From positions 1 through 39,359 of the IMG/VR virus record IMGVR_UViG_3300033146_000471: 39,359 bases of DNA; one strand, 5' to 3'. The notes beneath the pieces are model-generated. The model ran no database searches, was not told where the DNA came from, and worked only from the letters and a program-made list of their open reading frames with translations. The stretch comes from a virus. Positions 1-39,359 of the stretch are shown here, piece by piece. The position numbers were made by a program, and so were the translations under genes. Every line of letters begins with the position of its first letter. Position 1 is the stretch's first letter.

Positions 1-450
1 AGTAGCTAACACTTGTCCTGAAGTACCATACGTAGGAACTGGTTTATCCATCTTCAATTCTACCGATGCTGACGTAGCATAATACGAACTATCATATCCA
101 CCTAAATATGTTGCTGATGTAGCAACATCTATTATACCATCTCTATCTGGGTCATATAATGATTGTCGCATATCTCCTAAATCTAATGCATGGAAAGGGT
201 TATTATAATATTTCGTTAAAAATTCTTTAGCTTCTTTTATAGTTCTTAATAAATCATTTTTTAATATTTGTAAATCACCATTTCCTGCTAATTCAGTGTT
301 AGTTCCATATTGAACAACTGTTAATACATCATTTCCATTATCAACATTATCTATAGTTAATAAATATTCTTCACCAGGGTTTATAATTTCATTACCCCAA
401 TTTATAAGTTGTCCATTAGCACCTGTATTTTTTACTTTATATGTACTCAT
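1..450 (-). CDS. Virion fibre-like protein, N-terminal 150 residues (runs off the window)
   Basis: The reading frame is open from an ATG at 450 to the window edge, so the C-terminus is missing. An AGGAG ribosome site lies at 456-460 just upstream; a second ATG at 453 is too close to it. The visible end reads GTSGQVLAT, the same motif found several times in the next gene (459-2879), which suggests both belong to one fibre or baseplate-associated structure. The N-terminal part (NTGANGQLINWGNEI) looks like a beta-rich structural module. Last gene of the leftward late block. Function is inferred from motif sharing and position only; no enzymatic motif is visible. Confidence 0.6.
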   Translation of the reverse strand, partial: MSTYKVKNTGANGQLINWGNEIINPGEEYLLTIDNVDNGNDVLTVVQYGTNTELAGNGDLQILKNDLLRTIKEAKEFLTKYYNNPFHALDLGDMRQSLYDPDRDGIIDVATSATYLGGYDSSYYATSASVELKMDKPVPTYGTSGQVLAT

Positions 451-458
451 CATATCTC

Positions 459-2879
459 CTATACAACTTTATTAATCGTGTATATAACTGTAACTTTTAA
501 ATCTGTAAATGTCCAATTATTAGGATAAAATTCACAGAATAATATTTTATCAGGTGTTAATCTTATAGGGAATGGATAAGAAACATTATCTGGTATATTA
601 AAAAGGAAATTATATTTCATACCACTTTGAGATATACCATTAAAAATATCAGCCACATAATATTTAGAATCTCCTACACCAAAATCAAAAGGAATCGATG
701 AATCCTTATCCATTTCTGATAATTGTAATTTAACTCCATCTGGATTATTATTATTATACGATGACGATGCTGCAACTCTTACACCAACAACATCTACTTC
801 ATAATCTGTTGATGGAATAGGTAAACCTGATTTATCATTAAACGCAGAATGGATTTCTAATATAACTCCACTATTAACACCACCAGCATATACAAAATCC
901 GCAGTTCGTATACTTTTATGTCCTGCTATAGAATCGTCGATATATTTCTTTTGAACATATTCCTCATCTATAATTGGAACTATATAAGAACCACCTCTAA
1001 ATTTATGATTAATTTCGATACTATTATCAGGCTCATTAAATAAAATTGTTGCTGATTTAGAATTATCATTCATCACAATACCAACAGCCCCGACACCCGC
1101 ACCATTAGAAATTGTAGTATTCTTTGCTGGTGTTCCGACTTCTATAGGGTTAGTTGTTGTGTGTCCTTCGTCCGTTACTGCTTGTAAATCAGGAGTAGAT
1201 GATTGTATCGTTGTCCAGTAGCGTGTATCTGTTCCTGATGTTGCTAAGACTTGACCCGCAATACCTGTTCCGAGATAATCTTCTTTATTAGCAAGGTCTG
1301 CGGAAGTTGCATAATTGTTTAATATATTATCAACTTCTATATTTGTATAATAATCATTGGAATTAAATTCATCACTTGGAAGCCAAGAACCACTTGTTCT
1401 TAAAAAAGTACCACTAGTCGTTACGTCAGAAATACCGCTATCAGGAATATCAATATACTCTAATGATGATTCATGAGAATCTACAGCAACAATCTGTCCT
1501 GCGTGTCCTACTTTACTCGAAGGAGTGTCCGTAAGACTATCAAAATCAGATACACCTCTAAATAATAATTCTAGTTGTATATCGTTTTTATCCGTAAATG
1601 TCCCATAAGTTGATAATGGGGTAACACCAAATTCATGATAATTACCCATATCATTTGATGTAATTACTTTAAAATTAGAAAATGCAGTTTGTGTTGATAT
1701 AGATAAAAAGTCATCTTTAGTTATAGCACTCAACCCATCAGTTTTATCAAACCCTTTTGAATCTTTATTAGATATTAATAAAGTTGTTATATCATCATGT
1801 GTATTACTATTTGGACGAACTTCCCCCATAGTTGGTGATATAATACTACCTGTATATGTTCTATATATGTATGGAGCTGCGGCTATATTATCAGTATTAT
1901 CATCTCTAGCAAATACCAATCCATCTTCATCCAAATTTACAATAACTTTATATCCACCAAATCCTGTATATGATACATTGTCAGTATCTGTTAAATTTAA
2001 ATACGATGTTTGATGAGGATTATTTGTTGCTGAAATATGTTGTTCTAGAGATCCACTAATAGTGTATATATTACTAGTATTATATTCAACAGTAGCACTT
2101 AATTCATTAACAGCACTAGTATACGCGAATTCAGATATCATATTGTCGATTACACCAGAAGTATAATAATTATCACTATCAAAAGGATCACTTTGTATCC
2201 ACATACCACTAGTACGTAAATATGTATCTCCTGAAGGGGCATCACCAAATCCATCAGTATTCATATCAATCCAATAACGAACATCACCTGCTGATGTTGC
2301 TAGTACTTGACCATCACTACCACTTCCTAAATAATCTTCTTTATTATCAGGATTAAATGGGATCCAATTTCCTGTTTCTCTTATATATGTTCCTGTCGCA
2401 GAAACATCAGGAATACCTGCACCTGTATCATCAGCCCACGAATAATCATAATCACCACTAGTATTCTTTACTAGTACCTGATCAGGATCTCCTCCTGGTG
2501 GAACGAGTCCATCCCCATTACTAATACTGACAACTACATCATATTCATCTTCTGTTAAATGGTAATATTCACCACTAGTTCCGCCTTGAAGTCCTTGTAA
2601 ATCATTATGATACCCACTCATCCCACTTATAGAATCAATTTTGTCATTAACTTCATTAATAGCATCACCAAAATTATCAGCAGATAATGTAGTGCCTGAG
2701 GAATCAAAATACACAACATCGCTATATTTAATTTGTGATGTTGTTTGTTCTGATACATCTACTATAACAAATAAGTCATTAGTATCTAATACACCATTAG
2801 GTAATTCAGAAATCTTCTTTCCTGTTGGTGGATTGTCGCAAGGATCTGTAGGACAATCTGTATTGCAATAATCTGACAT
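459..2879 (-). CDS. Large repeat-containing virion protein, probably tail fibre or fibre-like adhesin (806 aa)
   Basis: The protein is long, Ser/Thr/Asp/Gly-rich and free of Cys clusters after the N-terminus. It contains repeated modules: GQVLATS followed by a DxRYW element around residues 190-205 and 550-560, and repeats of the type SGTYIR/TSGxW at about residues 160, 215 and 490. Such repeats are typical of phage fibre and head-fibre proteins that form elongated trimers. The N-terminus holds a Cys/Pro-rich stretch (CNTDCPTDPCDNPP) that could be an attachment peptide. The start ATG at 2879 has an AAGGAT site upstream, and a late promoter lies at 2914-2921. It is directly upstream of another gene with the same GQVLAT motif. 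Assignment to a particular fibre type is not possible from sequence alone. Confidence 0.65.
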   Translation of the reverse strand: MSDYCNTDCPTDPCDNPPTGKKISELPNGVLDTNDLFVIVDVSEQTTSQIKYSDVVYFDSSGTTLSADNFGDAINEVNDKIDSISGMSGYHNDLQGLQGGTSGEYYHLTEDEYDVVVSISNGDGLVPPGGDPDQVLVKNTSGDYDYSWADDTGAGIPDVSATGTYIRETGNWIPFNPDNKEDYLGSGSDGQVLATSAGDVRYWIDMNTDGFGDAPSGDTYLRTSGMWIQSDPFDSDNYYTSGVIDNMISEFAYTSAVNELSATVEYNTSNIYTISGSLEQHISATNNPHQTSYLNLTDTDNVSYTGFGGYKVIVNLDEDGLVFARDDNTDNIAAAPYIYRTYTGSIISPTMGEVRPNSNTHDDITTLLISNKDSKGFDKTDGLSAITKDDFLSISTQTAFSNFKVITSNDMGNYHEFGVTPLSTYGTFTDKNDIQLELLFRGVSDFDSLTDTPSSKVGHAGQIVAVDSHESSLEYIDIPDSGISDVTTSGTFLRTSGSWLPSDEFNSNDYYTNIEVDNILNNYATSADLANKEDYLGTGIAGQVLATSGTDTRYWTTIQSSTPDLQAVTDEGHTTTNPIEVGTPAKNTTISNGAGVGAVGIVMNDNSKSATILFNEPDNSIEINHKFRGGSYIVPIIDEEYVQKKYIDDSIAGHKSIRTADFVYAGGVNSGVILEIHSAFNDKSGLPIPSTDYEVDVVGVRVAASSSYNNNNPDGVKLQLSEMDKDSSIPFDFGVGDSKYYVADIFNGISQSGMKYNFLFNIPDNVSYPFPIRLTPDKILFCEFYPNNWTFTDLKVTVIYTINKVV

Positions 2880-2913
2880 GTTATATCCTTATTTTAATTT
2901 ATTCATACAATAG

Positions 2914-2921
2914 TATTTATA
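2914..2921 (-). promoter_or_regulatory. T4-type late promoter (TATAAATA)
   Basis: Read on the minus strand, the site is an exact TATAAATA followed by C, the consensus used by T4 gp55-directed late transcription. It lies about 35 bases upstream of the start of the 806-residue fibre-like gene, in the short gap after the neck protein gene. Confidence 0.7.
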
Positions 2922-2925
2922 CTTA

Positions 2926-3597
2926 TTACCAATTACCGAATGGATCTTCTTTTGGTTTTTCAGTTGGTTCAGGATTATATTTGATTTCATCGTTATCTAT
3001 TTCTATATCGGTATCTGTTCTAATATCGAATATATCTTCTAAATTAGTCACTTTAGCAATTTCTTCAGTTTCTGTTAACTTGCTTTGTGATATATATTCA
3101 TCCTTCATAGGTCTAATATTCAATTCCCATAAATATTGTTTAGATTGTAAAAACATTCCTGTATCTTCAGATACTTCTGTAATTTCATAAAAATAATTAT
3201 TATATTGAGAATGTATAATATCTCCTATTTGTGGACGTGTGTATGATTCTCCTGTAGAATTATCGATAGATGTATATGTGAAATGTTGTTTAGATATCCA
3301 CAACGTTATATCATCAGTACCTTCGATACCGAATTTACTCCATATTTTTTCTTCTTTAGGTAGTTGATAAAACACTTGAACAGGAAACACACGTTCATAT
3401 CTACGATCATTATCTTCGCCCCAAATTCTATCATATTTAATATCATAACTTGTTATATAATAATCCATACACACACCGTATTTATTATATAATTCGTTTA
3501 TAATGACACTGAAGAGTTGTTTTTCATTATTATATTTATCACTCTCGACATCAAAATAATCACTACTACCCATACTCAAATGATCTAAATTACCCAT
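2926..3597 (-). CDS. 14: Neck protein, T4 gp14-like (second copy, 223 aa)
   Basis: The order of motifs matches T4 gp14, which joins head and tail: DRIWGED (residues about 55-61), WSKFGIEG, a TLWIS strand, a GDIIH segment and an YFYEI strand. It is a paralogue of the protein at 3981-4706: both share the YDRIWGED, LPKEEKIWSKFGIEG and IFDIRTDTDIE blocks and end in PKEDPFGNW or PKDDPFGNW. The size is slightly below T4 gp14 (256 aa). It is separated from the other copy by one small gene. Late, structural; the two copies may occupy different positions in the neck or one may be specialised. Confidence 0.75.
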   Translation of the reverse strand: MGNLDHLSMGSSDYFDVESDKYNNEKQLFSVIINELYNKYGVCMDYYITSYDIKYDRIWGEDNDRRYERVFPVQVFYQLPKEEKIWSKFGIEGTDDITLWISKQHFTYTSIDNSTGESYTRPQIGDIIHSQYNNYFYEITEVSEDTGMFLQSKQYLWELNIRPMKDEYISQSKLTETEEIAKVTNLEDIFDIRTDTDIEIDNDEIKYNPEPTEKPKEDPFGNW

Positions 3598-3608
3598 AAC
3601 TTATTATC

Positions 3609-3968
3609 CTAGAAAAATGAAAGTTGTTCGGAATCATCTTTAACACGACGTTTACCAATATCGGAGCGTGTTTTACGTTTTCTGTGTGTTATGGTATCCA
3701 CATCACCAACAAATGATAATGTCGGTTCATGCTCTGTAATCTCATCTTTATTTATAGTAGAAATATCTAGTAAAAATTCACCATTCTTATCTTTTTTAGG
3801 AATAACATCAGGATCTATGACATCAACAGTATCATCACCTAATTTAACAACTTTATATTTTTTACGTTTAGTTGGGTCGTTAGGTTTATTAGGATCCTTC
3901 GTAAACACGATATCCCCTATTTGAATGTCGTCAGATTGTTCTGTATAATACATTTCTTTAAATTTCAT
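3609..3968 (-). CDS. Unrecognised small protein between two neck genes (119 aa)
   Basis: I do not recognise a family. The protein is hydrophilic, with a beta-rich N-terminal half (IQIGDIVF, YKVVKLGDDTVDVIDP) that reads like a small SH3- or KOW-type barrel, and a very basic stretch near the C-terminus (HRKRKTRSDIGKRR) before a short LSFF tail. It is packed between the two gp14-like genes with gaps of about 12 bases on both sides, so it is co-transcribed with them and probably a virion or assembly protein. The GDIVF segment resembles the GDI(I/T) segment of the neighbouring neck proteins, but that is too short to claim homology. Confidence 0.6.
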   Translation of the reverse strand: MKFKEMYYTEQSDDIQIGDIVFTKDPNKPNDPTKRKKYKVVKLGDDTVDVIDPDVIPKKDKNGEFLLDISTINKDEITEHEPTLSFVGDVDTITHRKRKTRSDIGKRRVKDDSEQLSFF

Positions 3969-3980
3969 AAATTCTCCTAC

Positions 3981-4706
3981 CTACCAATTACCAAAAGGAT
4001 CATCCTTTGGTTTCTCAATTGGTGTTGGTGTATATTTAATATCATCTTTGTCTAGTTCTATATCAGTATCAGTTCTGATATCGAATATATCATCTACCTT
4101 ATAATATTTAGCAATAGGAGTTGCAGATAATGATGGTGATATAGAAATCTCTTGTTCTACCTTCATAGGTCTCACTATTAATTCCCAAGTATATTGTTTA
4201 GATTGGAAATACATCGGTGATTCTTCTTTAACTTCTGTGATTTCATATAATTTATCATCAAATACAGTTTGTGTTATATCCCCTACTTGTGGTATATAAT
4301 CATTAGTAAAATGCTTAAATACTTTTTTAGAGACAAACATTGAGAATGTATTCATTCCCTCTATTCCAAATTTACTCCATATTTTTTCTTCTTTAGGTAA
4401 TGGAAAATATGATTTTAAATTCCACGAATTGACTATTTGTCTATCGCCATCCTCGCCCCAAATTCTATCATATTTCTTATCATATGATGCCTCATAATAA
4501 ATTATCTTAACACCAAATAAATTATATGCCTCTATTTGTAACCACTCTACTAATTCCTTATCACCTTCATACTGTCCATTACACGGACTCATCCAGCCAT
4601 CAGGTTTTTTAGGGTAATCTAAATAATTATAAGATCTCTTGGTTTCTATACTATGAGAACCAGCAATATATACATATTCAGATATACTATGATTAATTGT
4701 TGTCAT
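3981..4706 (-). CDS. 14: Neck protein, T4 gp14-like (first copy, 241 aa)
   Basis: It carries the gp14 signature blocks YDRIWGED, LPKEEKIWSKFGIEG, PQVGDI, LYEITEV and an acidic C-terminus ending DDPFGNW. gp14 joins the completed head to the tail in T4. This copy is longer than its paralogue at 2926-3597, mainly at the N-terminus (ISEYVYIAGSH). The start ATG at 4706 has a strong GGAGG at 4711-4715. A complex inverted repeat (4723-4796) sits immediately upstream and may act on its translation or transcription. Confidence 0.75.
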   Translation of the reverse strand: MTTINHSISEYVYIAGSHSIETKRSYNYLDYPKKPDGWMSPCNGQYEGDKELVEWLQIEAYNLFGVKIIYYEASYDKKYDRIWGEDGDRQIVNSWNLKSYFPLPKEEKIWSKFGIEGMNTFSMFVSKKVFKHFTNDYIPQVGDITQTVFDDKLYEITEVKEESPMYFQSKQYTWELIVRPMKVEQEISISPSLSATPIAKYYKVDDIFDIRTDTDIELDKDDIKYTPTPIEKPKDDPFGNW

Positions 4707-4722
4707 CTATCCTCCACGATAT

Positions 4723-4796
4723 CAACCATTATAAATAAATCTACCACATAATAAACTTGTTTATAATGGTTGTGGTGGATATTTAACCCACCACAA
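4723..4796. repeat. Two overlapping inverted repeats in the leader of the first neck gene
   Basis: Bases 4723-4735 (CAACCATTATAAA) and 4760-4772 are perfect 13-base inverse complements. Bases 4770-4778 (TTGTGGTGG) and 4788-4796 are perfect 9-base inverse complements with a 9-base loop. The arms overlap at 4770-4772, so in a leftward transcript the two hairpins partly exclude each other. The region lies between the stop at 4806 and the GGAGG of the neck gene. Neither hairpin is followed by a clean T-run on the minus strand, so a simple terminator is not clear. Confidence 0.6.
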
Positions 4797-4805
4797 TCAT
4801 TTATA

Positions 4806-5246
4806 TTACATCTGTTTAGCTTTCATTAGACCAGCATCATCTATTTTAATTTTGAATTTAGCACCATCATTGACAGTTTTATCTTCTCCAAAATCGAATA
4901 CATACACTAAATGGTCATCATTACTTAAATCGTAAATAGCACCATATCTAGTAGGACCAAATGTTCCTCCAGATACTGTCATGTATATATCATCTATATT
5001 ATAGATTAGCTCATTAGTATTAGTATCAACTGTTACCGTTTGACCTTTAACCAAAAGTCCTCCAGGAGTATAACCATTAGAGCCAGATACTTCGCAACCA
5101 GACAATTCACTAAATGATATAGTTTCTCTTAACGCACATTCGCTATATGTACCACTAAGAAATGCAACTCTCATATCATCGTTAACAAAATCTGATTTTT
5201 TTATTGCTTGATCGTAAAGAAAGATATCAGGTATTACATCTGCCAT
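4806..5246 (-). CDS. Small beta-rich virion-type protein (146 aa), paralogue of the next gene
   Basis: It shows the pattern of a common phage protein family of about 130-150 residues found near head and neck genes: a central GYTPGGLLV strand, a predicted beta strand ending in a TRYGAIYD-like segment, then a VYVFDFGEDKTV strand and a final FKIKIDDAGLMK. The gene upstream (5259-5714) has the same order (GSSCG, ITARGAVIY, LAIDFGSDV, FTLKFSESGFLKI). The two are separated by 12 bases. Likely a structural decoration or connector protein; the precise place in the virion is not known. Confidence 0.55.
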   Translation of the reverse strand: MADVIPDIFLYDQAIKKSDFVNDDMRVAFLSGTYSECALRETISFSELSGCEVSGSNGYTPGGLLVKGQTVTVDTNTNELIYNIDDIYMTVSGGTFGPTRYGAIYDLSNDDHLVYVFDFGEDKTVNDGAKFKIKIDDAGLMKAKQM

Positions 5247-5258
5247 AGAGACCTCACT

Positions 5259-5714
5259 TTATCTTATCTTTAAAAATCCTGATTCAGAAAATTTTAATGT
5301 AAATACTCCATTAGTGGAGATAACATCAGATCCAAAATCGATAGCAAGTATCAATGTTTTATTCGAATCAGTCCTATAAATCACAGCCCCACGAGCCGTA
5401 ATTGTTGATGTATTACCATAAGTAACATTATCTGCTTTAATTATGGTATTTTTAAAATTACTAACAGTTTCTTGAACTTTAACAACATTTGTCAGATATT
5501 GTTGACTATATCCTATGTGATTAGTAGTACCACACGAACTGCCTGTAATTTCATATTGAGAAACATCATCCCATTTAGATTTCGCATTAGTGTTGTTGGA
5601 CGCATCAAAAAATGCCTCACACACTAACGCAACTTTAAAACTATTTTCAGCAACAAAATCAATGTTGCCTTCAGCTACTTGATCTTTAATATTATCAAAT
5701 ACAAAACTAGCCAT
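5259..5714 (-). CDS. Small beta-rich virion-type protein (151 aa), paralogue of the previous gene
   Basis: It has the same fold pattern as the 4806-5246 product: an N-terminal SFKVALV strand, a YEITGSSCG turn, a GAVIYRT strand, an ILAIDFGSD strand and a C-terminal FTLKFSESGFLKIR. This arrangement is common among phage structural proteins annotated only as hypothetical. The start ATG at 5714 follows an AGGAGG-like site. It belongs to the leftward late block. Sequence identity to its neighbour is low but the motif order is the same, which suggests an old duplication. Confidence 0.55.
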   Translation of the reverse strand: MASFVFDNIKDQVAEGNIDFVAENSFKVALVCEAFFDASNNTNAKSKWDDVSQYEITGSSCGTTNHIGYSQQYLTNVVKVQETVSNFKNTIIKADNVTYGNTSTITARGAVIYRTDSNKTLILAIDFGSDVISTNGVFTLKFSESGFLKIR

Positions 5715-5722
5715 TATTCCTC

Positions 5723-6205
5723 CTATAATAATGATGAAGCATGATCAGCAACATCACTAAGATCGTGGTGCGATGATGTTTCGTTAATCGATTGTTGTGA
5801 TGCTGGAATACCCCCAACTTGGTCAGGAACACCATCTAATATGGATGCAGCTCTCTCAGCTAAACTTAATTGTTCATTAACTTTAGCCTTTTTAGCATGA
5901 GCTTTTTTCTTAGATTTAGTTTTAGGTTTAGTTGGTGTAGGTTGATGTATATCAGTAACCGTAGATACGTCCCCCAATACATAATTAATAACTTCATTAA
6001 TCACTTTACTATTTAACCCCACATCATCTAATTTATCTTTAAGTCTATATTCTAACAATTCTACTGTAGAATCTTTAGACATTTTATTAGCTTCTTGAGT
6101 GAATACTGTATCAACTTGTTTTTCTATGATAATATCCTCGTCAATAACATCCTCTATTCCAGATATATTATTATCGATATCATTTAAATAACTCATAAAT
6201 CCCAT
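5723..6205 (-). CDS. Unrecognised protein with Lys-rich middle (160 aa)
   Basis: No family recognised. The N-terminal two thirds are acidic and probably helical (residues about 1-90). A very basic Lys/Ala-rich linker follows (TKPKTKSKKKAHAKKAK, about residues 91-108), then a C-terminal part rich in Ser, His and Asp. The shape (acidic helical part plus basic tether) is seen in scaffolding and internal head proteins, but this is only a resemblance. It sits between other late genes with gaps of about 10 bases. Confidence 0.5.
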   Translation of the reverse strand: MGFMSYLNDIDNNISGIEDVIDEDIIIEKQVDTVFTQEANKMSKDSTVELLEYRLKDKLDDVGLNSKVINEVINYVLGDVSTVTDIHQPTPTKPKTKSKKKAHAKKAKVNEQLSLAERAASILDGVPDQVGGIPASQQSINETSSHHDLSDVADHASSLL

Positions 6206-6217
6206 TTGTTTATTCTC

Positions 6218-6724
6218 CTAAGACCACATAAACGTATTAGCATATTCAACTAACGGACTATTATACTTACGACTAGCAAATAAGTCCTCTGGTGATTCTT
6301 CTTCCTCAGCACCTCCACCAGCTTCCTCTCCTGCTGCGGGTTCACCCTCTGGAGTTTCTTCAGCAGGTTCTTCTTCAGTAGCTGCTGGTTCTTCTTCGGT
6401 TGGTTCTTCCTCATCAGGCATGATCACATCATCACCCTCACCTTCAGGGCTTGACATTTCTGTTTTTTCTACATCATCTATCACAGTGTCCACATTATCA
6501 ACAAAATTAGATATAAACTGTTTTGATGAATCTGTGTCAGACATTATGATATCTTGAAATAATTCGGCAATTTCCTCTTTTAATATTTCATTATCACTTA
6601 AAATGAGATCTCTAAACATAACAGATAGCTGTTTTCTTGCGTCTGTATCGTTATAGTCCTCTTCCATATCAAATGTAGAAATAGCCTTTAATATATCTAT
6701 TACTCTTTTATCGTCGGTAGCCAT
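6218..6724 (-). CDS. Unrecognised acidic protein with Glu/Pro/Ala-rich linker (168 aa)
   Basis: Residues 1-90 look helical and acidic (repeated IxDI and FxDII segments). Residues about 95-148 are a low-complexity stretch of Glu, Pro, Ala and Gly, for example EEEPAEETPEGEP. The last 20 residues (SRKYNSPLVEYANTFMWS) are less biased and could be a docking peptide. The low-complexity part is noticeably more GC-rich than neighbouring DNA because of its Ala, Pro and Gly codons. Late block position suggests a virion or assembly role; no function can be assigned. Confidence 0.5.
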   Translation of the reverse strand: MATDDKRVIDILKAISTFDMEEDYNDTDARKQLSVMFRDLILSDNEILKEEIAELFQDIIMSDTDSSKQFISNFVDNVDTVIDDVEKTEMSSPEGEGDDVIMPDEEEPTEEEPAATEEEPAEETPEGEPAAGEEAGGGAEEEESPEDLFASRKYNSPLVEYANTFMWS

Positions 6725-6726
6725 AA

Positions 6727-7191
6727 TTATCCTTTACGTGAAATAATTATATTAAAATATGATTTTCCTGCTGGATCAACTTGTCCGTCATCTAGCATCT
6801 CATAATCTAATTCTAATCCTGGTTCCAGTTTATTTTTTAGTTCATCAATAAATAATTCCACAGGATCATTTATTTTAGCGTTTTTAAGTTGAGGACACGT
6901 ATCACACGTTTCACGCTCTCTATTCTTACACGCACCTTTTATCGTTAATATTCCTCTATTAACATCTATAGCTGGAGCAACTGACTGAATTTCTTCGTAT
7001 GCTCTAGGCTTCTCTAAAATAGTATTAATTTTATAATACATATCATAAAGATCTTTATTTTGGTAGATTACATCTTCTTGTGCCTCGATATCATCATACA
7101 CACTCTGAGGGTATCCTTTAATATCTAAAGCACCTAAATCTACATCATTTTCATTTATAATTTTTGAAAATAATTCACTATTGAATTTCAT
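6727..7191 (-). CDS. Unrecognised protein with CNRERETCDTC cysteine motif (154 aa)
   Basis: First gene after the late promoter at 7231-7238. An upstream ATG at 7203 has no ribosome site; the ATG at 7191 is preceded by GGAGA with six bases spacing, so I prefer 7191. The protein has a Cys cluster near the middle (CxNRERETCDTC) that could bind a metal or form disulfides, and a C-terminal beta region ending SYFNIIISRKG. I do not recognise the family. Its place at the head of the structural block suggests a late function. Confidence 0.5.
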   Translation of the reverse strand: MKFNSELFSKIINENDVDLGALDIKGYPQSVYDDIEAQEDVIYQNKDLYDMYYKINTILEKPRAYEEIQSVAPAIDVNRGILTIKGACKNRERETCDTCPQLKNAKINDPVELFIDELKNKLEPGLELDYEMLDDGQVDPAGKSYFNIIISRKG

Positions 7192-7230
7192 TATTTTCTC
7201 CATTCTAAAGTATATACATTATCTCACTTT

Positions 7231-7238
7231 TATTTATA
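7231..7238 (-). promoter_or_regulatory. T4-type late promoter (TATAAATA)
   Basis: On the minus strand this is an exact TATAAATA followed by AAAG. It lies about 40 bases upstream of the start at 7191 and directly downstream of the terminator that ends the uvsW operon, which is the expected place for the promoter of the whole leftward late block. Confidence 0.75.
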
Positions 7239-7246
7239 TAAATTAA

Positions 7247-7270
7247 AAGGAGCATCTTACGACACTCCTT
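7247..7270 (-). terminator. Terminator after uvsW
   Basis: AAGGAG (7247-7252) pairs with CTCCTT (7265-7270) with a 12-base loop. On the minus strand the stem is followed by TTTTAATTT. It lies just after the uvsW stop and before the late promoter, so it separates early and late leftward transcription. On the plus strand a T-rich stretch also follows the stem, so it could work in both directions. Confidence 0.55.
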
Positions 7271-7274
7271 ATTT

Positions 7275-8822
7275 TTATTTTTTCTTCATATATTTTTTGA
7301 ATTTATAAATATCTATCCGTTTATTTATATACTCGAATTCTTGATGTTTATAATATTTTATTCTTTTATAAAAATGAACATATGCATAATTATTCTGCCA
7401 CCTACCATTAGCCTTCTTTTTACGTAAATCATCGACTAGATCCCAAATGACTACTTTTTTCTTACTCTTATGTTTACGTAATCCTCTACCAATAGACTGT
7501 AATACTTTTATTTTTGATTTATAAAATGAAGCAAATATAACGTGATGTAATTTAGGAATATTAACTCCAGTTGACAATGTACCATAACTAGCAACTAAAA
7601 TAGCACCATCAACAGTTTCCATATAATTCCTAATTCGCTCACGCTCTTTTGGTGAAGTTTTACCGTGTGTAACTAATATTTCTTTATCAGGATATTCTTT
7701 TTTTAACATTTCAACTATAGACTTTATGTGATCTATACGATGACTCAATATTAATATATTATGTTTATCATTAACATTATCAATTATATATTTTAACGCA
7801 TACTGTCTCAAAGGATGTTTCATTATATAAGAAACTTCATTACTATACCCACTACCAATAACACGGTCAATAGACCTACTATGATATCTCATAATTAAAT
7901 TTACTATTTTTATATTAGATAAAAATCCTTTATCTATCAATGTCTTACTTTTTAATTGATATCTGAGTGGTCCTAAAAATCCATAAATATTAAATTTATC
8001 TGCTTTGTCGTCTGGTAATGTGCCTGTAACTCCTATTTTATATTCAGCATTATCACACTTTTCTAAAATAGATCTAATTGATAATGATCTTGCCCCGTGA
8101 GTCTCATCAACTAATACACCCTCGAACTCTTCAAAAAACTCATACGGTTTTTTATATAACGATTGCCAAGTAGATATAGTTACTTGTTTACTAGGATCGT
8201 GTTTCGACTTCCCGTGCAATAAACTCACATCTTCCCAAGCACCAACCCACCCATACTCTTTAAAATCATTATATAACTGATTCACCAGATTAATAGATGG
8301 AACGATAACCAATACTTTACCATCAGTATCAGCCATAACAAATCTAGTGAGTGTGTATATCATAATACTCTTACCAGAACCTGTAGCGGACTCCAACACA
8401 CATCGTTTATTACGTATAGCAGCATATATAGCATCTTGTTGATAATCTCTAGGATATATAGGATGACCTTCGGGTGTTGTCACACCATCAAATAGGATAT
8501 TATAAAATTCAGTAAGATCTTCTTTAGATATATCATTTTTAAGATCTTCAAAATCAAAATAAAAATCAACTTTATATTTAAACTGTTGTAAGAATGGTTT
8601 TAAATATTTAATCAGACCCATAGGCAATGTTCTATCGTGGATGGAAAAGAAACTAATCTTCCCATCCCATTGGTGTGCCTTATATTTAGGATTATTTTGA
8701 TAATCAGTAGCATAACACGAAAAATATTCTTTTAATTCATATGCCTGATCATCATTACAATCTATTTCTAAATACGACCCGTTAAGTATACCTACTCCTA
8801 TAATATCGTCATCATCAATCAC
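7275..8822 (-). CDS. uvsW: UvsW-type recombination DNA helicase (515 aa)
   Basis: A superfamily 2 helicase that in T4 unwinds branched DNA and R-loops and helps recombination-dependent replication. Motifs in order: a PRDYQQDAI Q-motif-like segment, Walker A TGSGKS (about residues 145-151), DETHG as DEAD-box equivalent (about 238), GVTGTLPD as motif III, and QSIGRGLRKH (motif VI, about 443-452). The length is close to T4 UvsW (503 aa) and the N-terminal domain before the helicase core is present. The start is a GTG at 8822 that overlaps the uvsY stop in GTGA, with AAAAAGG upstream; this overlap suggests translational coupling. Confidence 0.92.
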   Translation of the reverse strand: MIDDDDIIGVGILNGSYLEIDCNDDQAYELKEYFSCYATDYQNNPKYKAHQWDGKISFFSIHDRTLPMGLIKYLKPFLQQFKYKVDFYFDFEDLKNDISKEDLTEFYNILFDGVTTPEGHPIYPRDYQQDAIYAAIRNKRCVLESATGSGKSIMIYTLTRFVMADTDGKVLVIVPSINLVNQLYNDFKEYGWVGAWEDVSLLHGKSKHDPSKQVTISTWQSLYKKPYEFFEEFEGVLVDETHGARSLSIRSILEKCDNAEYKIGVTGTLPDDKADKFNIYGFLGPLRYQLKSKTLIDKGFLSNIKIVNLIMRYHSRSIDRVIGSGYSNEVSYIMKHPLRQYALKYIIDNVNDKHNILILSHRIDHIKSIVEMLKKEYPDKEILVTHGKTSPKERERIRNYMETVDGAILVASYGTLSTGVNIPKLHHVIFASFYKSKIKVLQSIGRGLRKHKSKKKVVIWDLVDDLRKKKANGRWQNNYAYVHFYKRIKYYKHQEFEYINKRIDIYKFKKYMKKK

Positions 8823-9244
8823 ACTACACCTTTTTTGAACTTTTGTAATTCTATATAATCTCTGATGGTGAAACTTGCTCTTTGAATATTAGCCAATGTT
8901 TTTTCTAGAAATTCTACAATTATACTTTGTTTATCCCAATCCAATCGTAGTTGACAATACTCTGTATCAGCCAAAACATAAATTTCAACCTCTTTTTTTG
9001 TATCTAGACGAAAATCACCATCAAATTTATAATAATGGTAAAGTTTCTTATACAGTTTCACCTTCTCTATATTTATATTTTTTAGAATTCCCACTTGAGT
9101 GTAGTATCTACGTGAATATTCAGTATATAATTTTGAAAGATCTAACGATTTTTGCATAACATTATCCTGAGTGATAGTTAAATCCTTATTCACTTTAGCT
9201 TGTAATGCTCTAAATTTATCATCTTCCATAATAACATAACTCAT
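8819..9244 (-). CDS. uvsY: UvsY-like recombination mediator (141 aa)
   Basis: UvsY loads UvsX recombinase onto gp32-covered single-stranded DNA. The length matches T4 UvsY (137 aa) and the layout matches too: an N-terminal helical part with KLYTEYSRRYYTQ, a basic KLYKKLYHYYK stretch, an acidic EVEIYVLAD middle with DTEYCQL, and a C-terminal helix (IVEFLEKTLANIQRASFTIRDYIELQKFKKG), here shortened to its ends. It sits between the primase-polymerase gene and uvsW, the usual partner of uvsY in T4. The assignment rests on pattern and context, not on an invariant motif. Confidence 0.75.
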   Translation of the reverse strand: MSYVIMEDDKFRALQAKVNKDLTITQDNVMQKSLDLSKLYTEYSRRYYTQVGILKNINIEKVKLYKKLYHYYKFDGDFRLDTKKEVEIYVLADTEYCQLRLDWDKQSIIVEFLEKTLANIQRASFTIRDYIELQKFKKGVV

Positions 9245-9257
9245 ATAAACCTCTTTC

Positions 9258-10925
9258 TCAACATTGCATCACTGTTGTTCTATTTGGTGTTAAACAATTT
9301 TCAATAACTGAAAATTCATAAAACTTAACTTTATATAATAACTCATTTTCTATGAATATAAATGAATCATCAAAAGATTTAGTTAGATCAACCCTGAACA
9401 TCATGTATGTTCTCTTACCAACTCTACGTTTTTTCTTATTAACTAAAAAACCAATATCTGTTAGATATTGTTGCATACTTCTATTACTCAGCATCTTATG
9501 TATAGTCGTGGGTGCGTATGAGCGTACCTCAGCCATAACAGAATTAATGTCAGAGACTTTTATGTATGTATTATCAGTATTACTAATTATCTTATTTCTA
9601 GCATAAGCGTGTAAATTATACACACCATTGATATTTATAAATCTTCTAATGATTCCGCGTGTAACTGATGTTGTTATAAACTCTCTATCGACATTCAACA
9701 AATTAGCCATGATATCCATCATATCACCTAAACGGATAGTGATATGCTTAACTACATCATTATTACGGACCTCCATTAAAAAACATCGTGTATTTTTCTT
9801 ATCAGTGTAATTAAATATAGTCACATCATTATAATTTTCATATATCTTATATTTATTCATAAGTATACGCTGCATTTTAGTAAAATATTTCAACGAATCT
9901 TTATGTGAAAAAATATGACGTGACATAAAATAGTATTTAAAATACATTGAATGATTGAAACCTAATTTACTAGACATTCGTATAATTATATCTATATTAC
10001 TAGATGGATGATACTTATCTCCTGTCAAATACCTAAATTGTGCCTCTATTGAGGCTTCTGTATCTGTTGGGTATCCATTACTTAATATTTTGAATAATTT
10101 AATGCCGTCTGAATAACCAAAATGCTGGTAAAGACTAAAACCTATACCAATCCACATATTATAATTAATTAATGAATATCTATTCTTTCTATTAGTAGTA
10201 TTCATAAACGACAACACAGACTTGATATATCGATATTGAGCCAATTTACTCATAGTACGAAATACTTCAACATATTTATTATCAACTAGTTGAGTGATAT
10301 CACCATTAGTTTTATTTGGTTTAAGTGTTATAGGTTTTATATCAACAACAATATCACTTTCATCAAAATAATAATATTGTCCTGTAAAATTACTATCAAC
10401 AAAAAAATCAGGATTAGGATCATCCATCTTAATAGATGGATAAATCAATCTAGCACCATCATGAACCTGAGTATCACATCTAATATTATTATCTAATAAC
10501 TCATTGTATACAGTTTTATACGCAGAATTAAGCCCATTGATAGTAGTAATAGGTGTATCTAACGGTAAAAAAACGTGAAAACAATCTTGAACATCACTAA
10601 TATGAGACTTAGACGTGTATAAAATCCAATTGTACGTATCTGCAAATTCGGAAGTTAAGAATTCCGTTATAGTTGAATCATTATGTCCTTTTTTATTATC
10701 AAAATCTAATAAAAGACCATGAGCTTCTTTAAAATATTGTTCTCCACGAATATTATCACGATAAATATAAAATGAATGAACATACAACGATATAGTTTCC
10801 ATTAAAATATCTAAATCATCAGAACTTTCAACATCTATATCTAAAATATTATCATATTTTTTGAATTTAGGAGTGTATGTATCAGAAAGATAGTTATTTT
10901 TTATAGATAATTTAATATGTTTCAT
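9258..10925 (-). CDS. Archaeo-eukaryotic-type primase-polymerase (AEP/PrimPol-like, 555 aa)
   Basis: The N-terminal 200 residues carry the three AEP motifs in order: GLLLDFDN (motif I, acidic pair, about residues 69-76), CFHVFLPL (motif II, about 112-119) and DGARLIYPS (motif III, about 154-162). A helical segment with WIGIGFSLYQHFG (about 254-266) resembles the PriCT domain that follows many such primases. The C-terminal third looks like a winged-helix region, without a helicase motor. Strong GGAGGAG ribosome site before ATG 10925, promoter at 10963-10991. It is the first gene of an operon with uvsY and uvsW, which suggests a role in repair or restart synthesis. The phage also has a TOPRIM primase at 24250. 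Confidence 0.7.
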   Translation of the reverse strand: MKHIKLSIKNNYLSDTYTPKFKKYDNILDIDVESSDDLDILMETISLYVHSFYIYRDNIRGEQYFKEAHGLLLDFDNKKGHNDSTITEFLTSEFADTYNWILYTSKSHISDVQDCFHVFLPLDTPITTINGLNSAYKTVYNELLDNNIRCDTQVHDGARLIYPSIKMDDPNPDFFVDSNFTGQYYYFDESDIVVDIKPITLKPNKTNGDITQLVDNKYVEVFRTMSKLAQYRYIKSVLSFMNTTNRKNRYSLINYNMWIGIGFSLYQHFGYSDGIKLFKILSNGYPTDTEASIEAQFRYLTGDKYHPSSNIDIIIRMSSKLGFNHSMYFKYYFMSRHIFSHKDSLKYFTKMQRILMNKYKIYENYNDVTIFNYTDKKNTRCFLMEVRNNDVVKHITIRLGDMMDIMANLLNVDREFITTSVTRGIIRRFININGVYNLHAYARNKIISNTDNTYIKVSDINSVMAEVRSYAPTTIHKMLSNRSMQQYLTDIGFLVNKKKRRVGKRTYMMFRVDLTKSFDDSFIFIENELLYKVKFYEFSVIENCLTPNRTTVMQC

Positions 10926-10962
10926 ACTCCTCCATTTCCGTTGATAATTTTCAGTAGATTAT

Positions 10963-10991
10963 AATATACAATTTTTTCCAAATAAAGTCAA
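10963..10991 (-). promoter_or_regulatory. Early sigma70-type promoter for primase-uvsY-uvsW
   Basis: Minus strand: TTGACT (10991-10986), 17 bases, TATATT (10968-10963). This is the standard early promoter form of this genome. It faces away from the gp46 promoter at 11138, so the 270-base gap 10926-11195 is a divergent control region; the part between the two promoters (about 10992-11137) is plain AT-rich DNA in which I see no gene. Confidence 0.85.
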
Positions 10992-11137
10992 GCCTCATGC
11001 GTAATAATATTTAATTATTTAGTTATTATATATAATCTATTAAGTATATATAAGTTATTAGTTTATTTATTTATTTTCTAAACTCGCAGATTCTCTAGGG
11101 AACATTTACGAATATATAGATAAATTGTTAAAATCCC

Positions 11138-11166
11138 TTGTTTTTTTTCAGAAAAAATGTTATATT
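11138..11166 (+). promoter_or_regulatory. Early sigma70-type promoter for the gp46 operon
   Basis: TTGTTT (11138-11143), 17 bases, TATATT (11161-11166). The -35 box is weaker than in other promoters here, but spacing and -10 are exact. The gp46 start follows 30 bases later with AAGGG as ribosome site. Confidence 0.7.
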
Positions 11167-11195
11167 ATATAGGACATTAAAATAAGGGCTAGTTA

Positions 11196-12974
11196 ATGAA
11201 GTTTAATCTACAAACATTAAAGTTACAAAACTTTTTATCATTTGGTAATTCTGAAACGGTTGTCGAGTTTAATACAGGTCTTAACTTGATTACAGGTCAT
11301 AATGGTGCTGGTAAATCATCTATTTTGCTTGATGCTATTTCGTATGTTCTTTTTGATAAGCCTTATAGAGAAATCAATAAGCCAGATTTGATTAATAGAA
11401 AAAATAAAAAAGATTTACGTGTCGAATGTGATTTTGAAGTTAATGGCGTAAATTATAAAATTATTAGAGGAATGAAAAATCCTTTAGTTGAATTAGAATT
11501 TTGGATAGATGGTACTAAACAAGAATTAGTCGGTGGTGGTAAGACTATTAATCAACAAGATATCGAAAGTAAAATAGGTATAGATTATAAGTTATTTAAA
11601 CAAATATTATCATTATCTATTAATTATAATAAACCTTTTTTAACACTTCCTGCTGGTGAAAAGAGAAATTTGTTAGAGAAGTTTTGTAATATAGATGTTA
11701 TTCCGTTAATGCTTAAAAATGCAAAAGCTAAACGTAAAGACATGAATATAAAAAAGGATATGTTGATCCACTCTATCGATATGTTGGGTGATGTTATTAA
11801 GTCTGAAAAACGTCATATAACTGAATTGAAAACTTCTAAAAAAACATTTGACGATGATAAAAAATCAGAATATGATGATATTGAATCTAAATTAGTAAAT
11901 ACTAAAAAAGAATTAAAGAAACTTAAATCTACTGGTAGAAAACTTAAAAAAGAATTTGATGCTATACAAGAAGTAGAAATTAAAAAATTATCTAATGATA
12001 AAGAGGATATTTTAAATAACATCTCTGAGTGTAAATTTAAAATTAAAAATGCAAATGAGATTCTAGAAGCATTAGATAAATATGATGTATGTCCTACATG
12101 TAATTCATCATTAACTGATGAGCATAAGGCAGCAGAGATTCAAATTCAGACAACTATATTATCTGAAAATACAAAATTATTAGATAAGTTATCTGGTGAT
12201 TATGATGATATAACTGAAAACATAACATCAGCTCGTGTAATTCAAGATTCTAAAAAAGATTTAATGTATTCATTAAAATCTATTAAATCTGATATAAAAA
12301 TAAAGACAGACGAATTAGATAGATTGAATGATGAGCTTATTAAAATTGAAAATAAAGAATTTGTTTTCAATATCGATGATATGGTGATAGAATATAAAGC
12401 TAAGATTAAAGAATATAATCATAATAAACAAGAATTAGAATATATAAATACAGAATTAGATAAATATGAAATAGTTATAGACATATTATCTGATAATGGA
12501 GTGAAGTCATATATTTTTAATCAACTCATACCTATAATGAATAATAGTATAAATACATATCTTAGATTATTTGATTTACCTGTTTATATAGAATTTGATA
12601 ATACTATGAAACATCAAATTAGTACAACTTCTAATTTCAATACATCTGTTAAGTATACTAGTTTTAGTGAGGGTGAGAAAAAGAAAATAGATATGTCTAT
12701 TTTATTATCATTTATTGATGTTACTAAGAAAATTGCTAATTGGAATTGTAATTTACTTATTATTGATGAATTATTAGATAGTTCTATAGACGATGAGGGA
12801 TTAGATAAATTATTAGAGAGTTTAAATACAATGGTATCTGAAGAGAATGGAATGGGAATATATATTATATCTCATAGATTAAAGTCAGAATATAAAAATA
12901 AATTTAAAAGCATTATTGAGGTTGAAAAAAATATTGATGGCTTTTCTAAAATAAATTATACACAGGAGGTATAA
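11196..12974 (+). CDS. 46: Recombination nuclease SbcC/Rad50-like subunit, T4 gp46 (592 aa)
   Basis: ATPase partner of gp47; together they resect double-strand ends to make single strands for UvsX and degrade host DNA. Walker A is GHNGAGKSS (residues about 34-42). A coiled coil follows, with a zinc hook CPTC near residues 299-302, then a second coiled coil. The ABC signature FSEGEKKK lies near 490 and Walker B LLIIDE near 520. Length is close to T4 gp46 (560 aa). The stop overlaps the start of the gp55-like gene in TAATG, so the two are probably coupled; gp47 follows that. Confidence 0.95.
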   Translation: MKFNLQTLKLQNFLSFGNSETVVEFNTGLNLITGHNGAGKSSILLDAISYVLFDKPYREINKPDLINRKNKKDLRVECDFEVNGVNYKIIRGMKNPLVELEFWIDGTKQELVGGGKTINQQDIESKIGIDYKLFKQILSLSINYNKPFLTLPAGEKRNLLEKFCNIDVIPLMLKNAKAKRKDMNIKKDMLIHSIDMLGDVIKSEKRHITELKTSKKTFDDDKKSEYDDIESKLVNTKKELKKLKSTGRKLKKEFDAIQEVEIKKLSNDKEDILNNISECKFKIKNANEILEALDKYDVCPTCNSSLTDEHKAAEIQIQTTILSENTKLLDKLSGDYDDITENITSARVIQDSKKDLMYSLKSIKSDIKIKTDELDRLNDELIKIENKEFVFNIDDMVIEYKAKIKEYNHNKQELEYINTELDKYEIVIDILSDNGVKSYIFNQLIPIMNNSINTYLRLFDLPVYIEFDNTMKHQISTTSNFNTSVKYTSFSEGEKKKIDMSILLSFIDVTKKIANWNCNLLIIDELLDSSIDDEGLDKLLESLNTMVSEENGMGIYIISHRLKSEYKNKFKSIIEVEKNIDGFSKINYTQEV

Positions 12975-13372
12975 TGGCAGTAAATAATTATATTGATAAA
13001 TTAGAATTTCATAAAGCGTTAAAAGAATATAAGGAAACTGGTTCGTCTAGTTCATATAATAAGGTTGGTAAATATTTTTTACTAATTGCTGAGAATTTTT
13101 TAAATAGACCTAGATTTATAAATTATTCTAAGGACTGGAAAGACGACATGATATCTGAGGGTGTTTACGATATGTGTAGATATGTTGAAAATTATGATGT
13201 TGATATGATGGAACAAAGAATGTTAGAAAGAGATATTATCCCTGATCCGTTTTCATATTTTAGTCAATTTGCGTTTAATGGTGCTACTAGATTATTAAAA
13301 ACTAAATATAAAGATATGGATATTTTAGTTAAGATTCCATTCATAGAAAATATTGATAAGAAAGAGATGTAG
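12974..13372 (+). CDS. 55: gp55-like late transcription sigma factor (132 aa, short)
   Basis: T4 gp55 is a minimal sigma that directs host RNA polymerase to TATAAATA promoters. The central block here matches its sigma region 2: LIAENFLNRPRFINYSKDW, then DDMISEGVYDMCRYVENYD and PFSYFSQFAFNGATRLLKTKY (blocks cited without the joining residues). This resembles the SW(K)xEMIADGI, NFD and PHAYITQACFNAF pattern of gp55. At 132 residues it is clearly shorter than T4 gp55 (185 aa); the C-terminal tail, which in T4 carries a clamp-binding LDFLYE peptide, is absent. It sits between gp46 and gp47, near where T4 keeps it. Late promoters with its consensus occur in the window. Confidence 0.75.
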   Translation: MAVNNYIDKLEFHKALKEYKETGSSSSYNKVGKYFLLIAENFLNRPRFINYSKDWKDDMISEGVYDMCRYVENYDVDMMEQRMLERDIIPDPFSYFSQFAFNGATRLLKTKYKDMDILVKIPFIENIDKKEM

Positions 13373-14416
13373 ATGAATAAAATAATTCTTTTGAGTGATA
13401 TTCATTTTGGAGTTAATAAAAATTCGGAAATTTTTCTAAATAGTAGTTTAGAGTTTTTCATAGAACAGCTAAGACCATACATGTATAAAAATAAAATTTA
13501 CGATATGTATATACTTGGTGATGTGTATGAAAATAGAACTAATATTAATGTGCATATATCTGACGAAGTATATAAATTATTTAATACTGAATTTAAAGAT
13601 TTCAATATAACAATATTGATAGGGAATCATGATATATATTATAAAACTACAAACGATGTTCATTCATTAAAATTATTAAATCATTTAGATAATGTTAATA
13701 TTATTGATACTATTGAAACTATAAATATTAAAGGAACTGACGTTATGTTTTGTCCTTGGGTAGTAGATTATAATGATATATCTATACATGACGAATTTGA
13801 AAAAACGTCAGCCGACGTATTATTTGGTCACTTTGATATTATAGGATTTAATCTAAACAAAACAAATATAAGTTCTGTAGGATTACAGGCTGAAGATTTT
13901 TCTAATTTTAAAAAAGTGTTTAGTGGTCATTACCACACGCCTAGTTCTAAAAGAATTGGATCTACAGAAATCATTTATTGTGGTTCACCGTATCAGACAA
14001 ATCGAAATGATATCGATGAAGCTAAAGGTTTTATAGTATTGAATTTAGATACCTTGAGATATAAACGTGTAGAAAATGATGTATCTATTAAATTTATAGA
14101 AATTGAATATCCAGAGATTCCTGATGAAGAACTTATTAAAGGTAATATTGTTGATGCAATAATCACAATAGAAAAATCAGAAATTAAAGGAAATTTGATT
14201 GATAAATATTTAGAGACTATTGAAAAGATGAAGCCTTTAGAATTAAATCCATCATTAAATATAATTGTTAATGAACATAGCGATCTAGATATAGAGGCAA
14301 ATAATATCAATTCAGTTAAAGATTTATTTGAAACATATATAAACAATACTGATGATATTAATGATAAAGAAGACATATTAAATTTAATCAATGACATTCA
14401 CGATGAAGTGTCATAG
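13373..14416 (+). CDS. 47: Recombination nuclease SbcD/Mre11-like subunit, T4 gp47 (347 aa)
   Basis: Metallophosphoesterase nuclease that works with gp46. The metal-binding motifs are in order: SDIHFG (residues about 8-13), GDVYE (about 47-51), GNHD (about 83-86) and GHYHTP (about 184-189). Length agrees with T4 gp47 (339 aa). The ATG starts directly after the stop of the gp55-like gene (TAGATG). Confidence 0.93.
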   Translation: MNKIILLSDIHFGVNKNSEIFLNSSLEFFIEQLRPYMYKNKIYDMYILGDVYENRTNINVHISDEVYKLFNTEFKDFNITILIGNHDIYYKTTNDVHSLKLLNHLDNVNIIDTIETINIKGTDVMFCPWVVDYNDISIHDEFEKTSADVLFGHFDIIGFNLNKTNISSVGLQAEDFSNFKKVFSGHYHTPSSKRIGSTEIIYCGSPYQTNRNDIDEAKGFIVLNLDTLRYKRVENDVSIKFIEIEYPEIPDEELIKGNIVDAIITIEKSEIKGNLIDKYLETIEKMKPLELNPSLNIIVNEHSDLDIEANNINSVKDLFETYINNTDDINDKEDILNLINDIHDEVS

Positions 14417-14426
14417 GAGATAGTTT

Positions 14427-15623
14427 ATGAATTTACCGACATCAGATATTGATGATTTTAAAAAACAAATGCAATCACCAAATACTGGATTCACCGAAAC
14501 TAGAGTAGTTGAAGATCCACAATTAAAAAAGGTTCAAAAAAATTTAGTGTTATCATATAACGCTGACTATACTGGGTGTGGTTTTATTAGAAATATTATT
14601 CCAATGACATATTTGAATTCAGTTTTTGGTAAAACTAGAAACTTTCAAACAATTGTGACACCTCACATGATATTTCAACCTGATGTGTTGGAGAAAACTC
14701 GGAGTATATTATTTCAAAGAACCATGGCTCCATCTTCTGTTGATGTAATTAAACATTATAAAAAATTACAACAACATTATAGATTTAAAATGGTGTATGA
14801 TATTGATGATTTTATTTGGGATGGTCCAGAAGAAGGTGAAACTATTCCAGAATATAATTTTGGAAAACCAGGTATTGATAAAGATGTACAGGACGCAGCA
14901 ATAGAAAATATGAAGATGATGGACGTTGTATGTGTGAGTACACAATTTTTAGGTGATTATATCGCATCACGTGGTGTAGATAAAGATAAGATACAAGTAA
15001 TACATAATACATTACCAGCATATCTTTGGGGAGATACACGTGTGCCTAAACGAACAGAGCCTATTAAAAAACCAACAATAGTTTGGTCTGCTAGTCCTAC
15101 TCATTGGCACAATGATAATAAACTTGCTGGAGATATGGATAACGCGTGGAAGGAATGGATTATCAATGCTGTAAATGCTGATAAGATTAATTACATACAG
15201 ATGGGTGGATTACCTTGGTTTTTTGAGTCTATCAAAGATAAGATAACCGTTATAGATTGGGTTAATAGTTTACATTATCCTAAGACTATTAAATCATTGA
15301 ATGCTGATTTTGGTATAGCTCCATTAGTTCCTAATTATTTTAATTATTCTAAAAGTGCAATTAAGTATCAAGAATATTGTGTTGCTGGTATAGTAGGTAT
15401 AGGTACAGTATTTGATAATGGTAAACCATCGCCATATGACGTATCTATAACTACAACATCGGACAGTATAACCGTTGATGAAATTGATGATTTAATATTT
15501 AATAAATTATCTGATCCAGATGTATATAACAATATCATAGATCGTCAATATCAACAAATTATTGATGAGAATTGGACAACAGAAAGTGCTGCGTATATTA
15601 ATAAATTAACAAGTATATTATAA
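14427..15623 (+). CDS. GT-B glycosyltransferase (group 1/GT4-like, 398 aa)
   Basis: Two Rossmann-like halves are visible. The first holds VYDIDDFIWDGP (about residues 123-134), a block seen in phage-borne group 1 transferases. The second starts near KPTIVWSASPTHWHND and ends with a nucleotide-sugar binding segment ADFGIAPLVPN, then KSAIKYQEYCVAGI, which corresponds to the conserved K-x-x-E-Y-x-A-x-G loop. Substrate unknown; it could modify phage DNA, virion proteins or host surface sugars. It ends the gp46-55-47 operon, 10 bases after gp47. A hydroxymethyl-base synthesis gene that would support DNA modification is not seen in this window. Confidence 0.75.
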   Translation: MNLPTSDIDDFKKQMQSPNTGFTETRVVEDPQLKKVQKNLVLSYNADYTGCGFIRNIIPMTYLNSVFGKTRNFQTIVTPHMIFQPDVLEKTRSILFQRTMAPSSVDVIKHYKKLQQHYRFKMVYDIDDFIWDGPEEGETIPEYNFGKPGIDKDVQDAAIENMKMMDVVCVSTQFLGDYIASRGVDKDKIQVIHNTLPAYLWGDTRVPKRTEPIKKPTIVWSASPTHWHNDNKLAGDMDNAWKEWIINAVNADKINYIQMGGLPWFFESIKDKITVIDWVNSLHYPKTIKSLNADFGIAPLVPNYFNYSKSAIKYQEYCVAGIVGIGTVFDNGKPSPYDVSITTTSDSITVDEIDDLIFNKLSDPDVYNNIIDRQYQQIIDENWTTESAAYINKLTSIL

Positions 15624-15629
15624 AAGTAC

Positions 15630-15681
15630 TTGATTTATGTTGTGAAAATATGTATATTATACCCGTGATATACATATTTTC
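15630..15681 (+). promoter_or_regulatory. Promoter with a 14-base palindrome over the -10 and start region
   Basis: TTGATT (15630-15635), 17 bases, TATATT (15653-15658). Bases 15644-15657 (GAAAATATGTATAT) are perfectly inverse-complementary to 15668-15681 with a 10-base spacer, so the palindrome covers the -10 box and the expected start point. It looks like an operator or a cruciform site. It drives the DHH gene and DNA polymerase. Confidence 0.75.
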
Positions 15682-15698
15682 TATTTTAAGGACGACCC

Positions 15699-16589
15699 AT
15701 GAAAGAAATTTCAGTTAACAGTAAAGTATTATCTATTTCCCATAATGATTTAGATGGTTGTGGAAGTGCAATATTATTAGGAGCAGTATTTAATGATATA
15801 GAATATACTGTGTGTTCGTATTATAATATTAATGAAACACTAATCAAAATAAATCCTAAGGATTATGATTGGATATTTATTACTGACATTTCGCCAACTC
15901 TTCCAGAATTATTGGATAGATTACCTAACAGTATTTTGATAGATCATCATCAAACTGCTAAACATCTACATAATCCTAAGAAACATAGATATATTAATCT
16001 GAAATATTCAGGAACATATTTAACTAAAAAATTTATAGATAAAATGTATGGTAAAGATTTGCTAGTTAGATATACTAAAATGAGTGTGATTATTAATGAT
16101 TATGATATGTGGATTCATAAATATCCTATCAGTAAAGAATTAAATGATGTATATGGTTTATACGATCATGAATTATTTAGAAAAAGATTTAAAGATGGTA
16201 TTATTAAATTTTCTAAAAGAGAATTGAATCATATACAAAGTGTTAAAGATCATTTTGATGAAACTTATGAAAATTTAGAAATTTTAGAATTTGATACTAT
16301 AGATTCTTGCTTCTTTATGGCAGATACACTTGTTAACGAGTTGTCTCAGCGTTTAATGGAAGAAGAAGGTTATGAGTTTGTATTTTTTAATACCACTAAA
16401 AATTATAAAATTTCTGTTAGAAGCACTATGGATGATTTTAATTTTGGTGAATATTTTAAAGAATTGGGTATTGGTGGGGGTCATCCAAAAGCAGCAGGTA
16501 TTAACGCTGATTCTGAAGAAGAAATGAATAAGCGTATTACATTTATCGAGCAAGATTTATATGATAAAATAGAAAGAGTCAGAAAATAA
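15699..16589 (+). CDS. DHH-family phosphoesterase (296 aa)
   Basis: The N-terminal motif SHNDLDGCG (about residues 14-22) and ILIDHHQT (about 84-91) are the metal-binding motifs of DHH phosphoesterases; DWIFITDISP is the motif between them. The C-terminal GIGGGHPKAAGI (about 254-265) is the DHHA1 substrate-binding motif. Families with this layout include nano-RNases (NrnA), RecJ and cyclic-dinucleotide hydrolases; the short length without OB domain points to an NrnA-like or oligonucleotide hydrolase rather than RecJ. The gene overlaps the DNA polymerase start by one base (TAATG). Role in nucleotide recycling or RNA turnover is likely; the substrate is not certain. Confidence 0.8.
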   Translation: MKEISVNSKVLSISHNDLDGCGSAILLGAVFNDIEYTVCSYYNINETLIKINPKDYDWIFITDISPTLPELLDRLPNSILIDHHQTAKHLHNPKKHRYINLKYSGTYLTKKFIDKMYGKDLLVRYTKMSVIINDYDMWIHKYPISKELNDVYGLYDHELFRKRFKDGIIKFSKRELNHIQSVKDHFDETYENLEILEFDTIDSCFFMADTLVNELSQRLMEEEGYEFVFFNTTKNYKISVRSTMDDFNFGEYFKELGIGGGHPKAAGINADSEEEMNKRITFIEQDLYDKIERVRK

Positions 16590-19500
16590 TGAGTGTGCAT
16601 AAAAATATATATTATAAGAGAAATACTAATAAAATATATCTGTGGGAAGTTGATGATAATGGTGATAGGCATCAATCGGTAATTAAACCGTCTATAGATT
16701 ATTATATAGAAGATCATACAAAGCAATCTGGTATTACTGATATTTTTGGGACTCCTGTTAAACGACAGGTTTCTAGAAATGTATTTGCCATGAATAAATC
16801 TATAGAAATAGGAAATCTAAAAACTTGTGAAGCTAATATTGATCAAGATATTAAATTTCTACAAAAACGGTATAATAATACTAATACTGTAATTGATATT
16901 GATAATTATAATATTTGTACTATAGATATTGAAGTTGAAGTTGGTGACGATCCTAAACCATTCGATCAAATGGTAGATGACTGTGAAAATGTAATCAACT
17001 GTATCACAGTCCATTACTCATCAACAGGTAAAACTTACACATGGGGTAATCAAGAATATACAGGAAATTATCTAGATATTGATCCTGATTGGACATATTA
17101 TTACATTCCTGACGAAACTGCTATGCTTGAATCGTTTATTAAACATTTTAGACGACAAAAAGTAGATATTATATCTGGTTGGAATTGTCTTAATGAAAAT
17201 TCATCAGTATGGTTAGATGATAAGATTGTGAAAATTAAAGATAGTTTGGTTGGTACTACAACATATAATGATGGTGCTATTAAAAATGTAGTTAATACTG
17301 GTTGTAAAGAATCATATGATATAACTTTGTATGATGGTAGTGTTGTTAATGCGTCAGATACTCACGTATTTCCTGTATATTATAAAGAAAAAGGTAAATA
17401 TACATACCCTCAACCATTATTGAATTCTAAAGAAGATTTAAAAGTCTCTCAAATAGATTTAGATAAATATGATTATTATATGCGTGTTGATTTACGAAAT
17501 AATAATAATATCGATTATGCTATTGATGGAACTGTTATCGATAATGATCTGCTGTATTTATTAGGTATGCTTTATACTGATGGTAGTGTTGATCGTAAAG
17601 ATAATATCTTGATGATATATAACAAGGATAGGGATATCATTAGTAAAGTATTGTCTATTATGGATAAATTTAAATTAAGACGTAATAGTATTACTGTTGA
17701 TGAATGTTATAAAAATGGTCGTGATGGTGATGATACATACCGAGTGAGATTTTCATTCAAAAATAATATTTTTAATTCTGTAATTGGTATAGTGTATAAC
17801 AATGATTTACGTAAAGATTTAAATATATCAGAAATTAGTAAGTTGTCCTACACTCAATTTATGTCATTTATGAGTGGTTGTATTGATGGTGACGGATGGG
17901 TAGAAAAAACAGGTCAAAGTGTAGGATTTTGTAATTACAATAATGATGATATTAGATTATTTTCTGAATTGTTAAAATGGAATGGTATATATAATGTTTT
18001 ATATGATCATGTGCTAAGAATACCTAACAGGGATATTAATTCAAATTTTTATGATAATTTGATGTTGCAAAATAAAAAGAAACGTGATAGATTGCATATA
18101 GGTAATATTATAATATCTAAGAACAGTCCATCTAAAAAGTTAAAACAATTTTTTTATGATGGATATTATTTAATTAAAATTAAAGATATTGTGTCTGTTG
18201 GTGTTGTTGATATGTATGATATCGAGACGGAATCTCATTATTTTAATACTACGTGTGGTGTTAAAACACATAATTGCAAACTATTTGATATGCGATATTT
18301 AATTGACCGAGCCGATGTTTTAGGTATTGACTTGAAATTTTCACCTATAAATATTTATGATGAGGCTAAACAGAAGGACCAATTCGAAAATACTATTAAG
18401 TATTATAAGATAGCTGGTATATCTATATTAGATGGTCAAGAATTGTTTAAGAATTTCACATATAAAAAACAAGTAAGTTATAGTCTTCAGGCTATAGGTC
18501 AGTTGGTATGTGGTGAAGGTAAAAATACGTTAGATGATAGTATCAATACTGCGTATAAAACTAATTGGAATCAATTTGTTGAGTATAATATTCAGGACGT
18601 TATTCTAGTAACAAAAATAGAAGCGAAAAAGAAGTTTATTGAACTAGCTATCACATTAGCGACTCAAGCACGTATTCCTTTTGAAGGTGTATTTTCGTCT
18701 ATTAAAGTTATTACTGGATATATGTTGAGTTATTTGCATAAATTTGGATTAGTAATGCCCGATGTCGAAAAAGGAATGAAGGAAAAATATCCAGGAGCAT
18801 TCGTTAAAGCGTTACGTGGGGTATATAAAAATTTAGTGTCCTATGACTTTGCTAGTCTGTATCCTACTATTATCAGAATGTTTAATATCAGTCCTGAGAC
18901 TTTAGTATTAGATCCAGACCCTGAGGACATTCCTAATTTGATAAAAACTCCTGCATCGACATTGTATGAGTGTGATACACCTAAAGGACATTTTAGTGTT
19001 AGTGGTATTTATTATAAAAAGGATAAACAAGGAGTTTTACCTAAAATAGTAGAAACTATTTATTTTGAACGTGTAGATTTTAAGAATAAAGCTAAAGTTG
19101 CTAAAGGTATAGCTAAAAACTATGATGTTGCTACTATAGCAAAAAATAATCACTGGGATATTGAGAAAACTCGAACTATTTATGATCAAGTTATTGAAGA
19201 AGGATATGATGAGAAATATTATGATTCACAACAGATGATTCGTAAAATTTTGATTAACTCTATGTATGGTGTACTTGGTAATAGATTTTTCTCGTTTTAT
19301 AATATCAAAAACGCTATGGCTATTACTATTGCTGGTAGAGATGTGATTGAATATGTATCCGATGCTGTCAATAATTATTTCCATAACCATTGGCATAAAT
19401 CGTTTTATAAATATTTCCCTGAGTATAGTCATTTGAAGGGTAAATTGCCTAAGATCAAAAATGATATGATTCCTGTAGTAGATACGGATTCTAACTATAT

Positions 19501-20329
19501 ATGTTTAGATGAAGTTATACAAGGATTAGGATTAACATTTAAAGATAATGAAGAATATAGATTATGGGTAGATTATTTCGATACTAAATTTTTGACTCCA
19601 TTCTTTAATAAAATTCTTAAGATATATGCTAAGAAATATAATGCTGAAAATTTACACGATTTTAAGCGAGAAAAAATTATTGTTAGTAAATTAGTTCTTA
19701 AGAAGAAAAAATACGCAGATATTGTTATTGAAAATGAAGGTGATGTATATTTGAAACCTAAATTAGCTATAACAGGTATTGATATTGTTAAAACTTCTAC
19801 AGCGTCTTATTTTAAGACTGCGTTGACAGATATTTTAGAATCTATGTTATTACGTAGTGATATTGATGAGATAGGCGATAAATTGAGAATGTATAGAGAA
19901 GAATTTAAACACAAAAGTATAAGTGATGTTGCCGCACCAAGAAGTGTCAATAATTATACTAAATATTCTGAACCTGCTGATGTGTATGTTGAACATGGCG
20001 ATGTCATTGTTAAACCTCATACACCTCAGCACGTTAAGTCGTCTATGTATTATAATTTCTTAATTAAAAAGAAAAAAATAATGTTACCGTTCATTAGTAA
20101 TGGTAGTAAAGTTAAGGTGATATATATCAACCCTAATAACATATTACGTACTGAAATTATATCTTTTGTTGGTGACTTTCCTACGGAATTTAATCAGTAC
20201 TTTAAGATAGATTATAATAAACAATTCTATAAAGGTTTTTTAAAATTAGTAGAAGATTTTTATGATGCGTTCGGATGGGGTAATGTAGTGATAGAAAAAA
20301 ATAATATAACAGATTTTATAGAATTTTAA
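16589..20329 (+). CDS. 43: Family B DNA polymerase (T4 gp43-like) interrupted by an intein (1246 aa precursor)
   Basis: Replicative polymerase with 3'-5' exonuclease. Exo I is TIDIEVE (about residue 112); Exo II is split by the intein and reads GWN before and CKLFDMRYL after it; Exo III is YNIQDVI. Polymerase motif A is DFASLYPTII (from residue 752), motif B KILINSMYG (about 885), and motif C is VDTDS (about 964), a variant of the usual YGDTDS. Removing the intein (residues 200-562) leaves 883 residues, close to T4 gp43 (898 aa). The polymerase is inactive as exonuclease until the intein is excised, because the Exo II motif is interrupted. Confidence 0.95.
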   Translation: MSVHKNIYYKRNTNKIYLWEVDDNGDRHQSVIKPSIDYYIEDHTKQSGITDIFGTPVKRQVSRNVFAMNKSIEIGNLKTCEANIDQDIKFLQKRYNNTNTVIDIDNYNICTIDIEVEVGDDPKPFDQMVDDCENVINCITVHYSSTGKTYTWGNQEYTGNYLDIDPDWTYYYIPDETAMLESFIKHFRRQKVDIISGWNCLNENSSVWLDDKIVKIKDSLVGTTTYNDGAIKNVVNTGCKESYDITLYDGSVVNASDTHVFPVYYKEKGKYTYPQPLLNSKEDLKVSQIDLDKYDYYMRVDLRNNNNIDYAIDGTVIDNDLLYLLGMLYTDGSVDRKDNILMIYNKDRDIISKVLSIMDKFKLRRNSITVDECYKNGRDGDDTYRVRFSFKNNIFNSVIGIVYNNDLRKDLNISEISKLSYTQFMSFMSGCIDGDGWVEKTGQSVGFCNYNNDDIRLFSELLKWNGIYNVLYDHVLRIPNRDINSNFYDNLMLQNKKKRDRLHIGNIIISKNSPSKKLKQFFYDGYYLIKIKDIVSVGVVDMYDIETESHYFNTTCGVKTHNCKLFDMRYLIDRADVLGIDLKFSPINIYDEAKQKDQFENTIKYYKIAGISILDGQELFKNFTYKKQVSYSLQAIGQLVCGEGKNTLDDSINTAYKTNWNQFVEYNIQDVILVTKIEAKKKFIELAITLATQARIPFEGVFSSIKVITGYMLSYLHKFGLVMPDVEKGMKEKYPGAFVKALRGVYKNLVSYDFASLYPTIIRMFNISPETLVLDPDPEDIPNLIKTPASTLYECDTPKGHFSVSGIYYKKDKQGVLPKIVETIYFERVDFKNKAKVAKGIAKNYDVATIAKNNHWDIEKTRTIYDQVIEEGYDEKYYDSQQMIRKILINSMYGVLGNRFFSFYNIKNAMAITIAGRDVIEYVSDAVNNYFHNHWHKSFYKYFPEYSHLKGKLPKIKNDMIPVVDTDSNYICLDEVIQGLGLTFKDNEEYRLWVDYFDTKFLTPFFNKILKIYAKKYNAENLHDFKREKIIVSKLVLKKKKYADIVIENEGDVYLKPKLAITGIDIVKTSTASYFKTALTDILESMLLRSDIDEIGDKLRMYREEFKHKSISDVAAPRSVNNYTKYSEPADVYVEHGDVIVKPHTPQHVKSSMYYNFLIKKKKIMLPFISNGSKVKVIYINPNNILRTEIISFVGDFPTEFNQYFKIDYNKQFYKGFLKLVEDFYDAFGWGNVVIEKNNITDFIEF
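17186..18274 (+). mobile_element. Full-length intein with LAGLIDADG homing endonuclease in the polymerase Exo II motif (363 aa)
   Basis: The intein begins with Cys 200 (CLNENSSVWL, block A) and ends ...GVKTHN before the +1 extein residue Cys 563, matching the class 1 splice-junction rule. Block B is ASDTHVF with the conserved His. Two LAGLIDADG-type motifs are present, LLGMLYTDGSV (about residues 325-335) and MSGCIDGDGWV (about 430-440), so the endonuclease is probably intact. Block F is YDIETESHYF. It is inserted exactly between GWN and the KLFDMRYL part of Exo II. The reading frame is continuous with the polymerase. Confidence 0.93.
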
Positions 20330-20340
20330 AAGGAGATTAG

Positions 20341-21402
20341 ATGGGGAAAAAAATATACGACCTTATTATTAAAGATAAGGGTGAGAAGAAACGTAAACCT
20401 TTAAGTGACAATTTATTCGATTTTGATAATGAGAGTATTGAGTTTTTGACCACAAATTCTATTGCTTTGAATTTGTTGTTTAGTGGTAAGGTAAAAGGTG
20501 GTATCCCTCTTGGGCATATGTCTATGATTTCTGCACCATCTCAATTAGGTAAATCGATTATTGCTGCTAATATTGTGCGTAGTGCTCAGAAAAAGAAAAA
20601 GCACGTTATTATGATTGATACCGAACGAGCATTTAAAAAGAAATTAGCAGTTGCTCTTCATATAGATACTAGTAAAGAAGCATTACAAGTATTTAGAACT
20701 AGTGATATGTTCAGAATTGAAGAGATTATTTCGACTATAGTTGATCCTATTCCTATGGCTGATCGTGCAGATTTGGTATTCATTATTGATAGTTGGGGAA
20801 CTCTTGTAAGTACACGTACTAAAGAAAACTCTAAAAAGGGTAATGATGTTGTTGATATGAGTGAACCTAAAATGAAAAATAGATTGGCAAATATTATTCT
20901 TAATACAGGTGCTACGTTTTTAATTGTGAATCACGTATATGATAATACTGGGGGATTTGGTGACCCACTTAATATTCCTGGTGGACGTAAAGTAACATTT
21001 AACTGTGAAACTGTTGTTCTAGGTATGAGTCGTGCTAAAGATAATAAGAATAAAGAAAAAGAGGTGGTTGGTCACTTCATCACGGCTAAAACGTTTAAAT
21101 CTCGTTTTTCTAAAGGAGAATCTAAACTAACATATAGATTGAAATATAGTGGTGGACTCGATCCTTTCTACGGTATATTAGATGATGCTCTAGAATGTGG
21201 TGTTGTTGTACAAGAAGGTACAAAGTATAGAGCTGTTAATAGTGATAAAAAATACTTTGAAAAAGATCTTTATTGCACAGAGTTTTGGAAAGATGTATTT
21301 GCTACAGATGAGTTTGATAAGTATTTGGAAGAAAAATACACATTCACAGAAGAAGCAATGGCGGTTGAAGAAGAAGAGTTTTTAGATTCAATTTTTGATT
21401 AA
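20341..21402 (+). CDS. uvsX: UvsX recombinase (RecA family, 353 aa)
   Basis: Strand-exchange protein of the phage. Walker A is APSQLGKS (residues 65-72), Walker B VFIIDSWGTL (about 143-152), and IPGGRKV with the following strand forms the DNA-binding L2 region. The C-terminus is acidic (VEEEEFLDSIFD). Length is similar to T4 UvsX (391 aa) but about 40 shorter. AAGGAG precedes the ATG. Works with UvsY (8819) and gp32 (23299). Confidence 0.93.
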   Translation: MGKKIYDLIIKDKGEKKRKPLSDNLFDFDNESIEFLTTNSIALNLLFSGKVKGGIPLGHMSMISAPSQLGKSIIAANIVRSAQKKKKHVIMIDTERAFKKKLAVALHIDTSKEALQVFRTSDMFRIEEIISTIVDPIPMADRADLVFIIDSWGTLVSTRTKENSKKGNDVVDMSEPKMKNRLANIILNTGATFLIVNHVYDNTGGFGDPLNIPGGRKVTFNCETVVLGMSRAKDNKNKEKEVVGHFITAKTFKSRFSKGESKLTYRLKYSGGLDPFYGILDDALECGVVVQEGTKYRAVNSDKKYFEKDLYCTEFWKDVFATDEFDKYLEEKYTFTEEAMAVEEEEFLDSIFD

Positions 21403-21413
21403 AAAGGTATTTA

Positions 21414-22826
21414 ATGTCAGAAGAAAACGAAGATTTCCTATTTGAAAATGTTATAATGCAACTTTTGTTTACTGATAAAGATCTACGGGAGAGAATTCTC
21501 CCGTATCTTAGATTTTCTATCTTTGAACTAGTTGAGAATGTTGAGATAACTAAATTTATTAAAAAGTTCCTTGATAAATATAAGAGATTCCCAACACTTA
21601 AAGAAGTTAAATTAAAAATTAAAAAACCTGATTTGTATAATCACCTTAAAGAAGTGGTAATGACTGATATTGGTGATATCGATCAAGAAATCATATTAGG
21701 TGAAGTTGAAGAATACATTAAACAAAAAAGTGTGATGGATGTTGTTTATAGTATTGTTGAAAAAGTTCAAAATGAAGAAACTGAAGATTTAAATGATGCA
21801 CCTAATGCTATTAGAGAAGCATTGGCTTTTTCTTTTGATAATAAAGTTGGATTGGATATCTTTAGTGAAGATGATGAAGACGCACTATACGATTTCTTTC
21901 ATGAACACGGATTCACAGTTCCGTCAGGATTAGATACATTAGATGAGATTACTGATGGTGGATTTCATGAAAAGTCATTAACATTATTTATGGCTGAAAC
22001 TAATATGGGTAAAAGTCTAATAATGACAGCACTAGCGACTAACAATGTATTGCAGGGTAAAAATGTTTTATATGTTTCTTATGAAATGTCTGAATTCAAA
22101 ATATCTGAGCGTGTAATTGCTAACGCAATGGATATTAATATTAAAGATATTAAAAAATTGACTAAGAGTAAATTTAAGTCAATGTTCCATCGTATGCGAG
22201 AGAAGATTAAAGCGAAGTTTGTTGTTAAAGAATATGCAACTAAGGGCGGTACTGTAAATCATATAAGAGCACTGGTTAAAGAATTGCTTCTAAAGAAGAA
22301 ATTCACACCAGAAGTTATTTATATTGATTATATTGGTATAATGGCTTCTACGTTTTCATCACGTTCAGATAATACGTACACAGAACAAAAACGCATCACT
22401 GAGGAAGTTAGAGGATTAGCGGTAGAATTAGGAATTCCTATAGTATCTGCTATTCAGACTAACAGAGGTGGTATGGGTAATGATGAATTAGAATTATCTA
22501 ATGCGTCTGATTCTGTTGGTACTGTATTTACTGGTGATGTAATTGTGGCTGTAACACAATCTGATGAATTAAGACAAGCGGGTAAATATGTGTTTACTAT
22601 TATCAAAAATAGATATGGTGAAAACAAGAAACGTATTACAGTATTAGTAGATTATCCTAAAATGAGATTATCAGACGATCCTGATATCGAATTGAAGCAA
22701 TCCACTAAGAGAAAACAAGCAGAATCTAAGCCTAAAGAAGAAGATACACCAAAATCAACTAAAAAGGCGACTAAGAAGGTTACTGCTAGTAAAAGTAAAA
22801 AAAGCAATATTGATATTGAATATTAG
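21414..22826 (+). CDS. 41: Replicative DNA helicase, T4 gp41 (DnaB type, 470 aa)
   Basis: Hexameric 5'-3' helicase of the fork. Walker A is AETNMGKS (about residues 194-201), followed by VLYVSYEMSE; Walker B region is VIYIDYIGIM and the SAIQTNRGG segment (about 345-353) is the conserved H4-type motif. The N-terminal part is shorter and acidic as in T4. The C-terminus is a Lys-rich tail ending SNIDIEY. Starts 12 bases after uvsX. Confidence 0.93.
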   Translation: MSEENEDFLFENVIMQLLFTDKDLRERILPYLRFSIFELVENVEITKFIKKFLDKYKRFPTLKEVKLKIKKPDLYNHLKEVVMTDIGDIDQEIILGEVEEYIKQKSVMDVVYSIVEKVQNEETEDLNDAPNAIREALAFSFDNKVGLDIFSEDDEDALYDFFHEHGFTVPSGLDTLDEITDGGFHEKSLTLFMAETNMGKSLIMTALATNNVLQGKNVLYVSYEMSEFKISERVIANAMDINIKDIKKLTKSKFKSMFHRMREKIKAKFVVKEYATKGGTVNHIRALVKELLLKKKFTPEVIYIDYIGIMASTFSSRSDNTYTEQKRITEEVRGLAVELGIPIVSAIQTNRGGMGNDELELSNASDSVGTVFTGDVIVAVTQSDELRQAGKYVFTIIKNRYGENKKRITVLVDYPKMRLSDDPDIELKQSTKRKQAESKPKEEDTPKSTKKATKKVTASKSKKSNIDIEY

Positions 22827-22834
22827 GAGATAGT

Positions 22835-23227
22835 ATGGAAGAACCATTAGGTATATTAAAACGTGAATATGACGATTTTAAAAAAATCGAAAATGAAATG
22901 GCTAGAGAATTAGATACTAATACATTTTTTGAATTATTGGATGATGTGTTTGGTTATAGTTATGAAGATTTAAGTAAATATATACAGGGAGGTATATATA
23001 CATTTAATGAGCAGCAAGATATAAATATTATATTCAGAATGTTAAAATCTGATTATAATATACCTATATACGATACTATACTATTTTTGGAAGAGGAAAA
23101 TATTATGATGAGTCGTATTATAAAGTTTATAGATACAGAAACAGAAGCTATATTGCAGGAAGAATTATCTAAAAAATACAATATAGCGGTAACAAAAAGC
23201 AATATTAATGATATTTGTGAAAATTAG
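22835..23227 (+). CDS. Unrecognised helical protein between gp41 and gp32 (130 aa)
   Basis: No family recognised. It is predicted helical and acidic, with a patch of aromatic residues (FFELLDDVFGYSYEDL). AGGAG lies six bases before the ATG, and the gap from gp41 is 8 bases, so translation with gp41 is likely. By position it could be a helicase or gp32 partner such as a helicase loader, but it is shorter than T4 gp59 (217 aa) and I see no clear match. Confidence 0.55.
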   Translation: MEEPLGILKREYDDFKKIENEMARELDTNTFFELLDDVFGYSYEDLSKYIQGGIYTFNEQQDINIIFRMLKSDYNIPIYDTILFLEEENIMMSRIIKFIDTETEAILQEELSKKYNIAVTKSNINDICEN

Positions 23228-23229
23228 TC

Positions 23230-23258
23230 TTGACTTTTAGAAAAAATTAAATTATATT
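23230..23258 (+). promoter_or_regulatory. Promoter for gp32
   Basis: TTGACT (23230-23235), 17 bases, TATATT (23253-23258). The start point is expected near 23265, 30 bases before the gp32 ATG. It has the same downstream ATGTGTTAAAAAT as the sliding clamp promoter at 30199. Confidence 0.85.
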
Positions 23259-23298
23259 ATATGTGTTAAAAATGGTAAACCTATTAATTGGAGATTGT

Positions 23299-24180
23299 AT
23301 GCCAAAGAAAAAAGCGTTTAAGAAGGATTGGTCTAAAGTTAACAAAAAGATCAAAAATCGTAAAAGTAAATTTTCAAAAGATGAAAGAATCTTTGAACCA
23401 ACGTATAACGATAAAAACCAAGCGAAAGTTGTTATGCGTTTCCTTGACAGTCCTGATACAGATCTTCCTTATGTAGAAGTTCTTAATCACTTCTTTAGAG
23501 ATACAGGTGGATGGCTGATTGAAAATTGCCCTACTACTATACACGGAACTGGTAATGGTGTGTGTCCTGTGTGTGACGACCTATATGCTAATGACTATTA
23601 TAATACAGATAACGATCTATATTATGATAGAAAAAAGAAGACTAGTTATTATGTTAATGCACTTATTGTAGAAGATAAGAATAACCGTAGTAACGAAGGA
23701 AAAGTGTTTATCTTTAAATTTGGTGTTAAGATTATGGAAAAAATCGAAGATCTTATTGACGAAGATAAAGTTCCTTGGGACGATGGTTGTGGTGTTAACT
23801 TTGTATTCTCTGCTAAGAGAAATGGTAAACAGACTAATTATGATGCTTCTAGATTCTCGGATGTTGAAACAGAACTAGGTGATTATGGCGATGAAGATAA
23901 AATTCTTGAGTCTCGTCACGAACTTGGTGGTTTTATTGCTGAAGATCAATTTAAAAGTTATGATGCTCTTAAAAAGGCATATGAACAAAAAATTGGAGAA
24001 ACAGTAGGAGATGATTCAAATAAATCGTCATCACCTAAAAAGAGAAAGCCTAAAGTTGCTGCTGATGAGGATGAAGTTATTGAAGAAGATTTCGATGAAG
24101 ATGATTTTTCTGACAACATTGATGATGATATGTTTTCTGATGATGACGATGACGAGTTCTTCGATGATCTAGATGATTAA
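23299..24180 (+). CDS. 32: Single-stranded DNA-binding protein, T4 gp32 (293 aa)
   Basis: The ATG at 23299 has TTGGAG as ribosome site; a longer frame to 23263 is not supported. The zinc ligands are visible: His 64, Cys 77, Cys 89 and Cys 92, very close to His 64, Cys 77, Cys 87 and Cys 90 in T4 gp32. The N-terminal 30 residues are strongly basic (cooperativity domain). The C-terminal 40 residues are nearly all Asp and Glu, the usual partner-binding tail. Own promoter and terminator, as in T4. Confidence 0.95.
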   Translation: MPKKKAFKKDWSKVNKKIKNRKSKFSKDERIFEPTYNDKNQAKVVMRFLDSPDTDLPYVEVLNHFFRDTGGWLIENCPTTIHGTGNGVCPVCDDLYANDYYNTDNDLYYDRKKKTSYYVNALIVEDKNNRSNEGKVFIFKFGVKIMEKIEDLIDEDKVPWDDGCGVNFVFSAKRNGKQTNYDASRFSDVETELGDYGDEDKILESRHELGGFIAEDQFKSYDALKKAYEQKIGETVGDDSNKSSSPKKRKPKVAADEDEVIEEDFDEDDFSDNIDDDMFSDDDDDEFFDDLDD

Positions 24181-24205
24181 TAATTAACAATCTGGTGTTA
24201 TCTAT

Positions 24206-24236
24206 ATGGGAGTGAATAAAACCGCTCCCATTTTTT
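24206..24236 (+). terminator. Terminator after gp32
   Basis: ATGGGAG (24206-24212) pairs with CTCCCAT (24225-24231) and is followed by six T. It closes the gp32 unit; the primase follows. Confidence 0.85.
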
Positions 24237-24249
24237 ATAAAGAGGATTT

Positions 24250-25266
24250 ATGAATTTATATTATGACGAATTTATACTTGAACGACACGTGAGATCTCTT
24301 CTTAGTCGTAATTTCACAGAGGTGTTCGAAACTAGTGAGTTTTACAATGTTAGATGTAACGTGTGTGGTGATTCTAAAACAGATAAGTTTAAAAAGCGTG
24401 GGTATCTATTAAAAACTAAAGAGCCGTGGGTGTATTATTGTCATAATTGTCAGGTGTCCATGTCTGTTCCTAATTGGATGAAAGAATATTATAATGACGA
24501 TTATAAACGATATATGAGCGATGTTATTCGTCAAAATAAGCAATCTATAATGGATAGTAAACAATATAATAATATTAAAACCGTCAAAGGATCTCAAGAG
24601 AGAAATGAAAAGGAAGATACTCGACATTTTAAGTCTATATTAAAATTTGATGACTGTATCGAATTTTGTGAAAATAGGAAAATCCCTAAAGATGTATATT
24701 CTAAATGGTATTATGCTATTAATGGATTATACAAAGGTAGAATCATTATTCCTTTTAGAAATAACGAAACTAATAAGATTTACTATTTTCAAGGTAGGAA
24801 ATTTAATAACAAGAATGGCGTAAAATACCTTTCTAGGTATGGAGACCATAATAGTATATATAACTATTATAATGTCGATAAATCATTGCCTGTTATTATT
24901 CTTGAGGGTCCTATAGATTCTATATTTGTTGAAAATAGTATAGCTGTGACTGGACTTAAATTGAGAAGTGCTGAATTAGATGAATTTAGTAAAAAATATT
25001 TTATGGTTGATAATGATAATAGTGGTAACAAACAAGCTATTAAATTATTAAAAAAACGTAAATATGTATTCAACTGGTCTAAATTTCTAAAAGATCATAA
25101 ATGTATCAAAACAGTTAAAGATGTTAATGATTTTATATTACATAATACTGAAGATATAACTTATTTGACGTGGGATATGTTGTCACCATATTTTACTAAT
25201 AATATTATTGATAAAATATTTTTTCCTGTAGAAAAAGAGAAAAAACCATATAAGAAAAAAACATAA
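24250..25266 (+). CDS. 61: TOPRIM DNA primase, T4 gp61-like (338 aa)
   Basis: Zinc-binding N-terminus with Cys 36 and Cys 39 (CNVCGD) and Cys 64 and Cys 67 (CHNC). The TOPRIM core has ILEGPIDSIF (about residues 216-225) and MVDNDNSGN (about 250-258). Length is close to T4 gp61 (342 aa). It makes primers on the lagging strand with gp41. Ribosome site AGAGGA before the ATG. Confidence 0.9.
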   Translation: MNLYYDEFILERHVRSLLSRNFTEVFETSEFYNVRCNVCGDSKTDKFKKRGYLLKTKEPWVYYCHNCQVSMSVPNWMKEYYNDDYKRYMSDVIRQNKQSIMDSKQYNNIKTVKGSQERNEKEDTRHFKSILKFDDCIEFCENRKIPKDVYSKWYYAINGLYKGRIIIPFRNNETNKIYYFQGRKFNNKNGVKYLSRYGDHNSIYNYYNVDKSLPVIILEGPIDSIFVENSIAVTGLKLRSAELDEFSKKYFMVDNDNSGNKQAIKLLKKRKYVFNWSKFLKDHKCIKTVKDVNDFILHNTEDITYLTWDMLSPYFTNNIIDKIFFPVEKEKKPYKKKT

Positions 25267-25292
25267 ATATTTTCTTTTAAGGAGAAGTGTTT

Positions 25293-25955
25293 ATGTTTAT
25301 ATGCGGAATTGATTATAGTATAAGTAGTCCTGCTGTTGTTAAAGCTGAATTGAATGATGATTTAGATATAGTATCTATAGATTATATGTCATTTTCATCG
25401 ACATTGAAAAATTGTAAATTGGATGAACGTCTCCATCATAACGCTAAAAAGAATTTCCGTAATGATATGGATAGATTTTACTTTTTAAAAAATAAAGTTG
25501 AGGGATTTATTTATGGTGGAGATATTCCTGAGTATATTGCTATAGAAGGATATGCCATGGGTGCTAATGGTAAAGTGTTTAATATTGCTGAGGCAACAAT
25601 GCTAACCAAAAGTATGATATACGATAAAGGTACACCATTAAGAATTTATACACCTTCAGCAATTAAAAAATTTGCTACAGGCAAAGGTAATGCTAATAAA
25701 GAAGCCATGTTCAAGCAATTCAATAACGACTCACACCCATTTTTAGATCTTAGTCATTTACAAGATCTAAAAAATCCACAAGAAGATATCATCGATAGTT
25801 ATTTCATTATGAAATTATTGCAAACAGAATTAAAACTACGTTTCGGTATCATGAATTTAAAAGAATTATCACAAAAACAAATAGAAGTGTTCAACGCAGT
25901 ATCTAAAAGCAATCCTACCAATATTTTAGTTACAGATTTTTTACAAAAGGCTTGA
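25293..25955 (+). CDS. RuvC-like Holliday junction resolvase (220 aa)
   Basis: ICGIDYSISSPA (residues 3-14) holds the first acidic catalytic residue of RuvC-type nucleases; IAIEGYAMG (about 83-91) carries the second, and EDIIDSYF (about 170-177) the third. The PSAIKKFATGKGNANKEAM stretch (cited in part) is the conserved RuvC loop. A GTG at 25287 is only two bases after AAGGAG; the ATG at 25293 with eight bases spacing is preferred. It may replace T4 endonuclease VII (gp49) in resolving branched DNA before packaging. Confidence 0.8.
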   Translation: MFICGIDYSISSPAVVKAELNDDLDIVSIDYMSFSSTLKNCKLDERLHHNAKKNFRNDMDRFYFLKNKVEGFIYGGDIPEYIAIEGYAMGANGKVFNIAEATMLTKSMIYDKGTPLRIYTPSAIKKFATGKGNANKEAMFKQFNNDSHPFLDLSHLQDLKNPQEDIIDSYFIMKLLQTELKLRFGIMNLKELSQKQIEVFNAVSKSNPTNILVTDFLQKA

Positions 25956-25998
25956 CAAATATAATTAATTAATATATATTTGGTATTATATTAATTAA
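25952..25998 (+). promoter_or_regulatory. Promoter with a 12-base palindrome over the -10 region
   Basis: TTGACA (25952-25957), 17 bases, TATATT (25975-25980). The -35 begins inside the last codons of the RuvC gene. Bases 25965-25976 (TTAATTAATATA) are perfectly inverse-complementary to 25987-25998 with a 10-base spacer, the same geometry as at 15644 and 36077. It drives the CCA-adding enzyme gene. Confidence 0.8.
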
Positions 25999-26008
25999 AG
26001 GACTGAAT

Positions 26009-27346
26009 ATGTTTGATATTGGATTTCGTCTTGTTAGAGAAATCAAAAAACTAAAAGAAGATTCTACAGCATTTATTGTTGGTGGTGCTGTTCGTGATTA
26101 TATTATTGGACGAGAGTGTGATGATATAGATATTGCTACAGATGTACCGATGGATCTTATAGAACGTCGTTTCCCTACTCACGATATTGGAAGTAATAAA
26201 GATTTCGGTATTCTTGTTGTTGAATTCGAGGATAATGTTTTTGAGGTTGCCCAGTATCGTTCGGATGGAGAATACTCTGATGGACGTAGACCTGATGGAG
26301 TTCAGGTTGGTGTAGATGTTGAAACCGATTCCTGTAGACGAGATTTTACCATTAATGCTATGTATATGGATGAAGATGGTAAAATTTTAGATTTTCATGG
26401 TGGTAAGGCAGATATAGCTAATAAAGTTATTAGAACTGTTGGTGATTCCGACTATAGACTCACTGAAGACTATCTTAGAATGTTTCGTGCATTTAGATTT
26501 TCGTCTGTATTAGATTTTGATATCGATGATGATATTATACAAACTATTAGTGGTTATGGGTATAATATCGCACAAGTATCTACTGAACGTATTTGGAAAG
26601 AACTTTGGAAAATGGCATCAGGAATTAGATTTTCTAAAAATATAGGTATTATGTATGATTTAGATTTTCTCCAAGAAATTTTTCCTGAATTTAAGAATAT
26701 GCATAATTATCCTCATTATAAACACCATCACCCAGAAGGTAATGTGATGAATCATATTATGGGTGTTATCGCCAACCTTGATAATCAAACCGCAGTTGTT
26801 AAACTTGCTGGATTATTTCATGATATAGGGAAACCTAGTGCATATGAAAAAGAAGATGGCGGTAAATTTCATTATTTTAGACATGAACATATAGGTGTTA
26901 AGGTCTTTGATGATATTGCCAAACGAATACATATTCCTAAACATGTGGCTAATGAGATTTCATACATTATTAAAAATCATATGAGATTTCATCTATTTTT
27001 AGAAATGAGAGATTCTAAGTGTGTGGCACTTATGGATAGTCCTTATTGGGAAGATTTATATATTGTATCCCACGCTGATGATCGTTCTAGACTATATCTT
27101 TATGATCATAAATTTTGGAACGAAATTGATAAAAAAATTGAACGTATTGCTCGTCTAGTTGAACGTAAAAAGAAAATTGACGGAATCGTTAATGGACATT
27201 TTGTTATGGAAGTTCGTGGGATTGATGGTGGTGCTGAAGTAGGAAGAATACTTAATCTTGTACGAGCACACATCATTGATAAAAAAATTGAACTTGATGA
27301 TGATGGTATAGATTATATTAAAAAATATATTAAAGGATGTAGATAA
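26009..27346 (+). CDS. cca: CCA-adding enzyme / tRNA nucleotidyltransferase (445 aa)
   Basis: Class II nucleotidyltransferase that adds or repairs the 3' CCA of tRNA. The GGAVRD motif (residues 25-30) and the DDIDIA acidic pair (about 38-42) bind nucleotide and metal; RRDFTINAM (about 110) and RTVGDSDYRLTED with RMFRAFRF follow in the expected order. An HD phosphohydrolase domain is present (LFHDIGK, about residue 271). A poly(A) polymerase is a close relative and cannot be excluded. The phage tRNA2 gene (38580) and the permuted tRNA-Pro lack encoded CCA, which gives this gene a clear use. Confidence 0.85.
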   Translation: MFDIGFRLVREIKKLKEDSTAFIVGGAVRDYIIGRECDDIDIATDVPMDLIERRFPTHDIGSNKDFGILVVEFEDNVFEVAQYRSDGEYSDGRRPDGVQVGVDVETDSCRRDFTINAMYMDEDGKILDFHGGKADIANKVIRTVGDSDYRLTEDYLRMFRAFRFSSVLDFDIDDDIIQTISGYGYNIAQVSTERIWKELWKMASGIRFSKNIGIMYDLDFLQEIFPEFKNMHNYPHYKHHHPEGNVMNHIMGVIANLDNQTAVVKLAGLFHDIGKPSAYEKEDGGKFHYFRHEHIGVKVFDDIAKRIHIPKHVANEISYIIKNHMRFHLFLEMRDSKCVALMDSPYWEDLYIVSHADDRSRLYLYDHKFWNEIDKKIERIARLVERKKKIDGIVNGHFVMEVRGIDGGAEVGRILNLVRAHIIDKKIELDDDGIDYIKKYIKGCR

Positions 27347-28269
27347 TGTCGTTAGATTTTATTGATTTTGAAGATGTTGATGAAATGAAAGATGAACGTA
27401 TACTTATTATTGATGGTCATAATATTGCATATATTACTGTATTCAGTACTATATCTAAAGATTACAGTGATAATGGTAAATTTAAATTATGGAAGCATAG
27501 TTTTTTTAGTAAATTATTCTCTACTATTAATAATCTCCATCCAACTAAATGTGTATTAGTATTTGATACACCTAATAGTTGGAGACGTGATGTATATAAA
27601 GAGTATAAGGCTAATAGAAAAAAACAAGGCGGTAAATATCCTTTAGATAAAGAAGCATTTAATGAAGCTATGGATAATGTTATAAACGATATTAAAACGT
27701 TATTTACTAATATGTATGTTATGCAATATCCTAGGGCTGAGGGTGATGATATTATAGCGGTACTATCTAGGGATGTATTTAATAATCCTAATGAGGAAGT
27801 TATTATAGTGTCTACTGATGGAGATTTAAATCAATTAACATCATCGTCTAATGTTAGTCAATATAATCCTATGAAAAATGAATTTGTTAATATTATTAAT
27901 CCTAAAAAAGAGTTAGATATTAAAATATTAAGTGGTGATAAGTCTGATAATATATCTCCAATAAAACGTGGTGTTGGACCTAAAAATGCTTTGAAAATAT
28001 TAAATGAAGGATTTGATGATTATATTTCTAATATAGAAACAGAATTAGAGAGAAATACAATAGAAAGTAATTATGCTAGGAATAAAAAATTAATAGATTT
28101 ACAATTCATTCCTAACGATATAAAATTGGGAATAATAGATCTGTATGATTCTTATGAATTATCTCCACTAGATGGTAAACTTGTTGGAAAATATTTCATG
28201 AAAAATAAGATACATTCTATGACTCGTAATTGGGGTAAATACTCTTCAGCATTGAAGGTTTTGTCATAA
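27346..28269 (+). CDS. rnh: RNase H / 5'-3' exonuclease (T4 rnh-like, 307 aa)
   Basis: FEN-type nuclease that removes RNA primers. Acidic motifs: IIDGHN (about 22-27), VFDTPN with RRDVYKEYKANRK (about 70-87), AEGDDII (about 132-138), STDGDLNQL (about 155-163) and LSGDKSDNI (about 198-206), followed by a helix-hairpin-helix GVGPKNALKIL. Length equals T4 RNase H (305 aa). The N-terminus MSLDFIDFED precedes the domain and resembles the N-terminus of gp62. ATG overlaps the cca stop. Confidence 0.9.
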   Translation: MSLDFIDFEDVDEMKDERILIIDGHNIAYITVFSTISKDYSDNGKFKLWKHSFFSKLFSTINNLHPTKCVLVFDTPNSWRRDVYKEYKANRKKQGGKYPLDKEAFNEAMDNVINDIKTLFTNMYVMQYPRAEGDDIIAVLSRDVFNNPNEEVIIVSTDGDLNQLTSSSNVSQYNPMKNEFVNIINPKKELDIKILSGDKSDNISPIKRGVGPKNALKILNEGFDDYISNIETELERNTIESNYARNKKLIDLQFIPNDIKLGIIDLYDSYELSPLDGKLVGKYFMKNKIHSMTRNWGKYSSALKVLS

Positions 28270-28277
28270 TATATCTA

Positions 28278-28300
28278 AATAGTTGAAAACTATTAAGGAG
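28278..28300 (+). promoter_or_regulatory. Hairpin against the ribosome site of the gp4-like gene
   Basis: AATAGTT (28278-28284) pairs with AACTATT (28288-28294) with a three-base loop, directly followed by AAGGAG (28295-28300), the ribosome site of gp4. In T4, hairpins near ribosome sites silence late genes in early transcripts; this could do the same here, but no late promoter is clear. Confidence 0.35.
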
Positions 28301-28307
28301 ATATATT

Positions 28308-28778
28308 ATGGGAAGAAAAATGTCTACAGGGAATTTAAAGGGATATTATCACCCTATAAATCCTCATAAATATAAAGGAAAGGGAGATCCTTATTACAGA
28401 TCGTCGTGGGAGAAAAGATGTTTTTATTTTTTTGATCATAATGCAAATGTCATTGAATGGTCTTCCGAATCTATAGTTATTCCATATTTATTTAGTTTGG
28501 ATGGTAAAGTTCACAAATACTATCCTGATATTATTTGTAAAATTCAGACTAAACATGGGATTAGACAATATATTTTAGAAATTAAGCCTGCTAAACAAAC
28601 TGTAGAGCCTAGTAAACCTAAAAATAGAAGTCTTAAAAGAAAAAAACGTTATGAACACGAAATGATGACATACATTAAAAATAAAGATAAATGGAAAGCT
28701 GCTGAAGAATTTTGCGAAAATAATGGTTATGAATTTAAATTAATAACTGAAAGTGAAATTTTCGGTAAAACTGTATAA
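28308..28778 (+). CDS. 4: Head-completion nuclease, T4 gp4-like (156 aa)
   Basis: The YYHPINPHKYKG and YRSSWEKRCFYFFD blocks with WSSESIVIPY and KYYPDI fit T4 gp4, the head-completion protein with a nuclease-like fold (length 150 aa). The ILEIKPAKQT segment contains the E-x-K of the PD-(D/E)XK nuclease core, with the acidic residue in PDII before it. Strong AAGGAG. A late-type product located inside an early-oriented operon. Confidence 0.8.
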   Translation: MGRKMSTGNLKGYYHPINPHKYKGKGDPYYRSSWEKRCFYFFDHNANVIEWSSESIVIPYLFSLDGKVHKYYPDIICKIQTKHGIRQYILEIKPAKQTVEPSKPKNRSLKRKKRYEHEMMTYIKNKDKWKAAEEFCENNGYEFKLITESEIFGKTV

Positions 28779-28798
28779 TTATTAAAAAAGGATGATTG

Positions 28799-30154
28799 AT
28801 GAAAGTTAATGTAATCGCTATAACTCCACCTAAATCGGAAGAATCTTTACGAGTTGCCACACCCGAACTATTGGCAAGTTCATTTGCAAAGTATTCCCGA
28901 TCTAATATGGGAATTGATGAAATTTTGAATAAAATTGACTGGGATAATCCAGACGCATCTGTTGATCGTATATTTAAAATGGTCGATTATGGTCACGCTA
29001 GTATTGGTGGGATGACAGGTGGAATAGCTATCACTGTTGATAGTTGCTCTATGTTCTTAGCATATAAGATATTCGAGATTTCTAATCTAGTTGATGGTCA
29101 AGAATCTAGTACACGATATATCAAAATGGATAAAGAATCATTAATTAATCCTTCAGATGCGGGTATTCCAGAAGATCTTGCTGACGAATGGACAGAATTG
29201 ATGACTGAATCTTTTGATCTATATAATACATTTTATACCAAATTAGATAAAGTTGCGACAGATACACCAGAAGTAATGAATATCCCTGATGATATTCCTG
29301 AAAAGATGAAAACTAGAATTCGTAAAAATTATGCGTTAGATCGTGCTAGATATTTTATCCCAATGGCAACAAAAACAAGTGCTGCATATATCATGACTGC
29401 TCGTGTTTGGGCTGAAACAATTAAGCAACTAGCATCGTTACCTATTCCTGAATGTCAAAGTGCGGCAGAGTTGATCAGAGAAGAAGTAGCTAAACTATCA
29501 CCAAGATTAATGAAACATTCATATCCTGATGATGCCAGTATATTTCATGCCAGACGTTGGGCTACGATATCAGCAACATCATTAGCATATCAAGGATGTC
29601 CTATGGATAATATTAAAGATAGAGTATGGTTGACTGTAGATGATGATTTTCCATCATTTGTTCATGATATTGGTGATGGTCACTTCGTTCAAAAAGAAAA
29701 TAGATATAGTACTGTTAGTCCTACTATTAAACGTACTATGACTAGATTCGCCTTCAATAATATTGCTATGGCTGAATTGAGAGATCTTAATAGACATAGA
29801 ACAGGGTATAAATATACTCCTCTAATTCCTGTAGGTTTTTATTTACCACCAGAATTGGATGACGATAAACCAGTAGAATTTTTAAATAAACTATCTGCGT
29901 TTACTCAAAAAATGGCTAATCATAGAGAAATATACGATAAGTCTTTTCATTTTTATGCGTATCTATTAGGAACACAAGTGTCATTTGAACATTCGACACA
30001 TTTAGATAAATTGATTTATGAAATTGAATTACGTACTGGTTTAGGTGCTCATTATAGATATGCCGATCATTTAAAACAAATTGCTGATGCGTTAGTACAA
30101 CAACGCCCAGAATATGAACACGGATTGATTATTGGAGATGCTGAACCTGAATAA
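28799..30154 (+). CDS. thyX: Thymidylate synthase ThyX, two-domain form (451 aa)
   Basis: Flavin-dependent thymidylate synthase. The first half has GHASIGG and QESSTRYIKM, the substrate-binding end of the ThyX motif; the second half has a second ThyX-like block DLNRHRTGYKYTPLIPVGFYLP (given in part: NRHRTGYKY), holding the RHR of the motif. Typical ThyX is 220-280 residues; 451 suggests a fused pair in which each half supplies a different part of the sites. ATG at 28799 with AAAAGGA; TTG at 28796 is too close. Supplies dTMP for an AT-rich genome. Confidence 0.85.
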   Translation: MKVNVIAITPPKSEESLRVATPELLASSFAKYSRSNMGIDEILNKIDWDNPDASVDRIFKMVDYGHASIGGMTGGIAITVDSCSMFLAYKIFEISNLVDGQESSTRYIKMDKESLINPSDAGIPEDLADEWTELMTESFDLYNTFYTKLDKVATDTPEVMNIPDDIPEKMKTRIRKNYALDRARYFIPMATKTSAAYIMTARVWAETIKQLASLPIPECQSAAELIREEVAKLSPRLMKHSYPDDASIFHARRWATISATSLAYQGCPMDNIKDRVWLTVDDDFPSFVHDIGDGHFVQKENRYSTVSPTIKRTMTRFAFNNIAMAELRDLNRHRTGYKYTPLIPVGFYLPPELDDDKPVEFLNKLSAFTQKMANHREIYDKSFHFYAYLLGTQVSFEHSTHLDKLIYEIELRTGLGAHYRYADHLKQIADALVQQRPEYEHGLIIGDAEPE

Positions 30155-30184
30155 TTATAGTAATTATTTATGTTTGTGAAATAT

Positions 30185-30227
30185 ATTTCCGAATAAACTT
30201 GACTTTATTCGGAAATTTTATTATATT
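30185..30227 (+). promoter_or_regulatory. Terminator hairpin with the clamp promoter -35 in its loop
   Basis: A perfect 13-base inverted repeat (30185-30197 with 30204-30216) has the loop CTTGAC, so the -35 TTGACT (30199-30204) lies in the loop. The stem is followed by T-rich DNA, consistent with a terminator of thyX, and TATATT (30222-30227) with 17 bases spacing completes the promoter of the sliding clamp gene. Confidence 0.75.
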
Positions 30228-30266
30228 ATATGTGTTAAAAATTATTTACCAATTATAGGAGAATGT

Positions 30267-30959
30267 ATGAGCAATATTGCGTACAAAGATGAATTATTCG
30301 ATTTAGTTAATGACTTGACAGGCATACATCAAGCAATAGCATTCGAGAGAATTGACGATAACGTTGTCATTCGTAAAACAGATAAAGAAAAAACAATACC
30401 GTATATTCTTAAAGCTCCATCAGAATATTTTGATATTGATGAAACCGTTGCATTTTATATGTATAACGATTTTTATAATTATTATAAAGTATTTAAAGGG
30501 TGTGATATTTCTATCGGTGGTAGAACATTAACACTCAAACAAAAGGGCAGAAAATCTAATTATACTCTGTCTCCTTCTGAAGGTATAATCAATGGTCCTA
30601 AGCGTGTTAACTTTGGTGAATCTGATGTAACATTAACACTCACTAAAGAAGATCTAGACGAATTAATTGGAATGATTAATCTGATTAAAGCGGATAAAGC
30701 TCTTATATCGTGTGTTGATAATGAAGTAACTATTCAGATATATACAGATAATCACGATAATACATTCGAAAAGACATTTGAGTGTGATAGAAATTCTGAC
30801 TATGATGAAAATATACAGTTCAATATTATGGCTGATAGATTTACTCTAATTCCTTCAAAAAAGAATTATGTTATTGATATCAAAAAAGAAAAACATATGA
30901 AATTTTCATTGATACACGACGATATAGAATTAAACATTTATTCAGGAACTATAGATTAG
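30267..30959 (+). CDS. 45: Sliding clamp, T4 gp45 (230 aa)
   Basis: Length is almost that of T4 gp45 (228 aa). It shows the clamp pattern of two similar halves rich in beta strands; the strand YTLSPSEGIINGPKRV and the basic KGRKSNYTL are inside the first half. It lies directly before the clamp loader genes, as in T4. The clamp holds the polymerase on DNA and, in T4, also activates late promoters with gp55. Start ATG with AGGAG. Confidence 0.8.
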   Translation: MSNIAYKDELFDLVNDLTGIHQAIAFERIDDNVVIRKTDKEKTIPYILKAPSEYFDIDETVAFYMYNDFYNYYKVFKGCDISIGGRTLTLKQKGRKSNYTLSPSEGIINGPKRVNFGESDVTLTLTKEDLDELIGMINLIKADKALISCVDNEVTIQIYTDNHDNTFEKTFECDRNSDYDENIQFNIMADRFTLIPSKKNYVIDIKKEKHMKFSLIHDDIELNIYSGTID

Positions 30960-30967
30960 GATACACT

Positions 30968-31354
30968 ATGAGCGAAAACGACATTTTGAACATTGATACG
31001 ACATCATATAATGAGATTCCTCAGGAAGAAGTGTACATCGATCCTACATCGAATCAGGTATACTCTCAGGAAGATTTACTAATAACACCATTTGATGTTA
31101 TTAAAGCTACCGCAGAAAAGTTGGGACAAACAATTAAAGATCCTGATCCTAATTGTAAACATTGTTATGGTAGAGGATATGTTGGTAGAGATTCGGATAA
31201 TAAAGCACCTATTCCATGTGGATGTATATATTCTATTGATGCCAAGAAATCTGCGGAAGATATTTATAGAAAAACTCGTAAAATGACTAGAGCAGAGAGA
31301 CGTGAACAGGAACGTAAATACAGAAAAATGATTAAAAAAGGCGGATTACACTAA
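30968..31354 (+). CDS. Small protein with a DnaJ-like zinc motif (128 aa)
   Basis: The C-terminal half has CKHCYGRGYVGRD and CGC (residues about 59-84), a CxxCxGxG...CxC pattern as in the zinc region of DnaJ. The C-terminus is very basic (RAERREQERKYRKMIKK). The N-terminus is acidic. I do not recognise the family. It sits between the clamp and the clamp loader and is probably co-expressed; a role in late transcription or replication could be imagined, but it does not look like T4 gp33. Confidence 0.55.
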   Translation: MSENDILNIDTTSYNEIPQEEVYIDPTSNQVYSQEDLLITPFDVIKATAEKLGQTIKDPDPNCKHCYGRGYVGRDSDNKAPIPCGCIYSIDAKKSAEDIYRKTRKMTRAERREQERKYRKMIKKGGLH

Positions 31355-32329
31355 ATGATTGAATTTGTAGAAACTGATAAGAAGAAAAGAAGAAAAGAAA
31401 CTGATGTATTAGTGGAGAAATATAGACCATTATCCGTTAAAACAATGATTCTTCCTGATTCTTTAAGACTATATTTTAACAATATTATTGAAGAAGGTAA
31501 TATCCCTAATCTTATTTTGTATTCTAGTAATCCAGGTTCAGGAAAAACAACCATAGCCAAAGCATTAGCCAATGATTGTGGTTATGATTATATTTATATC
31601 AATACTTCTATGGATAGAGGTATTGATACACTCAGAACTCGTATTGCTAGTTATGCGTCAACACGTTCAGTTACAGGTAAAAAGAAACTAATTATTCTTG
31701 ATGAGTTTGATTGGGCATCTCCTACATTACAAGCTGGATTGCGTGGTGCTATTGAAGAATACTATGATAAGTGTAGATTTATTATAACTGCTAATGATTA
31801 TGGTAAAATTATAGATCCTATTAAATCTAGATGTCAAAATAAAAATTTCGAGTTTAATGGTGAAGGTGTTAAAGATAAAATAATTCCTAATATTTGTAAG
31901 AAACTCATAGGAATTGCAAAACGAGAAGAAATAGAATATAAACCTAACACTATTAAATCTATTGCTGAAGCATATTATCCAGATATACGTAAAATGATTC
32001 AAATTGTGGATGAATATAGACGAGAAACTGGTGTTATTGATGATAACATATTCAATTTAGATACTATTGATGATGAATTATCTAAATTAATTGTTAATTG
32101 TAAATTGAAATCTGCCAGAGAATATATTTTAAATAATAATTATAAATTTGATATGTTATATAGGTATTTATTTGATTCTGTTGTTCCTAATTTGGCTAAT
32201 GACATTAAAGGTGAAGCTATCATATCTATAGCTGAATATATGGATATGTCTACTAGAAGTATCGATCAAGAAATTACATTTGTTGCGTGTATGGTATCTA
32301 TTATGGACTTGATTAGAGGAGATAATTAA
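31355..32329 (+). CDS. 44: Clamp loader large subunit, T4 gp44 (324 aa)
   Basis: AAA+ ATPase. VLVEKYRP (about residues 18-25) opens the domain; Walker A is SNPGSGKTT (58-66); Walker B LIILDEFD (about 107-114); the SRC motif is IKSRCQN (about 153-159). Length equals T4 gp44 (319 aa). Loads the gp45 clamp with gp62. Starts right after the preceding stop (TAAATG). Confidence 0.93.
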   Translation: MIEFVETDKKKRRKETDVLVEKYRPLSVKTMILPDSLRLYFNNIIEEGNIPNLILYSSNPGSGKTTIAKALANDCGYDYIYINTSMDRGIDTLRTRIASYASTRSVTGKKKLIILDEFDWASPTLQAGLRGAIEEYYDKCRFIITANDYGKIIDPIKSRCQNKNFEFNGEGVKDKIIPNICKKLIGIAKREEIEYKPNTIKSIAEAYYPDIRKMIQIVDEYRRETGVIDDNIFNLDTIDDELSKLIVNCKLKSAREYILNNNYKFDMLYRYLFDSVVPNLANDIKGEAIISIAEYMDMSTRSIDQEITFVACMVSIMDLIRGDN

Positions 32330-33066
32330 TGGACTTTATATTTATTACATCCATTTATGATGATGGTAATAATGATGCTTTTGCTAAATATCTGGCACCA
32401 TCTATTAAAAATCTTCAAATTAAATGTGTACATATAACCGATAAAAAAGAAAATAACGATATTAAACAAATATCATCTAAATATAACGTTGGAATTGATG
32501 TTGTTAAAAAAAATAATTTAATCAATAATAATACGTGTATCATTTTTAGTAAAAGTGATACACATATTATAGATAATTTAATATTAGATAAATTAGAGTT
32601 AGCATTTACTCATAATCCTAATATTGCTGTTATTGGTGTTGCTGGTAGTAAAGTTCTTAATGAGGATGAATCTTTATATTCACCTGATAATAAACCTGTC
32701 AATGGTATAATTGTCAATTCTAATGGTGAAGGTAATCACATACAATATACTAAAAATGGATTTTTTAATAATATTGTTGCTGTGGACGACTCATTATTTG
32801 CTGTGTCTGGTGCATTTTTAAATGATAGTGATTTCCATTTCCTTCCTGATTTTAATTCAGGATTTGGTATCGATGTATCGATAGTAGCAACTAAACTAGG
32901 TTATGATGTTATTTGTGCTGATATATTAGTATCTACTTATGGATCTCATTCTATATCATTTAAAGATATTAAACAACACACCTCATTATTATCTGTTGAT
33001 AAATATCCTATTATGAGTAATAATATTATTAAAAATACTAATTCGGTGGTGGAAATAGAATTATGA
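32329..33066 (+). CDS. GT-A glycosyltransferase (family 2, StrF-like, 245 aa)
   Basis: VIGVAGSKVL (about residues 100-110), VDDSLFAVSG (about 149-158) and a FGIDVSIVATKLGYDVICAD block (about 181-199) match the pattern of family 2 transferases of the StrF-like group, where a GFHFYDVDLS-type stretch is followed by GYKV and an H-x-S or GS end; YGSHS fits this. The first 60 residues are the nucleotide-sugar half, though the DxD is not obvious. It lies in the clamp-loader operon between gp44 and gp62 with overlapping starts and stops (TAATG and ATGA). Substrate unknown. Confidence 0.6.
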   Translation: MDFIFITSIYDDGNNDAFAKYLAPSIKNLQIKCVHITDKKENNDIKQISSKYNVGIDVVKKNNLINNNTCIIFSKSDTHIIDNLILDKLELAFTHNPNIAVIGVAGSKVLNEDESLYSPDNKPVNGIIVNSNGEGNHIQYTKNGFFNNIVAVDDSLFAVSGAFLNDSDFHFLPDFNSGFGIDVSIVATKLGYDVICADILVSTYGSHSISFKDIKQHTSLLSVDKYPIMSNNIIKNTNSVVEIEL

Positions 33067-33557
33067 GTACTGGATTAGATTTTATTGAATGGGAAGATGA
33101 TAATGCTGAAGTTTCTCCTGAATATAAGGTAGAACCTGCTAAAAAAACAATAACAATATTTCAGATTCTTAAAGCATTAACTGAAACTAAAGAAGTGTTA
33201 GATTTTGATGATAAATCTGTTAGTAAAGGGTATAATCAATTTATGGTTAATAAATGGTTGTCAATGAATGAATTTACATTAATGTTTGTTGAAGATATTA
33301 ATAATATTTCAAATTTGACAGATGAACAACATTTTACTATATTGCATTCGTTATTACCTCAACGTAAATTTTATTATGATTATTCAAAAAAATCTAAAAA
33401 ATTGTCTAATATTGATTGTAAATATGTAGCAGATTATTACCAAATAGGGATGAAAGACGCTGTTAATTATATCAGGGTTATGAGTGAGGATGATATAAAT
33501 GGAATTTTAGATAAATACAGGTATGGGAAAAATGGAAAACAACTTATTACTGTGTGA
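33063..33557 (+). CDS. 62: Clamp loader small subunit, T4 gp62-like (164 aa)
   Basis: Matching blocks with T4 gp62 (187 aa): YNQFMVNKWLS against YSKFMVENALS, DEQHFTILHSLLPQRKFYYDYSK against DEAHF and RGKRYGKWAK, and YYQIGMKDAVNYI against RYQVNTNDAINY (cited in pieces). It completes the loader with gp44. The N-terminus MSTGLDFIEWEDD precedes the conserved part and resembles the start of RNase H in this phage. ATG overlaps the previous stop in ATGA. Confidence 0.8.
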   Translation: MSTGLDFIEWEDDNAEVSPEYKVEPAKKTITIFQILKALTETKEVLDFDDKSVSKGYNQFMVNKWLSMNEFTLMFVEDINNISNLTDEQHFTILHSLLPQRKFYYDYSKKSKKLSNIDCKYVADYYQIGMKDAVNYIRVMSEDDINGILDKYRYGKNGKQLITV

Positions 33558-33570
33558 TCTAGGAGGTATT

Positions 33571-34062
33571 ATGCATTATAATGCACCATTAGACGATGAA
33601 GGAAAACCATATTACGTACCTGTTGTTGCTAAAAATAGAGATTATTTAGTCGGATATATAAATGGAATGGAAACATCTAAATCGTTACTATCTGAGATAT
33701 TTGAACAAATGGGACTAGATATGGATTTAGATTTAGTGGAAGTTATATTAGATTCTACAAGATTTAATGATGTGTTGGAAACAGGACAACGTGAATCTGA
33801 AATGACAGATGATGAATTAAAAGAGTATATTTATAGTGTTGTTGAAAATGTAACAACACAGATAGAATCAGATAATGTTGAAAATAATGTTGGATATGAT
33901 CAATCGTTGTCTGTAGAATGTACATGTGGCTTAGGATTTTATTCGTGGGACAGTATTGTTGATATTCCTCACGAATCGGTAAAATGTAGTAATTGTGGAA
34001 GATATGTCATACACTATACTGGTGTTGATGATTATTTTTACGAATTTGATGGAGGTAGATAG
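33571..34062 (+). CDS. Unrecognised zinc-ribbon protein (163 aa)
   Basis: The C-terminal part has CTCGLGF and CSNCGRY (about residues 115-140), two CxC/CxxC knuckles of a zinc ribbon. The N-terminal 100 residues are acidic and helical. A frame starting at 33523 overlaps gp62 and lacks a ribosome site, while AGGAGG at 33561-33566 precedes the ATG at 33571. It is followed by another small zinc protein with an overlapping start. In T4 the RegA gene follows gp62; this does not look like RegA. Confidence 0.6.
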   Translation: MHYNAPLDDEGKPYYVPVVAKNRDYLVGYINGMETSKSLLSEIFEQMGLDMDLDLVEVILDSTRFNDVLETGQRESEMTDDELKEYIYSVVENVTTQIESDNVENNVGYDQSLSVECTCGLGFYSWDSIVDIPHESVKCSNCGRYVIHYTGVDDYFYEFDGGR

Positions 34063-34235
34063 TGAAAATTGATAAAAAAATTAAATGTGTTCATTGTGAT
34101 AATGAAATTTTAGTTGATGGTGTGATGGAAGGAAAATGTACGTGTGGTGCTGTAGTTGTAACTAATGGAGTTATAACTGAGGGTGCTATTGGTACGGATT
34201 GGGTTGATGTATCACCTATTTTATTGAACGAGTAG
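34062..34235 (+). CDS. Very small zinc-knuckle protein (57 aa, GTG start)
   Basis: The frame starts with GTG at 34062, overlapping the stop TAG of the gene before it, with GGAGG at 34051-34055. The translation holds IKCVHCDNE and GKCTCGAVV, two cysteine pairs that would bind one zinc. The rest is short and ends in SPILLNE. It fits between the 163-residue zinc-ribbon gene and the kinase without gaps, so I consider it real. Function unknown. Confidence 0.6.
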   Translation: MKIDKKIKCVHCDNEILVDGVMEGKCTCGAVVVTNGVITEGAIGTDWVDVSPILLNE

Positions 34236-34238
34236 TAT

Positions 34239-34916
34239 ATGACTAAAAAATTGATTTTATTGAGTGGTAAAATAAATTCGGGAAAGAATCAATTGGCAGA
34301 ATATTTGAAATCTAAATTTGAAGAAAATGGGTATTCTGTTAATTTGGATTTATTTGCTAAGGATTTAAAAGATTATTCTTCTGAAGATTTTAAATCTTTA
34401 GGTAAAGTATTACAACAGAAAATTACTAATCTTAAATCTATGGTATCATTATTTTATGATGCTAAATTAAATGTTAGTAAGGGTGTTATGTTGAACCGAA
34501 TTATGGACGAACTTGACAGTTTAACCTTTGTTGATGATAATTTTTATGAAGATAAAACAGATATAACCAGAATACTATTACAACTATATGGCACCGATAT
34601 TGCCAGAAAACGTTTTGATGATAAATTCTGGATAACTAAGGCTTCAGAACGAATGAATAATACGGAAGATGATATAATAATTGTTACTGATGTACGATTT
34701 CCTAATGAAATTGATGATATGTATACATTAGTTGATACTAGAGAGGTCATACCTATTAGAATTAATAGAGATATAACTACAGAGCAATTAATAACATCTC
34801 ACGAATCTGAAAAAGCATTAGATGATTATGAACAGTGGTTTTATATAGTTGATAATAACGGCACACTACAAGATTTGTATGATGTTGCTACTAATATTTA
34901 TAATGATTTAGTATAA
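34239..34916 (+). CDS. 1: Deoxynucleoside monophosphate kinase (T4 gp1-like, 225 aa)
   Basis: P-loop LSGKINSGKNQLAEYL (residues about 7-22) holds GxxxSGK; LQLYGTDIARKRFDDKFWITK (about 112-132, in part) matches the T4 gp1 ALGTD...FDRMYWV block; IIVTDVRFPNEID (about 146-158) matches the VPDTRQDHE position. Length is near T4 gp1 (241 aa). It phosphorylates dNMPs for phage DNA synthesis. Starts 3 bases after the previous stop. Confidence 0.8.
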   Translation: MTKKLILLSGKINSGKNQLAEYLKSKFEENGYSVNLDLFAKDLKDYSSEDFKSLGKVLQQKITNLKSMVSLFYDAKLNVSKGVMLNRIMDELDSLTFVDDNFYEDKTDITRILLQLYGTDIARKRFDDKFWITKASERMNNTEDDIIIVTDVRFPNEIDDMYTLVDTREVIPIRINRDITTEQLITSHESEKALDDYEQWFYIVDNNGTLQDLYDVATNIYNDLV

Positions 34917-34939
34917 TCTAGTCGTATCATTTATTAATA

Positions 34940-34970
34940 ATGGACAGAAATTATATTTCTGTCCATTTTA
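34940..34970 (+). terminator. Terminator after the dNMP kinase
   Basis: ATGGACAGAAA (34940-34950) pairs perfectly with 34956-34966 (11 base pairs, 5-base loop), followed by TTT. A new promoter starts four bases later. Confidence 0.8.
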
Positions 34971-34973
34971 GTA

Positions 34974-39301: not shown

Positions 39302-39359
39302 TGAAGAAGCATTACAGCAATAGATTATTCGACTGTTAATCGAGTGAGTATAGGTTCGA
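39302..39359 (+). tRNA. tRNA-Asn (anticodon GUU) starting with its 3' half, cut by the window end
   Basis: TGA (39302), AGAAGC and CAGCAATAG (39315-39323) are the same left flank as in the Pro cassette. After four bases comes the anticodon arm TTCGA-CTGTTAA-TCGAG (39328-39344, anticodon GTT at 39335-39337), a 5-base variable part and the T arm start ATAGG-TTCGA. No acceptor or D arm stands upstream of the anticodon arm, so the 5' half should lie beyond 39359 if it is permuted as in Pro. Confidence 0.7.

Follow-up and report, generated by a model that had tools for sequence, protein, structure and literature searches.

The Salmonella RNA repair operon rsr-yrlBA-rtcBA encodes together a Ro homologue, Y RNAs that mimic tRNA, and RtcB, and its authors proposed inhibition of an anticodon nuclease as a possible role of the tRNA-like domain (PMC7790460). 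Jumbo phages are also known carriers of ROT/TROVE proteins and RtcB; the passages of a jumbo-phage review that deal with these proteins name a tRNA-like partner in cellular organisms, and RNA arrays are not described in those passages (PMC7824862). Circularly permuted tRNA genes are known from algae and Archaea, where they are spliced through a BHB motif by the splicing endonuclease (PMC3978253, PMC3218864). Our literature search found no paper on permuted tRNA in phages.

Here we analyze an IMG/VR virus record of 39,359 bases (the window, i.e., the whole stretch of DNA at its full length), a virus fragment with T4-like replication genes and a cluster of small RNAs in its last 1.1 kb. A preliminary description had taken the tRNA-like piece with an Asn anticodon arm at its very end for a probable permuted tRNA-Asn gene. 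That description was correct about the permuted order, but it probably erred in calling the piece a tRNA gene. Judged by comparison of sequences, the Asn unit very probably makes up the 5′ portion of a Y RNA, a tRNA mimic bound by a Ro60-like protein.

The Asn and Pro units at the end of the window

The features of the small RNA cluster are listed in Table 1. Only the 3′ half of a tRNA, with the T arm just begun, is visible in the Asn unit, and the 3′ arm of its Y stem lies beyond the window. The 5′ half falls beyond the 39,359-base record and was not found elsewhere, and no close relative of the window that extends past 39359 turned up. The Asn and Pro cassettes are near-identical over the 26 bases up to and including CAGCAATAG (TACTGAAGACCATTTGCAGCAATAG / TATTGAAGAAGCATTACAGCAATAG). 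It had been noted before that the Asn anticodon arm follows CAGCAATAG after 4 bases, with the spacing of the Pro cassette, and this can be read directly in both cassettes.

Table 1. Small RNA features and promoter-like sites at the end of the window
Feature	Position	Strand	Sequence or composition	Basis
Promoter-like sites (three, near-identical)	38348-38376, 38684-38712, 38974-39002		TTGACT/G, 17 nt, TATATT	
Mini unit	38405..38474	+	stem AGATGAG/CTCATCT, ACAGCAA core, Lys-like (UUU) anticodon hairpin CAAA-CTTTTAC-TTTG, then GTT	sequence
tRNA-Ser(tga), ordinary	38489..38571	+		ARAGORN, Rfam
tRNA with enlarged anticodon loop	38580..38658	+	loop of about 16 nt	Rfam tRNA, 52.7 bits
Odd tRNA-like stretches (two)	38793-38865, 39030-39135			
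Pro unit, complete	39140..39282	+		sequence; R1 match; fold z -2.3
Pro outer stem	39140-39148 / 39272-39280	+	AAGTTCTAC / GTAGAACTT	sequence
Pro Y stem	39152-39156 / 39265-39269	+	AGACC / GGTCT	sequence
Pro core	39161-39167	+	GCAGCAA	sequence
Pro anticodon hairpin	39177-39191	+	ATC-TTTGGGA-GATCG	sequence
Pro T arm	39196-39212	+		sequence
Pro acceptor strands and linker	39213-39219 / 39227-39233	+	GCGATCC, linker of 7 nt, GGGTGGC	sequence
Pro D arm and following bases	to 39253; C27 G28 at 39255-39256	+	D arm, A26, C27 G28	sequence
Asn unit, putative 5′ part of a Y RNA (permuted tRNA-like RNA), cut by the window end	39305..39359	+	AGAAGCA-TT-ACAGCAA-TAGATTA-TTCGA-CTGTTAA-TCGAG-TGAGT-ATAGG-TTCGA, then contig end	sequence; R1 match
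Asn Y stem, 5′ arm	39305-39311	+	AGAAGCA, TT next	read from sequence
Asn core	39314-39320	+	ACAGCAA, TAGATTA next	read from sequence
Asn anticodon arm	39328-39344	+	TTCGA-CTGTTAA-TCGAG, anticodon GUU	read from sequence
Asn variable bases and T-stem 5′ strand	T-stem strand 39350-39354	+	TGAGT, then ATAGG	sequence
Asn T loop	ends at 39359, the final window base	+	TTCGA	sequence

In the Pro unit the 3′ half of a tRNA stands ahead of the 5′ half, and both fit one tRNA. The acceptor strands GGGTGGC and GCGATCC form six of seven pairs, with one mismatch, and joining 5′..GCAC-A-CG to ATC-TTTGGGA-GATCG.. restores a perfect Pro anticodon stem. When the halves were joined in silico between positions 28 and 29 (28/29), ARAGORN called tRNA-Pro(tgg). 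The T arm, the closed acceptor hairpin and the D arm occur in YrlA-type order both in this unit and in 23 aligned relatives. The preliminary description had also stated that no acceptor or D arm precedes the Asn piece. Both do precede it, at 39227-39256, but they belong to Pro, as judged by acceptor pairing and by the anticodon stem: this half ends in A26-C27-G28, which pairs with Pro 42-43 (CG) and not with Asn 42-43 (AG). The layout expected past 39359, namely an acceptor 3′ strand, a linker, an acceptor 5′ strand, a D arm and a stem that pairs with the bases preceding ACAGCAA, remains the one we would predict.

A covariance model built from 23 units of other phages only (R1) finds both units. 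The preliminary description was right that the Asn unit repeats the Pro unit and that its parts stand in circularly permuted order. The Pro match covers 39152-39272 (51.5 bits, E 1.2e-10) and the 3′-truncated Asn match 39305-39359 (26.4 bits and, searched against the whole window, E 2.7e-4), the E-values being rough because of a short calibration. The third-ranked window match (E 0.078) consists of two ordinary tandem tRNAs. A real permuted Met unit, shortened to end where Asn does, scored 25.5 bits; two ordinary tRNAs cut at that base gave no 3′-truncated match, one being blank and the other yielding only a different, 5′-truncated match of 17.6 bits. As R1 scores tandem ordinary tRNAs in some control records (in one of them with E 2.4e-10, at model positions 25-103), its matches need the ACAGCAA stem too. 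ARAGORN, and Rfam at its cut-offs, missed both the Asn and the Pro unit, and the Rfam tRNA model gave the Asn piece only 18.8 bits.

The mini unit in Table 1 is a third unit of the same kind in the window and was absent from the preliminary description. Its predicted fold consists of the stem and the anticodon hairpin (z -1.55; 13 of 200 shuffles were at least as stable). Elsewhere in the cluster, the enlarged anticodon loop of the tRNA at 38580-38658 includes the palindrome GATGCATC. Of the two odd stretches, one matches tRNA at 32 bits, its anticodon arm being abnormal, and the other is a tRNA-like unit closed by a perfect 13-bp helix (GTAGATATGTTCA/TGAACATATCTAC). Each promoter-like site (38348, 38684, 38974) precedes a small-RNA group, and the surroundings of two of the three form a near repeat (88%).

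Recurrence and covariation in other phages

The layout stem-ACAGCAA-3′ tRNA half-linker-5′ tRNA half-stem′-GU is seen again in dozens of further phages in IMG/VR. A generic pattern allowing any stem (ACAGCAA...GGTTCGANTCC...GTAGCTNAG) gave 100 matches in IMG/VR. The acceptor strands pair at no fewer than six of seven positions in 75 of these, and 74 of the 75 acceptor-pairing units have complementary outer arms of at least 6 bp and of diverse sequence. With three quarters of the matches being such units, the earlier view that tandem permuted genes reflect a system and not an accident is upheld. Counted as distinct units, acceptor pairing of at least 6/7 was found in 62 of 82, against a mean of 9.2 and a maximum of 17 after swapping strands (500 trials). 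The CAGCAA core lies between 7-bp complementary arms at 113 places, compared with 14.5 on average when its bases are rearranged; ACAGCA, which overlaps CAGCAA, scores high too in this comparison. Searching for GGAAAC before CAGCAAT returned 31 loci, of which about 24 were judged tRNA-derived from reading the flanks, and many of the loci sit in phage contigs of 100-520 kb. The pattern GGAAACN1-4CAGCAA occurs dozens of times in 21 phages and its reverse only a few times, while the hairpin form with fixed arms GTTTCC/GGAAAC had no match in IMG/VR. A first pattern, CAGCAATAG..GGTTCGA, proved too loose, with mostly chance matches, and was discarded. Genome contigs contained 3 pattern matches among 84,980 species, all in MAG contigs, so that, judged by that single pattern, the units belong chiefly to phages.

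Covariation was assessed in 23 aligned units. Paired bases occupy 95.5% of cells, and the score was 0.81 compared with 0.195 for shuffled and at most 0.14 for slid alignments, over which the structure has an advantage since it was set by hand from the same 23 sequences. Double changes were seen in all seven Y-stem pairs and in both split anticodon-stem pairs (27-43 and 28-42). The best junction of the halves is mostly 28/29 or 29/30 and in a few units falls within the loop. ARAGORN called the joined halves a tRNA in 58 of 58 cases vs. 11 of 40 crossed pairs, several joins being tried per case equally for true and crossed sets. Linker length varies between 2 and 22 nt, and 10 of 62 units have a linker of only 2-4 nt (e.g., TTCG, GAAA, GTAA) that seals the acceptor stem, which means that those copies cannot be charged tRNAs. 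The rumen giants, by contrast, have long linkers that start like tRNA 3′ ends, a point against the Y RNA reading proposed below. Mini-units consist of the stem and core only, plus an anticodon-like hairpin in 68 of 137 (12 in shuffles). The phage units form a large and for the most part unannotated family of RNAs that mimic tRNA, lie in arrays with a Ro60-like protein and often RtcB, and escape standard tRNA and Rfam searches.

Some further arrangements were seen in the phage contigs. Several linear tRNA genes (L147 8324; L152 2531 and 2645; L134 6316 and 7161; L139, - strand 1061) hold an ACAGCAA hairpin, with a loop such as GTTTA, in the anticodon arm, at 29/30 in the clearest cases; removing it from two tested genes left a normal tRNA-Gly and tRNA-Ile by ARAGORN. 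Another tRNA-like type, on the - strand at L144 6979, L148 496, L172 6814 and L143 6621, comprises ACAGCAA units with a T arm and an acceptor, in which a short GC hairpin plus TATTGG/AATGG replaces the D arm and a normal anticodon arm is missing. In one phage contig (L215 1206-1770), a group I intron directly abuts a tmRNA-like gene at its 3′ end, and a phage tmRNA (L112 94-456, 76.9 bits) adjoins a permuted Thr unit.

Ro-like protein and RtcB genes beside the units

In Mycobacterium phage GuuelaD, a mini unit, a permuted unit and a second mini unit begin 50 nt past gene 54, which is annotated as ‘Ro-like RNA binding protein’. The product, gp54, belongs to phrog_850 and carries Pfam DUF2828 plus a vWA-like domain. 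DUF2828 was present in 47 of 62 carrier records, often less than 500 nt from the units, and in none of 48 other IMG/VR records; carrier records are larger on average than these controls, and the domain occurs too in many carriers of 30-60 kb. Homologues of gp54 lie on the same strand within 3.3 kb at 36 of 87 loci. For the predicted structure of gp54 (pLDDT 76, pTM 0.64), the best Foldseek match was the Ro autoantigen 1yvr (E 6e-5, with a low full-length TM-score), and VIA gave Z 13-14 to a Trove domain, to D. radiodurans Rsr and to Ro60 of the Thermus phage phiLo. The model combines the HEAT-like ring and the vWA fold by which the Ro60 family is recognized, and the closest structures are Ro proteins. 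Despite the Ro-like annotation of gp54, the TROVE model PF05731 matched none of the 62 records, which points to a divergent Ro-like protein as the partner.

Five giant phages (G002, G004, G006, G007, and G010) have the Ro-like gene, RtcB and the array in this order on one strand, the Ro-like match in G002 and G004 being under the family cut-off. RtcB adjoins the arrays in five of eight giant phages. A T4 Rnl1-type ligase was found in one giant phage only, and archaeal EndA (PF01974) had no match in 9 records. The window's own 39-kb record, a fragment, yielded no Ro-like or RtcB gene.

Y RNA reading, its alternatives and known systems

Bacterial and phage Y RNAs of the YrlA family were reportedly studied by Chen et al. 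in 2014 (RNA 20:1715, cited in PMC9569102). The Rfam YrlA model (RF02553) matches relatives of the window units with 33-48 bits (E down to 5e-9), a score owed mostly to the T arm, acceptor hairpin and D arm that they have in common; the window units were not among these matches. As the gathering score of 69 was not reached, the relatives would be a variant of the Y RNA kind and not members of RF02553. The outer ACAGCAA stem, this sub-threshold YrlA match, the Ro60-like neighbor, the mini-units lacking T, D and acceptor arms, and the sealed acceptors all point to a Y RNA, and they speak against maturation to tRNA-Asn, the part of the earlier reading that we give up. With many related copies beside a Ro60-like protein, the units are most likely Y RNAs and not tRNA genes in pieces.

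We propose that the ends of the RNA pair into the ACAGCAA-carrying Y stem, the presumed binding stem for the Ro60-like protein, which this phage or its host would supply. The body would be a tRNA mimic comprising, from 5′ to 3′, the anticodon hairpin, the T arm, the linker-closed acceptor stem and the D arm, with the Y stem leaving the anticodon stem at about 28/29. The DNA would read as a circularly permuted tRNA gene because both ends of the RNA lie within the Y stem instead of at the acceptor. Such an RNA would be neither spliced nor charged, and could serve as a tRNA decoy or tether, for instance by occupying anticodon-arm enzymes such as anticodon nucleases; the window units would imitate tRNA with an Asn or Pro anticodon arm. 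We favor the reading that the units may be decoys for anticodon nucleases. Retention of the full anticodon arm with its loop, together with the anticodon-like hairpin in half of the mini-units, argues that the anticodon arm itself matters. With covarying anticodon arms for many tRNAs and mini-units reduced nearly to a hairpin, it becomes testable whether Y RNAs act as decoys or sensors of anticodon-cutting host enzymes.

The units could instead be permuted tRNA genes. The two strands of the Y stem would then be halves of an intron and be excised at about 28/29, after which RtcB would form a circle that RNase P and 3′ enzymes open to a working tRNA. The consistent ARAGORN calls for true vs. crossed halves, RtcB beside the arrays of five of eight giant phages, normal-looking anticodon loops, and the linear tRNAs with the same hairpin at 29/30 all suit this reading. 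We nevertheless regard it as unlikely, given the acceptors sealed by 2-4 nt, mini-units that could not become tRNAs, the lack of EndA matches in 9 records, the association with the Ro-like gene and the mismatch in the Pro acceptor; RtcB, Ro and Y RNAs together, moreover, make up a known bacterial operon (PMC7790460). For the Ro-like gene, the sealed acceptors and the mini-units, a novel self-splicing or protein-spliced tRNA intron is likewise ranked below the Y RNA reading. There is a slim chance that the units are Y RNAs and that the same gene nonetheless yields a functional tRNA, the Y-stem strands being removed at 28/29 and the remainder sealed by RtcB. If so, bacterial viruses would possess a naturally occurring system for splicing permuted tRNAs.

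Two readings confined to the locus itself fare worse. Were these ordinary intron-containing tandem tRNAs, the D-arm half at 39227-39256 would belong to the Asn 3′ half, to which it is adjacent, and intron-like linear forms do exist in a few phages. Yet its C27 G28 and its acceptor strand both pair with Pro, Pro would be left without a 5′ half, and R1 matches Pro as a complete unit, so that we hold this to be very improbable. Chance tRNA-like fragments or decayed tRNA pseudogenes might account for the Pro acceptor mismatch, and the Asn unit is seen by half only; the R1 E-values with their truncation controls and the covariation across phages contradict such an origin, to which we attach scarcely any credence.

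In favor of the Y RNA reading, comparison across phages shows how the units are built, that their stems covary and that they recur, as well as their association with a Ro60-fold protein and, in giant phages, with RtcB. The YrlA family (RF02553) resembles the relatives of the window units in its terminal Y stem, in the permuted order of its T arm, closed acceptor hairpin and D arm, and in genes that stand beside a Ro60-like protein with RtcB nearby. The Rfam YrlA consensus has neither an anticodon hairpin nor an ACAGCAA core, whereas the phage units have a complete split anticodon stem and tRNA-like loops; this full anticodon arm is their main difference from the consensus, and they also differ in their arrays, their mini forms and their scores under the Rfam cut-off. 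Compared with the Salmonella operon, the system is phage-borne, comes with a DUF2828-type Ro-like protein and forms large arrays, with neither protein gene in the window fragment. Jumbo phages with ROT/TROVE proteins and the Thermus phage phiLo with its Ro60 (PDB 9l5y) resemble it in having a Ro-type protein and RNA ligases. The permuted tRNA genes of algae and Archaea share the 3′ half placed before the 5′ half; unlike them, the phage units have an ACAGCAA stem, no splicing endonuclease was found with them in the 9 records searched for EndA, and some of their acceptors are sealed.
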